DNA of 64,000 nucleotides from Desulfocicer vacuolatum DSM 3385 (GCF_900176365.1 NZ_FWXY01000006.1:62001-126000), one strand, 5' to 3'; counted from the first letter of the stretch, positions 1 to 64,000 are shown. Made by a program: numbers and translations. The notes: a model not told the origin generated them from the letters alone.

Positions 1-2
1 TT

Positions 3-284
3 GAGCCCATTGCCCAGTACCCGGTGGCCGGAAGAAGACTGGACATAGCATTGGTCCGAAATGGTGACAACCCATTAAAGCTGGACATAGAGGTGGACGG
101 TGACAGGTACCATAGGAATCCGGATGGTTCCCGGAAACAGGAAGATCTCTGGCGGGATTATCAGCTCAGAGGATTGGGTTGGGATATAAAACGTTTTTGG
201 GTGTACCAATTGAAGGAAAATCTGGACGGATGTGTGAATTCAATCCTCAAAATATGGAGAGGTTCTGATGACGGATTCAGATGA
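3..284 (+). CDS. C-terminal part of a protein ending in a Vsr/DUF559-like nuclease domain (cut by window edge)
   Basis: The reading frame is open from the window edge, so this is the tail of a larger protein; a GTG at 24 is an internal codon, not a convincing start. The tail has the strand-turn-strand pattern of a PD-(D/E)XK fold: LDIALV, then LDIEVDGDRYH (the D-x-E core, near nucleotides 81-113), then a charged helix with RKQEDLWRDY and a final GWDIKRFWVYQL strand. This is the layout of Vsr/DUF559/MTES_1575-type nuclease modules, which often sit at the C-terminus of superfamily 1 helicases. The helicase part is inferred, not seen. The gene overlaps the next by 17 bases, so it belongs to the same operon and probably supplies its nuclease. 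Confidence 0.6.
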   Translation, partial: EPIAQYPVAGRRLDIALVRNGDNPLKLDIEVDGDRYHRNPDGSRKQEDLWRDYQLRGLGWDIKRFWVYQLKENLDGCVNSILKIWRGSDDGFR

Positions 285-1911
285 TGTAAAAAAAAATCAA
301 CGTGTGGCGGAACAGGCGGATGGACGTGGGAAAGGGACTGGTAAGAAGGAGGGATGGTTTTTATCGCCTCCGGTGTGGGTAATGGTAGCTGGTCTTGTGC
401 TGATATTTGCCTTAAATTTTTTTTGCATCATCAAAGTCATGACGTTGGAAATTGAAAAAAATATATTGAAACAAAAAGAAACTGCCCTTCAGGCTGATAT
501 TGAAAGGCACACCGATATCCTTCAATCACTTCCCAGTCTGGAATCCCAGAGGGGTGAATTGAAAAAGCATATTGTCAATTTGCAGGGAAAATTAAGTGAC
601 CTCATACGCCGGGAAACGGAATTGATACAAAATATTGAAACCCGTAAAAAAGAACTTCATACAGCTGTTGCACAACGGTCACAGGCTGATGCCGCTGCAA
701 TGTCTGCACGGAAAGAGACAGGACGACTGCAGTCGGAAATATCTGCAAAGGAATCAAAAAAAGGCACGTTGGAAATAACTGTGGAAAAGCTTCGGCAGGA
801 CGAAGTTCGGCAAAAAGCCATTGCAGAAACATTAGCTTCCAAAGTGCAATCCTTGCAAACAGATATAGATATCTTGAACAGAACTAAAGAAAAAAACCTT
901 TTGGAACTGGAAGGTTTGACCCGTGACAACAAGCGGCTTGCAAAGGTTAATACCGATTTAGTGGAAATTGCAAAAGCCATGGATGAATCAAGAAAAATGG
1001 CTGATGCTGCAGTGAATGTTTTAAAGGAAACCACAGCAAAGGCAAAAAATGCTGTGGTGAGTCTGGAAACACATGCCCAAACCACAGAAAAAACTGTCCA
1101 GGGATTGACACGTGCTGATGCTGATTTGTCAGGGCTGATGGAAAGTATGGGCAATGAGAAAAATTTATTAAAAACAGCTATAACGGATTTAGGTGAAGCT
1201 GGAACAGAAGCCGGAAAGCAGGTAAAACGTTTATCCAGGCAGCTGAATGCTCCCATTGAAAATTTGAACAAAGATGTTGCAACACTGAGCATCCATACCG
1301 AGGCCGTTGGTGAATATGCTGACGTATTGGCAGTGATACAGGAAAAAATAACAAGCAGTGAAAAGGATTTCACATCGGTTACCCGTAAACTTGAATCATC
1401 TCAAATTTTCTTGGGTCAGGAAGTTAATTTGTTACAAAAAGAGAAAATACGTTTGGGAGGCAGCCTTTCCGAGTTTGAAATCAGTGTTCATGTTGCTGAA
1501 AATACAATGGCATTATTAAAGAAAACGGCTCTTGATCTGGGTGGGTTGGATTTTACAGAAAAGCGCTTGGCTATACAAAAAGTAGTTGATGAATTGAGTG
1601 TTTTGCAACAACAGATGGAGATAAAGCAGCAGGGTGTGGGGGAATTGATGGAAAAATTCAAGCAATCCGTGGATTCTGCCAATGTCGATGTAGGCGTTCT
1701 CCATGCCGGTGCCCTTAAAATTGAAAGCGGTGGTCAAAAATTAACGGATACGACCATGGCTTTGAATCATCAAGTTGAAGCCGTCAAAACAGCGGTGAAA
1801 AATTTAAATGAGCTTATGGAGCAAAACTCGCCCATGTACATATTCAGACCTGAAAATTCCATTGTAGATTCATATAGAGCAATCAATGAACACAAGGAGC
1901 AGTCAAAATGA
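268..1911 (+). CDS. Membrane-anchored coiled-coil protein of a defence-like operon
   Basis: A 547-residue protein with a short charged N-terminus, one transmembrane segment at about residues 31-53 (VWVMVAGLVLIFALNFF) and then almost continuous heptad-type coiled coil rich in K, E, Q, L and T to the C-terminus. No catalytic motif is visible. The ATG overlaps the stop of the upstream nuclease gene and the last bases overlap the next start, so translation is probably coupled. By layout it could be a membrane-bound scaffold or sensor working with the next protein, which has the same plan of N-terminal membrane helix plus long coiled coil. ZorA-like or MCP-like roles are possible, but no MotA-type helices are present. 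Function is inferred from context only. Confidence 0.75.
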   Translation: MTDSDDVKKNQRVAEQADGRGKGTGKKEGWFLSPPVWVMVAGLVLIFALNFFCIIKVMTLEIEKNILKQKETALQADIERHTDILQSLPSLESQRGELKKHIVNLQGKLSDLIRRETELIQNIETRKKELHTAVAQRSQADAAAMSARKETGRLQSEISAKESKKGTLEITVEKLRQDEVRQKAIAETLASKVQSLQTDIDILNRTKEKNLLELEGLTRDNKRLAKVNTDLVEIAKAMDESRKMADAAVNVLKETTAKAKNAVVSLETHAQTTEKTVQGLTRADADLSGLMESMGNEKNLLKTAITDLGEAGTEAGKQVKRLSRQLNAPIENLNKDVATLSIHTEAVGEYADVLAVIQEKITSSEKDFTSVTRKLESSQIFLGQEVNLLQKEKIRLGGSLSEFEISVHVAENTMALLKKTALDLGGLDFTEKRLAIQKVVDELSVLQQQMEIKQQGVGELMEKFKQSVDSANVDVGVLHAGALKIESGGQKLTDTTMALNHQVEAVKTAVKNLNELMEQNSPMYIFRPENSIVDSYRAINEHKEQSK

Positions 1912-4649
1912 ACGTCGCCATCCCACTTATTCCATCCTTTGCATGGCTTCTGGCAATCGCATTGTCCATGACCCTTTTGTTGATTATTTTTTTTCTGTAT
2001 TTGTTTCAGCGTCAAAGGACGGCCTTGATCACAGGACTTCAAGGTTCTGTTGCGTCTCTCAGTGTCAAGGAAGAACGTCTCATTGAAAACATTCGGCAGT
2101 TAAATGAGGATAAATCAAAAGTAGAGGATTACATTCAAAACCAAAAGCAGGATTTGCTTCGGTTGAATACAGAGCAAGCCAGGCATGCAAAGCTGCGGAC
2201 GGAGTTGGATGAGATGACCCGGCAATTATTGGATAATCGGGCTCAAAGTGACTCGCTCAGGGCTACAGTGGCAACGCTTGAAATCGAAAATCGTTTGTTA
2301 AATGATAACAAAAATGAAATCCAAAGTGAATTATCCTTGCTTGCATCCCGGCGTGATGAGCTGACTGAGAAAATAGAAGAATGCAACGCCGAGTTTCAGG
2401 ATCAGAAACAACAAAATAAAAATCAGTTAATAGAACTTCAGAGGGAGCATGAGAAATCGCTTGAGGAACAGCAGAATATAAATACTCGTTTGTTTACTGA
2501 AGCTGAGGAGGAGCATAAGAAAAGGGTTGAGCAACTTTTAGAGCAAATTAGAAAACCGATTCTGGAGAAAAAAGAAACCATAGCTGCCTTGGAAGTTAAT
2601 ATACAAGCATTAAATGATGAATTGGAGGCCTTAACCCAGCGCAGACAAGAGGCTTCTGAACACCTCCAAGGGCTTAACAGCAACATTGATAAAAAAGAAG
2701 TCCGCCTACAGAGCCTTGGGACTGAATGCGGCAATAAGGAAAGATGGATTTCGGATGCTCAAGATAAAATACAAGGCCTGCTTATGGAAATTAAAGAATT
2801 GGAAGAGGTCTATAACGAACTGCTTGGGGCCCAGAATGAACTGACAAATATAAAGCAGATTGTTGATGATTTGAAAAAAACCAAGCTTCAACTGGATACG
2901 GATTGTCAGAAAAAAGAGGCATTGTGCTCAAATATCGCTGATATGATTGAACAATTAGAAATGGACAAAAATGATGCAGTGGCTGAATTTAAAGGCCATA
3001 TAAATGGGCTGGAAGTAGAGAAAACAAAAAAGGAAAGCCAAATCGAATCCTTGAGAGAGGAGCTATTAAGACTTCAACAGGCTAAAAAAGATTTATTGGA
3101 AATTGAAAGCAGAATCGTTGATTTGACAGTTCGATTGCAATTGCTTGAATCGAACTGTTCTCAAAAACAGGGGAATTTGGAGACGCTTAAAGAGCTTGAA
3201 CAGCAGAAAAACGATTTGTTGGCAACCTTGAGCTCTAAAATAAACGATCATGAGGCGGCCATTGATGAAATGAACAATACAAGAAATAAGAGTCAGGCTG
3301 ATTTGGACAGCCTTATTTCAAAAATTGAGGATAGAAGAGAAGAGTTGGTCAAAATTGAAAAGGGGATCAATCGACTGGAAAATGAAAAAAATCGGCTGGA
3401 AGATGAATTAAAGAAAATGAAAAAAATGAAGCAGCCGGGGGATAATATCGATTCTATTGAAGATCTCCTTAAAAAGCCCGCTTGTTTCGATGCAACAATT
3501 TTTCCAGCTGAATCTTTGCACACCGATGAAGTTCAGATGCTCCAGAATTTTAAGCAATCCCTGAGAAACGATAAATTGTTTTTTCACGACCGCGTCATCA
3601 ATGCCTTTCATACCTCATTGAAATGTGTCGGAATTAATCCTTTGACCGTATTGGCAGGTATTTCCGGCACCGGAAAAACACTGCTTCCCATTAAATATGC
3701 CCAGTTTATGGGGATGCATCAGCTGATCCTGTCTGTGCAGCCCCGCTGGGATTCTCCCCAGGACATGTTTGGATTCTACAATTATCTGGAAAACCGATAC
3801 AAGGCCACTGACCTCTCCCGGGCTTTGGTGCGCATGGATGAATACAATTCTTTTGGAGATGTGGGAGGAACAAGTAAAGATCGCATGCTCATGGTTTTGA
3901 TGGATGAAATGAATCTGGCCCGGACGGAATATTATTTCAGCGAATTTTTATCAAAACTTGAATTGAGAAGGGAAATCAGGGATTTTTCTGATTTTTCAGA
4001 TCGTCAGAAAGGGGAAATTGTTCTTGATGTCGGCCCGGGACTCAAAGAGATGTCCAGATTATGGGTGGGGAGTAATGTGCTTTTTGTGGGTACTATGAAT
4101 GAAGATGAAAGTACATTGAGCCTTTCAGATAAGGTACTGGATCGTTCCAATGTACTGCGCTTTGGTAAGCCCGAGAAAGTGAACCCACAGGATTATTATT
4201 TTATTGATGTACCAGATGCTGGCGGTTTTCTGCCCCACGATCTGTGGCAAAACCATTGGATAAAAAAATATGATGCGATTTTCCCCTGGACCGATAAGGT
4301 TGGCGTCTGGACAGATGAAATTAACAAAGCCCTGCACAAAGTCAGCAGAGCATTTGGGTTCAGAACGGAGTCAGCCATCAAGGCCTATGTGGCAAATTAT
4401 CCCGAATCCGGGGAGATTGAAGGTGTATATAAACAAGCCTTTGCAGATCAGGTTGAACAAAAAATTTTACCGAGGGTCAGGGGCCTTGAACTTATGGATC
4501 AGCACTCACAGGAATGTCTGATGAAGATACAGGACGTCGTCAATTCTCTTGAAGATAAGGAACTTGCCAACGCTTTTAAAAATGCAATGGAAAACAACCA
4601 TTTAGGCTTGTTTCAATGGAATGGTGTACCCCGTAGCTTAGAGGTCTGA
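1908..4649 (+). CDS. Membrane-anchored coiled-coil protein with C-terminal McrB/MoxR-like AAA+ motor
   Basis: A 913-residue protein in three parts. Residues 8-33 form one transmembrane helix. Residues 35-505 are an unbroken coiled coil. The C-terminal 370 residues are an AAA+ domain with Walker A GISGTGKT (about 583-590), Walker B LMVLMDEMNLA (about 656-666), and the segment GTMNEDESTLSLSDKVLDRS (about 725-744), which combines a sensor-like MN with a downstream arginine-finger-like DRS. This is closest to the McrB/MoxR branch of AAA+ motors. Fusion of a McrB-like motor to very long coiled coils is the hallmark described for CoCoNuT type IV restriction systems. Nucleotide preference (GTP or ATP) cannot be told by eye. 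The start overlaps the previous gene by four bases (ATGA). Confidence 0.85.
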   Translation: MNVAIPLIPSFAWLLAIALSMTLLLIIFFLYLFQRQRTALITGLQGSVASLSVKEERLIENIRQLNEDKSKVEDYIQNQKQDLLRLNTEQARHAKLRTELDEMTRQLLDNRAQSDSLRATVATLEIENRLLNDNKNEIQSELSLLASRRDELTEKIEECNAEFQDQKQQNKNQLIELQREHEKSLEEQQNINTRLFTEAEEEHKKRVEQLLEQIRKPILEKKETIAALEVNIQALNDELEALTQRRQEASEHLQGLNSNIDKKEVRLQSLGTECGNKERWISDAQDKIQGLLMEIKELEEVYNELLGAQNELTNIKQIVDDLKKTKLQLDTDCQKKEALCSNIADMIEQLEMDKNDAVAEFKGHINGLEVEKTKKESQIESLREELLRLQQAKKDLLEIESRIVDLTVRLQLLESNCSQKQGNLETLKELEQQKNDLLATLSSKINDHEAAIDEMNNTRNKSQADLDSLISKIEDRREELVKIEKGINRLENEKNRLEDELKKMKKMKQPGDNIDSIEDLLKKPACFDATIFPAESLHTDEVQMLQNFKQSLRNDKLFFHDRVINAFHTSLKCVGINPLTVLAGISGTGKTLLPIKYAQFMGMHQLILSVQPRWDSPQDMFGFYNYLENRYKATDLSRALVRMDEYNSFGDVGGTSKDRMLMVLMDEMNLARTEYYFSEFLSKLELRREIRDFSDFSDRQKGEIVLDVGPGLKEMSRLWVGSNVLFVGTMNEDESTLSLSDKVLDRSNVLRFGKPEKVNPQDYYFIDVPDAGGFLPHDLWQNHWIKKYDAIFPWTDKVGVWTDEINKALHKVSRAFGFRTESAIKAYVANYPESGEIEGVYKQAFADQVEQKILPRVRGLELMDQHSQECLMKIQDVVNSLEDKELANAFKNAMENNHLGLFQWNGVPRSLEV

Positions 4650-4651
4650 TA

Positions 4652-6373
4652 ATGATTCCTGCTATTTGTCGCTGGCCATGGTCAGTGGGTATTGAAGATG
4701 AATCCTATCCTCTGGATGAAGACGGGGTTGAATTTCATTTCCTGGGGTCTCCAGTTCTTATCCTGCCACATGAAGCAAAAATTCTGCTTCCCGAACGATA
4801 TGAAAGGTTTTTTCCCCTTGGCCCCTGTTGTACAAATGGTAACAGGGTATACGAAGCCCCCCATGGTGTACTGTCCCATGGTAGGCAGGCAAGTAATCAG
4901 GTAATGATTTTTTCTAATGGCAGACGGAAATTATTTCCCATCAATGCCATTGGTGCCCGTCCCCGCACGAGGGAAGATGGAAAAAAAGAGACATATCTGG
5001 CAAGAATCGTTTTGGGTTGGTCTCAGATTTTTGACAATATGATGGAGATAAAAGCAAAGACAAAGGACTGTGAGCCGGAAACAGGAGGACAACGGGAGAA
5101 AATCCCCTGGAAACAGGTGCTGGCCCTTATCAAAGAGCAGAAGGAAGAACGTGGTGCTCCCCGACGTTCACTGATTGTAAGCATTGCAGAATCCCAAAGG
5201 AAAAACCTTGCTGAAACCGTTTTACGTATGCGTCGTATTCTTTTAAGGGCTCGTGACATGCAGCGGGTTAATAGAATCAAAGAAATGGACCTTGGGTGCC
5301 TGCAGTGGTTTGTGAGACAACCGGGCGCATCCCATGCGGAAAAGGCCGGCAGTCGCCAGGAGCTTTTGGCTGTTGTCCGCAGGGAGTCCTTTGATGTACT
5401 TGAAAATCGGGTGCTAAAAGATTTTTTGCGTCGTTGTGCTTTGGAATCAATGCGTTACATCATAAATGAGGTGGATATTAATCCTAATTTCAAGGGTGCA
5501 CCAAAGGCATTAAGGGTGTTTGAATTCCGGAGATTATGCATGAACTTGTTGGATCATCCGGGATTGCAAACCGTGCCGTTGCCGGGTTCCGGTGTCAGGC
5601 CCAATTATGTACTCCAGAATGATGCCAGATATCGCCAGATTTGGGCCTGGTATTCCAAATTGTTGAGACGGGAAGACGATGAAGATCGCCTGTGGGACTG
5701 GCAGGCCCGGACATGGGCGGATATTGTACGCATGTTTGTCAATCTTGCCATAGATATGCTGCATAAGGAAGATGGTATGGGGAAGATGGTTCAAAATGGT
5801 TTCGGCATTGAAGAGATTTTTGGCTCATCCCTCCATGTCATTCGAGAGCAGATTCTTGGATGTCGCACCGCCAGTGGATCTGAACCTGGCCCATATGTTG
5901 TCAAACGAATTTCCCATGGCCGGGCGGTACCGGTTGCCATTCTGGAAGTGGTGCATCCTGATCAAGGGCATATGCATGATATTGTGAAACACTTTGGTCG
6001 CACCGGAGGACATCTTTACCTTGTGGTCCGGCCTTTGGAAAATGCGTTGGGTACAACCTATGTGATTATTGTGTGGGCAGTGAATACAGCAGGGTCTGAT
6101 CAAGAAAAAAATTGGACGGACATCTCCATGTCTGCATCAGCTGCCTTGAAAAAACATGGTGAGGCAATACGTGACCGTGGGTTGTGCAATGAACTTGTCT
6201 TGGATGGTCTTGTTATCGCCAATTCCCTTTCCATGATACAGGAGGCGGATGTGAAAGGTTTGTCTACTTCTGCACCTGTTTTTATTATTCCATCGGATGT
6301 TCTCCAGTGGCGACACCACGCCATTGAGTTTATTGCCACGCGTTTACTTGAAAGACTGAATGGATTGCGATGA
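4652..6373 (+). CDS. DUF2357-like (McrC-like) partner of the AAA+ motor
   Basis: A 573-residue soluble protein starting two bases after the AAA+ gene stops. The middle carries ESFDVLENRVLKDFLRR (about residues 245-261), which matches the ENxxLK signature of DUF2357 proteins, a family that pairs with McrB-like ATPases in the way McrC pairs with McrB. The N-terminal 150 residues are beta-rich, as in McrC-type adaptor domains. A PD-(D/E)XK catalytic triad is not obvious in the C-terminal 150 residues (VAILEVVHP and YVIIVWAV are strand candidates), so the nuclease may be degenerate or supplied by the first gene. Its likely job is to couple the AAA+ motor to target recognition or cleavage; this is inference from family and position. 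Confidence 0.65.
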   Translation: MIPAICRWPWSVGIEDESYPLDEDGVEFHFLGSPVLILPHEAKILLPERYERFFPLGPCCTNGNRVYEAPHGVLSHGRQASNQVMIFSNGRRKLFPINAIGARPRTREDGKKETYLARIVLGWSQIFDNMMEIKAKTKDCEPETGGQREKIPWKQVLALIKEQKEERGAPRRSLIVSIAESQRKNLAETVLRMRRILLRARDMQRVNRIKEMDLGCLQWFVRQPGASHAEKAGSRQELLAVVRRESFDVLENRVLKDFLRRCALESMRYIINEVDINPNFKGAPKALRVFEFRRLCMNLLDHPGLQTVPLPGSGVRPNYVLQNDARYRQIWAWYSKLLRREDDEDRLWDWQARTWADIVRMFVNLAIDMLHKEDGMGKMVQNGFGIEEIFGSSLHVIREQILGCRTASGSEPGPYVVKRISHGRAVPVAILEVVHPDQGHMHDIVKHFGRTGGHLYLVVRPLENALGTTYVIIVWAVNTAGSDQEKNWTDISMSASAALKKHGEAIRDRGLCNELVLDGLVIANSLSMIQEADVKGLSTSAPVFIIPSDVLQWRHHAIEFIATRLLERLNGLR

Positions 6374-9261
6374 ATAATAAAACTATAGTGGGCTGTTCTG
6401 CCTTTGGGTTACAGGATCATGTTTTGAAGATAGATCAAGAAACGTTGCCGCTTGTTTTGCGCAACGTTATTCAGGAACCCCTTATCCTTGCTGACGTAGT
6501 TTTGCCGGATAATTCCTTTGGGGAGATTCAAGCTGGAAAAAAGGCAAAGGACAAACGGGTACATTCCGGATTGCATTGGCCCGTTCAAGCTCGCATAAAG
6601 GAGGATGAACGGATGTCCCGTGTTCCAGTTTCCTGCGCCTGGAGGGGGTTGGTCGCCGCGGGGGATCGTCCCGTCCGATGGGATTCGGGAAAAGGCTCAA
6701 GTTCTTTTTTGAGTGCCATTCTTGCGGCACATGTAACTGAACTTTTAACACAATCCCATTGCAGACCCCGGGATACCGTGGTGCTTGCCATCCCCGATGC
6801 GCTGGATGAATTTGGACAGGATGCGTTACTCCGGGATCTGCGTAAAGCCGGTTTTGGGAATATTCAATTATTGTGGCGACCTGTGGCTGCAGCTCTTTCA
6901 TGGTTGTCAGCAGTGGATCAAAATAATGCATTTGCACCGGATATGGATGTTAAAGAGCACATTCTTGTGGTTTGCCTGGGTCCGGATGGTGTGGAAATGA
7001 CCCCGTTCCGATTACACCGGGAGCAATGTGAAAATGGTCTTTTTGTGATTCCGGTGCGTGATCGCCCACGTGAGATAATTCCCCTGACTGGTTTTGACTG
7101 GGCTGCCAATATTTTTCAATCGGCCATGCCTGGTCTGGAGATAGGGGCTTTCTGGCAGGTTTTTATGAATTTTCCGCATATATGGGAATCCATGGCTCAA
7201 CGTCCCCTTTCCGAAAAAAAAATTTGGTCCAGGCAAGATCAGTGGCGTTTTTGGCATCCCGGCGAAATGATGGGATATCATGTGCCAACGACTTCGGCTC
7301 GCCCCAATCATCGTTTGCGTAAGCTCCTGGGAAAATCCTGTCATATTCTCAATGCCAAATCAATTGGGCCTGCCGTATCCAGTCAGGATGATCTGAGCAA
7401 TCTTTTTAAGGATAGGTTGCAGGCAATACCTGGAAGTCGCTTGCGTGGTGTTATTATTTCCGGCCCACTTTGTCCTCAGAAGTTGCCTGGGTGGATATTT
7501 TCCGCAGATCAGGAACTCCGTGAGGCAGGTATTAAGAAGCCGTCGCAAGCATCACCACAAATTGACAGTGTTTGGTTGGCACATGATCAGAATATATGGG
7601 GGCATGGGTGTGCAGAGTATGCCCTTCGCCTTGACCGGGGAGAGCCAACTTATGTTGATACGCTGCCTAACCTTTCCATGCTGGTGGAAAGGCGGGGAGA
7701 ACATTTCTGGCTGGATCTCGTCAAGGCAGCCACATGTAAGGGAGGCGTCCCTTACAAACCGGAATCCATTTGTGGAAAATTCGCCATAAAGGCAGGCGGA
7801 AAAAGGCTTCAGGTGTATCTTAGAAAAGATCAACTGGATGGTGGCAGGGAACTGGAGTGGGAGAATGGTGGAGAGCAGGAACCATTCCCTGGCATTGATC
7901 AAAAAATAACTTTATCCGGGTCATATGACTCTGCCATCACTCTTTATCGGGAAAAATACAAAGAAGAAGATCACGACGGAGAAGTATTAAATTATATCCG
8001 AAAATTATCTGATCATTTGTTCGGAAATCCTTTTCGCAGGGTGGAATTTTCATTCCCATCGGTGGCACACAAAGATATTTCCCTGGATCTTAACCTGGAA
8101 ATTCGTCCTGCCAGTGGACTTGCACGGATTGAACTGTATCCAAGCAATGTTGGGGACAGGAATTTTTTGAGGGGAGGCCGAATTTTGATGGATTATGCCA
8201 CGATGCGGATAACTGACCCGCCCCCTTCTCCCAAATTGGGTTGGCCTCCGTTAAAGCTAATTAAAGTCGACCCCGATGCTTCTTTTTTAAATTATGGAAA
8301 GATTCAGATTCAACAGTATTTAAACACACCTGTTTGCAGGGAAGATCTTTTTGGAGATAGAATTTTTTCTGTTGAATTTGAAGGGGCTGTGGATGAGGTT
8401 AAAAAGATCTTAACAGAACAAAGAATCATTTTTGTCAATGGGGAACGGATAATTTTGTCCCCACCCATTGATCAGGACGGTTGTGCAGGAAATGCAATCG
8501 GGTCTGTAACCATAGATCGTGTGGCCACCAAAGTTGAGAATGATTATCATAACATCCCGATACATTATGAAAGAAAATTTCTGAGTAGAATGAGCTGGCT
8601 TTTTGCCAAAACACCGGACAATCTTAAACGGGGGATTCGACAATATTTAAGCAGTGAACGGGGTGATGGCAGAGACTGGCTTTATATGGTGGACGCTGCT
8701 GCTCGATCATTTACATCAACCGAGGAGTTTGAGTTTTTATACGCAGCCATTTTAAAAAAGATTAATACCAACCATGGAACCCCTTTTCCCATAAACTCTT
8801 CAAGGGCTCTCTTACGTTTGTTGACTTTGAGAAAGAATAGCCCACTGGCCATGAAACGAAAGGAAGCAAAAGTATTTACAGAAAAAACGGTTGAGATAAT
8901 GGAACAGGAATCAAAAAAGTTTTCCAATAATCAAAAAAAATATCCAAAATTTTTTCAGGCTGCGTTGCTTTTTCTTTATTTGTTGCGATTTCGAATGGTG
9001 GATCAAAGTTTTCTGGATGGAGACAATCCAGAGGACAGAAATTTGTTCAATCGCGCAATCAAATGTTTAAGAACTGGGCAGTGCTTCTTTTCTCAACAGA
9101 ATATAGCAGGTGATACTGCAGAAAAAATTGTGACGGCTATTGAACTGTTTATCTATTATGAAGGTTCTGATCTGCCAGCAGATTTTTATGAGCTTACCAG
9201 TGACGAAGAGGAAGAAGAAGAAGAAGAAGAAGATGATGATGATGATGATAAAGGAGATTAA
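6370..9261 (+). CDS. Divergent HSP70/actin-fold ATPase with acidic C-terminal tail
   Basis: A 963-residue protein overlapping the previous gene by ATGA. The N-terminal 380 residues follow HSP70 order with degraded motifs: a weak phosphate-1 strand (TIVGCSAFG, 5-13), a connect-like stretch VVLAIPDALDEFG (about 137-149) followed by LLWRPVAAAL (about 166-175, compare the usual EPTAAAL), a GFDWAA element near 243 and an adenosine-like strand GVIISGPLC (about 360-368). The C-terminal 550 residues are unlike canonical DnaK substrate-binding domains. It ends in a run of nine glutamates and six aspartates encoded by GAA/GAG and GAT triplets. It is too long and too divergent for DnaK. The likely role is an operon-specific chaperone or filament-forming ATPase; ATP hydrolysis is not assured. 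Confidence 0.65.
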   Translation: MNNKTIVGCSAFGLQDHVLKIDQETLPLVLRNVIQEPLILADVVLPDNSFGEIQAGKKAKDKRVHSGLHWPVQARIKEDERMSRVPVSCAWRGLVAAGDRPVRWDSGKGSSSFLSAILAAHVTELLTQSHCRPRDTVVLAIPDALDEFGQDALLRDLRKAGFGNIQLLWRPVAAALSWLSAVDQNNAFAPDMDVKEHILVVCLGPDGVEMTPFRLHREQCENGLFVIPVRDRPREIIPLTGFDWAANIFQSAMPGLEIGAFWQVFMNFPHIWESMAQRPLSEKKIWSRQDQWRFWHPGEMMGYHVPTTSARPNHRLRKLLGKSCHILNAKSIGPAVSSQDDLSNLFKDRLQAIPGSRLRGVIISGPLCPQKLPGWIFSADQELREAGIKKPSQASPQIDSVWLAHDQNIWGHGCAEYALRLDRGEPTYVDTLPNLSMLVERRGEHFWLDLVKAATCKGGVPYKPESICGKFAIKAGGKRLQVYLRKDQLDGGRELEWENGGEQEPFPGIDQKITLSGSYDSAITLYREKYKEEDHDGEVLNYIRKLSDHLFGNPFRRVEFSFPSVAHKDISLDLNLEIRPASGLARIELYPSNVGDRNFLRGGRILMDYATMRITDPPPSPKLGWPPLKLIKVDPDASFLNYGKIQIQQYLNTPVCREDLFGDRIFSVEFEGAVDEVKKILTEQRIIFVNGERIILSPPIDQDGCAGNAIGSVTIDRVATKVENDYHNIPIHYERKFLSRMSWLFAKTPDNLKRGIRQYLSSERGDGRDWLYMVDAAARSFTSTEEFEFLYAAILKKINTNHGTPFPINSSRALLRLLTLRKNSPLAMKRKEAKVFTEKTVEIMEQESKKFSNNQKKYPKFFQAALLFLYLLRFRMVDQSFLDGDNPEDRNLFNRAIKCLRTGQCFFSQQNIAGDTAEKIVTAIELFIYYEGSDLPADFYELTSDEEEEEEEEEDDDDDDKGD

Positions 9262-9441
9262 AGGGGCAAACAATTGGAATGACTATATATTTTGAATATA
9301 ATGTCAGCCATCACCATTGATCATGGATCGCCATGGCAGAGCTTTTATAACGTTAACGATTACTTGGCAATTTATGGTGGCGGCAAAGATGTTCAACACG
9401 ACAGATAGAGATAAATTTATGTTAAAGAAAAAGAAAACGGG

Positions 9442-9576
9442 GGGCTTGGTTCTAACGTCGCCCAGTGGATATACTCCAAACACTCAATGATGAAAAAATT
9501 ATGATAAATTCAAATGAGTTAATAATTATTACCTGATGCGTGTTACTCAAAGTGGGCGAAGTTAGAACTAAGCCCA
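9442..9576. repeat. MITE family A, copy 1 (IS-derived terminal inverted repeats)
   Basis: A 135-bp element bounded by the inverted ends GGGCTTGGTTCTAACGTCGC (left) and the reverse complement of GGGCGAAGTTAGAACTAAGC (right), with an AT-rich centre and no gene. The same ends occur at 47.80, 60.24 and 61.45 kb; the last belongs to an IS with transposase remnants, which is probably the source of the ends. Confidence 0.75.
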
Positions 9577-9641
9577 AAACGGGTTATGGAGAAAAAAGTG
9601 GTCAAGTTTCATCTCATGACAATCTTACTCAGATAATTCAA

Positions 9642-10136
9642 ATGGTTTTGAAAATTTTTCCTTTTGTTACAATAAGATATGATATTCATGGGAGGGCTCA
9701 TGCAAATTGGGTTTTATTTTTTGTTAACATGCTTTCCGGCATGCTCCAGGCAGATAAAGAGATTGATTTACGTATCATAACGATTGCAGCACTTTTGCAT
9801 GATAATGGTAGAGAAAATGATGGAAAAGATCCTTTTCATGCGGATCAATCTGCTGAAATTGCCAGCCGGTTTATTAATACACATTATATAGATTGCAATG
9901 AAGAATTGATTATAAAAACAATACGATATCATTGTCAATCGGATGCATTTACTTGGACGTATCCTGCGCTTGAAGCAAAAATTGTAAGTGATGCAGATAA
10001 ATTGGATAGATTCCGATTGAAAAGAGAAAGTCCACTGAATAAAGATCTGTTGGAACTTCCGGAAAGCCATGGGCTTATTGATATTGCATCAAGGATAAAT
10101 GACCATTCATTCAGGACTTTTAAATATTCAGGTTAA
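9642..10136 (+). CDS. HD-domain metal-dependent phosphohydrolase
   Basis: The protein has the HD-superfamily order of metal ligands: HGRAHANWV, then ALLHDNGREN (the HD pair), a later RYHCQ histidine, and KIVSDADKLDRF near the C-terminus. This is a small stand-alone HD hydrolase of the YedJ/predicted-phosphohydrolase kind, about 165 residues from the ATG used here. The frame stays open upstream to a GTG at 9540, but the first part of that longer version is encoded by the right end of a MITE, so the ATG at 9642 (MVLKIFPF) is preferred, with doubt; a sequence between the two may have been replaced by the insertion. The substrate (nucleotide or phosphoester) cannot be named. Confidence 0.65.
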   Translation: MVLKIFPFVTIRYDIHGRAHANWVLFFVNMLSGMLQADKEIDLRIITIAALLHDNGRENDGKDPFHADQSAEIASRFINTHYIDCNEELIIKTIRYHCQSDAFTWTYPALEAKIVSDADKLDRFRLKRESPLNKDLLELPESHGLIDIASRINDHSFRTFKYSG

Positions 10137-10187
10137 TCCGAATGAAAATCTAAACTTCACACTCACACCTTTCACTTTTGAATTGTC

Positions 10188-10347
10188 GGTGTTTCAGCTT
10201 AAATGTTGACAATTCATCTTCCAAAACGCTAATGTCAAATTCAGTTTTTCGTAAATTTGATATCATTTATAAAAGCGTGGGAAAAATGAAGATTGATAAC
10301 CCAGGTAAATTTGTCTTTAAATTGAATTTCATCATTGAGAATTATGC
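10188..10347 (+). repeat. Diverged 160-bp direct repeat, copy A
   Basis: This block and 11987-12146 share long matching stretches in the same order and orientation, such as GATATCATT, TAAAAGCGTGG, ATTTGTCTTTAAAT and GAATTTCAT, roughly three quarters identical by eye. Each copy ends next to a gene start, the EamA gene here. It may be an old mobile element or a duplicated leader. Confidence 0.6.
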
Positions 10348-11227
10348 CCATCTGGGTCATCTGGGCGCAACATTGATTCTGCTTTTTACAGCGGTATGTT
10401 TCGGCATCGTGCCGCTTTTTGCCAAAACCCTTCAGGAAACCGGAACAAGTTCAGCTGCAATCGCTTTATATCGGTATGGATTCACAGCCTTATTAATGGC
10501 TCCTTTTCTTCCCTTTTCCCGTGAAAAATGGCGTGAAGCATTATTGCTGATATTCAGTGGATTATTCATGGGGTTGTCCTGGATTGGATATCTGGAAGCG
10601 ATCAAGGTGGCATCCATTGCCGTAGCAGGCATTGTTTATATGTCCTATCCGGTCTTTACGCTGTTATTTGCTTGGCCAATGGTGGGACAGCGGCCAACAT
10701 TGCGCGGGGTCATGTCCGTGGGTTTGGTGATGGTATCCGTTTGTTTGATTTTTTCACCGGATAATTTATCCGGAACGTCGGTGAAGGCACTTCTCTGGTC
10801 ATTACCGGCGCCCATAAGCTTTGGATTTATCATTGTTGTTATCAGCGGTTGTCTGCACAGACTAACCACCTATGAGCGCTTGGCGTGCGCAACCCTTGGC
10901 GCTACCATGGGGCTGATACCCTTGGTGCTTGAATCCACTGGTGCCGAATTTATATACGCCATACCAGACCACTGGTTTGCCATCGCCGGAATCACTTTTT
11001 TTACTGCGCTGTTGCCCCAATTATTGTACACATGGGCCTGCCCCTGTGTTGGACCTAACCGTTCAGCAGCTACTGGCACCTTTGAGCTGCCCACAATGTT
11101 CATCATCGGCTGGCTGGCCTTTGATGAAACTATGGGAGCCCGGGAAGTGATTGCTGCCATTCTCATTGTATTGGCAATCGTTCTTGCACCGGTTGTTCAG
11201 GCACGAAAGACATCTGTGCAAAAATAG
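10286..11227 (+). CDS. EamA/DMT-family transporter (RhaT/YdcZ-like permease)
   Basis: The protein carries about ten hydrophobic helices beginning at ATLILLFTAVCFGIVPLF, arranged as two EamA five-helix halves. The second half ends in GWLAFDETMGAREVIAAILIVLAIV, the usual closing helix of the family (GxxxxxExxxxxxxxGxxLI). Drug/metabolite transporters of this type are inner-membrane exporters or importers of amino acids, metabolites or sugars; nothing here fixes the substrate. The frame is open upstream to 10178, but that N-terminus lies in the repeat just described, so the ATG at 10286 (MKIDNPGK) is chosen; even from here about 30 residues precede the first helix, and an internal start is possible. 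It is a single-gene unit followed by a hairpin terminator. Confidence 0.75.
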   Translation: MKIDNPGKFVFKLNFIIENYAHLGHLGATLILLFTAVCFGIVPLFAKTLQETGTSSAAIALYRYGFTALLMAPFLPFSREKWREALLLIFSGLFMGLSWIGYLEAIKVASIAVAGIVYMSYPVFTLLFAWPMVGQRPTLRGVMSVGLVMVSVCLIFSPDNLSGTSVKALLWSLPAPISFGFIIVVISGCLHRLTTYERLACATLGATMGLIPLVLESTGAEFIYAIPDHWFAIAGITFFTALLPQLLYTWACPCVGPNRSAATGTFELPTMFIIGWLAFDETMGAREVIAAILIVLAIVLAPVVQARKTSVQK

Positions 11228-11286
11228 AGAACAGATCATTTGATAAATTTTATGCAAAAAAAGGGGTATGGCCCTTCTAAAACATA

Positions 11287-11319
11287 AAAGGCAAACCCAA
11301 AATTTTCGAGTTTGCCTTT
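11287..11319. terminator. Hairpin terminator after the EamA gene
   Basis: Perfect 10-bp arms AAAGGCAAAC and GTTTGCCTTT around a 13-nt loop, 60 bases after the EamA stop. The stem is closed by A/T pairs on both sides, so it could work in both directions. Confidence 0.7.
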
Positions 11320-11460
11320 AAAGATTTCATCAGATTTTTAACTCAGTTCCGTATGCGCTCAGAAGGATTAGTTTGTATGTTTGATTTGTGAAATTTATAA
11401 CATATTTCAAGTGTCATTTCAGATTTAAAAAGATGCTCTGATGAAAATAAAATTTATTGA

Positions 11461-11601
11461 TTATCCAGCCACATCAATACCGGGGTCACATCCCAGATTT
11501 TTATCTGGATTGTTGCACTCGAAGTTATGGTGACGGGTATCTACGTGTCCTTCTTCTCTCTCGCTGTCAGATTCGATGTAATTTTTTTCTGTATTTTCCA
11601 T
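11461..11601 (-). CDS. 46-residue acidic small protein, unknown
   Basis: A short reading frame starting at ATG 11601 with a strong ribosome binding site (GGAGG, five bases upstream). The product begins MENTEKNYIESDSEREEGH and ends with a Cys/Asn/Gly/Asp-rich segment containing FECNNPDKNLGCDPG. The frame could extend upstream to 11766 with a Cys-rich stretch (CGEC, CCKTKY), but the Shine-Dalgarno position supports the short form. It has no signal peptide or membrane segment. I do not recognise the family. It stands alone between the EamA terminator and the TatD gene. Confidence 0.45.
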   Translation of the reverse strand: MENTEKNYIESDSEREEGHVDTRHHNFECNNPDKNLGCDPGIDVAG

Positions 11602-11986
11602 GGTAGCCTCCATATATGCGAACATACCCCTTAGTATGTTAATCTTTATTTTTTGTTTATCCCTGCCATTCTGGGGCAGGTATTTTGTTTTGCAGCATTT
11701 GAAATTTTTCTTGGCTGCGGTGTTTCTTTGTTGGAAATAATCTATGCACTCACCACAGTAGTGCAATGCTTAAGAAAAGGGGGTTCATTTATAGGTTTAA
11801 ACTACCATATATGTTTGTATTATTTTAATTAACAAGGGTTTAATGGTTTGGCTTTTGCCGGATTAATTGGCAGATTGGCCGCATAAAAAATAAATGCAGT
11901 GATTTTAATTGACTCTGTGTGCCTTTTCCGGTCCGGTTGAGGATCACCCACCCAGGCTGAAGATAATTTTACACTATGGACCACAC

Positions 11987-12146
11987 GGTGTTTCCGGTTA
12001 AATCTTGACACCGCCTATTTCAAAACGGTACTGTGAAATTCAGCCATTCATAAATCTGATATCATTGGTAAAAGCGTGGAAAAAATGAAACTGCACGGCC
12101 TTGGTATATTTGTCTTTAAATGGAATTTCATATTTCAGAATGGGAT
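11987..12146 (+). repeat. Diverged 160-bp direct repeat, copy B
   Basis: Partner of the block at 10188-10347. It ends 16 bases before the TatD ATG, directly at the TatD ribosome binding site, so it occupies the whole proximal upstream region of that gene. The rest of the 560-base gap from 11602 holds nothing else that I recognise. Confidence 0.6.
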
Positions 12147-12162
12147 GTAGGAGGATTTTACC

Positions 12163-12972
12163 ATGAGATTATGTGATGCCCATACCCATCTTCAGGACTC
12201 GCGCCTTTTCAGCACCATTGAGCGGGTGATGCACAGAAGCATGGCCGCCGGGGTGACCCACATGGTGTGCTGCGGGGTGCAGGAGCATGACTGGCACGAT
12301 ATTGTTATCCTGGCAGACAGATATCCCGGCATTGTTCCGGCCTTTGGCCTTCATCCCTGGTTCATCGCCCCAAGATCCCCCCATTGGCTGGATAATCTTG
12401 AAAACCTTTTGCAGACAACCGGTGCTGCCGTGGGGGAGATCGGTTTGGACAGGGTCATTTCCCCCAGGAATGAGGCGGATCAGATTTCTGTATTTCTGTC
12501 CCAGCTGGCGCTTGCCAAAAAATATAAACGACCTGTCAATATCCATTGCAGAAAGGCCTTTGGATTGCTGGCAGACCTTTTAAAAGAAAATGGGGGGCTG
12601 CCCCATGGCGGTGTGATTCACTCCTATTCCGGGTCAGCGGACATGGTAAAGGTGTTTGAAAAATCAGGGGCATACATCTCTTTTTCAGGATCATTGACCC
12701 GCCCCCGCAATAAAAAAGTTCAACAGGCGGCCCGTGTGGTTTCCCTGGAGCGGCTTCTCATTGAAACAGATACCCCGGATATCTTGCCCACCGGTGCCCC
12801 GGAAGGGCTCAATGAACCGGCCCATGTGCATCTGGTTTTGAAAACCCTGGCCCAATTGAGGGACGAATCCATTGATACCCTGGCCCATGCAACTTTTGCC
12901 AATGCCATGCGTTTGTTTAAATTTTCTGATCACAATCCAAGTTCCAATGTTCCAGATGGATGTATACCGTGA
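12163..12972 (+). CDS. tatD: TatD-family metal-dependent hydrolase (DNase)
   Basis: A 269-residue TIM-barrel hydrolase with the TatD ligand set in order: DAHTHL at residues 5-10, GEIGLD near 92, HCRKA near 128, HSYSG near 155 and ETDTPD near 205. TatD enzymes are Mg-dependent 3'-5' exonucleases or related amidohydrolase-fold phosphodiesterases. The start is well supported by AGGAGG nine bases before the ATG. Its end overlaps the following lipoprotein gene by 13 bases, so the two are co-translated; no functional link between them is obvious. Confidence 0.88.
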   Translation: MRLCDAHTHLQDSRLFSTIERVMHRSMAAGVTHMVCCGVQEHDWHDIVILADRYPGIVPAFGLHPWFIAPRSPHWLDNLENLLQTTGAAVGEIGLDRVISPRNEADQISVFLSQLALAKKYKRPVNIHCRKAFGLLADLLKENGGLPHGGVIHSYSGSADMVKVFEKSGAYISFSGSLTRPRNKKVQQAARVVSLERLLIETDTPDILPTGAPEGLNEPAHVHLVLKTLAQLRDESIDTLAHATFANAMRLFKFSDHNPSSNVPDGCIP

Positions 12973-13463
12973 AAGCCCTTTTTTTCATGTTGCTTTTGCT
13001 GTATCTGCCTGCCTGTGGCGGCGGTTCATCCGGATATGCCGGGAGCATTTCTCCGGCCCCCCCGTCACAATCCATTGTAAAGCTGGACCATGCAGAAAAA
13101 ACCAGGCAAGCCCTCATGGATCAATATGAAAAGTGGGCAAACACCCCATACCGAAGCGGCGGCATGGGGCAAGAAGGGGTGGATTGTTCTGCTCTGGTTC
13201 ATCTGATTTTTTTACAGAAATTTGGTATCAGCCTGCCAAGGACTGTGGCCCGTCAGGCCAGGGTGGGTAAGAGAGTTAATAGAAAAAATTTAAAGCCCGG
13301 TCACCTGGTATTTTTCAAAACCGGCACCCGATCCCGCCATGTGGGTATCTATGTGGGCAATGAGAAATTTCTCCACGCCTCTGCAAAAAAAGGGGTCATT
13401 ATTTCCACCTTGAAAAATCCCTACTGGGCTCCCCGTATCTGGAAAGTCATTAAAGTAAAATGA
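12960..13463 (+). CDS. NlpC/P60-family cell-wall peptidase lipoprotein
   Basis: A 167-residue lipoprotein. The N-terminus is a signal peptide ending in a lipobox LPAC with Cys19 as the lipid site. The catalytic domain has the NlpC/P60 triad: Cys76 in DCSALV, His127 in RHVGIY and His139 in FLHAS. These enzymes cut the gamma-D-glutamyl-diaminopimelate bond of peptidoglycan stem peptides, here from the inner face of the outer membrane or the periplasm. The length is typical for Spr/NlpC-type lipoproteins. It overlaps tatD. Confidence 0.9.
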   Translation: MYTVKALFFMLLLLYLPACGGGSSGYAGSISPAPPSQSIVKLDHAEKTRQALMDQYEKWANTPYRSGGMGQEGVDCSALVHLIFLQKFGISLPRTVARQARVGKRVNRKNLKPGHLVFFKTGTRSRHVGIYVGNEKFLHASAKKGVIISTLKNPYWAPRIWKVIKVK

Positions 13464-13627
13464 TTCCGCCTACGTTCTTTGTTCTTTACAATTGCTGATA
13501 CAATTATTAAGGTGAATTTTAATCTTACATGATCGGGCTCTGTGGGGCTCCGGTTACGTTTTTGTTTTTAATTATGCAATGGTGCCGTCATCAAACCGCA
13601 CATTGCTTGACAGGGGGTGTTATAATA

Positions 13628-15166
13628 ATGAAATCAACCCGATTAACGGTGACCCAGAAAAATATTTATGACTTTAAAGGCGATCTGCTTGTGTTTTGTG
13701 CGCTGAAACGGGAAAAGCAAGTGCCCTTGTGTGATGATGAAATCATGGCCATGGTGACCCATGTCCATGAACTGGGTGACTTTTCCGGTAAAGAAAATCA
13801 AACCCTTCTCTATTATCCGGAGCAGAGCAAAATTACCCCCGAATTTTCTGCCAGACGGGTGCTGGTTGTGGGGCTTGGTGGGGAAAAGGACCTGGCAGAT
13901 GAGTTCGCCGTGAGGGAGGCCCTTAGAAAGGCCGGGGGAACCATTGCCAAAACCGCAGGAAAGATAAAGGCGCAAAGCATCATGGTCCGGACCTCTGACC
14001 TGGAGATCTGTTCCCTTGAAACCATGGGGGAATGCCTGGCAGAAGGCCTTGTGCTGGGGGATTATCGTTTTGACAAATATCAAAAAGAAAAGCCGGATGA
14101 AGAGGCTTATAAAGGTATTAAAGATATTAAATTTTTTTCAGATCAGTTCATGAATGATTTGAAAAAAGGGGTGAAAAAGGGTGGGATTGCAGCCCGGGCA
14201 GCCTGTTCTGCAAGAAATATGGCCAATGAGCCCGGTAATGGCTGGACTGCTTCTGATTTTGCCACCCATGCCGGTGAATTGGCTGAACGATTTCAATTTA
14301 AGCTCAGTGTGCTCAATACGGCGGACATGAAACAAATGGGCATGGGGGGACTTCTGGCTGTGAATCAAGGCTCCATAGAGCCGCCTAAGATGGTGATTCT
14401 GGAATATCATCCCCCTGGAAAACATGAAACCCTGCTCCTGGTGGGCAAGGGCATCACCTTTGATTCCGGAGGGGTCAGCCTGAAACCGGGGCCGGGCATG
14501 GAAGAGATGAAATATGACATGTGCGGCGGGGCTGCCGTGCTGGCTGCCATGGAAGCTGTGGGACGGGAAAAACCCAAACTCGGAGTGGTGGCCATTATTC
14601 CGGCCACGGACAACATGGCCGGAGGCGGGGCAGTAAAACCCGGGGATATCATCCGTCATTACGACGGCACATCTTCGGAGATCGTGAACACAGATGCCGA
14701 GGGTCGCATGATCCTGGCCGATGCCCTGGCCTATGGCATTAAAACCTTTGAGCCCACCTGTGTGGTGGATATTGCCACATTGACAGGGGCTGCCATCATG
14801 GGGCTGGGGCACCACTACACCTCTCTTTTGAGCAATAACGATGCCCTGGTTCAATGCCTGGAAATCGCGGGAAAACGCACCGGAGAACCCATGTGGCGAC
14901 TGCCCCTGGGTAAAGAATACACCAAACAGATTGAATCCAAGGTGGCGGACATTAAAAACGTTGGGGGAAAAGCCGCCGGAACCATCACTGCGGCCGCCTA
15001 TCTGGAGCATTTTGTGGGAAAGACTCCCTGGGCACATCTGGATATTGCCGGAACTGCCTGGAATTTTACAGAAAAAACATACATTCCCAAAGGACCGTCC
15101 GGCATGGGGGCCCGCACCTTTATTGATGTGATTCGAAACTGGAAAAAAGGAACAGTGGGGGCTTGA
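13628..15166 (+). CDS. pepA: Leucyl aminopeptidase (M17 family)
   Basis: A 512-residue M17 aminopeptidase with the metal and catalytic motifs KGITFDSGG (about 273-281), KPG, DMCGGAA and the family signature NTDAEGRMILADALAY (about 354-369). It removes N-terminal residues from peptides in the cytoplasm using two divalent metals and forms hexamers in characterised members. The N-terminal third is the usual poorly conserved macro-like domain. A longer frame opens at 13529, but its extra 33 residues are unlike the family and the ATG at 13628 (MKSTRLTV) has a GGGGG-type site upstream, so that start is used. The gene stands alone and is followed by a pair of dispersed palindromic repeats. Confidence 0.92.
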   Translation: MKSTRLTVTQKNIYDFKGDLLVFCALKREKQVPLCDDEIMAMVTHVHELGDFSGKENQTLLYYPEQSKITPEFSARRVLVVGLGGEKDLADEFAVREALRKAGGTIAKTAGKIKAQSIMVRTSDLEICSLETMGECLAEGLVLGDYRFDKYQKEKPDEEAYKGIKDIKFFSDQFMNDLKKGVKKGGIAARAACSARNMANEPGNGWTASDFATHAGELAERFQFKLSVLNTADMKQMGMGGLLAVNQGSIEPPKMVILEYHPPGKHETLLLVGKGITFDSGGVSLKPGPGMEEMKYDMCGGAAVLAAMEAVGREKPKLGVVAIIPATDNMAGGGAVKPGDIIRHYDGTSSEIVNTDAEGRMILADALAYGIKTFEPTCVVDIATLTGAAIMGLGHHYTSLLSNNDALVQCLEIAGKRTGEPMWRLPLGKEYTKQIESKVADIKNVGGKAAGTITAAAYLEHFVGKTPWAHLDIAGTAWNFTEKTYIPKGPSGMGARTFIDVIRNWKKGTVGA

Positions 15167-15181
15167 TGGGCCTGGTGTTTT

Positions 15182-15366
15182 TTTTATATGAAACTCCACC
15201 CAAAGCCTTGCAATGATTAAAGTTTTAACTTTCGTTGTGGGCAGGTCAAATCCCTATATGATCTGCCCGTGGCAGTTTATATGAAATACTCCGCAAATCA
15301 GAGGCGTATTTCAAGCTTTTTTGTGGGCAGAACGGGATCAGAATAAGGTCTGCCCATGGCAGTTAT
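15182..15366 (+). repeat. Dispersed palindromic repeat family D, tandem pair
   Basis: Two adjacent copies of a unit built as TATATGAAAT, then a short inverted part, then GTTGTGGGCAG, a 15-20 nt centre, and CTGCCCATGGCAGTTAT. The arms GGGCAG and CTGCCC make a hairpin in each copy. The second copy is 39 bases before the phosphoesterase start. Other copies lie at 19.9, 21.0, 45.4, 51.9, 54.15 and 54.25 kb. Confidence 0.8.
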
Positions 15367-15404
15367 TAAAACGGACGTGCAAGACGTCCATCCAGGATTG
15401 ATTT

Positions 15405-16028
15405 GTGAAATTATTATTATTTTGTGATGTTCACTGTGATGAAAATGTGTGTAAGCATATTGTACAATTGTCAAAGCAGGTGGATGTGGTAATCGGAGCC
15501 GGTGATTACGCCACCTTTCGCAAGGGACTTGATAAAACCATTGCCCGGCTCTCTGCCATTGAAACACCCACCCTGCTGGTGTTTGGCAACCATGAAAGCC
15601 CGGAGGAACTTGCCCGGGCCTGTGCCCCATGGCCGGCAGCCCGGATACTCCATGGCCGCGGGGTCACCATCAATGGTCATACTTTTTTTGGCATTGGGGG
15701 CTCCACACCGGTGACCCCCTTTGGAGAATGGTCCGTGGATGTGGCTGAAGACGTGGCCCGGACCCTTCTTGCCAAAGCCCCGGATAATTGTGTGCTGATC
15801 AGCCATTCCCCCCCGTTGAATTGCCTGGATCTTGCCGGGAACAATCAGCATCTTGGCAGCCGGGCCATCCGGGAATTCATAGAAACCCGTTCCCCGGGTC
15901 TTGCCGTGTGCGGTCATATCCATGAAGCCTGGAATTGCCGGGACTCCATTTCAGGGGTTTGTGTGATCAATCCCGGCCCCCAAGGTGTGATTCTTGATTA
16001 TCCCGGAGGAAAAAGCCTTGAAAATTAA
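15405..16028 (+). CDS. Calcineurin-like metallophosphoesterase
   Basis: A 207-residue phosphoesterase with all five metal-binding motifs in order: CDVH near residue 8, GAGD near 31, GNHE near 61, SHSP near 133 and GHIHE near 165. This is the YfcE/MPP-superfamily layout for a dinuclear metal enzyme acting on phosphodiesters or phosphomonoesters; the substrate is unknown. It starts at GTG or at the nearby ATGAAA-type codon after a weak site. The following ABC ATPase begins inside its last codons, so the two form a coupled pair, which is not a standard arrangement for either family. Confidence 0.85.
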   Translation: MKLLLFCDVHCDENVCKHIVQLSKQVDVVIGAGDYATFRKGLDKTIARLSAIETPTLLVFGNHESPEELARACAPWPAARILHGRGVTINGHTFFGIGGSTPVTPFGEWSVDVAEDVARTLLAKAPDNCVLISHSPPLNCLDLAGNNQHLGSRAIREFIETRSPGLAVCGHIHEAWNCRDSISGVCVINPGPQGVILDYPGGKSLEN

Positions 16029-17421
16029 AAACCTTTGCTGTGCCGGGACCAACAGCCTTGTGCTTACCATTGATCATTACGAGTTGCCCCCGGGAGAACC
16101 CCTTTTGGTGTGTGGCAGAAACGGCAGTGGAAAATCCCTGCTGGCAGCCATTCTTGCAGGGGAGAAGATCCCGGATCAGGGCACTGTATCGCTTTCCCCC
16201 CGGGTGGGTTTTCTTGGCTTTGCCCTGGAAGATCAGATACTGGAACAGGATCGCAAAATGGATTGCAGCGAGGAGATGGAAGGGGGCATTGACTGGGGCC
16301 GCACCGCCGGAGAAATCATTGGACAGGGTCCCAACCGCACCGCTGCCGTCAATTTGTCGGGCATTGCCAACCTTTTGGAAAAACCCTTTAAGATTTTGTC
16401 CACCGGTGAGATCCGCAAGGTTTTAATGGCCCGGGCCCTGGCAGCAGATCCCGATGTTCTTGTTCTGGACGCCCCCTATGCCGGTCTGGACATTGGGTCC
16501 CGGGAACAGTTGACCCACATCATCAACACGGTCATTGGGCAGGGTACTGCCGTGATCCTGGTGGATTTTTATCACCCGGATCTTCCCCATGCCATTAAAA
16601 ACATGATTTATCTTGAAAAGGGAAAAATCGTTTTAAAAGGAGATCGCAAAGCCGTGACAGCTTCCCGGGCCTGGCAACGGCACAATGCCCATGATATCTC
16701 CTTGCCCCACCACCTGCCCGATTGTTTTACCTACGATCACCTGGACCCGGAGGCCCCCTTTGTCCGGGCAAAGAATATTTCTGTTTCCTTTAATGACATT
16801 CCAGTGTTCAGCAACCTTGACTGGACATTCCGTCCCGGGGAGAACTGGCACATCCTGGGGCCCAACGGCTGTGGCAAATCCACCCTTTTAAAGCTTATTT
16901 CCGGTGACAGCACCAAGGCCTATGGTCAGGACTTGACCCTGTTTGGCATTAAACGGGGAAGCGGGGAAAGTATCTGGGATATAAAGCGCCATTATGGCAT
17001 TGTGGGGGCCGAGCTGCACCGGGATTACCGGGCCGGTGCCACCTTGCTCGGGGTGGTGGTTTCCGGATTCTTTGACACCATTGGCCTTTATGATACCCCC
17101 ACGGCCACCCAGATCGATGTGGCAAAAAAGTGGATTGAGCTTTTAAAGCTTGGGGAAAAAGAGCAAAAATATTTTTCCACATTGTCCTATGGCGAACAAC
17201 GCCTGGCCCTCATTGCCCGGGCCGTGGTCAAGCTGCCCCTGATCCTGATACTGGACGAACCCTGCCAGGGCCTTGACAATGTCAACCGGGCCCGGGTGCT
17301 GGCCCTTATCGATTACATCAGTGCCAACAGTAACACCCACATCCTCTTTGTAAGTCATGACCCCAGGGATCACCTGGAGTGCCTGACCCATCAACTTAAG
17401 GTCCAGGATTTTAATAATTAA
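16018..17421 (+). CDS. Tandem ABC ATPase, ModF/PhrA-like
   Basis: A single chain of about 468 residues with two ABC nucleotide-binding domains and no membrane segment. Domain 1 has GRNGSGKS and an LSTGEIRK signature; domain 2 has GPNGCGKST and LSYGEQR with an ILDEPCQGLD Walker B. The size and order fit the ModF (PhrA) group, a soluble ATPase found near molybdate transport genes in some bacteria; no molybdate permease lies nearby here. The first domain's Walker B reads LVLDAPYAGLD, with alanine in place of the catalytic glutamate, so this site may be inactive. TTG at 16018 is chosen because GGAGG lies ten bases upstream, within the end of the phosphoesterase gene. Confidence 0.8.
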   Translation: MKIKNLCCAGTNSLVLTIDHYELPPGEPLLVCGRNGSGKSLLAAILAGEKIPDQGTVSLSPRVGFLGFALEDQILEQDRKMDCSEEMEGGIDWGRTAGEIIGQGPNRTAAVNLSGIANLLEKPFKILSTGEIRKVLMARALAADPDVLVLDAPYAGLDIGSREQLTHIINTVIGQGTAVILVDFYHPDLPHAIKNMIYLEKGKIVLKGDRKAVTASRAWQRHNAHDISLPHHLPDCFTYDHLDPEAPFVRAKNISVSFNDIPVFSNLDWTFRPGENWHILGPNGCGKSTLLKLISGDSTKAYGQDLTLFGIKRGSGESIWDIKRHYGIVGAELHRDYRAGATLLGVVVSGFFDTIGLYDTPTATQIDVAKKWIELLKLGEKEQKYFSTLSYGEQRLALIARAVVKLPLILILDEPCQGLDNVNRARVLALIDYISANSNTHILFVSHDPRDHLECLTHQLKVQDFNN

Positions 17422-17522
17422 AAACTCGTGCAAGCCATTTAAGTTAAGAGTGGCTTTGTCCGTGGTGCTAATTGGGACGTTTTTTTATAAGAAAAGGCAG
17501 CCTCCAAGATAACCTCAGCAGA

Positions 17523-17612
17523 GCCGCCCCCCCCGATGGGCAATAGGAACCGGACAATTGAGCTGTCTACAGTTCCGGTCCGGGACCATTGCCCATCGGG
17601 GGGGGGCGGCGG
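17523..17612. terminator. Long G/C-tract inverted repeat between convergent genes
   Basis: Outer arms of about 21 bp (GCCGCC, a run of eight C, then GATGGGCAAT, mirrored by ATTGCCCATC, a run of nine G and CGGC) enclose an inner stem GGAACCGGA/TCCGGTCC-type. It lies between the ModF-like gene (plus) and the TRAP gene (minus). It probably ends transcription in both directions, although it lacks a clean T run and is unusually strong for that. Confidence 0.55.
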
Positions 17613-17658
17613 CATAATACCATTTTCAATATTCATTGTGTCTGACAGAACATGCCGG

Positions 17659-19737
17659 TTATTCCAGAACAGAAGCCATGGCCGGTTTTTTGGGCATTCT
17701 GGGTTTCTGGATCAGGTAAATAATACCGAAAATGGCCAGGGCAACGGGATAAATATAGTAGCGCTGTTCATGGGGCAGCCCCACCAGGGAAGCTATGGCA
17801 TCGGGCCGCATGGCACAGACGGTGACACTTAAAAACAACGGCACTTCCCAGATTTTGTTTTTTGCCACAAACCAGCCCTGGGTGGCCGATGCAAAGGCAA
17901 AGTTTCCCATGCAGGCCATGAAAAAAATTAAAAGTCCCTGGGGCCAGGAATAAATCTCATGCAGGATGAGATCGGAGTTAAAAATAAACATGAAAGGCAG
18001 TATGGCTGTTCGAATGTCATACATGAACCCCTGGAGCCCCGTGGCAATGGGGGGCGATTTTGCAATGGCTGCCGCAGCATAGGCTGCAAGCCCCACCGGA
18101 GGGGTGTCATCGGCCAGGATGCCAAAATAAAAGCAGAATAGATGGGCTGACATCAGTGGTACAAACCACTCCTGATAACCTGCAATGGTTACAATGGCAG
18201 GGGCTGTTAAAGACGCCATGACAATGTAGGTGGCTGTTGTGGGAAGTCCCATGCCGATGATCAGGCTTGCAATGGCGGTGATGGCCAGCATGATATAAAT
18301 ATTGCCCATGGAGATCACATCAATGATTTCCGTTATTAAGCCTCCCAGGCCCAGGGCCACCACCCCCACGATGATACCCGCCGCCGCCGTTGCCAAAGCC
18401 ACTGACACCATGTTTCTGGCCCCTGAAGCCATGGCGGAAAAAATGTTGTTCACGGCCCGGTGTATGGCAGGAACAACGGGCTCTTTGGCCATGTACGCCT
18501 TGACAGGTTCCTGGAAAAGCATGATCAGGGTCATCACCCAGATGGCATGAAATGCGGCAAGTTCAGGGGAGTGCCGCACCACCACCAGTTCATAAAGCAA
18601 AAGGCCAATGGGCAGCATGAAATGAAGGCCCCCCAGAAAGGTTTTAAAAAATACCGGCAGCTCTTTTCTGGACATGCCCTTTAATCCCAATTTGGATGCT
18701 TCAATATGGGTGATGTAAAACAGGGCAGCATAGGAGGCAAAGGCCGGAATGGCGGCAGCTTTGATCACTTCCACATAGGGGACATTGACATATTCTGCAA
18801 TGATAAAGGCCGCCGCTCCCATGATGGGGGGTGCCAGCTGTCCGTCGGTGCTTGCGGCCACCTCAACGGCTGCCGCCTTGGTGGGGGGATATCCCACTTT
18901 TTTCATCATGGGAATGGTAAAGGTGCCGGTGGTGACAATATTGGCAATGCTGGAGCCAGACACCATGCCGGTGAGCCCGCTTCCCAGGATGGCGGCCTTG
19001 GCCGGTCCGCCCTTGAATCCCCCCAAAAGGCTTAAGGCCAGCTGGATAAAATAGTGCCCGGCTCCGGCCTTGTCCAGCATGGCCCCGAAAAGAACAAATA
19101 AAAAGACAATGGTGGCTGATACATCCAGGGGAATGCCGTAAATACCCTCGGTGGACATGGTCATCTGGCCCACAAATCGATTTAATGAAGTTCCTTTAAA
19201 GGCAATGAGGTCGGGCATGTAGGGGCCGAAAAAGGCATAGATGCAAAAACAGACAGCAATGACGGGAAGTGCAGGGCCAATGACTCTTCTTGCAGCCTCC
19301 AGAAGCATCAGGGTCAAGAGAATTCCCACCGCAATATCCCGTGGAATGGGTGCGCCGTAACGCATTGTAATACCTTTAAAATCAAGGACAATATAGAGTG
19401 CGCAAAGACAGGCAACAATGGCGGTGGCATAGTCAGACAGCGGAATTCTGTGGGTGGCTGAGAGAAATTTCAGGCCAAATCGTTTTTTGGAAAGAACAGG
19501 ATAATTCAAAAATACGATGAGCAGGGCAAACCCCAGATGGATGGAGCGGATATAGGTGGAATCCAGGATGAGCCAGCTGGCAATGGAAAGTTGAAATAAA
19601 CTCCAGCCCACGGCAATGGTGGGGATGACCCATTTTTCAGCCCCCCGGGGGCGCCGGGCAATGCCTTCTTCTTCCTCGGCCATTTTCCTGGCCAGTTCCA
19701 GACCTTTATTTTGTGTATCAACTTCGGAATAACTCAT
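17659..19737 (-). CDS. TRAP transporter fused 4TM/12TM permease (TAXI type)
   Basis: A 692-residue inner-membrane protein in which the small (DctQ-like) and large (DctM-like) TRAP subunits are fused, the usual form for TAXI-type TRAP systems. Many hydrophobic helices run through the whole chain after a charged 40-residue N-terminus. The large-subunit signatures GSGLTGMVSGSSIANIVTTG and GMGLPTTATYIVMASLTAP are clear. It drives uptake of an organic acid or amino acid, usually with Na+ or H+. The partner binding protein is encoded upstream, separated by about 240 bases that contain a dispersed repeat. The substrate is unknown; TAXI systems for glutamate, 2-oxoglutarate and other acids are known. 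Confidence 0.92.
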   Translation of the reverse strand: MSYSEVDTQNKGLELARKMAEEEEGIARRPRGAEKWVIPTIAVGWSLFQLSIASWLILDSTYIRSIHLGFALLIVFLNYPVLSKKRFGLKFLSATHRIPLSDYATAIVACLCALYIVLDFKGITMRYGAPIPRDIAVGILLTLMLLEAARRVIGPALPVIAVCFCIYAFFGPYMPDLIAFKGTSLNRFVGQMTMSTEGIYGIPLDVSATIVFLFVLFGAMLDKAGAGHYFIQLALSLLGGFKGGPAKAAILGSGLTGMVSGSSIANIVTTGTFTIPMMKKVGYPPTKAAAVEVAASTDGQLAPPIMGAAAFIIAEYVNVPYVEVIKAAAIPAFASYAALFYITHIEASKLGLKGMSRKELPVFFKTFLGGLHFMLPIGLLLYELVVVRHSPELAAFHAIWVMTLIMLFQEPVKAYMAKEPVVPAIHRAVNNIFSAMASGARNMVSVALATAAAGIIVGVVALGLGGLITEIIDVISMGNIYIMLAITAIASLIIGMGLPTTATYIVMASLTAPAIVTIAGYQEWFVPLMSAHLFCFYFGILADDTPPVGLAAYAAAAIAKSPPIATGLQGFMYDIRTAILPFMFIFNSDLILHEIYSWPQGLLIFFMACMGNFAFASATQGWFVAKNKIWEVPLFLSVTVCAMRPDAIASLVGLPHEQRYYIYPVALAIFGIIYLIQKPRMPKKPAMASVLE

Positions 19738-19937
19738 ATCTCTTCATCCAAAATTAAGGATGATGGACCTTTAAAAAGTCAGTCCACGATTTTTTTTACC
19801 ACAACATATGCGGGGTTGGGCCTTGATTGCTCTCAATGGGTTGTGGTTAAAGAGTGCACCTTGGACTTTTTACGAGACCATCAAGGATATAGACAACTAA
19901 AAAAACCTTTGCCAAACCTCACCGGTTGTATGGGGTG

Positions 19938-19985
19938 TTGTGGGCAGACCGGGGATAAAATAAGGCCTGCCCATGGCGGTTATTT
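19938..19985 (+). repeat. Dispersed palindromic repeat family D, single copy
   Basis: Contains GTTGTGGGCAGACC and the matching GGCCTGCCCATGGCGGTTAT. It lies in the gap between the TAXI binding-protein gene and the TRAP permease gene and touches the stop codon of the former. Confidence 0.75.
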
Positions 19986-20963
19986 CAGACCGACTTCTTT
20001 ATAATATTTTAAGGCTCCCGGATGGAAGGGCGCAGACAGGCCCGTGAGCATGGCCTCTTTGGTAAGACCTGCATAGGCGGGATGAAGTTTGGTAAAGGCT
20101 TCAAAATTATCAAATACCTCCTTGGTTATGGCATACACCACATCCTCGGATACTGCGGCGGAGGTTACAAAAGTCGCCTTGACGCCAAAGGTGGGGACAG
20201 AAGCTTCTTTGTTGGCTGCCCCTGGGTAGTTTTTCATCAGGGTGGCTGCTTTCGCATAGTAGGGAAATTTCGCAAGCAGGCTTTCAACATTTAAAATGGG
20301 GATAAATTTAACTTTACGCACACCCGAAGTGGCTTCTTTATAGTATCCGGAAGGGTGACCTACGGTGTAAAAAGCAGCATCAATTCTGCCGTCCTGGATC
20401 AGTCCCGGTGCTTCGGCTGCCTTGAGGCTTTCTGGATGAAAATCGGTTTCCCAGTTCAAGCCGTTGGCAGCGAGGGCGTCAATGGCGTTTTGGCGCTGCC
20501 CTGAACCAATGTTTCCGATGTTAACCCTTTTTCCCTTAAGATCTGCAAAACTGTTGATGTCGGCATCCACGGCGGCAATGAGGTCAACGGTTTCCGCATG
20601 GATGGAGAACACGGCCCGAAGGTCTTTTTGGGGGCCTTTGTCCTTCCAGTCGGCAATGCCCTTTACTGCCTGGTATTGACGATCGGACTGGGCAATGCCG
20701 AAATCAAGATCTCCGGATAAAATTGAATTGATATTGAAAACAGACCCGCCGGTGGATTCCACAGTGCATCTGATGCCGTACTCTTTTCTTTTTTTATTGA
20801 CGATCTTAGCAATGGCTCCGCCGGTGGGATAATATACGCCGGTGATACCACCGGTGCCAATGGTGACAAAGGTGGTTTTTGCATGGCTTTCAGTGATACC
20901 GGTTCCCAGAAAAAGAATGGTTGCAAATAAAATGGCGGTGCTTAAAACAAATGCTTTTTTCAT
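19980..20963 (-). CDS. TAXI-family TRAP solute-binding protein
   Basis: A 327-residue periplasmic binding protein. The N-terminus MKKAFVLSTAILFATILF is a signal peptide with cleavage near SHA-K. The mature part starts with FVTIGTGGITGVYYPTGGAI, the defining TAXI motif, and contains VESTGGSVFNI and the later GQRQNAIDAL. It captures the solute for the fused permease encoded downstream. The start at 20963 is favoured over the longer frame because GGGAG lies upstream and the signal peptide begins there. A dispersed repeat lies in the upstream region. Confidence 0.92.
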   Translation of the reverse strand: MKKAFVLSTAILFATILFLGTGITESHAKTTFVTIGTGGITGVYYPTGGAIAKIVNKKRKEYGIRCTVESTGGSVFNINSILSGDLDFGIAQSDRQYQAVKGIADWKDKGPQKDLRAVFSIHAETVDLIAAVDADINSFADLKGKRVNIGNIGSGQRQNAIDALAANGLNWETDFHPESLKAAEAPGLIQDGRIDAAFYTVGHPSGYYKEATSGVRKVKFIPILNVESLLAKFPYYAKAATLMKNYPGAANKEASVPTFGVKATFVTSAAVSEDVVYAITKEVFDNFEAFTKLHPAYAGLTKEAMLTGLSAPFHPGALKYYKEVGLK

Positions 20964-21002
20964 TTTGATCTCCCAAGTTAAAAGGTTGTGCATCATTGCA
21001 TA

Positions 21003-21070
21003 TATAACTGCCATGGGCAGACCTTATTTTGATTTCAGTCTGCCCACAACGACACTTGAAATACTCCCTG
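21003..21070 (-). repeat. Dispersed palindromic repeat family D, copy before the TAXI gene
   Basis: Read on the minus strand it gives GTTGTGGGCAGACTG, a centre, and GGTCTGCCCATGGCAGTTAT, then the TAXI gene 40 bases on. The orientation relative to the downstream gene is the same as for the copies before the phosphoesterase and proV genes. The rest of the 21.07-21.32 kb gap shows nothing that I recognise. Confidence 0.78.
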
Positions 21071-21322
21071 GATTTTAAGACCACCCGGGGTAGCCGTAAA
21101 AAGCGTAAAGTGCTTTTGACCTTGCTTGAAGGATACAAACAATGGATGCCGTGAACCGGTTTTATAATTGGGGGGTGGATGGCAGGGCAGATCCCTGCCT
21201 TTTGTATGATAAAAAACCGGGTAACCGGGCATTTTTTTATGAAACACAGTTTTAATGTACTGCCCGTAAACGTTACAAGTTCAAATTATTTTTGTAAAGA
21301 GTTAATTTGTTTTACCTGTACA

Positions 21323-23470
21323 TCAAGTTCCGGGGAGCGGTTTTTTCAGAATAATTCTGGCATCCACCACATCCAGTCCTTCTTCGTAAAGAATCACAGG
21401 ATTAAGATCCATTTCTTCTATTTCCGGATAGGCTTCAATGAGTTCCGAGCACATGGAAATTAATTTTTTCAATGATTTTTTATCATATCCTTTATGGCCC
21501 CGGACACCGTCCAGAAGCACAGAAGATCTTGTATCTTCAATCATTTTTTTACAGGAAGTGGGAGAAACAGGTAACACCCAGAAGGTGACATCTTTCATGA
21601 TCTCCACCATAATTCCCCCAAGTCCATACATGATCACCGGCCCAAACTGCTCATCAACTTTGGTACCGATAATGATTTCAAGGCCTTTCTGGGCCATGGG
21701 GGTGACAAGGACTCCCCGGATATCTGCACCGGAAAGATAGTGTTCTGCATTTTTAATGATTTCCCGGAATGCCTGTTTAACTTCGGTTTCTGTTTTCAGG
21801 TTTAGCTTTACGCCGCAGGCGTCGCTTTTGTGGAGAATATCCGGTGAAACAATTTTTAACACCGCCTTTCCGGGAATTTTTTTTGCAATATCCCAGGCCT
21901 CTGTTTCATTCTTTGCCACATGTCCCACAGAGGTGGGGGCACCGTGGAGCTTGATGAGTTTTTTGGCTTCGTTTTCCAGGAGTACATGGCGATTTTCTTC
22001 CAGGGCTTTTGCAATGATCTGTTGGCCGGTTTTTTTGGCCCGGGCATGCCAGTTAAAGACAAAGTTTGTGACAGCATGGTAGGATTTTAAATAAGCACCG
22101 TATTTACAAAGACTGGCCACGCATTTACACGACACATCCAAAGAATCGTGAACCGGTATATTATAATGTCGTAAAAGATCCAGGGCATGGGAATCATAGG
22201 CGCTGTACAGAGAATGAACAATAATGGGTTTTTTCTTTTTCTTCACCATGTTTCCCAGCTGATGGGCCGCGGCCTCTTCTCCTATGGCAAGACTTTGTTC
22301 AAACCGTATACCATAACCGCCAAAAAGTCCTACAATGAGAAGCCCCCCCACATTGGGATCATTTAAAATAATCTGGGCGCAATCGGCAAACAAGCTGGGA
22401 TCTGAATCGGTACCCCCTGCCACATCCACGGGGTTCACCACCGAAGCTGCCTGGGGCAGGATGCCACGCAGTTTGTTCCGGGTCTGCTCTGTGAGCTCCG
22501 GCAGACTAATTCCGTAATCGGACAAGAGGTCGGCCCCGATGGTGGCATGTCCGCCACCGTCGGCCAGGATGGCAATGGCGTTATTCTTTATGGCCGGCTG
22601 GCTGGCCAGGGTATTTGCCACGGGAAACAGTTCATCGGAATTTTCAATGACAATAATTCCGGCCCGTTCATAGGCCGGTTTTGCCACCTCGTTCATGCCA
22701 GCCAGGGAGCCGGTGTGGGAGCCTGCTGATTTTTTGCCGGTGGCGGATCGTCCGCTTTTTAACAAAATAATGGGTTTTTCAACACTTGTTTTGTGGGCTT
22801 CCTGGAGAAACTTTCGCCCTTCACTCATACCCTCAACATACATGAGGATGGCTTTGGTGTCGGGGTCATTTCTAAAGAATTCAAGGTATTCATGGAATTT
22901 TATGTCAGATTCATTGCCCACCCCCACATAATAGGTAAATCCTTCGTGTTTTCTTACGGTGGCTTCGGTGATAAGGGTTAGGGCCATGTTACCGCTCTGG
23001 CACACCAGGGCGATTTTCCCCTGGGGAACATTGGGGATCCCCGCAAGGTTCATGTGGGATTTAAGGTTGATAATACCCGAGGTGTTGGGGCCGATGAGGC
23101 GAACCCCTGTTTTTTGGGCGGTGTGTATCATTTCCTCTTCCAGGGCTTTTCCCCGGGTGCCAAGCTCCCGGAATCCCCCGGCAATGATGACAGCTCCTGC
23201 CACCTTTTTTTTTCCGCATTGTTCTAAAATACCGGGAATGGTGCGGGCCGGCGTGGTGATCAGGGCAAGGTCAACCGGGCCGTCAATCTGGGTGATATCC
23301 TTGTAGCAGCAGAGACCTGCAATCATCTCTTCCTTGGGATTAATGGGATATATTTCGCCTTCAAATCCTTCGTTCTGGAGGGCTTTTATGGCTTGAAATC
23401 CTCGTTTTGTTTTATTTTTTGAGGCGCCGACAATGGCAACGGATCTGGCATTGAGTACCTTATCAAGCAT
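21323..23470 (-). CDS. ADP-forming acyl-CoA synthetase, fused alpha-beta subunits
   Basis: A 715-residue enzyme of the acetyl-CoA synthetase (ADP-forming)/NDP-forming acyl-CoA ligase family. Residues 1-130 are the CoA-binding Rossmann domain (SVAIVGASKNKTKRG), 150-300 the succinyl-CoA-ligase-like domain with the phospho-histidine in GSHTGSLAG (His252), and 480-715 the ATP-grasp domain (KAVLKIVSPDILHKSDACG). It interconverts an acyl-CoA, ADP and phosphate with the free acid, CoA and ATP. Its position between the TRAP transporter and an enoyl-CoA hydratase suggests that it activates or releases the acid handled by this cluster. It may use acetate, propionate, or branched or aromatic acids; the sequence does not say which. 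Confidence 0.9.
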   Translation of the reverse strand: MLDKVLNARSVAIVGASKNKTKRGFQAIKALQNEGFEGEIYPINPKEEMIAGLCCYKDITQIDGPVDLALITTPARTIPGILEQCGKKKVAGAVIIAGGFRELGTRGKALEEEMIHTAQKTGVRLIGPNTSGIINLKSHMNLAGIPNVPQGKIALVCQSGNMALTLITEATVRKHEGFTYYVGVGNESDIKFHEYLEFFRNDPDTKAILMYVEGMSEGRKFLQEAHKTSVEKPIILLKSGRSATGKKSAGSHTGSLAGMNEVAKPAYERAGIIVIENSDELFPVANTLASQPAIKNNAIAILADGGGHATIGADLLSDYGISLPELTEQTRNKLRGILPQAASVVNPVDVAGGTDSDPSLFADCAQIILNDPNVGGLLIVGLFGGYGIRFEQSLAIGEEAAAHQLGNMVKKKKKPIIVHSLYSAYDSHALDLLRHYNIPVHDSLDVSCKCVASLCKYGAYLKSYHAVTNFVFNWHARAKKTGQQIIAKALEENRHVLLENEAKKLIKLHGAPTSVGHVAKNETEAWDIAKKIPGKAVLKIVSPDILHKSDACGVKLNLKTETEVKQAFREIIKNAEHYLSGADIRGVLVTPMAQKGLEIIIGTKVDEQFGPVIMYGLGGIMVEIMKDVTFWVLPVSPTSCKKMIEDTRSSVLLDGVRGHKGYDKKSLKKLISMCSELIEAYPEIEEMDLNPVILYEEGLDVVDARIILKKPLPGT

Positions 23471-23590
23471 GGCTGAACTCCCTTGTTATTTTGGCATCTT
23501 TCATACAGCTTCAAAAGTAGTTTACACTTTTTCATAAAGTTTTCCCGGAAAATGGGTACATCTGTCTGAAAAATGAAACATGTCGTTATT

Positions 23591-24358
23591 TTATTCTTTT
23601 TTACGTTGCTCGAAATTTGTCAGTGACTGTTCCCGTTCTTTGGTGGACACACAGGCAAGGCAGGCTTCCACCTCATAGTCCATGAGGGCTTCAAGGCCGG
23701 TTTCCCCCTGGGCCATGAGCAATCCTTTTTTGATCAATTTTAAAGAAAATGCCGAGTTGGCCACAATTTTTTCGGCCATTTTAAATGCCTCATCCATTAA
23801 CACTTCAGGGGCAACCGCCAGGTTCACAAGACCGATGCGGGCCGCCTCCTCTCCTGTGATGTTTTCTGCAGTGAAAAGAAGCTCCCGGGCCTTGCCCGGT
23901 CCCACCAGGTCCTGAACCAGGCGAAAGGCCCCTCCGGTCACCGAAGAGGTCACCTTTGCCTCGGGGGAACCGATAAGGGCATCTTTTGCTGCAATGCGGA
24001 TATCGCAGGCCAGGGCAAGTTCGTACCCCGAACCCAGTGCATATCCGTTGATGGCGGCAATGGTGGGTTTTTCAAAACGGATGATTTTCCGGGATGCCTC
24101 CTGGAGAGACTCCAGATAAATTCTGTAATCTTCAATGGTTCTGTCCCGGGAATCCTTAAGATCTGCACCGGAGGAAAAGGCACGGCCTTCTCCGGTGAAT
24201 ATCAGTGCCTTGATCTTGCTGTCCTGCTGAACAGCTTCCAGCACCTCCAGCATCTCCAGCCACAATTGACGATTCATGGCATTGAGCACCCGGGGCCTGT
24301 TGAGTTTTATCACACCGATGTTTTGTTTTTTTTCGTAAATAATGCATTGATGGGTCAT
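23591..24358 (-). CDS. Enoyl-CoA hydratase/isomerase family protein
   Basis: A 255-residue crotonase-fold protein. The two oxyanion-hole segments are GEGRAFSSGADLKD and INGYALGSGYELALACD. One of the usual catalytic glutamates is present as GSPEAKV, and the second, normally following in the same helix region, appears replaced within VTSSVTGGAF, so hydratase activity is not certain; it may be an isomerase, hydrolase or decarboxylase of the superfamily. The ATG at 24358 has AGAGGTG at the right distance. It lies 120 bases upstream of the acyl-CoA synthetase gene on the same strand and probably shares its transcript. Confidence 0.85.
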   Translation of the reverse strand: MTHQCIIYEKKQNIGVIKLNRPRVLNAMNRQLWLEMLEVLEAVQQDSKIKALIFTGEGRAFSSGADLKDSRDRTIEDYRIYLESLQEASRKIIRFEKPTIAAINGYALGSGYELALACDIRIAAKDALIGSPEAKVTSSVTGGAFRLVQDLVGPGKARELLFTAENITGEEAARIGLVNLAVAPEVLMDEAFKMAEKIVANSAFSLKLIKKGLLMAQGETGLEALMDYEVEACLACVSTKEREQSLTNFEQRKKE

Positions 24359-24736
24359 GAAAATCACCTCTTTTTGAAAGGATCTTTTGGGAAATGGCCT
24401 TAAAAAAGACCATATCCCGGTGGCGGTGTAAAATCAAACAATAATTTGTAAGAAAATAATTCATATGATCCTAAAAATGGTTGACGGTTTTTGGAGGCAT
24501 GGCGGCGGATGAAACAATACAGTTAATCCGGGGGGGACGCCAATCATCAAAGGTGGGGTGCGTGGGAGATGATTATCAATTAGGCTACCATACGTGGATA
24601 GGATTTTATAGTCCGTAATGTCTTGTAATTAAAGATATTATTTTACCATTAAAATTTTATTGCAAAAATGGTCGACGTTATGATCAAGCCCGATGTGTGG
24701 TATGGAATTCAATGTATAAGGAGGGGAAAATAGCGT

Positions 24737-24794
24737 AAAAGGACTGCTGACACACGCGAATTTCATGCATTTGCGAAGCAGCAGTCCTTTTTTG
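24737..24794. terminator. Strong hairpin terminator
   Basis: Arms AAAAGGACTGCTG and CAGCAGTCCTTTT with a 29-nt loop and a T run on the plus-strand side. It lies in the 760-base gap between the enoyl-CoA hydratase and oxidoreductase genes and would insulate the former from read-through. The remaining sequence from 24359 to 24736 shows nothing that I recognise. Confidence 0.65.
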
Positions 24795-24827
24795 TCTTGG
24801 CCGTGGCACTATGGCGATTATTTTATA

Positions 24828-25012
24828 ACTCAACTTTCGGGCTTCATTTCAAAGCCGGCATTTTTAAATGTACCGATGGGGTCAGTGTGCCGACGGGGTC
24901 AGGCTTTTGTTATTGATGTTATCGACCAAGGCCTTTGCCAACGAAAAAAGCCTCGATGATGTCAATAACGAAAGCCTGAGCCCACCACGAAATGCGAACA
25001 CCGAAAGTTGAA
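24828..25012. repeat. MITE family B, copy 1
   Basis: A 185-bp element with ends CTCAACTTTCGG and CCGAAAGTTGA and a second long internal palindrome (GGGTCAGGCTTTTGTTATTG against CAATAACGAAAGCCTGAGCC). Nearly identical copies lie at 40.46 and 40.73 kb. It has no coding capacity and lies 110 bases after the stop of the oxidoreductase gene. Confidence 0.88.
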
Positions 25013-25120
25013 TTTATAATCCATTTAGATTTCATCTGATTGTGAAAAATTTTCAACAACCCATGAACAATACTCTCTATCCGAATTATGGGGTGAGTCG
25101 CCAAAAATGTCGTTGTCGTG

Positions 25121-26476
25121 TTAGAGGCCCAGGCGTTTTTTAGCCAGAATTTCTGCGGCTTTCATCAGCGGGTAGGCTGCCGGTGATGCCGTTAACAGAG
25201 GCTGGGTGCCAATCTGGGAGGTTAAAATACCATTGACGGTCATGCGGTTCTGAATAATAAAGGCAATGGTGTTAATGAGTTCCCCGGCAGAAGGGCCGCC
25301 CACAACTTCACCACCCAGTATGATGCCGGTTTCTTTGCCGGCAATGAGTTTCACCATCTGCGGGTGGGTGTCCGTAAGGGTGCCCGGATGTTTGTCCACG
25401 CCCTGGAAACTGGCGGAGATTACATCAAATCCGTCGGATTTGGCCCGTTGTTCCGTTAATCCGGCCACGCCAAAGCCTTGGTTGCCAATGGCTGTGGAAA
25501 AGATGGAAATGGTACCGTTAAATGTTTTAACAGCAGACAGTTTAAACAGGTTCATGCCCGCTGTCCGTGCTTCGGCACATGCGGTGGAGGCCAGCATGAT
25601 ATTGCTGGGTTTCCGGGTGATAAAGTCAATCTTTTCTGCACAGTCACCCACGGCAAAGACATCCGGGGTTTCTGTTCGCATGTATTCATCCACCTTGATA
25701 AACCCTTCCCGGGTGATGGTGATACCGGCTTCCTTGGCAAGATTTATGTTGGGACGATATCCCATGGACAGAAGCACGGCATCGGCTTCAATGGTTTCTC
25801 CATTTTCCAGGCGTACGCCGGTGACAGTATTTTTACCCAGGATTTCCGTAACCCCCATGCCGGTGACGAGTTTTACGCCCCTGGCCTTCATGGCCTCTTC
25901 TGTCTTAATGGCAATTTCTTCATCAAAGGCCAATGCCAGGGCATGGGGCAGTTTTTCAATGAGGGTCACATCTTTGCCATTTTGCACCAGCTCATCTGAG
26001 ACTTCCACTCCGATGAAGCCCGCACCAATGGTGACTATTTTTTTGCACTGGGCAAGTTTGCCCTGCATTTTATCCAGATATACTTTGTCTTTGGGTACGT
26101 AAAACACGTTGTCAAGGTGGGTACCGGCAAGCCAGGCGGGCTCCACCGGTGTGGACCCGGTGCCAAGGATTAGTTTGTCATAGGCAATCTCCTGGCCGTC
26201 TTTAAGGGTGCATTTTTTTTCTTCGGTGTTGATGGTTGTCACTTCACCAATGGTAAGGTTGACACCGGCATCCTGGAAAACCTTGTCCGTTGGCATGACA
26301 TTTTTATCGCTGTTCACTCCTGGGCTCACAAAATAGGGAATACCACAGGGCACCAATGTCTGCTTTTCTATGCGGATGATGGTGACATCTTTGTTGGGAT
26401 TCATGGTTTTTGCCATGGTTGCTGCCACAAATCCGGCGGCACTTGCACCGATTACGAGTATATCTGTTTTTTGCAT
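25121..26476 (-). CDS. CoA-disulfide reductase / NADH oxidase-type flavoprotein
   Basis: A 451-residue pyridine nucleotide-disulfide oxidoreductase. FAD binding: ILVIGASAAGFVAA at the N-terminus and VFAVGDCAE later. NAD(P)H binding: IVTIGAGFIGVEVSDEL. A single redox cysteine, Cys44 in VPCGIPYF, places it with CoA-disulfide reductases, NADH oxidases/peroxidases and NADH-dependent persulfide reductases, not with the two-cysteine lipoamide type. No rhodanese domain is fused. In an anaerobe a role in CoA/persulfide or peroxide reduction is plausible. It is monocistronic by spacing. Confidence 0.88.
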   Translation of the reverse strand: MQKTDILVIGASAAGFVAATMAKTMNPNKDVTIIRIEKQTLVPCGIPYFVSPGVNSDKNVMPTDKVFQDAGVNLTIGEVTTINTEEKKCTLKDGQEIAYDKLILGTGSTPVEPAWLAGTHLDNVFYVPKDKVYLDKMQGKLAQCKKIVTIGAGFIGVEVSDELVQNGKDVTLIEKLPHALALAFDEEIAIKTEEAMKARGVKLVTGMGVTEILGKNTVTGVRLENGETIEADAVLLSMGYRPNINLAKEAGITITREGFIKVDEYMRTETPDVFAVGDCAEKIDFITRKPSNIMLASTACAEARTAGMNLFKLSAVKTFNGTISIFSTAIGNQGFGVAGLTEQRAKSDGFDVISASFQGVDKHPGTLTDTHPQMVKLIAGKETGIILGGEVVGGPSAGELINTIAFIIQNRMTVNGILTSQIGTQPLLTASPAAYPLMKAAEILAKKRLGL

Positions 26477-26814
26477 TGTAACTCCTTTTTTATGATTTCC
26501 ATGGCGGTTTTATGTGCCATGGTGTCTTTTAAACGTTTTTTTAATATTCAAAGTATTTCATCCTCATCAGCAAACTGTGTGCCAAACCATGTCCGGCGAT
26601 GGTTTTATGATTTGTTATTGCTTGTTAATATGTTGATAATATTAATTTTTTTTGTTGATTTTGTTTTTAAGAACGCTTTGCTTTTGTGAATGTGTTTGGC
26701 TATGATGCATGGAAATTGCTAATTCTTAATGTTTTTTGGGACAGAGTGGTTTAATAAGTGAACGGTGGGTATGTTTAGTTATTGAACACATGTGTGAGAA
26801 AAATGGCAGTTCTG
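26477..26814. other. Intergenic stretch, nothing recognised
   Basis: A 338-base AT-rich gap between the flavoprotein start and the end of the usher-like gene. It presumably holds the promoter of the flavoprotein gene and the terminator of the fibre operon, but no clear hairpin, repeat or convincing promoter was seen. Confidence 0.5.
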
Positions 26815-29691
26815 CTATTTTTTCTTTTTGAAAAAGGTTTTGATGATTTTGCGTGGTTTTTCATGGGCTCCAAAATTTAAATCCAAAAGCTGTTCTTTGG
26901 ACACGATTTTGACCGGAACGGTTTCAGGTGTGGTCATGACATATCTCCGGGGCAGATATGCTTTGTCTATTTTGACGATATAATCACCGGGTTTCACATC
27001 GCTTAGAACATATTTACCCTTTTGATCGGTGAACGCTTCCTGGACCTCTTTGTCCCCACGTAATAAAATCAATCTGATGGGTGATAATCCTTCCTCGTCA
27101 TCATTGATGGTGAGATTTTTGTCAACATCATCAAAGACCATACCTTGAATCGTGCCAACCTGTTCCAGGGCGATATCCATGAAAACAGAGTCCCCTTTTT
27201 TCAGGTCAATGTTCATTGGCAATGGTGTCACCGGCACAATGCCACTGGAAAGATTTGAGATATCCATATCCAGAACATAGGTGTCCGGCTCTTGCACAGG
27301 AAATTCAAAAATACCTTTATCATCGGTATACACATGAATCTTATTCATTGTAATCCTGGTTTTGGGATAAACGCTTTCGTCTGGTCCACGTTTTCCATCA
27401 CCGTTTTCATCCAGAAAAAGTTGTCCCTTTACACGGCCCTTTGTTTTCATCCATGGAATGGGAGCTGCAAATTCTGATCGCCAGATAAGGCCTATTTTCC
27501 ATTCTTTATCTTTATCTTCCGTGAGATTGTTACTTTCAAATTTAATATCAAGGGAATTATTTTTACCAATGCCTATTTTTTTACTCAAGGTCAAATCAAC
27601 ATCAAAGGTCTCTTCTCTGGTTGTTTCGTCATTGTCGCATCGGGAGGTCTCATTGGTGTACTCTGCATTGAGATCCAGAAGATTGAACAGGCGACATCCC
27701 AATCTGTATTCCATTTTTTCTTTTATTTCAGAAGAGTCTCTATCATCTTCCAGGGATTCGTCTCTGGTATAACCCACTTCCCAGTTAAATTGCTTGAAGT
27801 AACCGCTCACTATTACATTGTACTCGCTGGTCCGTGTGCTGTTAGCTCTTAGCTTATCTTTGTCTCTTCCCCATTTCCCCCTGGTGGATAGGGATAAAAT
27901 CGGGAAGGCTTTGTACATTCCAAGGGAGATGGTCTCCTTTACGTTGTCCCTTCCGGACAGGGGGGTCTCATTATTGTTTTTTTCTTTTTCCAGTTCCCAT
28001 GTGATATCAAGTGTGGGCCATATGCCATATCTGAACTGTGGTCCACATCTGAGTTTTTCTGTTTTTGTTGTTATGTTTTCAGGATTATTGTCCACATTAT
28101 CATTATATCTCTGGTAATCCACCCACAAGGTCAGGGGCTCAATGGGCTGATACTGGGAATAAATACCAATGCCTTCTTCATCTGTGATCCCGCCGGGATA
28201 ATCGGTGCCGCCATGATAGTATTCTGCACTGAAACCCATTGAATTCCAGCTAAAGTCGCTTCTTGTGAACCAGGCAGAGTCCTTTTTTTCCCGGTCACTT
28301 ATGCCCTCAGACCCATAGGCTATTTCCCCTGAAATTGTCAGTGGTTCAAAAAGTTGATATTCACCTGCAACGCTGTATAAGTGTCGTTTCCAATCATTGT
28401 CTTTCCGGGTGGTAAATGTGGATGTGGCTTTGATTTTTCCCCTTTTATTGATTAATCCTATGAGGCTGGCACCCACGGCATAGGCATCCTCTTCCGTGTC
28501 ATTATCATATTCGTCATTGTCATCTTTTTCGTCCCCATCATCAATAATAATGTCACTGTCATTATCATTGCTGAGGCCTGCCCAGAAAACGGTTTCAAGA
28601 TGTTTGCTGTAGGTTCTGGTGCTGATGCCCCTTCCTGATAAATCTTCGGTGAGTCTTGTAAAGTCAGCAAATGTATGCCCCATGCTTAGATCCCATTGGT
28701 CCTTTTTATTCAGATCAAAACGGTAGTCCTCTTCTGCGCCGTCGTCCTCAAAAAAAGTATTGTTAAAGTATAATCGGGTGGCGTACTCTTCACTTAATTC
28801 TCCGGCCATTTCAATTCTTAGCCTTGTTTCCGGCATGGAATTGTTTTGATCATTACTTTGGGAGACTTCTAATTCCATGGACGCCGGTAGTTCCAGATAT
28901 ACTGACCCGTCTTTATCCGGCACGGTGATGGTTTTTAGTCGTATTTTTGCTTCATCAGAAATATCCATGCCCTGTTGAGTTGCTTTCACTGAGACCACCT
29001 GGAATGAAAGAACATGCAATTGATCCTGTTGAACCTCTGAAGGTACTTTTAAAATAAGATGAATTTTTTTCTTTTTATATGGACCCAGTGCCACTCTCTT
29101 TTCTGATAGTTTAAATTTCCATTTTCTGCTGGAGGTTGCTTTTATTTCAAAAACATCGTTGCTGTTGCCAAGATTTTTAATTTCAAAATCATAATGAACT
29201 GTTTCACCGGCCCATACCAGTTCGGGATAGGGGCCTGGTGTCAGGCGCAGACCCAGCATGTCTTTAATATGCAGCCGGGCCGTTGCTGTTGCAGTGACTG
29301 CGGCATCTAATTTGGATGTCACCGTAAGCCCAATGGGGTAAGCGATGGTGGATAGTGCTGTGGGGGGAACCGAAACAGTGAGTAGCTTTTTTTTGTGCCC
29401 ACCGGGTTTTAAGGTAATGGGACCAAGGGAGCTGATGGTACTCCAGCCTTGTGGTAAATGGGGGGATAAAAGAAAGGTATCTTTATTGGTACCGGTATTT
29501 GTAATGGTAAAAGCCAGGGTTGTAAATGCTCTGGGTTCAACTGTTCTGGAGGCGGGCGGTGTCACTGTGACACCATGGGGTGCTGCAAAAACAGGTGTTT
29601 GAAAAATAAGGATAGCAATTAACAGTGCCGGTTGAATGTATCTGCCCGGCACGATTGTTCTCAGAATTAACGATTTGGGTTCAAAGAGCAT
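26815..29691 (-). CDS. Large outer-membrane usher-like protein of a surface-fibre cluster
   Basis: A 958-residue secreted protein. Signal peptide to about residue 36 (ILIFQTPVFA-A). Residues 40-260 hold two beta-sandwich repeats of NEW3/COG1470 type (ITNTGTNKDTFLLSP, IKNLGNSNDVFEIKA). Residues 270-740 alternate aromatic and polar residues in many short strands with acidic loops, as expected for a beta-barrel. Residues 750-940 contain two SdrD/carboxypeptidase-regulatory-like domains (FLDENGDGKRGPDE, VFDDVDKNLTINDDEEG), similar to the plug and C-terminal domains of alternative ushers. The end is lysine-rich, which is odd for a barrel. Its start codon overlaps the preceding subunit stop (TAATG). 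Best reading: an usher or anchor that secretes or holds the fibre; homology to classical FimD is not apparent. Confidence 0.6.
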   Translation of the reverse strand: MLFEPKSLILRTIVPGRYIQPALLIAILIFQTPVFAAPHGVTVTPPASRTVEPRAFTTLAFTITNTGTNKDTFLLSPHLPQGWSTISSLGPITLKPGGHKKKLLTVSVPPTALSTIAYPIGLTVTSKLDAAVTATATARLHIKDMLGLRLTPGPYPELVWAGETVHYDFEIKNLGNSNDVFEIKATSSRKWKFKLSEKRVALGPYKKKKIHLILKVPSEVQQDQLHVLSFQVVSVKATQQGMDISDEAKIRLKTITVPDKDGSVYLELPASMELEVSQSNDQNNSMPETRLRIEMAGELSEEYATRLYFNNTFFEDDGAEEDYRFDLNKKDQWDLSMGHTFADFTRLTEDLSGRGISTRTYSKHLETVFWAGLSNDNDSDIIIDDGDEKDDNDEYDNDTEEDAYAVGASLIGLINKRGKIKATSTFTTRKDNDWKRHLYSVAGEYQLFEPLTISGEIAYGSEGISDREKKDSAWFTRSDFSWNSMGFSAEYYHGGTDYPGGITDEEGIGIYSQYQPIEPLTLWVDYQRYNDNVDNNPENITTKTEKLRCGPQFRYGIWPTLDITWELEKEKNNNETPLSGRDNVKETISLGMYKAFPILSLSTRGKWGRDKDKLRANSTRTSEYNVIVSGYFKQFNWEVGYTRDESLEDDRDSSEIKEKMEYRLGCRLFNLLDLNAEYTNETSRCDNDETTREETFDVDLTLSKKIGIGKNNSLDIKFESNNLTEDKDKEWKIGLIWRSEFAAPIPWMKTKGRVKGQLFLDENGDGKRGPDESVYPKTRITMNKIHVYTDDKGIFEFPVQEPDTYVLDMDISNLSSGIVPVTPLPMNIDLKKGDSVFMDIALEQVGTIQGMVFDDVDKNLTINDDEEGLSPIRLILLRGDKEVQEAFTDQKGKYVLSDVKPGDYIVKIDKAYLPRRYVMTTPETVPVKIVSKEQLLDLNFGAHEKPRKIIKTFFKKKK

Positions 29692-30161
29692 TATTTAACT
29701 TTCAGTGAAAAAATGAGACCGATATTATAATCAGCCGGAGGGTCGGACCAATCTAACACCATTTTGAGATCAATATATTTTGTGATATCTGTTTTGCCGG
29801 ATCCCGTGGCCACAAGTTGATTGCCGGTTTTTATTCTCCGGTAGGAATTTTTATTTTCATGATCAAATTTCCATTTTAAGTCGCCGCATTTTTTGCCGTA
29901 AGCTCCGGGTGAGAACATGTGGCTGTTTGCTTTTACATAGAGTTCCCATCCCTGACCGTCTCCGGCATAAACCGTTATTTTAAAAGCATTGATATTATTT
30001 CTGCGGTCTTTTTCAATATAGCCTCTATTAAGATCTTGTTTTGTGGGGGTGGAAAATCTTGCATAAAAGGTCTGTAAAGAGAGGGTGGGCTCTTCTGCCA
30101 TGGCATTGTATGAAAAAAGCAACATGGCCAGGAAGAACACAATTGTTTTGATTTGTCTCAT
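29691..30161 (-). CDS. Secreted fibre subunit-like protein (last in cluster)
   Basis: A protein of about 156 residues with a signal peptide (MRQIKTIVFFLAMLLF, cleavage near AMA-E) and a beta-rich mature part ending in YNIGLIFSLKVK, the kind of final strand seen in the other subunits of this cluster. The start is set at the ATGATG following GGATGGA; a longer frame to 30233 is less likely because the signal peptide would be internal. The stop overlaps the usher-like start by one base, so the two are translationally coupled. It could be the tip or the anchoring subunit; no family is recognised. Confidence 0.6.
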   Translation of the reverse strand: MRQIKTIVFFLAMLLFSYNAMAEEPTLSLQTFYARFSTPTKQDLNRGYIEKDRRNNINAFKITVYAGDGQGWELYVKANSHMFSPGAYGKKCGDLKWKFDHENKNSYRRIKTGNQLVATGSGKTDITKYIDLKMVLDWSDPPADYNIGLIFSLKVK

Positions 30162-30380
30162 CATTCCATCCGTTTTTTTCTTAAGATTTCCCTGTTGGAG
30201 GCGTTTTATGAGTTTGAAATAATTTGTTTTCAACGATTAGGAAATCAGATCTTATTGATTTACCATTTACAAAATTCAGACCACCACAATTTTATAAGTG
30301 GCACATTGGATAAACGGTAAATTGAAAACTGCTGACTCCCTTGAGTTGTCAGTATTTGATTATGGAACTTTCAATTGAGT

Positions 30381-30923
30381 TCATTCCAATGTGGAGAGTC
30401 TGAATCTCAGATTCAAGCCATAGGTTCCAGGAGCATCTTTTGTCCAACCCACAAGCATTTTATAATCAAGTTTAATTTTTTGCTGATCTGCATACTCTGA
30501 GTTGGAATCAACAACTTTTCCGTCTGTGGATATGGTCGTATAATGTGAGTCGTTGGATTTTTTCCATAGAAAGTCCGATAATGGTTTTACATTATTTTTC
30601 ACTTTTCCCATGTTTGGATCCTCGGATTGGATGGTCAGTTGCCAGGCCACATTGCTGGACACCGTTACCGTGGCCGCATCCCTTGCTTCTAAAAAGCCTT
30701 TATCAAGATTTGTGCTGGATACATCGGGGAAAATAAAAGAGCCAGGGCTCAGGTGTATGGACTGAAGCACCGGTATACTCACCCCGGTGGAGGGGGAGGC
30801 GGTTTCGTCTGCCTGCAAAATGGATGGTTGGAAGAAAAACAGGGAGGTGATGACAACCATTATTATGAAACAGGTGTTTTGTCTTTTTATTTTCTTCACT
30901 GTCTGGACCTTTTTTGTGTGCAC
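30381..30923 (-). CDS. Secreted fibre subunit-like protein
   Basis: A beta-rich secreted protein of about 180 residues with a basic N-terminus and hydrophobic core (FIIMVVITSLFFF, cleavage near ILQA-D). The mature part includes VTVSSNVAWQLTIQSED and ends with PGTYGLNLRFRLSTLE, matching the PGxYxxxxxxxx ending of its neighbours. The frame is open to 31031 and overlaps the chaperone gene upstream. A GTG at 30923 (VHTKKVQTV) gives a normal signal peptide and is used here without strong ribosome-site support. Confidence 0.55.
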   Translation of the reverse strand: MHTKKVQTVKKIKRQNTCFIIMVVITSLFFFQPSILQADETASPSTGVSIPVLQSIHLSPGSFIFPDVSSTNLDKGFLEARDAATVTVSSNVAWQLTIQSEDPNMGKVKNNVKPLSDFLWKKSNDSHYTTISTDGKVVDSNSEYADQQKIKLDYKMLVGWTKDAPGTYGLNLRFRLSTLE

Positions 30924-30975
30924 TTCATTGGAACGGTTTTTAACTTTTCTATTTTGAGCGTTGAATTTATTCTGG

Positions 30976-31821
30976 TTATTGAATTTCCATTTCCAGTTCA
31001 CCGGCGACCAAATCCTCCCCACCGTAGTCAATGACGGTTAAAAGCAGATAATCACCCGGGGGAAGGTCTCCTCCAATGTGTCCATAAACCTGTCTTTGAC
31101 CTCCGGGATAGACCGTAAAAGGGGCATGGCCAGACTCCAGAGGAACGGTTTTAACTTTTTGGCCATTGTCATCCATAACATCTATGTAGCCGCTGCATTT
31201 CAGAAGGCAGTTTCCTTGATTTTTAAAAATTACACCAATGGTGGGCTGACCTCCTGATTGCGGTTTTTTTACGGAAATATCGGTGATGGTCCCTTTTTTA
31301 TCTTCTGTTCCCGGTACGGTTTCAAGGACACGGATGAGCATATCCTGCATGGCAAATATCTGAAAAGATGTCTTTCCTTGTTGGATGGTTTTACTGAGAG
31401 TGGGTTTTGATATCTGTGCAACAAGGATATTTCCCCAATAGGTACCTTTCCCATCCATGGGAATGGTCATGGAAAAATTTATGGTTTGGATGCCATGGGG
31501 GGCCAGATTCAGTTTTTTGGGTGAAAACCGTATCCAAGGCGCACAACCGCGCTGGACGGTTCCAGGTTCAACCTGTCTTTCTTCACCATGGAGCGCCTTG
31601 ATAAAATCCTTTGTGGAGATTTCAAGGGAAATGGGCGTGTTTCCCATATTTTCGACATTCATGGTGCGGGTAATGGTTTCCCCCGGTTTTGCATGGAGGG
31701 TGAACTGCATGGGTACAACGGTGTATCCGGCCATGGCAGGTACAGATAGACACAGGAGCATTAATGTCAGTATGAATTTTTTAATAATACATTGATTATT
31801 TATCATATTTTTTATCGGCAA
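30976..31821 (-). CDS. Periplasmic pilus-chaperone-like protein 2
   Basis: A 281-residue secreted protein with a signal peptide ending near AMA-G. The first half is an immunoglobulin-like domain (FTLHAKPGETITRTMNVENM, IRFSPKKLNLAPHGIQTINF) and the second half carries an FKNQGNCLLKCSGYIDV segment and a conserved ending PPGDYLLLTVIDYGGEDLVA. It closely resembles the protein at 33889-34701 in length, order of motifs and final sequence (DLVAGELEMEIQ against NLIAGELEFEVR), so the two are paralogues. The fold and neighbours point to a fimbrial chaperone of a non-classical (DUF916/COG1470-like) kind that holds subunits in the periplasm. Confidence 0.68.
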   Translation of the reverse strand: MPIKNMINNQCIIKKFILTLMLLCLSVPAMAGYTVVPMQFTLHAKPGETITRTMNVENMGNTPISLEISTKDFIKALHGEERQVEPGTVQRGCAPWIRFSPKKLNLAPHGIQTINFSMTIPMDGKGTYWGNILVAQISKPTLSKTIQQGKTSFQIFAMQDMLIRVLETVPGTEDKKGTITDISVKKPQSGGQPTIGVIFKNQGNCLLKCSGYIDVMDDNGQKVKTVPLESGHAPFTVYPGGQRQVYGHIGGDLPPGDYLLLTVIDYGGEDLVAGELEMEIQ

Positions 31822-31924
31822 TTTTTTGAAAAGTCAATACTCGGTATTTGATCATTAGTTCATTTGCCAAGCGTAATCGTTGTTGATAAACTGTACCAGT
31901 CTCTTTTGGCAATTGAATTATTTT

Positions 31925-32488
31925 TTATGGTGCACTTACGGTGTAGGTAACGGTTGTGGTATAGATACCTGGAATGTCTTTGGCAGCATTGAGAAGGACT
32001 TTAAAATCTATGTCAGCGGTGCAGCGGTTATCTCCGGTGGAGGTGTTGCTCCAGAGCACCTGGGCAGTTTCACTGAGTGGGGCAAAATTTGTAAATACGT
32101 CACTCAGGGTTCCCCCATCTCCTTCTCCTTCGTTAACAACGGTTTTATTTTTTATCTTTAGATGCAAATCTGATGCTGGTTTTACATACCCTTCTATGGG
32201 GGTGAAAGAATCGTTTTTTACCAGCACTTTCCATTCTGTATTTGCGGTTACTGTCAATGTGGTGGCACCATTGTTTGTTTCTTTGTAACCCACTGCATAA
32301 TCCTCGGCAGTAATGCTGGAAAAAAAGTTTGCATACCCTGAGCCGGAAACTTCAACGATTCTTATGATGGGAATGGTACCCCCCACATATTGAAAATCAT
32401 CTATATCTGTTTCATCCGCCCATGCAATCATGGGTACCCCCCCCATTACCAGAAGGGTTGATAGAAATTTGTAAAGTGTTTTTTTCAT
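31925..32488 (-). CDS. Secreted fibre subunit-like protein
   Basis: A 187-residue secreted protein (signal peptide ending WA-DE). It is a paralogue of the protein at 32730-33296: both start the mature chain with VGGxIPxIxxVxVSGxGY, contain GYKETNNG/GFKETNTG, LTVxxNTxWKV and GDGGTLSDVF/GSGGTFNDAF, and end PGIYTTTVTYTVSAP or PGNYAATITYTISSP. The terminal strand pattern suits donor-strand or chaperone-dependent assembly. RBS AAAGGAGC is present before the ATG. No named Pfam family is recognised. Confidence 0.68.
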   Translation of the reverse strand: MKKTLYKFLSTLLVMGGVPMIAWADETDIDDFQYVGGTIPIIRIVEVSGSGYANFFSSITAEDYAVGYKETNNGATTLTVTANTEWKVLVKNDSFTPIEGYVKPASDLHLKIKNKTVVNEGEGDGGTLSDVFTNFAPLSETAQVLWSNTSTGDNRCTADIDFKVLLNAAKDIPGIYTTTVTYTVSAP

Positions 32489-32656
32489 GGGATGCTCCTT
32501 TTAAATTTATGATAATGCTTTTGAACTATGCATTTGTTTTTACTCTGGGTAATGCTTTGTGAAAAATAATTTCTGTCATGGTAATTTCTACATATCACCC
32601 TATGGGCGGGCAGTCCATCAAAGGTATGAGTTTTGTGATTGACGGGTTCTGGTCTG

Positions 32657-32685
32657 ATGTGTTTATATCGTTGATATAAACACAT
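32657..32685. promoter_or_regulatory. Perfect 13-bp palindrome in the leader of a subunit gene
   Basis: ATGTGTTTATATC and its exact reverse complement GATATAAACACAT are separated by GTT. It lies 169 bases upstream of the 31925-32488 gene and 45 bases after the stop of the next subunit gene. It has no T run, so it is either an operator or an RNA stem that tunes expression between the two paralogues. Confidence 0.5.
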
Positions 32686-32729
32686 AATTTAAACCCAATC
32701 TTCAACAACCAAGGCATGAATCAGCTATT

Positions 32730-33296
32730 TTAAGGGGAGCTGATGGTATAGGTAATTGTTGCTGCGTAATTCCCTGGAACATCCTTTGAAGGATTGAGGC
32801 GTAACCTGTAATCCATTTTGGCCTGGCAATGGTCCCCTCCTTTATTGTTGGCCCAAATAACTTGGTCTTTATTTTTTAACGGGCCGAAATCCACAAAGGC
32901 GTCATTAAATGTTCCACCGGAACCATTGTCCTTGGTGAGCAGAACTTTATCTTTGATTTTAATAAAAAAATCACTTGGTGGTTTGGTATAGTTTCCTACT
33001 GGTTGAAATTCGGCCCGGGCAGACACCTTCCAGGGGGTGTTGGAGATAACGGTAAGAAGGATTTTACCTGTGTTGGTTTCTTTGAATCCCCGTAAAAAAT
33101 CGTTAACATCAATGGAAGAAAACAGGTCTGGATAGCCCTCGCCGGAAACATAGACCTTCTGGATGACAGGTATGGCACCCCCCACCTTTTGTATTGTCTG
33201 ATTGTCTTGTGTGTCATAATCAGCCAGACATATGATTGGCATGGATATGGCTAAGATTATAGTAATTTTCAAAAGATGGTTTTTAATTATCAACAT
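32730..33296 (-). CDS. Secreted fibre subunit-like protein
   Basis: A 188-residue protein with a signal peptide (MLIIKNHLLKITIILAISM, cleavage near CLA-D) and the same mature-chain pattern as its paralogue at 31925-32488. Differences are concentrated between residues 90 and 130. The two probably arose by tandem duplication and may form different parts of one fibre, or alternative versions of the same subunit. It ends PGNYAATITYTISSP. Confidence 0.68.
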   Translation of the reverse strand: MLIIKNHLLKITIILAISMPIICLADYDTQDNQTIQKVGGAIPVIQKVYVSGEGYPDLFSSIDVNDFLRGFKETNTGKILLTVISNTPWKVSARAEFQPVGNYTKPPSDFFIKIKDKVLLTKDNGSGGTFNDAFVDFGPLKNKDQVIWANNKGGDHCQAKMDYRLRLNPSKDVPGNYAATITYTISSP

Positions 33297-33888
33297 ACTA
33301 AAACAAATAATGCATAATACATGCCATTTCAGGAAGAATAGAAAATCTTTAGTCCTTGCTTGTACATGGTTTAGGGACTGATTTTTTATTGTAATCGGGG
33401 GCGTATGCAGAGATATGTTTTTTTAAAAGAAATAAAGTAACTTGTACGCAGTATGAAGAAACTCAATTGGCGGTAGTGGGTTTGACCATTTGACCATAAA
33501 ATCGGCCACTTTGGTTTGGGGGTAGGCTTGAATGTCACGTTTTCATTTTTCGGGGCTGAGCATAAGCTGGGGCCCCGTACGAGAGATAAAAGCTTGTTTG
33601 TTGCAACCTACCGTAATGATTGAGTTTGATTATTGCCATTAAAAACCCATCATAAAATGGCCGACCTTATTGAAGAAGCCCCATTTTTCAGGTTGGAACG
33701 TCAGCTTTATGATTTATAGCGATATGTTTTTCGGCATTTTAGAGATATGTTATTGAGGAAGTCAGAAATTATTGTTTTACCATTTCACAAGATCTGGCCG
33801 TTATATTCCATGGATAAAACCCAGGATAAAGGGGGCTATTGAAAATTGCTGACTCTCTGATATGTAAACGGGAACGTGTAAGATGCGG
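33297..33888. other. 592-base intergenic stretch, nothing coding recognised
   Basis: The gap splits the fibre cluster in two. No open frame with a ribosome site, repeat family or clear terminator was seen. The segment at 33.84 kb (ATTGAAAATTGCTGACTC) resembles one at 30.33 kb (ATTGAAAACTGCTGACTC), both just upstream of a gene's end on the minus strand, so a short recurring element may be present. Confidence 0.45.
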
Positions 33889-34701
33889 TTATCTGACCTC
33901 AAATTCCAGTTCTCCAGCAATTAAATTATCACCGTCATAATCAATAACTGCAAGCGCAACATAATTTCCAGGTGATATTTTTTCTGTAATTTGAGTTAAT
34001 ATATTTTTTTTGCTTTCAGGGTACACCGTAAATTTTTTGTTTTTGCCTAATGGTATTTCTCTAATGGTTTCACCCTCTTCATTTTTAAGTTCAATACGTC
34101 CACTGCATCGCAGGATGGTGTTCCCAGTATTGTCAAACTCAACATTAATACTGGGTGACTTATCTTGGGATGCTGGTATTATTTGCATATCTGTAATACC
34201 ACCATTATTAACGTTGTTTACAGGCACATCAACATGTACCCTTACTTTCCAGCGTTGTATTATTCCAATAACCATCTGGACCTCGCCCTTTTTTAATGTA
34301 CGGGGTTTAGGATCACAAGTTTGAGTTGCAAAAACGTCGCACCAATAGCTACCGCTGGCGTTTTTTGGCACTGAAATGGTGACGCGAGCTTGATTTTTAT
34401 CACCAGGATTTAATTCAAATTCTTTTTGCAACGCGATCCAACTGGAACAACTACGATTAACCTCACCAGGTGATAGCTCTATATCTTTGCCATTTGGATT
34501 GATTTTGAAATCTTTTATAAACGTCTTGACGGTAATTGGGGAATTACCGATGCTGGTGATCGTGATGTGCTGGGTGGCTGTTTCCCCTGGCTTGATTTTA
34601 AAATCAAGGCGCAGAGGAGATGTAACAAAACTTGCGTTGACCAAAGGGGACCATATGTTGATTGCTATAAACAATAAAAAAAATATTGTGTTTTTGGGCA
34701 T
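33889..34701 (-). CDS. Periplasmic pilus-chaperone-like protein 1
   Basis: A 270-residue secreted protein with a signal peptide (FFLLFIAINIWSPLVNA-S) and the two-domain plan of its paralogue at 30976-31821: FKIKPGETATQHITITSIG, a CSSWIAL segment with a conserved cysteine, VEFDNTGNTILRCSGRIEL, and the ending PGNYVALAVIDYDGDNLIA. One chaperone gene follows the first subunit, and the other follows the two paralogous subunits, so each chaperone may serve its own subunit set. RBS AAGGAGC precedes the ATG. Confidence 0.68.
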   Translation of the reverse strand: MPKNTIFFLLFIAINIWSPLVNASFVTSPLRLDFKIKPGETATQHITITSIGNSPITVKTFIKDFKINPNGKDIELSPGEVNRSCSSWIALQKEFELNPGDKNQARVTISVPKNASGSYWCDVFATQTCDPKPRTLKKGEVQMVIGIIQRWKVRVHVDVPVNNVNNGGITDMQIIPASQDKSPSINVEFDNTGNTILRCSGRIELKNEEGETIREIPLGKNKKFTVYPESKKNILTQITEKISPGNYVALAVIDYDGDNLIAGELEFEVR

Positions 34702-35031
34702 GATTTAGCTCCTTTTCTATCTACGATTAATCTGGACTTCATTCGCACCTCTGAGCAGTCTATAGGCCATTTTAGTGATGATGGGCTTTGTAAATACTAA
34801 AAAAATATTGGAAGAAGTGTAAATATATAAAAAAGGTCCATACTCAACTCCATTTAATTTTACCTACCATATGCAAGTACCTTTTTCAATTTGTTTAGGG
34901 CTGTGTCATGCGTTTTACCATGTGGGGTCTGGCTTATGCAGAAGTTTTCAACGCCTTGGGATCATATATTGTAAGTTCGTATTAACCCGGGGTAATAACA
35001 GGTTATAGACAGTATTTTTTTGTTTTATGAC

Positions 35032-35067
35032 AAAAAAAGAGGAAGCTTTTAAAGCTTCCTCTTTTTT
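35032..35067. terminator. Bidirectional hairpin after the first subunit gene
   Basis: GAGGAAGCTTT and AAAGCTTCCTC are perfect arms flanked by an A run and a T run. It follows the 35087-35719 stop on the minus strand by 20 bases, so most transcripts of the first subunit should end here, making it more abundant than the downstream genes. Confidence 0.8.
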
Positions 35068-35086
35068 AAGCTATCTTTTATTGACT

Positions 35087-35719
35087 TTAAATATCAGCAG
35101 TTGCATCTTCTGCAAATGTCAGGGTGATTGTGTTTCCATAGGTTCCCGTGACGGTTGTCTTATAATCAATGAGAACTTTTGCATCCACGCTAAATTGTGC
35201 GTTTTCTACACCGCTCACATGACCTGTAGTATAACTACCACCTGTAAGGATTTGAGCGTCTGAATTAGTAATTGTTGTATATTGCGAACCAAAAGTTCCT
35301 GTTGTTGCCAGTATTCCCGTTCCTGTTTCGCCACCTGCATCGACTGTTACTTTTATCGAGAGGCCTGTATTGGTTGTGTCATCTTTATATTTTGCATCAG
35401 TATGGGTTCTATTATATGTGTTAGGAAGAGTCCAATTATCCATTTTGGCAGAAATTTTAAATTTTCCATTAACATCCAAGTCTGTGCAGGCGATGAAGTC
35501 TAGTTGTGTCATTTCATCTTGTCTTAGATTCTCTACACTAATTGCTTGAAACGGTGTCCATGCTGTCGCCTCAGTAATTGTCCAATCCGCTGTAAACGTT
35601 ACCGCACCCCCCACGGTATTTGTTGTTGAACTTGGTTCTGCTGCCATAATTTGAGTTGCCATGCAGATCGTTCCAACGGTCATAATCATTGCCATTAATG
35701 CTGTAAATCTCTTTTTCAT
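35087..35719 (-). CDS. Candidate major subunit of the surface fibre
   Basis: A 210-residue Thr/Asn-rich secreted protein with a clear signal peptide (MKKRFTALMAMIMTVG, cleavage near IMA-A). The mature part starts VGGAVTFTADWTIT, is low in charge, and ends TYGNTITLTFAEDATADI, as in spore-coat-U/DUF4402-like pilin subunits. Three features suggest it is the main building block: it is first in the cluster, it has its own strong terminator, and it has a sigma-54-like promoter candidate 130 bases upstream. RBS AAGGAGG precedes the ATG. Confidence 0.65.
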   Translation of the reverse strand: MKKRFTALMAMIMTVGTICMATQIMAAEPSSTTNTVGGAVTFTADWTITEATAWTPFQAISVENLRQDEMTQLDFIACTDLDVNGKFKISAKMDNWTLPNTYNRTHTDAKYKDDTTNTGLSIKVTVDAGGETGTGILATTGTFGSQYTTITNSDAQILTGGSYTTGHVSGVENAQFSVDAKVLIDYKTTVTGTYGNTITLTFAEDATADI

Positions 35720-35851
35720 GTTGTGCCTCCTTACTTCTGCTGTTTGAATTGCTATCTTTAAATTGTATTAAAATATAATCGGTTCTTTTAACTTTCCGGT
35801 GTTGGTGTATTTTCATGTTATGTCATTTTTTGTTCTTGCTTATGTTATTTA

Positions 35852-35866
35852 GCAGCAACCGTGCCA
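35852..35866 (-). promoter_or_regulatory. Sigma-54 promoter candidate for the fibre cluster
   Basis: On the minus strand: TGGCAC, five bases, CTGC. The -24 box is perfect and the -12 GC is present, with a single deviation (C for T). The predicted transcript start is about 120 bases before the subunit ATG. The rest of 35720-36383 contains nothing else that I recognise. An NtrC-type activator is encoded 3 kb upstream. Confidence 0.5.
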
Positions 35867-36383
35867 TCCTTGGTAAATTTCCATATAAAAAAAATGTTTT
35901 TATTCAAACATAGAGTCACAGCGCTTATCACAGCTTTTTTATTAGGATTTTGTCATACTGATTTCTCAACTACCTTAGAGTTGTATATGAAATCTCAAAA
36001 TGGTTTATTCACAATCACCCTGCAAAGTGTTTAAAATTCAACCTCAAAGAGGGGTGATGGGCTTTATCTGTTGCTAACCAATTGATATTAAATATAAAAA
36101 TCATAGAAATTTGATTGTGTTCAAATTTCAACACGGTAAGTTGAATCGACCGGAATAAGGGACGTTTATGGAATTGGGCATGTTGTGAGATGGGATAATG
36201 ATAGATAATAACGGTGGGATAGGCTGCTTGAAATTCTGTAGTATGATTTTTTGTGATTTGAATTCAGGGTGTGTGATTTTTGCACACACCGGGGAATATT
36301 GCTGATAACGTACTACTTTATGGATTGGGGAGGGTGGACAATGGCTGAGTGGGCAATCAAGATTTAATCATGGCGTGAACATT

Positions 36384-37934
36384 TCAGTGGGAGATCTGTT
36401 CCCACTCAAACCCGGCAATATTTCTGTCCTCTTTATTAAAAGCCACACCAACAATATAAATAACAACCCCCGTTCCCAGGAATTTATCATGGTAGTTTTT
36501 GTCTTTGATTTGCTTTAATGCGCTTCCAGCATCACCTGTTTTACCGATGACCTTAAACTCCATGACATAAATATTGTTATCAAGCCTCACCGCTAAATCA
36601 ATTTGTCCTTTATTGGTGGTGTCTTCCGCCGTCACCGCCAATCCCAGGGCCGTAAAATAGCAGTAAAATATGGATGCATAATACCCTTCATACCCGGCCA
36701 GTTGGTTTTTACGATACCAGTCATGGGGAATGGAGGCAAAAAAGGCATGGAAAACAGATTTTAATGCATTCATGTCCCCCTGCTGCAGGGCTTTATAGGT
36801 GGCAGACAGATTTTGTTCCTGTTCCAGAGGGTGGCGGACAAAGCCGGTGAGCAGACTTTCAGCCAGGCTCATTTTTACTTCCAGGTTGGGATAAGTTAAT
36901 TGGAAAATTCTTCTTGGACCCTGTTGAGTGACCTTTTTAATGGTCAAATAGCCAGTCTGAAATAAAAGGGTTTCAATTTCAATGTGATCAATATCAAAAC
37001 TGGAAAGCATGCGTTCACTGATTTTCACCTGTTCTAATTGTGGTGCCGCATACTGCCGTTTCTGTATCAGTTTAACAAGAAAAGAGGGGCTGCCGGTTTC
37101 AAACCAGTAGTTCCGGAAAGTCCGATTATCCAGGTAGAGGAGCACATTATAGGGATTATAAACATGTTCTCCCATAAAATTATAGCCGTCATACCAGTTC
37201 CCAAGCGTTTTAAAATCAACGTCATTCAGATAATCAGCAAAAATTTGTTTGATTTCATCGGTTGTATATCCACACAAGGTGGCATATCGTTTTTCAAGGC
37301 TGATATCATTGAGGTTATTAAGACCACTGAAAATACTCACCTTACTGAATTTGCTCACACCTGTCAGCAAGGCAAACCGTATGTGGGCATCCCTGTCCTT
37401 GATCACCGAGTAAAAATTTTTTAAACCCTCCCGTATCTCCATGGCAATATCAGGGGTATCAATATTATCAAGAATGGGCTTGTCATATTCATCCACAAGG
37501 ATTACCACCCGGTGTTGGTATTTTTGTTCAAGCTTTTGAATCAATTCGGCAAATCTGTCGGCCAGGTTTTCATTCCTTAATTCAATGCCGAAGGCGTGGG
37601 CATGCTCCTCCAGCATGGTTTTGATACGCTGTTCCAGAATGGCCCTGCTTTCAACAATGCCCCTGCCAAAACTGATATCAATGACAGGATATTTAATGTC
37701 CCAGTCCCAGTTGTTTTCCAGATAAAGCCCTTTAAAAAGTGTTTTTTGGCCGGAAAAGGCTGCCTTTAAGGTACTTACCAGTAAAGATTTACCAAAACGA
37801 CGGGGCCGTGCAAGAAAATAATAATCACCGGCCCTGTGGGTTAATTGATAAATTAACTCTGTTTTATCAACATAGCAGTAGCCACCTTCCCGCAGTTTGC
37901 TGAAGGTTTGAACGCCAATGGGCAATTTTTTCAT
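36384..37934 (-). CDS. AAA-ATPase-like / PDDEXK_9 (DUF1703) protein
   Basis: A 516-residue protein of a family common in anaerobes. Residues 1-200 form the AAA-ATPase_like domain: FSKLREGGYCYVDKTELIYQ, the P-loop RPRRFGKSLLVS, and Walker B VVILVDEYDKPI. The C-terminus has the nuclease-like pattern GQIDLAVRLDNNIYVMEFKV, matching the D...ExK core of PDDEXK_9. Its biological role is not established for the family; it is often multicopy and horizontally spread. It starts directly downstream of the Cys-rich hypothetical gene, which ends 44 bases before it. Confidence 0.85.
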   Translation of the reverse strand: MKKLPIGVQTFSKLREGGYCYVDKTELIYQLTHRAGDYYFLARPRRFGKSLLVSTLKAAFSGQKTLFKGLYLENNWDWDIKYPVIDISFGRGIVESRAILEQRIKTMLEEHAHAFGIELRNENLADRFAELIQKLEQKYQHRVVILVDEYDKPILDNIDTPDIAMEIREGLKNFYSVIKDRDAHIRFALLTGVSKFSKVSIFSGLNNLNDISLEKRYATLCGYTTDEIKQIFADYLNDVDFKTLGNWYDGYNFMGEHVYNPYNVLLYLDNRTFRNYWFETGSPSFLVKLIQKRQYAAPQLEQVKISERMLSSFDIDHIEIETLLFQTGYLTIKKVTQQGPRRIFQLTYPNLEVKMSLAESLLTGFVRHPLEQEQNLSATYKALQQGDMNALKSVFHAFFASIPHDWYRKNQLAGYEGYYASIFYCYFTALGLAVTAEDTTNKGQIDLAVRLDNNIYVMEFKVIGKTGDAGSALKQIKDKNYHDKFLGTGVVIYIVGVAFNKEDRNIAGFEWEQISH

Positions 37935-37977
37935 GGTGTTATTTCCTTATTTTCTTTGCCGGGATAACATTGGGGGC

Positions 37978-38736
37978 TTAATCTTGATTTTGTCTGATCC
38001 GGGTTGCGGATGTAGTATCGTTTACAGGTTGGTTCTGGGGATCAATGTCAAACAAATGCCGGATCTCCTGGAGCTGGGAGTCAATGGACATGGGAAGAAC
38101 ATAGGTGAACATATCCAACAGGATAATGGCATTAACCGCAGAGTCTGTCTTGCTTGCCACCCGCAACCGTTTGGCGGTTTCCTTGTTGACGATGTGCATA
38201 TTTTCATAAATCTGCATGAGCCCCTTGAAATGAAAATCCGCAGGATTTCCTTCCTCTTTGGTGAAATATTGCCCCAGTAAATACATGGAGGTTACCCGGC
38301 TGATGGTCTCCTCTTCATCGGCCAGGGGAAGATGAAACCGGGCCATGGATCTAAAAAAACGGGTGTGGGGGCAACCGCTGGTGGCAATTACCAGCCCCAT
38401 GAGAGATCCCAGAGCCTTTTGCACCGTTGTCTCCTGGGAAATGGTCCTGTTTTCCATGATCACCTTTACATGAATTTTGTGGTAGGAGTAGAGCGTATCC
38501 AGTTCATTGATGATATTCACCAAATTCACTGCCAAGGGGCAGTGGGTGTGGGTGTTCATGGAAAGGGGGCAGTGGGGGCATTGGCAGAAGTCAAGGCGGG
38601 TCCAGTCCGGAAGTGTCTTGGGGGTGTTGTTGATGATATTCAGTTTCTGGGCATCAAGTTGGATTTTTTTGTGAATCTGCTTTTTTTCCGGCAGGTTGAA
38701 AATATAATTGAATGATATAATGCCCAAAATTTTCAT
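37978..38736 (-). CDS. Hypothetical protein with N-terminal Cys/His cluster
   Basis: A 252-residue protein that I cannot place in a named family. The first 40 residues are followed by CQCPHCPLSMNTHTHCPLA, a tight Cys/His cluster that could bind a metal, and later by SGCPHTRFFRSMARFHLPLADEEET. The rest is predicted helical. GAGGA lies directly before the ATG. No signal peptide or membrane segment is present. It sits between the PDDEXK_9 gene and the response regulator gene; nothing in the context fixes its role. Confidence 0.6.
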   Translation of the reverse strand: MKILGIISFNYIFNLPEKKQIHKKIQLDAQKLNIINNTPKTLPDWTRLDFCQCPHCPLSMNTHTHCPLAVNLVNIINELDTLYSYHKIHVKVIMENRTISQETTVQKALGSLMGLVIATSGCPHTRFFRSMARFHLPLADEEETISRVTSMYLLGQYFTKEEGNPADFHFKGLMQIYENMHIVNKETAKRLRVASKTDSAVNAIILLDMFTYVLPMSIDSQLQEIRHLFDIDPQNQPVNDTTSATRIRQNQD

Positions 38737-38958
38737 TCCTCACTTTTTATGGGGCTTGGGCCATATGATGCCGGGCCTGACCCCGTTTTTGTAAAATCAG
38801 ACTCAAAAACGCCATTATCCAGGGAGGGTGAGTGATCTATAAAAATCATTATGCAAGAATAGAACTTTGGCAAACCGGAGCTTAAGTTGTTTTTAAATCT
38901 CTTATCTGAATTTTACAAGAAAAAAGAGACGTTTCTATACTGATAATAATTGATTTCC

Positions 38959-40380
38959 TTATTCCTCTTGTTTTTTGAGACCGTATTTTTTTATTTTACT
39001 GTACAGGGTTCCCCGGGCAATCTCCAGTAGCTCGGCCGATTGTTTCAGGTTCCATCCTGTTTCTGTTAATACTGTTTGTATCAGTGTTGATTCTGCCCGG
39101 CTGATGGATCTGGATTTAAGCTGAATATTAAAATTGTCAGATTCCGATGAAGAGGCGGTTTGAAACAATGCCGGGAGGTCTTTTTCATCAATTTTTCTGC
39201 CTTTGCAGAAAATGACGATGAACTCAATGACATTGGTCAGTTCTCTGACATTGCCGGGCCACTGATATGTTTTGAGCTTTTCCATGGCTGATCTGGAAAT
39301 GGCTGATATATTTTTATTGAGTTTTTTTGCGTATTTTTTAATAAAATGGTTCACCAGAACAGGAATGTCCAATGGCCTTTCCCGCAGCGGCGGCAGATGG
39401 ATGGGAACCACATTAAGTCGGTAGAAAAGGTCTTCCCGAAAGCGATTTTCGTGCACCAGATCTTGGAGTGCTTTGTTGGTGGCACAGACAATTCTTACAT
39501 CCACCTTGATGGTCCGGGTACTGCCCACCCGCTGGAAGGTGCCTTCCTCCAGAAGGCGTAAAAGAGATACCTGAACCGGCAGGGGAACGTCACCAATTTC
39601 ATCCAGGAACAGGGTGCCTTTGTCTGCCATTTCAAAATAGCCTTTTTTCATGGTGGCAGCACCGGTAAAGGCGCCTTTTTCATGGCCGAACAATTCACTG
39701 CCCATGAGTGATTCACTGACCGTACCGCAATTCAGGGCAAGGAACGGCTGATCTTTTCTTAAGCTTTTGTAGTGGATGGCCTTGGCAACCAGTTCTTTGC
39801 CTGCCCCTGTTTCTCCTGTGATCAGTACCGTGGCATCGGTGGGGGCTACATCTTGAATCTTTTTAAATATTTCAAACATACCACGGTCACGGCCGATGAT
39901 GTTTTCAAATCGATGATTTTTGCGTCGGTCATTGGTGGTATTAACGTCAAGATATTCATCTTCTAACAGGTCTTTGTGGTGGGCAATGTTTTCGATGAGC
40001 GCCCTTATCTCTTTAAAGTCAAAGGGTTTGCTCAGATAATCATAGGCACCTGTTTTGATGGAGGTCACAGCGTCCGGGACATTGCTATAGCCGGTGATCA
40101 AAATGGTAAAGGTGTCAGGGTAGTGTTCCTGTATTTTTTTTAACAGCTCCATACCGTCCATATGGGGCATTTTAACGTCTGTGATGACTACGTCTGCGGG
40201 GAATGTTTCCAGTATGGTCAGTGCTTCCAGGCCGTTAAGGGCGGTTTTAAGTTCAACGGCACTGTTATTTATAATCCGGGTGAATAGTTTGTGAAGGCTT
40301 TGTTCATCATCAACAAATAATATTTTCAGCTTCACAGGAAGCGGGGGCCACTCAACAGTGCTTTGGGGGGGATTGGGCAT
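38959..40380 (-). CDS. NtrC-family sigma-54-dependent response regulator
   Basis: A 473-residue activator with three domains: receiver (phospho-acceptor Asp68 in VVITDVKMP, acidic pair near 24-26), sigma-54 AAA+ domain (Walker A GETGAGKE at 189-196, GAFTGA at 236-241 for sigma-54 contact) and a Fis-type helix-turn-helix at the end (NLKQSAELLEIARGTLYSKI). It activates sigma-54 promoters when phosphorylated. No histidine kinase gene is adjacent, so it is an orphan within this window. The only nearby sigma-54-like site is in front of the fibre cluster, a possible but unproven target. Confidence 0.92.
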   Translation of the reverse strand: MPNPPQSTVEWPPLPVKLKILFVDDEQSLHKLFTRIINNSAVELKTALNGLEALTILETFPADVVITDVKMPHMDGMELLKKIQEHYPDTFTILITGYSNVPDAVTSIKTGAYDYLSKPFDFKEIRALIENIAHHKDLLEDEYLDVNTTNDRRKNHRFENIIGRDRGMFEIFKKIQDVAPTDATVLITGETGAGKELVAKAIHYKSLRKDQPFLALNCGTVSESLMGSELFGHEKGAFTGAATMKKGYFEMADKGTLFLDEIGDVPLPVQVSLLRLLEEGTFQRVGSTRTIKVDVRIVCATNKALQDLVHENRFREDLFYRLNVVPIHLPPLRERPLDIPVLVNHFIKKYAKKLNKNISAISRSAMEKLKTYQWPGNVRELTNVIEFIVIFCKGRKIDEKDLPALFQTASSSESDNFNIQLKSRSISRAESTLIQTVLTETGWNLKQSAELLEIARGTLYSKIKKYGLKKQEE

Positions 40381-40458
40381 AATGGTGTTATTTTTACCTT
40401 TATTTTAATTTTCTGATTTAAAGGATTTGGGACGTTTTTTTTATAATCAATTATTTTT

Positions 40459-40646
40459 TAACTCAACTTTCGGGCTTCATTTCAAAGCCGGCATTTTTAA
40501 ATGTACCGATGGACTCAGTGTGCCGACGGGGTCAGGCTTTTGTTATTGATGTTATCGACCAAGGCCTTTGCCAACGAAAAAAGCCTCGATAATGTCAATA
40601 ACGAAAGCCTGACCCCACCAGGAAATGCGAACACCGAAAGTTGAGT
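40459..40646. repeat. MITE family B, copy 2 (full length)
   Basis: A 188-bp element with ends TAACTCAACTTTCGG and CCGAAAGTTGAGTA. TA flanks both ends, consistent with a TA target duplication. It has the same internal palindrome as the copy at 24.83 kb and differs from it at only a few positions. It lies 78 bases upstream of the response regulator start and may carry part of its control region. Confidence 0.9.
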
Positions 40647-40732
40647 AAGGTATTGGAGGGTTTCAGTTGGGCTCCAACACAGGTTGTATTATAATGATGT
40701 GTGTTGTGAATTGTCAATTTATCTTCCATTAT

Positions 40733-40880
40733 TAACTCAACTTTCGGGCTTCATTTCAAAGCCGGTATTTTTAAATGTACCGATGGGCTCAGTGTGCCGA
40801 CGGGGTCAGGTTTTTGTTATTGATGTTATCGACCAAGGCCTTTGCCAACGAAAAAAGCCTCGGTAATGTCAATAACGAAA
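40733..40880. repeat. MITE family B, copy 3 (right end missing)
   Basis: Matches copy 2 from TTAACTCAACTTTCGG through AATGTCAATAACGAAA, then diverges into unrelated sequence, so about 40 bp including the right terminal repeat are lost. It lies between the intact copy and the end of the topoisomerase gene, in the same orientation as copy 2. Confidence 0.88.
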
Positions 40881-40908
40881 CTTTTTTGTCCTTTGCCCTT
40901 TGAATGTC

Positions 40909-43497
40909 TCACCGGAGGCAGGGAATCTGTGTGTGAAGGGTGTTGTTTTTTATGTCAGCAGGAAGTATCTGGATGGCAAAGGCATTGCCATGGGTTGCCA
41001 CCATTTTAAGGGCTGCTTTAAATTTTTCCCCTTTTAACGGTTTAAATACATAGGCCCGGGTTTTTTTACCCTGTAAAAGGGTCTCGATATTTTTTTCAGT
41101 GAGACGTTTACCAAGAATTTCTTTCCAGATCACAAACCGGCAATTGCCGTGTTCCGGTCGCCAGTTGCTGCATCCAAAGGCGGTTTTCCCCTCAATGATT
41201 TTTCCTTTGCACATGGGGCAGCAGCCCTTTTTGTCCGGGGTGCCGGAAGAAGATGGTTCATGGGACAGGGCCGGCGGGGTTTTAAAAGGCGTTTCGTTCA
41301 TATCCATTATACCCATATCCATGGCAACATGAAGAGGGGATTCCGGTGGGCAGGTGTCAGGGGCCTTTGATGTGTTAAAATCAAAATTTACCTTCCACTT
41401 TCCATCCACTTTATTGATAACAAGCCCTGCTGAAAATCGTTTTTTCTTTTTGGAAATAAATCCCTTAAATGGACCTGATTTGCGAAATTTTAACAAATTG
41501 GATGCCATCTTGGGAGAAATCTGTTTCCCGGCCATGCGTTTCCAAATCACAAAATCGCACCCGGTTCCGTCACAGGCATACAGTTTGGGAAGTTCCCGGA
41601 CACTGTTGCCGCAGGCCGGGCATTTGCCCACCTCCTTTGCATTGGCCCGGGACAGGGCCTGGGAGAATTTTTTAATATCAAACACCTTGGTCTGCAGTTC
41701 ACCCACCGCCTGGGTTACAAAGGTTTTGATCTCTTTTAGAAACTGACCGTCCGGGGCCTCGCCCAGGGCAATGGCGTTGAGCTTCATCTCCCACCGGGCT
41801 GTCTCCTCCGGGGAGGTGAGCACCGAAGATGTGGCACATTTTTTTAATTGCTCAATGAGATAGATGCCTTTATCTGTGGCCACCAGGCGTTTGCCGGTGC
41901 GTTCAATGTAGTTGCGCCGGATCAGGGTCTCAATGATCTGGGCCCGGGTGGACTGGGTCCCGATGCCGATCTCCCCTCGGTACAGTTTTTTAATGTTTTC
42001 TTCGGCCACATATCTTCCGGGGTTGGTCATGTCCTTTAACAGCAGCGCATCGGAGTAGTCCGGGGGCGGGGTGGTCTTTTTTTCTTCACACAATATCTTT
42101 TCCGGGGTGCCGGTGTCCCCTTTGCACAGGGGCGGAATGGGCTCTGCTTCGTCTTTGTTTCGGGATTTGATGTGATACACCCGCCGCCAGCCGGGCTCCA
42201 GGATCACTTTGCCCCGGGTCTGGAAGGTTTCTTTGCCAAACTCTGTGATGAGGTGGGTGTTTTCAAAATGGCAATGGGGGTGGAATGCTGCGGCAAAGCG
42301 TCGGCACACCAGGTCAAAAATTTTTTTTTCATCAGGGGTTGCACCGGCGGGAATGGGTTTAAAGGGAATCAGGGCATGGTGGTCGGTGAGTCTGGCATCG
42401 TTGAACACCCGTTTGTTGGATAGCGCCACCTGTTGCGGGTCCACCCCGGCAAAGATATCGGGGTAGGCTGTTTGACATTTTGCAAGAATATCCCGGACCA
42501 GATTAAGGCTTGTGGTGCCAAGGACCCTGGAGTCCGTACGGGGGTAGGAGAGGCATTTTTTATCCTGGTAAAGGGACTGGGCAACGGCCAGCGTCTTTTT
42601 TGCAGGAAATCCCATGCGGGCATTGGCCTCCTGCTGGAGGTCGGTGAGGGAAAAAAGCAGGGGCGGTGGCTCTTTTTTCTTCTCTTTTGTCAGGGAAAGT
42701 ACGGTGCCGGGATCGGTCTCCTGTTTAAGATGTTGGTGAAGCGTCCGGGCTGTCTCTTTTTGGGTAATACGGGTCTGTTTGTTTTTAAACCAGTGGCCGG
42801 TCCATTCCCCTTTATCGCTTTTAAACCGAATTTTTATCAGCCAGAACAGCTCCGGCACAAAGGTTTCTCTTTCTTGTTTCCGTTGGGCCAGAAGGGCCAG
42901 CACCGCCGTTTGCACCCGGCCCACGGAAAAAAGATCCCCCAGGCGCACGGTGAGGGCCCGGGTGAGGTTCATGCCCACCAGCCAGTCTGCCACCTGGCGG
43001 TAGTAGCCTGCCCGCCACAGGCGATCGTAATGGGTCAGGGGCTGCAGCTGCTCCATGGTGGCTCTCACCACCTTGGGTACCAGGGCCTGGCTGGTCCAGA
43101 ATCTCACCATGCGTTCTTTGTCCACCACCCCGGATTGAAGAAGGATGGTGCGGGCAATCACTTCCCCCTCCCGACCGGCATCCGTGGCAATGATGATGCG
43201 GGAAAACCGGGATTGTTTAACCAGATTTTTAATGGTTTTAAACTGTTTGAGGGTTTTCCCCATGGGCTTGTATTTAAAGGTGTCTGGAATCAGGGGCAAT
43301 GTTTCCATGCGCCATTTTTTTAATCCGGGATCATAATCATCCGGGGCATACAGTTCCACCAGATGGCCCACAGCCCAGGTGATGACGTAGTTTTCCCCTT
43401 CAAAAAAACCGTCTTTTTTTGTTTTAACGCCAAGGGCCTTGGCAAAGTCAGCGGCCACAGAATGTTTTTCAGTTAAGATCAGCTCAGTCATGTCCAT
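40909..43497 (-). CDS. topB: DNA topoisomerase III (type IA)
   Basis: An 862-residue type IA topoisomerase. The toprim domain opens with ELILTEKHSVAADFAKALG and contains IATDAGREGEVIAR; the active-site tyrosine lies in SYPRTDSRVL; the domain IV segment GIGTQSTRAQIIETLIRR is typical of TopB. The C-terminus carries zinc-ribbon-like cysteine sets (CPACG...CDGTGC and CPMCK...CSNW) and Topo_C-type repeats (FKGFISKKKKRFSAGL), longer than E. coli TopB and closer to plasmid- or ICE-associated TopB proteins. It decatenates or relaxes single-stranded regions. A start at 43491 is equally possible. There is no mobile-element machinery next to it. Confidence 0.92.
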   Translation of the reverse strand: MDMTELILTEKHSVAADFAKALGVKTKKDGFFEGENYVITWAVGHLVELYAPDDYDPGLKKWRMETLPLIPDTFKYKPMGKTLKQFKTIKNLVKQSRFSRIIIATDAGREGEVIARTILLQSGVVDKERMVRFWTSQALVPKVVRATMEQLQPLTHYDRLWRAGYYRQVADWLVGMNLTRALTVRLGDLFSVGRVQTAVLALLAQRKQERETFVPELFWLIKIRFKSDKGEWTGHWFKNKQTRITQKETARTLHQHLKQETDPGTVLSLTKEKKKEPPPLLFSLTDLQQEANARMGFPAKKTLAVAQSLYQDKKCLSYPRTDSRVLGTTSLNLVRDILAKCQTAYPDIFAGVDPQQVALSNKRVFNDARLTDHHALIPFKPIPAGATPDEKKIFDLVCRRFAAAFHPHCHFENTHLITEFGKETFQTRGKVILEPGWRRVYHIKSRNKDEAEPIPPLCKGDTGTPEKILCEEKKTTPPPDYSDALLLKDMTNPGRYVAEENIKKLYRGEIGIGTQSTRAQIIETLIRRNYIERTGKRLVATDKGIYLIEQLKKCATSSVLTSPEETARWEMKLNAIALGEAPDGQFLKEIKTFVTQAVGELQTKVFDIKKFSQALSRANAKEVGKCPACGNSVRELPKLYACDGTGCDFVIWKRMAGKQISPKMASNLLKFRKSGPFKGFISKKKKRFSAGLVINKVDGKWKVNFDFNTSKAPDTCPPESPLHVAMDMGIMDMNETPFKTPPALSHEPSSSGTPDKKGCCPMCKGKIIEGKTAFGCSNWRPEHGNCRFVIWKEILGKRLTEKNIETLLQGKKTRAYVFKPLKGEKFKAALKMVATHGNAFAIQILPADIKNNTLHTQIPCLR

Positions 43498-43590
43498 GGT
43501 TATATTTTGCCTGGGGCAAAATTACAACCATGAACCTGAAAGTTACACGTCTTATGGGACTGAATCCATTGTGTTTTCTCAAGATGAAAT

Positions 43591-43722
43591 GTAAATATTC
43601 GGGTTGGTTCTGTAAATGTTTGGCCGGTGCCCCATATTTGCTTAGTTGGGACTGCGTAGCATATTATTGCTAAGGTGAGCAGGCCCAAATGAGTGAATAT
43701 GGGGTGGGGCCCGAATATTTAC
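43591..43722. repeat. MITE-like element, family C, overlapping the mttB-family stop
   Basis: A 132-bp sequence bounded by perfect 13-bp inverted ends GTAAATATTCGGG and CCCGAATATTTAC, with a second inner pair (CCCCATATT and AATATGGGG). The right end includes the TAA stop of the methyltransferase gene at 43719-43721. It has no coding capacity. Only one copy is present in the window. Confidence 0.65.
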
Positions 43723-45158
43723 GATGAAATTTTTTCTTTTAATTGATCAAGATCCACATCAATGGACTGCATGAATGCATCCAGCTTTTCCACCACGGCT
43801 CGATCAATTTCCGGCTGTTTGTAGGCACTGTACATGGCATCCAGTTTTTTGTGCATTTTTTGAACCAGGGCTTCATTGGCTGTGGTACCGGCCTTGGCAG
43901 GGCCCTGGACACTGATGTCAGACAGAAAAGGCGTTTTCCTGCAATTCATGGCCGTGTGCATGTTGGTGATGTATTCTCCGCCCACCCCCACTTGGTTGAT
44001 CACATCCACGGCCAGGTGATCCGTGTCTGTGTTCAAGTCGTTGAGGTAATATTTAATTCGTCCCAGAATATCAAGGTCCGTTACGAATTTTTCATAGGAC
44101 ATGGAGCCATAGCTGTCCAGCCCCCCGGCACTGTGGAAATTAAAGTTGATTTTTTCCTGATTTGCCACAAACTGAACCATCATGCTCTCGTACCCGGCCT
44201 GGACGGAAAGATTTTTGGCATCGTTTAAGGTACCGCCCCCCCGGCAGGGAACCCCATACATTTTGGCAAGGCGGGCACAATATTTAACCGCCAGGGCAGA
44301 TTCCGGGGTGCCAATGGTAAAGGCACCGGATTTCATGTCTGTGTTGGCAGTGGCCGAGCCATAAACAACCGGTGTCCCCGGTCGTACCAGCTGGGTAATG
44401 GCAACCCCCACCAGTGATTCGGCATTGGAAATAACAATGGCGCCTGCCATGGTCATGGGGCCGGTGGAGCCTGCCATGACAGCCGGAGCAATAATAACAG
44501 GCTGACCGTGTTCCACATAGACCAGAAGCGTGTCCAGCATTTTTTCATCAAACTGCAAAGGAGAAAGGGAGCTTACCAGATTGATGATTCTTGGTTTTTT
44601 TATCAGGCCCTCTTTGTCAGTGTCAAACATGATTTTGAGCATTTCCATGGTGACTTGGCTTTCTGTTTTGCCGCCCATGCCCCCGAACATGCACTTGTCT
44701 GAATGAAGCAGTGTGGCATAGAGCATTCTGGGATAAAGGTTATCATCATTGGGGATATCATCCGGTGTGACCATGACACCGCAGTTAATATTAAAAAACG
44801 GGGTGGTATGGACCAGTTTGACAAAATTCATATAATCGCTGAAAAGGGCCATCCTCCGGGTGCCTTCCATGTCTGCAATGTATGGAAACCCGGAGTTGTA
44901 GGAAACATGCTCTATGTGATCCCCGCCAACGGTCATGTCATTGGCGGGATTTCTGGCAAAAATTTTAAATTCACAAGGGGCTTTTCCCACCCATTCCATG
45001 AGCTGCTCCCGGGTGAAAAAAACTTTCTTATCTTTAACTTTAATGCCTTTGCTCTGTGCGATTTCCAACAGCCGGTCATGGTGAAGCCTTACCCCTGAAG
45101 TTTCAATGACTTCCATTGTTGCTTCGTGCAGATTTTTTAAGTTTTGATCTGTACCCAT
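43719..45158 (-). CDS. MttB-superfamily corrinoid methyltransferase without pyrrolysine
   Basis: A 479-residue COG5598 protein with an uninterrupted frame, so it is of the non-pyrrolysine (MtgB/MtpB/MtcB-like) group and not true trimethylamine methyltransferase. Typical segments are GSTGPMTMAGAIVISNAE, GTPVVYGSATANTDMKSG and CRGGGTLNDAKNLSVQAGYE. Characterised members demethylate glycine betaine, proline betaine, carnitine or gamma-butyrobetaine onto a corrinoid protein; the substrate here cannot be told by motif. No corrinoid protein or MtxA-like gene is adjacent. A sigma-54 promoter lies 57 bases upstream. Its stop codon is formed by an inserted palindromic element. Confidence 0.85.
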   Translation of the reverse strand: MGTDQNLKNLHEATMEVIETSGVRLHHDRLLEIAQSKGIKVKDKKVFFTREQLMEWVGKAPCEFKIFARNPANDMTVGGDHIEHVSYNSGFPYIADMEGTRRMALFSDYMNFVKLVHTTPFFNINCGVMVTPDDIPNDDNLYPRMLYATLLHSDKCMFGGMGGKTESQVTMEMLKIMFDTDKEGLIKKPRIINLVSSLSPLQFDEKMLDTLLVYVEHGQPVIIAPAVMAGSTGPMTMAGAIVISNAESLVGVAITQLVRPGTPVVYGSATANTDMKSGAFTIGTPESALAVKYCARLAKMYGVPCRGGGTLNDAKNLSVQAGYESMMVQFVANQEKINFNFHSAGGLDSYGSMSYEKFVTDLDILGRIKYYLNDLNTDTDHLAVDVINQVGVGGEYITNMHTAMNCRKTPFLSDISVQGPAKAGTTANEALVQKMHKKLDAMYSAYKQPEIDRAVVEKLDAFMQSIDVDLDQLKEKISS

Positions 45159-45214
45159 TGAATGCTCCTCTTTTAAAATATGATTTGGTGTGATCGGTAT
45201 TTTTTATTATATTA

Positions 45215-45229
45215 GCAAGACAAGTGCCA
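45215..45229 (-). promoter_or_regulatory. Sigma-54 promoter for the MttB-family gene
   Basis: On the minus strand: TGGCAC-TTGTC-TTGC, a perfect match to the -24/-12 consensus with correct spacing, about 57 bases before the methyltransferase ATG. The remaining upstream region to 45400 shows no clear activator-binding palindrome. Confidence 0.8.
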
Positions 45230-45407
45230 CCAAAGGGGTATGGGAGAATGTTGATTGTAACCCATTGTAAATAAAAGTATAAAAATATATGGGGTGTTGA
45301 TTTTAATGGGGTGTCTAAAAAAAGAGAAAATCTCAAGTTAAAAAAATGAAAGACATTCTGTCCTTTTTTTTAGCTCTTTGCGGTGCAGGGCATTTTTTTT
45401 GACAAAT

Positions 45408-45460
45408 CGTGGGCAGTGGCATAATATAAATTTTTTTGATTATAACTGCCATGGGCACAC
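45408..45460. repeat. Dispersed palindromic repeat family D, divergent copy
   Basis: CGTGGGCAGTGG on the left and ATAACTGCCATGGGCACACC on the right. The arrangement is rearranged compared with the other copies, as if two partial copies met. It lies 55 bases before the surE start. Confidence 0.5.
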
Positions 45461-45515
45461 CGCACTCTGTTTCCCTTTTGATTGTTAAATGAAAAATTCC
45501 ATAAAAGGCACGGCA

Positions 45516-46271
45516 ATGAGAATATTACTGACAAATGACGACGGTTACAAAGCGCCTGGAATCCAGGCACTTTACAAACAGTTTAAACAGCACCATGAAG
45601 TGATTATGGTGGCCCCGGAAGGTGAGCGAAGCGCCGTGGGTCATGGTATCACCATTAATGAACCCCTGCGCATGCAAAAGATTTCCCAGAATGGTGCCAG
45701 CTGTATCTATGCCGTGAGCGGTAAGCCTGCGGATTGCGTGAAGCTTTCTCTTTTTGATATCTTTGACACCCCGCCGGATCTGGTAATTTCCGGTATCAAT
45801 GCCGGTTCCAACACCGGGGTGAATATCCATTATTCCGGCACTGCCGGGGCCGCAAGGGAAGCCACCTTGAACGGATTGCCTGCCTTGGCCGTGTCCATAA
45901 AAATCGGCAAAATAATGGATTTTGAAGGTATGGCCATGTATACGGAAACCATTTCTCAGAAAATAAATTACAATGCCCTGCCCCGGGGCACTTTTGTGAA
46001 CATCAATGCCCCGGCAGGAAAAATCAGTGAAGTCAAGGGCGTTAAAACCACCTGTCAGTCCATGGAAAATATCTCCACACGGTTTGATAAAAGGGATGAT
46101 CCCCGGGGGCGCTCCTATTTCTGGTATGGAAATATGTTGCCCGAAAGTGAAATTGAAACCACAGATGATGCCGCTGTCAATGCAGGTTTTATTTCTGTTA
46201 CTCCCCTTCAGTGCGATATCACGGATTATCGAGTGTTAAAGGATCTTGAAACAGATATAGGAATCATGTGA
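45516..46271 (+). CDS. surE: 5'-nucleotidase SurE
   Basis: A 251-residue SurE phosphatase. MRILLTNDDGYKAPGI supplies the Asp-Asp metal ligands at the N-terminus; PEGERSAVGHGIT and SGINAGSNTGVNIHYSGTAG are the other family motifs. It removes phosphate from nucleoside 5'- or 3'-monophosphates in the cytoplasm. An extra nine residues upstream (ATG at 45489) are not family-like, so the ATG at 45516 is used. Its stop overlaps the ATG of the sigma-54 activator (TGATG), so the two are coupled, an unusual partnership for surE. Confidence 0.92.
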   Translation: MRILLTNDDGYKAPGIQALYKQFKQHHEVIMVAPEGERSAVGHGITINEPLRMQKISQNGASCIYAVSGKPADCVKLSLFDIFDTPPDLVISGINAGSNTGVNIHYSGTAGAAREATLNGLPALAVSIKIGKIMDFEGMAMYTETISQKINYNALPRGTFVNINAPAGKISEVKGVKTTCQSMENISTRFDKRDDPRGRSYFWYGNMLPESEIETTDDAAVNAGFISVTPLQCDITDYRVLKDLETDIGIM

Positions 46272-47788
46272 TGCCGGACAAAGAATTAAACATGGATACG
46301 GTGCTTTCTCCGGCCTATTGTGAAATTTGGGACAATTCACTGCTTGGGGTGATGGTGTTGGATAAAAACGGTATATTTCGATATATGAACCGTCTTTTTC
46401 TCTTGACCGATGATCTCCAGGATGAAGATGCCCTGGGCAAATCCATGGTGGATTTTTATCCCCTGGAAAGGGACTGCCACATGTCCATCATGGCCATGGA
46501 AACAGAAAAACCCATTCTCAAAAAGACGGTTGTTTACTACACCCATAAGAAAAAGCTGGTGAATTCTCTGTGTTCAACCTTTCCCCTCATGTCCCGGGGG
46601 CAGGTGGAGGGGGTGATTCATTTTTCCCTGAATCTTCAGGTGAGCCAGCGGCTCATGGAACGTCATGAAAATGGCAGTGCCCAAATGGTGCCCAGTCCCA
46701 TTCCCCGGGAAAAAAAACAGTATCGGTTTGATTCCATTATTGGTGAAGATTCTCAGCTTAAGCACGCCATTAATTATGCAAAATCCGCCAGCAACACAGA
46801 TTTTTCCGTTTTCATCTGGGCGGAAAGCGGTTGTGGTAAAGAACTGTTTGCCCAATCCATTCATACGGCTTCCCATAGAAAAGAAAACCCGTTTGTGGCC
46901 ATCAATTGTGCCGCCATTCCGGACAATCTTCTTGAAACCACCCTTTTTGGTACCTCCAAAGGGGCCTTTACCGGGGCCCTGGACCGTGCAGGGCTGCTTG
47001 AAGAGGCCAAAGGGGGAACCCTTTTACTGGATGAGTTGAACTCCATGTCTTTGGAGCTCCAGGCCAAACTGCTTCGGGTGATCCAGGAGAGAAAAATCCG
47101 CAGGGTGGGCGCACTAAAAGAAATCCCTGTGGATGTCAGATTTATCTCCACCTGCAATATCTCCCCGGCCCGGGCCCTGGAAGAAAATAAAATCCGGGCA
47201 GATCTTTTTTATCGTCTGGGGGTGGTGGTGCTGGAGATTCCGCCTTTGAGACATCGCAGGGACGATATCCCTTTGCTGTGTCGGCATTTTCTGGCACGGT
47301 GGGTGGCCCGATCCAAGGGGAGCGCCATCCGCATATCCGATGCTGTGTATGAAATTTTATATAAATATCCATGGCCGGGTAATGTCCGAGAGCTGGAGCA
47401 TACCTTGAAAGCATGTCTCACCCTGCTCCATGGCAGCAGTATTATTTATGAACATCACCTGTCGTCTTATTTTGTGAATAATTATCGTCGCCTGACCCAG
47501 GGCGATGGCGGGACAAGCAGTGATGCAAGGATGATCAACGGGCAATTGCTTTCTCCTGCATCTAAATCCACCCACAATCAGGCTTTTCCGGGCCCTCTGG
47601 CCGGATTTGAAGATACAGGGAAAATATGCCTGTCTTCCACTTTAAAAAGCATTGAAACAATTTATATTGAAAAAGCCCTTAAAAGAGCCGGTTATAATAT
47701 CTCAAAAGCCGGGAGATTCCTCAATCTTTCCCCCCAGGCCCTTCGATACAGAATTAAAAAACTGGGTATTCATGTGGCTGTTGAATAA
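46271..47788 (+). CDS. PAS-domain sigma-54-dependent activator
   Basis: A 505-residue enhancer-binding protein. The N-terminal 130 residues are a PAS-type sensor (DNSLLGVMVLDKNGIFRYMN), the middle is the sigma-54 AAA+ domain (Walker A AESGCGKE at about 184-191, GAFTGA at about 231-236, and the arginine-rich FYRLGVVVLEIPPLRHRRDD), and the C-terminus is a Fis-type helix-turn-helix (NISKAGRFLNLSPQALRYRI). There is no receiver domain, so it probably senses a small molecule through the PAS domain. It sits between two consensus sigma-54 promoters, one toward the MttB-family gene and one toward the glycyl radical operon, and is the obvious candidate to control both. Confidence 0.92.
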   Translation: MPDKELNMDTVLSPAYCEIWDNSLLGVMVLDKNGIFRYMNRLFLLTDDLQDEDALGKSMVDFYPLERDCHMSIMAMETEKPILKKTVVYYTHKKKLVNSLCSTFPLMSRGQVEGVIHFSLNLQVSQRLMERHENGSAQMVPSPIPREKKQYRFDSIIGEDSQLKHAINYAKSASNTDFSVFIWAESGCGKELFAQSIHTASHRKENPFVAINCAAIPDNLLETTLFGTSKGAFTGALDRAGLLEEAKGGTLLLDELNSMSLELQAKLLRVIQERKIRRVGALKEIPVDVRFISTCNISPARALEENKIRADLFYRLGVVVLEIPPLRHRRDDIPLLCRHFLARWVARSKGSAIRISDAVYEILYKYPWPGNVRELEHTLKACLTLLHGSSIIYEHHLSSYFVNNYRRLTQGDGGTSSDARMINGQLLSPASKSTHNQAFPGPLAGFEDTGKICLSSTLKSIETIYIEKALKRAGYNISKAGRFLNLSPQALRYRIKKLGIHVAVE

Positions 47789-47798
47789 GCATTATTTG

Positions 47799-47931
47799 TG
47801 CTTGGTTTCATGTTCGCCCACCGTTGGCAGTATGTATCAGGTATAAAGAGTTAATTATTTGAAATCATTTGCAATATTAAATTGTTGGGTGTTTTGTGCA
47901 TATGCACTGGGCCAAGTTAGAACCAAGCCCC
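47799..47931. repeat. MITE family A, copy 3
   Basis: A 133-bp element with ends TGCTTGGTTTCATGTTCGCC and the reverse-complementary GGGCCAAGTTAGAACCAAGC. The left end is more degraded than in the other copies. It begins 10 bases after the activator stop and leaves the sigma-54 promoter downstream intact. Confidence 0.65.
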
Positions 47932-48245
47932 ATTATATTCCTTTCCTTTAATTTCCAATATTCCACACAGGCCGGCCCCCCAGGGCTCTGCCGGGTAATT
48001 GAACATTGCCTTTTTACATAATGCCAAGTGTTAAATTTATTTTGACTTTGGCGAAGCTCTTGTTTTTATCACACCATTTAAAAAAAAGAATACCTATTTA
48101 AATAAAATTTTAAATTTAACAATATCCGTTTAAAGTTAAAAAATGGGGATTTTCATGTTTTATTCAGTGTTTTTAGTGGGAGTTTTTAGCGTAACTATTT
48201 AATAATAAAGAATTTATGAGTTGTGGTTTGGGTTGTTTTATTTTG

Positions 48246-48260
48246 TGGCACATGCTTTGC
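48246..48260 (+). promoter_or_regulatory. Sigma-54 promoter for the glycyl radical enzyme operon
   Basis: TGGCAC-ATGCT-TTGC, a perfect -24/-12 match. It lies about 245 bases before the enzyme ATG, leaving a leader of roughly 230 bases. About 200 bases further upstream GCCAAGT (48023) and ACTTTGGC (48045) form an imperfect inverted pair that could bind the activator. No riboswitch fold was recognised in the leader. Confidence 0.8.
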
Positions 48261-48503
48261 ATTGTGTTTTAGATACACAGATACAACAACGGTCATCTGG
48301 TACAATGGATGTAGGAAATGCTCATATTGGGAAGTTCGTCGGCATTTCGCATGACAAACGGTGGAAAAAGCAAAGGTATGAAATCGCACACCGTCAACTG
48401 AATTTTTAAAATACAATGCCCTTGTCCGGTTCCCGGCGGCGGCTTTATTATCATATATTACAGAGTTGCGATATTAAATGTTATATTTTAAGGAGATATT
48501 GAA

Positions 48504-50915
48504 ATGGGAACTGAAAATCAAACAGCTTCATACATGGACAGAATAAATAAACTCCGTGACCGCGTTATCAATGCCACCCCCACCATGGACATTGAAAATG
48601 CTCTGATCTTGACCAAAAGTTTCAAAAAAACAGAAGCCCTTCCCAGGGAAATGCGAAAAGCCCAGGCCTTTAAAGATGTGTGTGCAGAAAAAACCGTCAC
48701 CATCTGGGATAATGAACTCATTGTGGGCTGCTCCGGCAAGATGGCCCGGGGGGGCGTGTTGTGTGCCGACGTGTGCTGGTCTGTGCTTGATAAAGAGCTG
48801 GATACCATCAGCAATCGTCCCTACGATCCTTTTTACATCTCTGAAGAAGATAAAAAACTGTTCAGAGAGGAGATCAAGCCCTATTGGCTGGGACGATCCA
48901 ATTTTGAAAAATGGGAAGCCCAGGCTCCCCAAGACATTGTTGATCTTAAAGAAAATGCCGTTATCTACATTGATAGAAAAGCCGTGCGGGGACCGGGCGA
49001 GCTCACCCCGGATTATGAAGAACTTTTGAGCGAAGGCATGGACGGCATCATCGCCTACATTGAACAGAAAAAATCTGAATATGATCTGTCCAAGCCCAAC
49101 CATTATCCCAAAATTGCCTACCTCAATGCCATGATCACAGCAGCGGAAGGCATGAAAATACTGGGAGAGCGATACAGACAAGAGGCCCTTCGTCTGGCAG
49201 CCCTGGAGACCGATGACACCCGTCGTGGAGAACTTGAGGCCGTTGCCCAAGTGTTCTCCCGGATCCCGGCCCGACCGGCCCGTACTTTCCATGAAGCCAT
49301 TCAGTTTGTTTATCTGTATCATTCCAGCATTTTCATGGAGCAAAATGCTGCAAGCTATAACTTGGGACGCATTGATCAATACCTCTATCCTTACTATAAA
49401 GCAGATCTTGAGGCAGGACGCATCACTCCGGAACAGGCCCAGGAGCTGTTTTGCTGTACCTGGGTAAAACTTGCAGAACCCTGCTTGTTCCAGGATGGGG
49501 TCACTGCAGAATATGCCAATGGATACACCATGTTCCAAAACGTGTGTGCCGGCGGTATTGATAAATTCGGTCAGGATGCTGTAAATGATTTGTCTTACAT
49601 GGTGATCCAGGCATCCATGGATACCATGCTTTATCAACCGTCTTTGTCCGTGCGTTATAACCTTGCCAAGAATCCGGATTCTTTTCTTAGAAAATGTGCC
49701 GACTGCATCAACACCGGTAATGGATTTCCTGCCTTTCACAATGATGAGATCGGCATCCGGATGATGCAGAACAAAGGCGTTCCCCTGCACGAAGCCTATG
49801 ACTGGAACCCCTGCGGATGTGTTGAAACCAATCTTAGCGGTCGTATCCGGGGATATGTCAGTGCCGATGTGAATCTTGGCAGTATTGTGGAATTTATCAT
49901 GAATCGGGGCGTTCATCGTAAAAGCGGCAAAAAACTCGGTCTTGACACCGGTGATCCAAGAAGTTTCACCACCTACCAAGAGTTTGCCGATGCCGCCAAA
50001 AAGCAGATCGACTACATCATTAAAAAAGTGGTGGAGGCCAATAATGTACTGGATGAGGTTTGGGATGACCGGCCGGTGCCCTTTATCTCTTTGACTTTTA
50101 GAAATTGCATTGATACGGCCACGGATTACGCCCATGGCGGCACCAAATACGAGTGTGGCAACGGTATTATCTATGATGGTATTGCCGATTTCATCAACAG
50201 CATTGCCGCTGTAAAAGAGTTGGTGTTTGACAAGAAAATGGTGACCATGGATGAGCTTATCCAGGCATTGGATGCTGATTTTGTGGGCTTTGAAGCCATT
50301 CAGAAAAAATGTCTGGATGCGGAAAAATACGGCAATGACCTGGACAATCCAGACCGGGTGGCAGCAGAAATGATGACCCACATTGCTGTGAACACCAATA
50401 AGCAGGACAGTAAATACGGTAAGCTCATGTCCGGCGTGCTTCCTGTCACAGCCCATGTCCCCCTGGGAAAAGTGGTGGGTGCTCTGCCGTCGGGCAGAAA
50501 GGCCTGGACCACCCTCACGGACGGCCTGAGCCCCACCGGCGGCACCGATGTCAATGGCGCAAGTGCCGTGCTTAAGTCCGTTGCCAAAATTCCCCATGAT
50601 CTTTTTTCTTCGGGAACGCTTTTGAACATGAAGCTTTCCAATGAATTGATGAAGGATGAAAGGGGACCGGTAAATCTTATGTCTCTGTTAAAAAGTGCTT
50701 GTTCCCTGGGGGTTTTCCACGCTCAATTTAATGTGGTGGATAAAAAAGTTCTCATGGATGCCCAGAAACATCCGGAACAACACAAAGATCTTTTGATCCG
50801 GGTGGCGGGTTATACAGCTTATTTTGTGGAGCTCTGTCCCGAGGTTCAAGATGAGATTATCCATCGTACGGTCCAAGAGGAGTTTGTACCTGCCAAAGCC
50901 GGGGGATGCTGTTAA
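48504..50915 (+). CDS. Glycyl radical enzyme of the CutC/HypD eliminase class, substrate unknown
   Basis: An 803-residue PFL-like enzyme. The thiyl cysteine is Cys439 in GCVET with the general-base glutamate Glu441; the radical glycine is Gly769 in RVAGYTAYF. The C439-x-E441 pair places it with eliminases and dehydratases (choline lyase CutC, hydroxyproline dehydratase HypD, diol dehydratases), not with PFL. Against HypD as I remember it, the active-site His160 position is Glu166 (GPGELTPDY) and the Asp278 position is Ala283 (NAASYNLGRID); in CutC the first of these is Asp216. So it is neither a standard HypD nor clearly CutC, and the pocket looks adapted to a cationic or amino substrate. There is a good ribosome site (AAGGAG). 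It is first in a sigma-54-driven operon with its activase and a betaine importer. Confidence 0.9.
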   Translation: MGTENQTASYMDRINKLRDRVINATPTMDIENALILTKSFKKTEALPREMRKAQAFKDVCAEKTVTIWDNELIVGCSGKMARGGVLCADVCWSVLDKELDTISNRPYDPFYISEEDKKLFREEIKPYWLGRSNFEKWEAQAPQDIVDLKENAVIYIDRKAVRGPGELTPDYEELLSEGMDGIIAYIEQKKSEYDLSKPNHYPKIAYLNAMITAAEGMKILGERYRQEALRLAALETDDTRRGELEAVAQVFSRIPARPARTFHEAIQFVYLYHSSIFMEQNAASYNLGRIDQYLYPYYKADLEAGRITPEQAQELFCCTWVKLAEPCLFQDGVTAEYANGYTMFQNVCAGGIDKFGQDAVNDLSYMVIQASMDTMLYQPSLSVRYNLAKNPDSFLRKCADCINTGNGFPAFHNDEIGIRMMQNKGVPLHEAYDWNPCGCVETNLSGRIRGYVSADVNLGSIVEFIMNRGVHRKSGKKLGLDTGDPRSFTTYQEFADAAKKQIDYIIKKVVEANNVLDEVWDDRPVPFISLTFRNCIDTATDYAHGGTKYECGNGIIYDGIADFINSIAAVKELVFDKKMVTMDELIQALDADFVGFEAIQKKCLDAEKYGNDLDNPDRVAAEMMTHIAVNTNKQDSKYGKLMSGVLPVTAHVPLGKVVGALPSGRKAWTTLTDGLSPTGGTDVNGASAVLKSVAKIPHDLFSSGTLLNMKLSNELMKDERGPVNLMSLLKSACSLGVFHAQFNVVDKKVLMDAQKHPEQHKDLLIRVAGYTAYFVELCPEVQDEIIHRTVQEEFVPAKAGGCC

Positions 50916-50916
50916 T

Positions 50917-51834
50917 ATGACCGTTGGCAGAATATTGAGAATTGAAAAGTTGTCCACCTTTGACGGGGATGGACTGCGCACGGTGATTTTCCTCAAAGGA
51001 TGCCCGCTGGGATGTCGGTGGTGTTCCACACCCGAGTCCCAGAAAAAAACAACGGATTTTGGAATCCATAAAAATAAATGTACCAACTGCTTTACCTGTG
51101 TGGATACCTGCCCGGAAGGGGCCATTTCCCATGATGATGCAGGGGATATTTTCACAACGGATATGACACTTTGTAAGGATTGCAGGCAATGTGTTGATGG
51201 CTGTCCTGCCGGTGCCCGCATTGCCTATGGATACAATGCCACTGTGGATGAGATGTTAAGGGAACTGGGTAAGGATTCTGTGTTTTATTACCATTCCGGT
51301 GGCGGCGTCACTGTCAGTGGGGGGGAACCCCTTGTGCAGAAAGATTTTGTGGCGGCGCTTTTGGAAGGATGTGTGATGCAGGGGATAAATACTGCTGTTG
51401 AAACCAGTGGTCATGTCCCCTGGGAGAACATTGAGAACGTTCTTCCCTGGATAGATACTCTGTTTTATGATCTTAAACATCTGGATGCTAATATTCACAG
51501 ACAGATTACCGGGGTGGACAACGGGCTGATTCTTGAGAATTTGAAAAAAATAGATGAAACCCACCGTTCTTTTCCCGTTATTGTGCGTATGCCGGTGATT
51601 CCCACCTTAAATGATCAAGATGCCAACATCAAAGCGTTGGGATTGTTTTGCCGGGGATTGAAAAAATTAAAAGAAATTCAACTGCTGCCTTACCATCGCC
51701 TGGGCATTGAAACCTATCGGCGTTTGTCTCTTTCCTATGGTCTGGAGGGAATACGCTCTCCAGGGGATGATGAGATGAACCGTAAAGTGGATTTGTTAAA
51801 GGATATGGGGCTGCGTGTAAGAGTTGGGGGGTAA
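50917..51834 (+). CDS. Glycyl radical enzyme activase (radical SAM)
   Basis: A 305-residue activase. The radical SAM cysteines are in CPLGCRWC near the N-terminus, and two ferredoxin-like 4Fe-4S sets follow (CTNCFTCVDTCPEGA and CKDCRQCVDGCPAGA), as in activases of CutD, HypE, GldA and BssD type. SGGEPLVQ is the SAM-binding GGE motif. It abstracts a hydrogen from Gly769 of the enzyme encoded one base upstream of its start. The ATG at 50917 is chosen over a longer in-frame version reaching into the enzyme gene. A dispersed repeat follows before the transporter genes. Confidence 0.95.
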   Translation: MTVGRILRIEKLSTFDGDGLRTVIFLKGCPLGCRWCSTPESQKKTTDFGIHKNKCTNCFTCVDTCPEGAISHDDAGDIFTTDMTLCKDCRQCVDGCPAGARIAYGYNATVDEMLRELGKDSVFYYHSGGGVTVSGGEPLVQKDFVAALLEGCVMQGINTAVETSGHVPWENIENVLPWIDTLFYDLKHLDANIHRQITGVDNGLILENLKKIDETHRSFPVIVRMPVIPTLNDQDANIKALGLFCRGLKKLKEIQLLPYHRLGIETYRRLSLSYGLEGIRSPGDDEMNRKVDLLKDMGLRVRVGG

Positions 51835-51872
51835 TGGATAATGCATTCCTTTTAAAGGGAATGTGCTGATTT

Positions 51873-51964
51873 TTATATGAAATACGCCGTAAATCAGGGG
51901 CGTATTTCATGCTTTGCTGTGGGCAGATCCGGTTTAAAATACGGTCTGCCCGTGGCAGTTATAT
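51873..51964 (+). repeat. Dispersed palindromic repeat family D, copy before proV
   Basis: A full unit: TATATGAAATACGCC, GGGGCGTATTTCATG (together an inverted pair), then GCTGTGGGCAGATCC, and GGTCTGCCCGTGGCAGTTAT. It ends 19 bases before the proV ATG, so its hairpins would be in the leader of the transporter genes or between two parts of one message. Confidence 0.82.
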
Positions 51965-51983
51965 TAAGGAATAGAGGCTTTTT

Positions 51984-53126
51984 ATGACATTTGAAAACAG
52001 TGAATCATCTTCAGACACCACGGTGAACACCGATTCATCGATATCCCGGGGAGGGACACCGGACGGGGTGCCCGCCATTGAGTGCCGCAATGTGTGGAAA
52101 ATTTATGGGAAAAACCATCGACGTGCCCATGAAGCGGTGAAAAATGAAAATCTCAATAAGGAAAGATGCCTGGAAACCTATGGCTGTGTTGTGGGTGTGA
52201 TGGATGCCTCTTTTTCCGTTGACCGGGGTGAAATCTTTTGTATCATGGGGCTCTCCGGCAGCGGCAAGTCCACCTTGATGCGTCATATCAATCGATTAAT
52301 AGAGCCCACCGACGGCCAGATTCTCATCAACGGCCAGGATGTCAACGCCTTGAGTGAGCCGGAAATGCGACAGTTACGATCGGAAAAGATCGGCATGGTT
52401 TTCCAGAACATGGCCCTTTTGCCCCATAGAAATGTAAGAGACAATGTTTCCTTTGGACTTGAGGTAAGAAAGGTTCCCAGGAAGGAGAGAAATGAGGCTG
52501 CAGAAAGGGCATTGGGATTGGTGCAGCTCAACGGGTGGGGCGATCAGTTCCCCAAAGAGCTTTCCGGTGGAATGCAGCAGCGGGTGGGACTTGCCAGGGC
52601 CCTTGCCTCTGATCCGGATATTCTGCTCATGGATGAGCCTTTCAGTGCCCTTGACCCCCTGATTCGACGCCAGCTCCAGGACCAGTTTTTAGAGCTTTCG
52701 TCCAAGCTTAAAAAAACCACTCTTTTTATAACCCATGACCTGGACGAAGCCATACGCATCGGTGATCACATTGCCATTATGAAGGATGGCATTCTTGTTC
52801 AAACAGGCACACCTGAAGAGATCGTCACCAATCCTGCGGATGATTATGTGGCTGATTTTGTGGCCGGGATCTCCCGACTGCACCTTGTTACGGCCCATTC
52901 GGTCATGTATCCTGTTGAGGATTTTTTACAGCGATTTGAAGATGCCAAACTGGACAGTTTTCCCACTGTGGATGAAACAGATGATCTGGATCATCTGGTG
53001 GAAATGATGACAGATGTGGACGCCGATCGGGTTGCCGTGATTTCCAAGGGCAAAATCGTGGGGGTTGTGACGCGCAGAAGTCTTCTCCGGGGCATTCAGG
53101 GAAAACCCATGGAAAATATGAACTGA
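51984..53126 (+). CDS. proV: Betaine ABC importer ATPase (ProV/OpuAA-like)
   Basis: A 380-residue ABC ATPase with the quaternary-amine features: an N-terminal extension that reads ECRNVWKIYGKN, Walker A GLSGSGKST, signature LSGGMQQRVGLARAL, Walker B ILLMDEPFSALDPLIR, and a C-terminal part of about 100 residues with one full CBS-like segment (VDETDDLDHLVEMMTDVDADRVAVISKGKIVGVV with the order D-x-RVAVI). CBS domains in OpuA/ProV sense ionic strength. It powers the import of betaines through the two ProW proteins downstream. The first 25 residues are low complexity and not part of the family core. Confidence 0.9.
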   Translation: MTFENSESSSDTTVNTDSSISRGGTPDGVPAIECRNVWKIYGKNHRRAHEAVKNENLNKERCLETYGCVVGVMDASFSVDRGEIFCIMGLSGSGKSTLMRHINRLIEPTDGQILINGQDVNALSEPEMRQLRSEKIGMVFQNMALLPHRNVRDNVSFGLEVRKVPRKERNEAAERALGLVQLNGWGDQFPKELSGGMQQRVGLARALASDPDILLMDEPFSALDPLIRRQLQDQFLELSSKLKKTTLFITHDLDEAIRIGDHIAIMKDGILVQTGTPEEIVTNPADDYVADFVAGISRLHLVTAHSVMYPVEDFLQRFEDAKLDSFPTVDETDDLDHLVEMMTDVDADRVAVISKGKIVGVVTRRSLLRGIQGKPMENMN

Positions 53127-53218
53127 GAAACGGTATCCCACGAAAAAAAAACAAGAGGCGGTTCCGGTGAAAAACCGTGAAAATATAAACAATAACAAGT
53201 AATCAATCTGGAGAAATT

Positions 53219-54073
53219 ATGAAGTTAAAGCTTACCGTGTTAATCAGTGTTTTGATGATGTTGTGTATTTCCACTGCCACATTTGCAGAAGAAAAAAAAG
53301 TTATCAAGATGGGGGTGATGCAATGGAACGATCTGGTCTGTCCCAGTCTTGTCACTAAAAAACTCATGGAAAAAAATTATGGCTATGAGATCGAAGTGGT
53401 GGAATTCTTTGAATGGGGCATTGCCTTTGCCACCCTTGCCAAGGGAGATGTGGATTTATTAATGTCCCAGATTGATTTTGCCGCCCATGATTACTGGACG
53501 CGCTACAACAAAAAACTTGAAAAACTCAGCGCTTCATCCCATGGACTTTTTCAAGGCATCGTGGTTCCCTCTTACATTCCCATTGACTCCATTGATCAAC
53601 TCAATGAAAATAAAGACAAATTTGGTAAAAAAATAATCGGTATTGAACCGGGTGCCGGCCTCATGCGTCAGACCCATCAGGTCATTGAAGCCTATGATCT
53701 TGATTTTGAACTGGTGGATGGCAGCACCGCCGCCATGACTGCTGCCGTGAAATCTTCCATGGCAAAAAAACAGTGGTTTGCCACAGTTATGTGGACCCCC
53801 TCCTGGATGACCCAGGCGTTTGACATAAAATTTCTGAAAGATCCCAAAGGTATCCAGCAACCCTCCCAGTCCTACTACTGGGTCGGCCGAAAAGGTTTTG
53901 CCAAGGAATTCCCCAAAGCCCGGGAAATCATGGCCGGTGTTTTCGTTCCCCTTGAAGAAAACGTGAAGATGACCGGATATATTAAAGAAGGTCTTGCTGC
54001 GGACAAAGCCGTTGAAAGGTGGCTGGATGAGAATCAGATGGTCACAGAACGTTGGATGAATCTGGGCCAATAG
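53219..54073 (+). CDS. proX: Quaternary-amine binding protein (ProX/OpuAC family)
   Basis: A 284-residue periplasmic binding protein with a signal peptide (MKLKLTVLISVLMMLCIS, cleavage near TFA-E). The mature chain has several tryptophans and tyrosines at positions where OpuAC proteins form an aromatic cage for the methylated ammonium: MQWND, FEWG, HDYWTRY, VMWTPSWM, QSYYWVG. GIEPGAGLMRQTHQVI is the family's GIxPGxG segment. It should bind a betaine, choline or similar cation, but cage geometry cannot be read from sequence alone. It is followed by a hairpin and a 400-base gap before the permease genes. Confidence 0.88.
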   Translation: MKLKLTVLISVLMMLCISTATFAEEKKVIKMGVMQWNDLVCPSLVTKKLMEKNYGYEIEVVEFFEWGIAFATLAKGDVDLLMSQIDFAAHDYWTRYNKKLEKLSASSHGLFQGIVVPSYIPIDSIDQLNENKDKFGKKIIGIEPGAGLMRQTHQVIEAYDLDFELVDGSTAAMTAAVKSSMAKKQWFATVMWTPSWMTQAFDIKFLKDPKGIQQPSQSYYWVGRKGFAKEFPKAREIMAGVFVPLEENVKMTGYIKEGLAADKAVERWLDENQMVTERWMNLGQ

Positions 54074-54107
54074 CAGTTGCCGATGTATTAATATCGCCTT
54101 TTAATGG

Positions 54108-54138
54108 AAAAAAACCGTGCAAGTCTTCGGTTTTTTTA
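54108..54138 (+). terminator. Hairpin terminator or attenuator after proX
   Basis: AAAAAAACCG and CGGTTTTTTT arms around a 10-nt loop, 34 bases after the proX stop, with the T run expected for an intrinsic terminator. It would reduce transcription into the permease genes and raise the ratio of binding protein to permease. Confidence 0.7.
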
Positions 54139-54139
54139 A

Positions 54140-54328
54140 AGCTTTGTTGTGGGTGGACCAAGATCAATATTTGTGGTCCGCCCGCAGCGATTATAGCATA
54201 TTTTATATGACTTATTTACAGTTTACAAGTCTATTATTGTATGAAATCGTAGATATCTCTAAGACGCTTTCATGATTTGTTGTGGGTAGACCCGGGTCAA
54301 AATAAGGTTCTCCTGCGACGGTGATTTA
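54140..54328 (+). repeat. Dispersed palindromic repeat family D, two degraded copies
   Basis: Copy one (54140-54195): GCTTTGTTGTGGGTGGACC and GGTCCGCCCGCAGCGATTAT. Copy two (54240-54328): ATGAAATCG...GACGCTTTCATG, then TTGTTGTGGGTAGACCC and AAGGTTCTCCTGCGACGGTGAT, whose right arm is decayed. Both lie in the gap between proX and the first proW, which otherwise shows nothing that I recognise. Confidence 0.68.
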
Positions 54329-54478
54329 AACGACTTGTTTTGTTACTCTGTAAAAATATCAAGTTATGTGAAATTGACTATGATCAATACGCCGGAACCA
54401 CTTTAAATGACGATGTGATTTTGATGAAGATTATACCTGGGTGGGCTCAAATAGAAAATCGACAGGGGGCTTTGGTCA

Positions 54479-55327
54479 ATGAAAACGAAAAATCTTGCGG
54501 CAAATTTTGACAATGCGGTTGAGCAGTTTGTCGAGTATATAAGCATCACATTTGATACTGCATTCAATGTGATCAGTGATATGATAGAAGGAGTCCTCAA
54601 CGGTATTGAAGCGCTTTTTCTTTTTCCTCCATTTTATCTGTTCATTATTTTTTTGGGGATTCTGGCATGGAAGACAGCAGGCAAAGGAATGGCCTTATTC
54701 ACAGTGGTGGGTTTCTACCTCTGCCATGCCATGAATCTCTGGGACGAAACCATGATAACCATGGCCCTGGTAGTAACATCTGTGATATTCACTTTGATTG
54801 TTGCCATTCCCCTGGGGGTTGTCGCCGGGTCCAACCGGAAGGTCAGTGATGTGACCCGGGTGTTGATGGATTTTCTACAGACCATGCCTCCTTATGTTTA
54901 TTTGATTCCTGCCATTGCCATATTGGGGTTTGGTGCCAGCCCTGCGGTTGTATCCACTTCCATTGTCGCCTTTGCACCGGCTGTGCGCCTCACAAGTCTT
55001 GGCATTCGGCAGGTGCCACTGGCCCATGTGGAGGTGGGACAGGCCTTTGGTGCCACTCCGGCCCAGGCTCTTTTTAAGATAAAACTGCCCTTTGCTTTGC
55101 CATCCATCATGGCCGGCGTGAACCAGAGTCTTATGCTGGCTTTGAGTATGGCTGTGATTGCCGGTATCATTGGTGCCGGGGGATTGGGAAAAGAGGTCTA
55201 TCGTGCCATTCGGGTTTTGGAGGTGGGCAAGGCATTTGATGCCGGTATCAGCATTGTTATTCTGGCCATTATTCTGGATCGTATTTCCCAGGGGGCTGTG
55301 AACATGATGACGAAGGAAGGAAATTAA
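54479..55327 (+). CDS. proW: Betaine ABC importer permease 1 (ProW-like)
   Basis: A 282-residue inner-membrane permease with the binding-protein-dependent transport domain: about six to seven helices after a 60-residue N-terminus, and the EAA loop VEVGQAFGATPAQALFKIKLP that docks on ProV. The segment PYVYLIPAIAILGFGASPAV is typical of ProW/OpuAB. It pairs with the next gene's product; the two starts and stops are two bases apart. The start at the ATG after GGGGGC has modest support. Confidence 0.9.
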   Translation: MKTKNLAANFDNAVEQFVEYISITFDTAFNVISDMIEGVLNGIEALFLFPPFYLFIIFLGILAWKTAGKGMALFTVVGFYLCHAMNLWDETMITMALVVTSVIFTLIVAIPLGVVAGSNRKVSDVTRVLMDFLQTMPPYVYLIPAIAILGFGASPAVVSTSIVAFAPAVRLTSLGIRQVPLAHVEVGQAFGATPAQALFKIKLPFALPSIMAGVNQSLMLALSMAVIAGIIGAGGLGKEVYRAIRVLEVGKAFDAGISIVILAIILDRISQGAVNMMTKEGN

Positions 55328-55329
55328 CC

Positions 55330-56163
55330 ATGGAATCTGCATATTTTTCAATTGGCAAGTATATTGCCACCTTGGTGGACTGGCTCAACGTCAATTATCC
55401 GGTGCCTTTTGAATTGTTAAGCGCCGCCATGGAGGGGTGTGTCAAGTTTTTGGAAATGTTGTTGATTACTCCCCATGCATCCATCATTATGATTGTTTTT
55501 TCCCTTGCCGCGTGGAAAATTGCCGGTGGAAAGGTTGCAGGGATAACTTTTTTGGGGCTTCTTTTCTGTTTTGCAATGAACTTGTGGAAGGCGACCATGC
55601 TCACCACGGCCCTGGTTATGGTTTCCACAGCTGCTGCTCTTTTGGTGGCCATTCCTTTGGGAATATGGTCGGCCACAAACAAGACCGTGGACAACATCAC
55701 CCGGCCCATCATGGACTTGATGCAGACCCTTCCACCCTGGGTATATCTCATTCCTGCAGTTATTTTGTTCAGTCTTGGCCGTGCGCCCGCTGTTATTGCA
55801 ACTGCGGTGTTTGCCATTCCCCCGGCCTTGCGATTGACAAGTCTTGGAATTAAAGGCGTGCCTTCAGATCAGCTGGAGGTGGGCAAAGCTTTTGGGGCCT
55901 CCCACAGTCAGGTGATCTGGAAAATACAGATTCCGGCGGCCCTGCCCAGCATCATGGCAGGTGTTAATCAATGTATCATGATGTCCCTTTCCATGGTGGT
56001 GCTGGCGGGTCTGATCGGTGCCGGAGGTCTGGGGGGAGAAGTGGTCCGGGGCTTGACCCGCATGATGATTGGCGTGGGGGTTAGATCCGGGCTTGCCATC
56101 GTTATCCTGGCCATTATTTTTGACCGTGTGACCCAGGGAATGGTGACCATGTCCAGACGTTGA
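55330..56163 (+). CDS. Betaine ABC importer permease 2 (ProW-like)
   Basis: A 277-residue paralogue of the preceding permease, with the same helix order, PWVYLIPAVILFSLGRAPAV and an EAA loop LEVGKAFGASHSQVIWKIQIP. Most ProU/OpuA systems use one permease as a homodimer, so two non-identical adjacent permeases suggest an obligate heterodimer, as in a few rhizobial and marine betaine importers. The downstream gap of 130 bases leads into the aconitase X genes on the same strand. Confidence 0.9.
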   Translation: MESAYFSIGKYIATLVDWLNVNYPVPFELLSAAMEGCVKFLEMLLITPHASIIMIVFSLAAWKIAGGKVAGITFLGLLFCFAMNLWKATMLTTALVMVSTAAALLVAIPLGIWSATNKTVDNITRPIMDLMQTLPPWVYLIPAVILFSLGRAPAVIATAVFAIPPALRLTSLGIKGVPSDQLEVGKAFGASHSQVIWKIQIPAALPSIMAGVNQCIMMSLSMVVLAGLIGAGGLGGEVVRGLTRMMIGVGVRSGLAIVILAIIFDRVTQGMVTMSRR

Positions 56164-56296
56164 TGCCCGGGCGATATTTTTGAATAATTCCATTTCGTTT
56201 GGAATCAACTTTTATCTTAACGATTCTGCGGCAGGAAAACATATTCCGGGAACGGTGTGATCATTAAAATTTAAATTATTTAAATGGCGGAAGTTT

Positions 56297-57562
56297 ATGT
56301 ATCTGACTGACTATGAAAAAGAACTGCTTGACGGTACCCATGGTGATGCCATGCAACTTGCCATGGGGGTTCTTTACGATCTTGGAAAGCATTACGGTGT
56401 TGAGCATTTTGTGGAAATCAGTGCCTGCCATGATGACAGCACGGTTTATCTGGGAGAAGCCCAGGTGGCCTTTGCAGAGCATCTGGTGGAATTGGGGGCA
56501 CGGTTCTGTGTGCCCACCACCACCAATGCCTGTGCATTGGACATGAAACGTTTTGCCAGGCAAAAACACGATGTGGGATTGATGACAGCCACCCGGCGCA
56601 TTGAGGCGGCCCATCTGGCCCTGGGGGCCATTGCCAGCTGGACCTGTGCGCCTTATCAGGCGGGATTTTCTCCGGCATTTGGGCAGCAGGTGGCCTGTGC
56701 AGAATCCAATGTCATTGCCTTTGTCAACTCCATTGTGGGAGCCCGCACCAATCGCTATGCCGGTCCCCTGGAACTTTTGGCCGGAATTACCGGGCGGGTA
56801 CCCTATTTCGGACTCCATGTCACTGAAAACCGCAAGGCCCGGGGACTTATTACACTGGGTGATGACATTACACCTGATATGTTTGAGTTTGATGATTTTT
56901 ATACCCTTGCAGCCTATGCCTATGGGGACATTGTGGGGGATCGGGTGTGGGCAATGGATGGTTTGCCCCCTTACATCAGCATGGATAATCTTAAAAACAT
57001 GAGTGCCACCATGGCCTCTTCCGGCGGTATTGCGCTTTTTCACCTGGTGGGCATTACACCGGAAGCCCAAACATTGGAAATGGCTTTCCAGGGAGAGCAG
57101 CCCAAAGAGGTTGTCACGTTGACGCGAAAGAGCATTGAAAATGCCGAAACCCAGTTGTGCAACGGGGATACAGGGTGCGACCTTGATCTTGTCACCCTGG
57201 GTTGCCCCCATTTTTCCTGTGCCGAATTTCTACAACTGGAACAAGCCCTGGGGGGAAGAAAAGTACATGCCAACACGCTGTTGTGGGTGTTCACCGGCCG
57301 GACCACCCGGGCCATGCTCAAAGACAGTGGTCAGCTGCACAGGTTGTCAAACCTGGGGGTTGAAGTGTTTGTGGACGGATGTTGCCTACAGCATCCCACC
57401 CAAAAGTGGGGAACCAAAACATTCATGTCAAATTCCGGTAAGTTTGGCACCTATTGCTTTGGGTTGACAGAGAGTCACCCTTTTTTGGGAACTATTTTTG
57501 AATGTGCCGAAAGTGCGGTGCAAGGTAAAGTCATACGGGAGAAAAAACCATGGTGGAACTAA
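56297..57562 (+). CDS. Aconitase X, large (catalytic) subunit; likely cis-3-hydroxy-L-proline dehydratase
   Basis: A 421-residue AcnX (DUF521) protein of the separate-subunit type. Candidate cluster or metal cysteines lie in TTTNACALDMKR (Cys79), LGCPHFSC (near 302-307), DGCCLQ (near 360-361) and TYCFG. AcnX bacterial members characterised so far dehydrate cis-3-hydroxy-L-proline to pyrroline-2-carboxylate, while archaeal ones dehydrate phosphomevalonate. The adjacent ornithine-cyclodeaminase-type reductase favours the proline role. It overlaps the small-subunit gene by 13 bases. The frame starts after GGCGGAAG. Confidence 0.85.
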   Translation: MYLTDYEKELLDGTHGDAMQLAMGVLYDLGKHYGVEHFVEISACHDDSTVYLGEAQVAFAEHLVELGARFCVPTTTNACALDMKRFARQKHDVGLMTATRRIEAAHLALGAIASWTCAPYQAGFSPAFGQQVACAESNVIAFVNSIVGARTNRYAGPLELLAGITGRVPYFGLHVTENRKARGLITLGDDITPDMFEFDDFYTLAAYAYGDIVGDRVWAMDGLPPYISMDNLKNMSATMASSGGIALFHLVGITPEAQTLEMAFQGEQPKEVVTLTRKSIENAETQLCNGDTGCDLDLVTLGCPHFSCAEFLQLEQALGGRKVHANTLLWVFTGRTTRAMLKDSGQLHRLSNLGVEVFVDGCCLQHPTQKWGTKTFMSNSGKFGTYCFGLTESHPFLGTIFECAESAVQGKVIREKKPWWN

Positions 57563-57981
57563 CCTGTACCTACGTCATTGCCCCCCGGGAACCCATGCGG
57601 GTGGAACTTTTATTTTCCCATGATCCCATCAGTTTTTTTGGCGGTGTCAATGCCGCCGATGGTCGGGTCCTGGATTATCGCCACGGTAATTATCAGCACT
57701 CCATGACCGATAAAGCCTTTGCCTTTCCCTTTGGAAAGGGAAGCAGCGGGGCAGGGCTTGTGCTGATGGAGATGGAACGATTGAAAACCGCCCCTGCCGC
57801 CATCATCAATATTCGAACGGATCCTGTTATTTTAACGGGCCCCCTGATCAGCAAACATTTCCATGATCAATTATTACCGGTGATCAACCTTTCACCGGAA
57901 GATTATGCCGGACTTGAAGGAAAGAAAGTTGTTGAACTTTTCCCCACAGGTAATACACTACGGGCATTCAACCAGGTCTGA
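57550..57981 (+). CDS. Aconitase X, small (swivel) subunit
   Basis: A 143-residue DUF126-type protein that completes the AcnX active site. The conserved glycine/serine loop FPFGKGSSGAGLVLMEM corresponds to the substrate-phosphate or carboxylate-binding loop of the family, here with a GSSGAG form where GSCSGS-like sequences are common; the second serine position is changed, which may affect substrate choice. DPVILTGPLISKHF and the FFGGVNAADGRVLDYRH opening are typical. It overlaps the large-subunit gene by 13 bases, so equal production is likely. Confidence 0.85.
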   Translation: MVELTCTYVIAPREPMRVELLFSHDPISFFGGVNAADGRVLDYRHGNYQHSMTDKAFAFPFGKGSSGAGLVLMEMERLKTAPAAIINIRTDPVILTGPLISKHFHDQLLPVINLSPEDYAGLEGKKVVELFPTGNTLRAFNQV

Positions 57982-58014
57982 CACCCCACACATACCTGCA
58001 TAAAGGAGAGTAAT

Positions 58015-58953
58015 ATGGAAATTTTTTCAGCAGAAGATCTGGCCCGGGTCATCACTTTAAAAAATACCGTTGAGGCCGTGGAAGCAGCTTTCTATGATTA
58101 TAATCAAGGCGACATTGTGCTTGGCGGACGATTAACGGCCCCCTGTGGACAACCCGGGGACTCTTCTTTGATTTTGCCCGCCACCCACACCGGAAAACAA
58201 TACTACGGATTCAAACAGGCCACCACCTTTGCCGGAAATACCCAAAAGGGCCTGCCCACGGTGCTCAGCCAGTATCTTCTTTACAGCAATGTCACAGGAG
58301 AGCTGCTTTCCATCATGGATTTCCTGGACATGACCAACTTTAAGACAGGGGCTGCTGCGGCCATTGCCACCAAATATCTGGCTTTACCCCATGCCCATGT
58401 GGTGGGCGTCATCGGCAGTGGCACCTTGTCCCGATCTGTTTTGGCGGCCATTTGTCAGGTCCGGGAAATAAAAGAGGTCAAGGTGTTTGATCTTAATGAA
58501 GAGCAGGCAAAGGCGTTTGCAGCCCATGCCAGAAAATCTCTTAATGTGAGATGTGAGGTGGCAGGTTCCAGCCGGGAATGTGTTCGAAATTCCCACATCC
58601 TTTGCACCTGTACCACCAGCCCCAGACCGGTGCTTGATGGGGATGATCTGTTACCGGGCTGTCACATCAATGCCATGGGTTCTTACAAGATTGACATGCA
58701 GGAACTGGACGAAAAAACCGTTAAAAGAGCGGCACTTATTGCCACGGACATACCCGAAGATACAGCTGCTGAGGCCGGAGATCTGGTGTGTCTGGCCGAT
58801 AAAAGTGATATTGTACCCCTTGATGCCATCATGGGGGGGCAGCAAAAGGGCAGGGGATCAGATAGCGACATTACCATTTATGAAAGTATCGGCTTTTCTG
58901 TTCTGGATCTGGCTTTGGCCGTCCTTGCCCATGAAAAGTGTTCTTCTGATTGA
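58015..58953 (+). CDS. Ornithine cyclodeaminase/mu-crystallin family reductase (pyrroline-2-carboxylate reductase-like)
   Basis: A 312-residue NAD(P)-dependent enzyme. The Rossmann motif VGVIGSGTLSRSVLAAI is at about 128-144, LGGRLTAPC and FKQATTF provide the substrate-site residues, and GCHINAMGSYKIDMQELD is the family's later signature. In bacteria that use cis-3-hydroxyproline, a member of this family reduces pyrroline-2-carboxylate to L-proline right after the AcnX step, which fits its place here. True cyclodeaminase, alanine dehydrogenase and other imine-reducing functions exist in the family. The RBS AAGGAGAG is strong. Confidence 0.87.
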   Translation: MEIFSAEDLARVITLKNTVEAVEAAFYDYNQGDIVLGGRLTAPCGQPGDSSLILPATHTGKQYYGFKQATTFAGNTQKGLPTVLSQYLLYSNVTGELLSIMDFLDMTNFKTGAAAAIATKYLALPHAHVVGVIGSGTLSRSVLAAICQVREIKEVKVFDLNEEQAKAFAAHARKSLNVRCEVAGSSRECVRNSHILCTCTTSPRPVLDGDDLLPGCHINAMGSYKIDMQELDEKTVKRAALIATDIPEDTAAEAGDLVCLADKSDIVPLDAIMGGQQKGRGSDSDITIYESIGFSVLDLALAVLAHEKCSSD

Positions 58954-59340
58954 TCCATACTGACAGCGTCTGTTCAACCGCTCCATTTGGTGAATATTGG
59001 ATCTGTCAAGCGGGTTTGTTTGGAAAATGCCGGTATCCATGACCTGATGTCAATTCAGATCAAAGGGCTGGAGGATTGTCTGGAGTGGAATAAGATATTT
59101 TTTTCCCCTGATGAGGATATTGATATGGATATTGTGGAAAAAGATGTTATCTCCACTGCACGCTCAATGATGAAGGAGACAGATATCGGTGCCTTTGTAT
59201 TGGAATGTACGGATTTGCCTCCCTTTGCCCATGGGATTCGGAAAGTTACAGGGCGACCTGTGTTTGATTTTGTTACATTGACCATTTTTGTATATCAGGG
59301 AATCTCGTCCGGAAGAGATGGGCAGCCGGGCCATGTTTGA
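58954..59340 (+). pseudogene. C-terminal remnant of an aspartate/glutamate/hydantoin racemase-family gene
   Basis: The frame is open from directly after the reductase stop, with only a TTG at 58987 and no ribosome site. The encoded 117 residues contain FVLECTDLPPFAHGIRKVTG and RPVFDFVTLTIF, which match the C-terminal half of Asp/Glu racemase-family proteins, including the second catalytic cysteine (ECTDLPP). The N-terminal half with the first cysteine is absent, so it is probably inactive. It suggests that the operon once carried a racemase or epimerase after the reductase. Confidence 0.55.
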
Positions 59341-59435
59341 ATAAAATTTTGGGAGATGCGGGGCCGGTCTCTTTATCGTTGCCGGTGTTCACGAATATAG
59401 AACCCAATGCCGTCAACAGAGTTGTCGTGAAAATT

Positions 59436-59487
59436 AAAAAGGGTGTTTTCAAAGGTTATACGTCGGCCTTTGCAAACACCTTTTTTT
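59436..59487 (+). terminator. Strong intrinsic terminator of the amine-catabolism operon
   Basis: AAAAAGGGTGTTTTCAAAGG pairs with CCTTTGCAAACACCTTTTTT, with one internal mismatch, followed by a T run. It lies 95 bases after the racemase remnant and separates the operon from the DUF3124 gene. Confidence 0.85.
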
Positions 59488-59551
59488 ATGTTACCACAAG
59501 TTTGAGAACGCTTTTCTCTAAACCGAAAGTTTTGACAAGGAGGGGAATTTT

Positions 59552-60034
59552 ATGAAAAAAATATATTTTTCACCGGTTTTGCTTGTGTGCTTTATCTTGA
59601 GCCAAATTCCCACTTCTGTCTACGCCGGCGAAACAACAGGTTTATCAAAGGGACAGACAATTTATGTCCCCGCATATTCCCATATTTACAGTGGAAATCA
59701 AGAAAGGCCCTTTTTATTGACTGTAACCGTCAGCATCAGAAATATTGATCCCGGGCAATCTATTACAATTATGTCTGTGGATTATTACGAAACCCAGGGC
59801 AATCTGCTGACACAATTTATGGAAACACCGGTTATTTTAAAACCGTTGGGAGCCATACGCTATGTGATCCCGGAAAAAGATAAAGCAGGCGGTTCCGGGG
59901 CTAATTTTATAGTTAAATGGAAATCTGGCAAATCTGTTAATCCCCCCATTGTTGAATCAATAATGATTGGTGCAAAATCCGGGCAGGGCATTTCTTTTAC
60001 CTCGCGCGGTCAGGCTATTATTACAGGCGAATAA
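59552..60034 (+). CDS. DUF3124 secreted protein
   Basis: A 160-residue protein with a signal peptide (SPVLLVCFILSQIPTSVYA-G) and the DUF3124 body: LSKGQTIYVPAYSHIYSG, VSIRNIDPGQSITIMSVDYY, GGSGANFIVKWKSG and VESIMIGAKSGQGISFTSRG. The family is common in Desulfobacterota and cyanobacteria; its function is unknown. GGAGGGG lies seven bases before the ATG. It forms its own unit after the strong terminator. Confidence 0.88.
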   Translation: MKKIYFSPVLLVCFILSQIPTSVYAGETTGLSKGQTIYVPAYSHIYSGNQERPFLLTVTVSIRNIDPGQSITIMSVDYYETQGNLLTQFMETPVILKPLGAIRYVIPEKDKAGGSGANFIVKWKSGKSVNPPIVESIMIGAKSGQGISFTSRGQAIITGE

Positions 60035-60238
60035 GACTGACACCGGCTTCTGCAGCTTTCATGGTAAGAGAACGATGGATTTCTGAATATTGACACGTGG
60101 GTCACCTTTCCATGGCGTTTTATAAACCTTGTGATTTGATTCTGATTGTCGAGCATCTCCAAAGTAAAAATCACACACTTTGCATAATTTTGAAAACTTT
60201 ACATCTTTTAAATTGTTTTAAGAAAATAGGAGGTTTCA

Positions 60239-60370
60239 GGCTTGGTTCTAAATTGGCCCACTTTGGGTAAAACCGACCATATAGCAATCTTTAAATAGTT
60301 GAAATTTATAACAATATTTAAGGATTGGCTATTTAGTATATAACCAGTGGGCGAAGTTAGAACCAAGCCC
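60239..60370. repeat. MITE family A, copy 2
   Basis: A 132-bp element with ends GGCTTGGTTCTAAATTGGCC and the reverse-complementary GGGCGAAGTTAGAACCAAGC. Its left 30 bases match the left end of the IS at 61.45 kb almost exactly, including CCCACTTTGGGTA. It lies right after the DUF3124 gene and abuts the antitoxin relic. Confidence 0.82.
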
Positions 60371-60383
60371 GAGGTTTCTTATT

Positions 60384-60566
60384 TTATTGTGCGGGTTGCG
60401 CCACCAGATGGATACCAAGAACCTTGGTTATTTTTTTGATGGTAGAAAAGGCTGGATTGCCCTCACCAGACAGTGATTTATAAAGGCTTTCACGATTGAG
60501 GCCTGCTTTTCTGGCTTGTGATGGGGTTGTCTGGCTTCTTACCCCAACCGGTGCAGCACCCTGCAA
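60384..60566 (-). pseudogene. Truncated HigA-type addiction-module antitoxin (HTH)
   Basis: The C-terminal 45 residues (ARKAGLNRESLYKSLSGEGN and STIKKITKVLGIHLVAQP) match the HTH of the probable addiction module antidote family. The first 18 residues (MQGAAPVGVRSQTTPSQ) do not match, and the family's usual N-terminus and toxin partner are missing. The 3' end is close to a MITE. It is most likely a relic. Confidence 0.65.
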
Positions 60567-60745
60567 TCTTTGATTGATGGTAAATTTTAATTTTTACGGA
60601 TCAATAACAATTTTTTTCAATGGTTTTAGGGAACTCAGCAACTTCTGCCCCGTAAATCATTGAACTCCGGGTTAAAAAAAACTTAAACTCACAAAAGATT
60701 GAGATAAAAGCAAGCCAAACAATAGTTTGATCTGTCTCCATTTTT

Positions 60746-61069
60746 TTAAAGATGAGCGCTATGTTCAGAAGATGTGTAAGGTTTGATCATTTGCAACTGT
60801 TGCTCTTCTGAAAACTTTGTACGATACAAATCCCAACGAAGTTGCAAATTCATCCAGAAACCTTCCGACATACTAAAGAATTTTGCCAAACGTAAAGCTG
60901 TACTGGGAGTAATACCCCGTCGTCCATTAATAATTTCATTAATTCGCTGGTAAGGAACATGAATTGCCTTGGACAAATCACGCTGGGTTATTGACATTGG
61001 AATCAAAAACTCCTCCATCAGCATTTTTCCGGGATGAGTAGGTTCCCTGAATTTCGGCACTCTAACCAT
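60746..61069 (-). CDS. higA: HigA antitoxin (XRE-type HTH)
   Basis: A 107-residue protein beginning MVRVPKFREPTHPGKMLMEE, the typical HigA/VapI opening, followed by the helix-turn-helix ITQRDLSKAIHVPYQRINEI and NGRRGITPSTALRLAKFF, then FWMNLQLRWDLYR. It neutralises the toxin encoded just upstream and represses the pair's promoter. A longer frame to 61165 overlaps the toxin gene and lacks family similarity in the extra 32 residues, so the ATG at 61069 is used. Confidence 0.9.
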   Translation of the reverse strand: MVRVPKFREPTHPGKMLMEEFLIPMSITQRDLSKAIHVPYQRINEIINGRRGITPSTALRLAKFFSMSEGFWMNLQLRWDLYRTKFSEEQQLQMIKPYTSSEHSAHL

Positions 61070-61091
61070 AATACTTGTACTCCCTATATCA

Positions 61092-61385
61092 TTAATGATA
61101 ATCGACAATTTCAACATTGTCTGCATTATCAGAATTCCATTCAAAACAGACTCGATACTGATCATTGATTCGAATACTATGCTGTCCTTCTCGACTGCCG
61201 GACAGCGCTTCCAAACGATTTCCCGGGGGAATTTTTAAATCGTCAAGATCCATTGCAGAATCAATCTGTTCAAGCTTTCGGATGACAATCTTCCATATAT
61301 GCCGTGGACATGACTTTCGGGCAGCTTTGCTGTTTTTCCCATCGAAAAGATCTTCAGTGGCCTGATTTTTAAATGACCGTATCAT
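61092..61385 (-). CDS. higB: HigB-type (RelE superfamily) toxin
   Basis: A 97-residue toxin starting MIRSFKNQATEDLFDG, with ARKSCPRHIWKIVIRKLEQI, PPGNRLEALSGSREGQHSIR and INDQYRVCFEW, the usual HigB pattern including the arginines and tyrosine used for ribosome-dependent mRNA cleavage. The order toxin then antitoxin, 22 bases apart, is typical of higBA and the reverse of most TA pairs. Fourteen additional residues upstream (to 61427) are not family-like. Confidence 0.9.
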   Translation of the reverse strand: MIRSFKNQATEDLFDGKNSKAARKSCPRHIWKIVIRKLEQIDSAMDLDDLKIPPGNRLEALSGSREGQHSIRINDQYRVCFEWNSDNADNVEIVDYH

Positions 61386-61448
61386 GTGTGCATGATAGCA
61401 TGGTGTCCATGCTATGTCCATGGGCAAAATAGAGGTTTACACCTAAAA

Positions 61449-62356
61449 TGGACTTGGTTCTAAGTTGCCCCACTTTGGGTAGCACCCAGCAGATAATAGG
61501 TAAGTTCTCAATAAGTCAGTGTGATTGTTAATTTTTGAAATAGTTGGGCCTTGCAATAAGACACTTTTCTTCTTATTTTAAATTTATAGTAAATTTCAAT
61601 TTAATCACGTTGAGTGCCGGAGATTGATATGGCTGTTAAAATCCCCAAAATTGATGAAATCCCTATAGAAGAGCAGAGTCCTCTGGTTTTAACGTTACTG
61701 GAATCCCTCAATGCACTTGCCGAAGAAAATAAGGCCCTCCGTGATGAAATTGCCATCCTTAAAGGTGAAAAAGCCAAACCGAAAATTAAGCCATCCAGTC
61801 TTGAAGGTCGTCGCAAAACCAAACCAGACTCTTCAAAAAACGCCCAGGTTCAGCCAAACGCCCTAAAACCCAAGCTCTTGAGATACATAAAACCATCAAG
61901 ATTCCTCCTTTAGATCTTCCTTCTGGCAGCATATTTAAAGGGTATAATGATTTTATTGTACAAGGGCTTGAGATGAGAACGCTTAACATCCGCTACCGCC
62001 TGGAAAGATGGGAATCTCCTGATGGCCTCCTTTTTACTGGAAAACTTCCTACTGAGCTGAAAGGATCTCATTTCGATGTAAATCTCAAACGGTTTATACT
62101 TTACCAGTATTATCATGGGCATGTAACTCAACCCATATTGTTGGAGCAATTGCGTGATATCGGATTTGATATTTCCTCGGGACAGATCAACAATATTATT
62201 AATGAAAACCATGATGAGTTTCACCATGAGAAAGATGACATCCTTGATATAGGCCTATCAGTCTCGACCCACATCATGCAAATGATATTGCCTGGTATAA
62301 ATTTGTGGGGTTTGGTCATAACATGGGCCACCGAGTATTTAACCAATGATGTTTGA
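61449..62356 (+). mobile_element. Truncated insertion sequence with IS66-like transposase remnants
   Basis: The left end (GACTTGGTTCTAAGTTGCCC at 61449) is followed by a transposase frame from 61629 (MAVKIPKIDEIPIEEQSPLV) that stops at 61911. The sense continues in the -1 frame after A_AAA_AAC at 61835-61841 and runs on through LDLPSGSIFKGYNDFIVQG into the second open frame at 61973, which reads RTLNIRYRLERWESPDG and FDISSGQINNIINENHDE. Similarity is lost after about 62265, and no right terminal repeat is seen, so the DDE catalytic part is missing. The element is dead, but its left end is the source of the family A MITE ends in this window. Confidence 0.7.
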
Positions 62357-62401
62357 TGCTTTTATAAATCAAACAGATGTCTGGAATTGCCCATCTTGTG
62401 A

Positions 62402-63816
62402 TCAAGCCCTATTCTGGAAAACTGGCAGGATGAGGTCCATGAAACATTTGCTGAAAGTCCTTTTCGGGATATTGTGATTTTACAGGCCGCAGGAGATCTA
62501 CAGGAATTCAAGTTACAGGGAGCCGGCATTGAAATTCGACAAAATGTCGATGCTCCCCTGCCAGCAGATAACCCGGATGCTTGTGAAAATGCCCATGATA
62601 AAAAAGACGAGGAAAACAACGGCATCCGATATGCGCTGAAAGTGGGGAACGCCTTTGGCAGTCATAGACTGGACATGGACAGGTGCCTTGTGATCACCAC
62701 CTACCAGACATTGAGGGATTATCAGTTCTCTTTGTGTCGCATTGACTGGTCCTTTGTGATCTTTGATGAAGCCCAGCACATCAAGAATCCCAACACCTTG
62801 GCCACCCGGGCGGCCAAGGGATTGAAAGCCCAGTTTAAACTGCTGGCCACGGGTACGCCTGTGGAAAATCATCTGGGCGACTTCTGGTGTCTCATGGATA
62901 CGGCAAGCCCCGGCACCCTGGGGGCCTATCAGTCCTTTCGTGAAACCTATATTAATCCCATTCGACAGGCAGCTGGGTCAGAGGTTTTCCAGGTACGACT
63001 TGATGTGGGAAGAAAGCTGAGAAAAGAGACAGGCGCTTTGATGCTGCGAAGATTGAAAGAGGATAATATTGAAGGACTTCCATCTTTACCATTGTTGCCG
63101 CCAACAATGTGATCCATCTGGAACGGCATTGGAATCCGGCCAAGGAAGATCAGGCCACGGATCGTGTGTACAGGATCGGACAGCAACGGGATGTGAATGT
63201 TTATCTGCCCATCTTGAAACATCCACAGATTAATTCCTTTGATGTCAATCTGCATGGCTTATTGTCCAAAAAAACTATTTTAAAAGATGCCGTGGTAACC
63301 CCCGAGGAAGTCAGCGGTGAAGAGATGAGCCGATTTAATTTCATCAACTTTGACGGCGTAGATTGGGGCAGTGATGAGCCTTTGGACGGCAACAGCCTGA
63401 AACTTTTGAGCTGGCAGGAGTTTGAAGCCTTTTGTGCAGAATTATACCGACAATATTATGAAGGAACCGCAGCATTGACTCCCCCAAAAGATCATGGTGC
63501 GGATGTGGTTGTTCTGGGGCGGGAAAATGTGCTGATCCAATGCAAAGCAACATCCCAGAAACAATATAACAGCCTTAATTCCATTAAAGATGTCTATTTT
63601 TCAAAACCCGGCTACGAAGAGAAAATGAATAAAAATTTCCAGACGTTGATCGCTGCGACCAATGCCGATGGATATTCAAAAAGGGTTTTAAAAGAAGCGG
63701 AAACTTATGGGGTTCAGATGGTATCCCGCAAAACTTTGGAAAAATTGTTGAGAAAATTTCCTGTCACAAGAGGGCAGATCCAGCGGAGGCTTCTGGAACC
63801 CAAACTTTTTGAGTGA
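62402..63816 (+). pseudogene. SNF2-family helicase with C-terminal Mrr-like nuclease, broken by truncation and deletion
   Basis: The first part (from about 62402, just after the IS remnant) reads ILENWQDEVHETF, then VITTYQTLRD, VIFDEAQHIKNP (Walker B DEAQ) and LLATGTPVEN, the SNF2 N-terminal lobe without its first third including Walker A. After [16 protein letters not shown] the frame breaks near 63080 and continues from [17 protein letters not shown] to [10 protein letters not shown] (motif VI), so nearly all of the second helicase lobe is deleted with a frame change. The last 150 residues have [19 protein letters not shown], the D...QxK core of Mrr-type restriction nucleases. Once an SNF2-Mrr restriction-like enzyme, it is now inactive. 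Confidence 0.8.
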
Positions 63817-64000
63817 TTTGTGATTTTCCGGGCGTTTCCAGATCGTAAATCCATTTTTCCCATATGCCTTGGTGTCACTTTGTTTACATGTGTGCTTGAG
63901 TTTCTTCAGCTGTGGAATCCTGATGCCTGCCCAGATCCGCAAAACGAAACTTGGTGCAGCATTGCTGGGAAATCAATTTAACCGGGGAGATATCCCCCCC
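63817..64000 (+). pseudogene. DUF2809-like membrane protein fragment with frameshift
   Basis: After the helicase remnant one frame reads RKSIFPICLGVTLFTCVLEF and LQLWNP, and a shifted frame continues QIRKTKLGAALLGNQFNRGD to the window edge. The order matches the end of DUF2809 proteins (an EF-LQLW helix, then IRxTxLGxxLLGxxF). A frameshift near 63920 joins the two. No start codon is visible, and the gene may continue beyond the window. Confidence 0.4.

Follow-up and report, generated by a model that had tools for sequence, protein, structure and literature searches.

Five genes of Desulfocicer vacuolatum DSM 3385 that very probably form a Type III-B CoCoNuT, with conserved predicted membrane anchors on two proteins

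Which system is encoded by the five tightly packed genes at the beginning of this stretch of DNA, and do the membrane anchors of two of their products belong to it? The window analyzed here is the whole stretch of 64,000 nucleotides (C29:62001-126000) from the 5.04-Mb, 80-contig assembly of D. vacuolatum. Four complete plus-strand genes occupy positions 268-9261, and positions 1-284 hold the 3' end of a fifth (Table 1). An earlier note had described the genes as overlapping or nearly touching. This is indeed the case: the overlaps are 17 bp (cnuH/cnuA), 4 bp (cnuA/cnuB) and 4 bp (cnuC/cnuD), and a 2-bp gap separates cnuB from cnuC. The note had also guessed that an SF1 helicase would lie upstream. 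The gene extends upstream on the same contig (C29:58829-62284, 1151 aa, ending at window position 284) and encodes such a helicase, of which the 'nuclease-tailed protein' of the note is the end. The note also concluded from the overlaps that the stoichiometry is fixed and that there is one complex; this is more than the evidence allows, as overlaps suggest co-expression only.

Table 1. Genes and protein features of the locus, with positions counted from the first nucleotide of the window.
Feature	Position	Strand	Basis
cnuH, 3' end: SF1 UPF1-like helicase with fused Vsr/MTES_1575-like PD-(D/E)xK nuclease	1..284	+	AAA_11, AAA_12 and MTES_1575 matches; invariant residues
cnuA: predicted single-pass membrane protein with long coiled coil, 547 aa	268..1911	+	SMC-like matches
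CnuA predicted TM segment, about residues 29-55, basic tail before	352..432	+	hydropathy
cnuB: predicted membrane-anchored coiled coil fused to McrB-like NxD GTPase, 913 aa	1908..4649	+	PADLOC PDC-M26A (1.4e-38); SMC-like matches; invariant motifs
CnuB predicted TM segment, about residues 10-33, followed by RQR	1935..2006	+	hydropathy
CnuB coiled-coil region, about residues 35-520	2010..3467	+	SMC-like matches
CnuB Walker A, GISGTGKT	3657..3680	+	invariant in alignment
CnuB NxD signature, N-E-D then E; motif of the CoCoNuT branch	4098..4106	+	invariant in 7; relatives; PMC11090510
cnuC: McrC-like, 573 aa; Ig-like N-domain (1-101), DUF2357 helical part, C-terminal PD-(D/E)xK fold without catalytic residues	4652..6373	+	Pfam, alignment, model, fold search
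cnuD: Hsp70-like nucleotide-binding and substrate-binding domains (2-614), C-terminal helical part (635-943), 963 aa	6370..9261	+	model, fold search

The CoCoNuTs were described by Bell et al. 2024 (eLife, PMC11090510), and their Type III-B is a predicted bacterial antiviral system. In the main text of that paper, the Type III-B architecture is cnuH-cnuA-cnuB-cnuC-cnuD. What defines the type is that the helicase carries a fused Vsr-like nuclease, that the coiled-coil protein CnuA and the Hsp70-like CnuD are both separate proteins encoded alongside CnuB, and that TerY-P is lacking. The same text gives CnuC an Ig-like domain and a dead nuclease, CnuD HEAT-like helical repeats, and CnuH an N-terminal Sul7s-like wHTH, an OB-fold and a large helical insertion after Walker A. 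The D. vacuolatum locus carries the helicase-Vsr-like fusion, a separate CnuA, a coiled-coil GTPase with the NxD signature, a McrC fold with an Ig-like domain and a dead nuclease, and a separate CnuD, and TerY-P is absent. As far as the family is concerned, the five genes very probably constitute a CoCoNuT of Type III-B, which belongs to a branch of type IV (McrBC-like) restriction. The earlier note was right about the resemblance to CoCoNuTs. It had taken the anchors and the HSP70-like protein for extra parts that it could not assign to a named subtype. In fact, both the HSP70-like protein and the coiled coil belong to the core of such a subtype, because a separate CnuD and a separate CnuA define Type III-B; the anchors are real and conserved, and the main text of the description does not mention them. 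This conserved membrane anchor on two proteins is the only new point. The architecture was already published, so that the match to a published system, which the note had set against its own proposal, exists at this level. The other reading that it had set against the proposal, a housekeeping MoxR, is rejected by the McrB-type NxD signature of the GTPase and by its McrC partner.

The operon does not lie in an obvious defence island. The genes around it serve ordinary metabolism and transport, its GC content (0.41-0.48) is not distinct from that of the rest of the window, and a promoter and terminator scan gave weak matches near chance level. No gene separates cnuH from cnuA, and there is no separate CnuE. 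No TerY-P gene was found in about 8.8 kb upstream and 8 kb downstream, some small genes being judged by the ORF list only, and no signal-peptidase or pilus-assembly gene is present among the flanking genes. A search for an empty insertion site found the upstream EamA gene as the sole operon flank in family members, where its neighbourhood is not conserved. Directly downstream of the operon (9540-10136) lies an HD-domain gene with a GC content of 0.35, present in none of 85 other family genomes and not kept beside the operons of relatives. Elsewhere in the window, a metallophosphoesterase gene (PADLOC PDC-S10 match) overlaps an ABC-type ATPase gene at 15405-17421, and an 862-aa protein (40909-43497) gives a strong partial match to DpdF over residues 7-418 only, which may reflect merely a shared helicase domain.

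The individual proteins agree with this assignment. The SF1 helicase part of CnuH matches AAA_11 and AAA_12, and its C-terminal nuclease is of the MTES_1575/DUF559 type, in the PD-(D/E)xK superfamily. Walker A, DEAS and the nuclease residues RRLD...DIEVDGD...HRNPDG are invariant in an alignment with six relatives, in which Walker A (407-413) and DEAS (754-757) stand about 340 residues apart, i.e. are parted by a large insertion. CnuA has a single hydrophobic segment, at its N-terminus, and apart from this only coiled-coil-type matches, with no other recognizable domain. In CnuB, a hydrophobic segment at the N-terminus is followed by a coiled coil of about 480 residues (SMC-like profile matches at about residues 45-510) and then by a GTPase that carries the motifs GISGTGKT, DEMN and MNEDE. 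MNEDE and the Walker residues are invariant in seven aligned relatives, and NxD occurs throughout the larger set of relatives, two rows of which are false motif matches of the search pattern. PADLOC, a check proposed in the note, matched residues 377-707 of CnuB with PDC-M26A, part of the PDC-M26 candidate system (2023). CnuB is the only component of that candidate found here, the other proteins matching generic helicase or coiled-coil models. Matches to Mokosh, Hhe, ProA and Druantia were rejected: they come from shared SF1 helicase/nuclease or coiled-coil similarity, and the other components of these systems are absent.

CnuC reaches the Pfam cut-off for DUF2357. Its model, built from 40 relatives, has a pLDDT of 91, and a fold search with it retrieved McrC as the best match (Z 8.7-9.5), with McrBC structures in all five top positions and restriction-enzyme folds also matched. 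Residues 1-101 match Ig-like filamin domains (Z 6.5). The catalytic D and ExK are absent, the corresponding alignment positions reading PGPYVV and LEVVH. The CnuD model, of modest confidence (pLDDT 70.6), shows an Hsp70 nucleotide-binding domain and substrate-binding domain, and its fold search gave DnaK/Hsp70 at Z 20-22, with DnaK at Z 22.5 over 422 residues. Residues 635-943 are mostly helical in the whole-protein model. CnuD is probably a degenerate Hsp70 for which nucleotide binding is likely and hydrolysis poor. Profile searches of CnuD against PDB sequences brought up antibody chains, which are low-score noise from a beta-strand region, and the fold search settled its identity. The same profile searches with CnuB and CnuC gave nothing useful.

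The phylogenetic place of the GTPase was examined in a tree of 100 rows under a PMSF model. The D. vacuolatum protein groups with relatives of its own order in the III-B branch, which also holds Ruegeria, Paracoccus and Ferruginivarius (Alphaproteobacteria). This branch is sister to the cyanobacterial III-C and lies outside the III-A control. Support for III-B versus III-C is moderate (94/87), and the cluster of III-B, III-C and III-A is well supported (100/97 and 97/91); the root is unsure, with long outgroup branches. The hosts differ from those in the published description: the main text of PMC11090510 places Type III-B mainly in Alphaproteobacteria, whereas this locus and the majority of its near relatives belong to other phyla, chiefly Desulfobacterota and Planctomycetota.

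The neighbouring types share part of the gene set. Cyanobacterial Type III-C systems, such as that of Synechocystis pSYSX, have an NxD GTPase, a DUF2357 protein and a separate CnuD, and the CnuB N-terminus is hydrophobic in Synechocystis (plasmid pSYSX, L110) and several others; their nuclease, in contrast, is a separate phospholipase D-family protein. Type III-A (e.g. the Klebsiella plasmid pKqs_SB610_4) likewise has a UPF1-like helicase, a coiled-coil NxD GTPase and DUF2357. It differs by adjoining TerY-P phosphatase and kinase genes, a separate effector gene and a CnuB without a TM segment, and further, according to the main text of PMC11090510, by a CnuC fused to CnuD and a separate HEPN CnuE, whereas CnuC and CnuD are separate in D. 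vacuolatum. Prototype McrBC of E. coli K-12 is also built on a GTPase and a McrC partner, but it has NxxD, a DNA-binding domain in place of the coiled coil and an active McrC nuclease, and it lacks helicase and Hsp70.

We called a TM segment where the hydropathy of a 19-residue window reached 1.7 or more within the first 60 residues. By this test, CnuB is TM-positive in 68 of 79 III-B/III-C relatives that have more than 150 residues before the GTPase, and the relatives that fail are mostly just below the threshold or cut at a contig end. None of nine CnuB proteins from Types I-A, II and III-A is positive, and neither is any other NxD GTPase examined, the highest hydropathy among these being 1.6. 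The same test was positive for 1/80 CnuC, 0/73 CnuD and 0/54 helicases. For CnuA, 51 of 64 same-strand upstream neighbours are positive, and several of the 13 negatives are non-CnuA or truncated. The main text of PMC11090510 uses 'transmembrane' or 'membrane' in six places, none of them on III-B or III-C. Judged against that main text, the predicted anchoring, conserved across III-B and much of III-C, seems unreported.

The charges flanking these segments give some indication of topology. CnuB has a short N-tail, and its net charge is higher on the C-side in 55 of 63 proteins, which would point to a cytoplasmic coil and GTPase. In CnuA, a basic N-tail (median 28 residues) precedes the TM segment, and the net charge is higher on the N-side in 39/48, versus 8/63 for CnuB; K+R counts flanking the CnuA segment are nevertheless tied (20 v 20), and the p values of the sign tests on these counts are too small, as the sequences are related. 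Hence CnuA and CnuB appear to insert in opposite senses, and the evidence leans, less surely than for CnuB, towards a periplasmic CnuA coil. Types III-B and III-C could then be inner-membrane machines unlike Types I-A, II and III-A, with the CnuB ring in the cytoplasm and, in III-B, a reversed CnuA with a periplasmic coil, coupling something that happens at the envelope, for instance phage injection, to the internal helicase-nuclease; we hold this picture only tentatively and would not count on it. As a variant of the preferred reading, within the same family, the periplasmic CnuA coil may act as a transmembrane envelope sensor that detects phage attachment or injection and triggers the cytoplasmic GTPase-helicase-nuclease. 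The N-side charge excess of CnuA favours this variant and the tied K+R counts speak against it, as does the fact that a periplasmic CnuA coil could not pair with the CnuB coil, a pairing suggested in the main text of PMC11090510. Such a sensor is possible but rather doubtful.

A GTDB scan by pattern yielded 145 relatives, and the best 80 of these 145 belong to Desulfobacterota, Planctomycetota, Verrucomicrobiota, Lentisphaerota, Pseudomonadota, Cyanobacteriota and others. The note had proposed comparing the gene order across genomes, and the outcome favours a real gene set: all five genes are present in 35 of 49 loci with enough flanking DNA, across unrelated phyla, the remaining 14 being mostly cyanobacterial Type III-C or loci where the helicase was not found. 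The order H-A-B-C-D occurs in 37 loci and A-B-C-D-H in about ten; since H-A-B-C-D recurs in unrelated phyla, the gene set is not due to chance. The order with the helicase-nuclease last (L059, L061, L064, L071, L085, L099) is found mostly in a Verrucomicrobiota/Lentisphaerota/Clostridia/Spirochaetota branch. Three loci (L079, L081, L084) look mixed, with a CnuC-CnuD fusion as in Type III-A, yet a TM-bearing CnuB and a separate CnuA; in L079 the helicase-nuclease is downstream. In four Phycisphaeraceae loci (L053, L058, L072, L073), CnuB reaches 1327-1675 aa with a very long pre-GTPase region, and the CnuD ORF is short. One locus (genome G630, L022:2129-6882) has cnuH in two pieces (735 and 479 aa) with a 344-aa antisense ORF between them; its remaining genes are open, and it is probably a disrupted system.

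The family is rare. High-scoring GTPases (455-707 bits) were found in 8 of 395 Desulfobacterota genomes sampled, the next matches reaching at most 154 bits, and CnuD was matched in 4/297 phylum, 6/291 order and 3/86 family genomes. Copies are present on plasmids of Rhizobium tropici CIAT 899 and Sinorhizobium meliloti GR4, and a 62-kb IMG/VR contig (L137) has all five genes, in the order H-A-B-C-D, next to a gene for a single-strand binding protein (SSB). The combination of an Hsp70-like protein with a UPF1-like helicase could also mean that the genes form a housekeeping stress or RNA-quality-control module and not a defence system. Relatives of Hsp70 and UPF1 have roles in protein and RNA quality control, and the neighbour genes are of a housekeeping kind. 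We nevertheless consider such a module improbable, given its presence in few genomes of the phylum and family, its scatter over many phyla and its plasmid carriage. Such a rare and patchy occurrence is what one would expect of a defence module that spreads horizontally. Still less probable, to the point of being nearly dismissed, is a CoCoPALM-type system, in which an NxD GTPase is fused to an FtsB-like membrane coiled coil and linked to pilus assembly: the GTPase here does carry a membrane-anchored coiled coil, and CoCoPALMs are the sole group with GTPase TM helices in the main text of PMC11090510, but no signal-peptidase or pilus gene adjoins the locus, the helicase-Vsr fusion and the Hsp70 protein are present, and the GTPase groups with III-B/III-C in a tree without CoCoPALM reference sequences.

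The best overall explanation, which we regard as likely, is an inner-membrane Type III-B CoCoNuT that is predicted to counter phages and other invaders. It builds on the gene set and order, the motifs, the predicted folds, the phylogenetic place and the conserved anchors described above. The detailed mechanism that we propose for it could about equally be right or wrong. CnuB would assemble into a GTPase ring like that of McrB, tethered to the membrane through N-terminal helices, and both its coil and its ring would lie in the cytoplasm; the use of GTP is presumed from homology to McrB, and the membrane location from hydropathy. CnuC, with its dead nuclease fold, would dock on this ring and stimulate GTP hydrolysis. 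CnuD could serve as the part that recognizes the target, perhaps RNA or ribosomes, and CnuH would be recruited as effector to cut the nucleic acid of the invader. CnuA, separately anchored, may organize or trigger assembly at the envelope. We infer that the Cnu proteins assemble in this way. An RNA target is the prediction of Bell et al. in the main text of PMC11090510; with a Vsr-like nuclease, DNA could equally be the target. The defence role is suggested by the McrBC lineage, the patchy spread and the plasmid carriage. It is a role by association with this lineage, because no tested anti-phage activity was found in the literature for any Type III-B CoCoNuT.

As far as the literature searched shows, Type III-B CoCoNuTs have been predicted from sequence only. 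Homologs that are experimentally tractable exist on the plasmids of S. meliloti GR4 and R. tropici CIAT 899, and for III-C in Synechocystis PCC 6803. The anchors argue that the coils of CnuA and CnuB may not simply pair with each other. If CnuA were indeed an envelope sensor, the system would respond to entry and not to a nucleic-acid signature. The CnuB anchor, which the other types tested lack, offers a simple structural hypothesis on where and how Type III-B may act.
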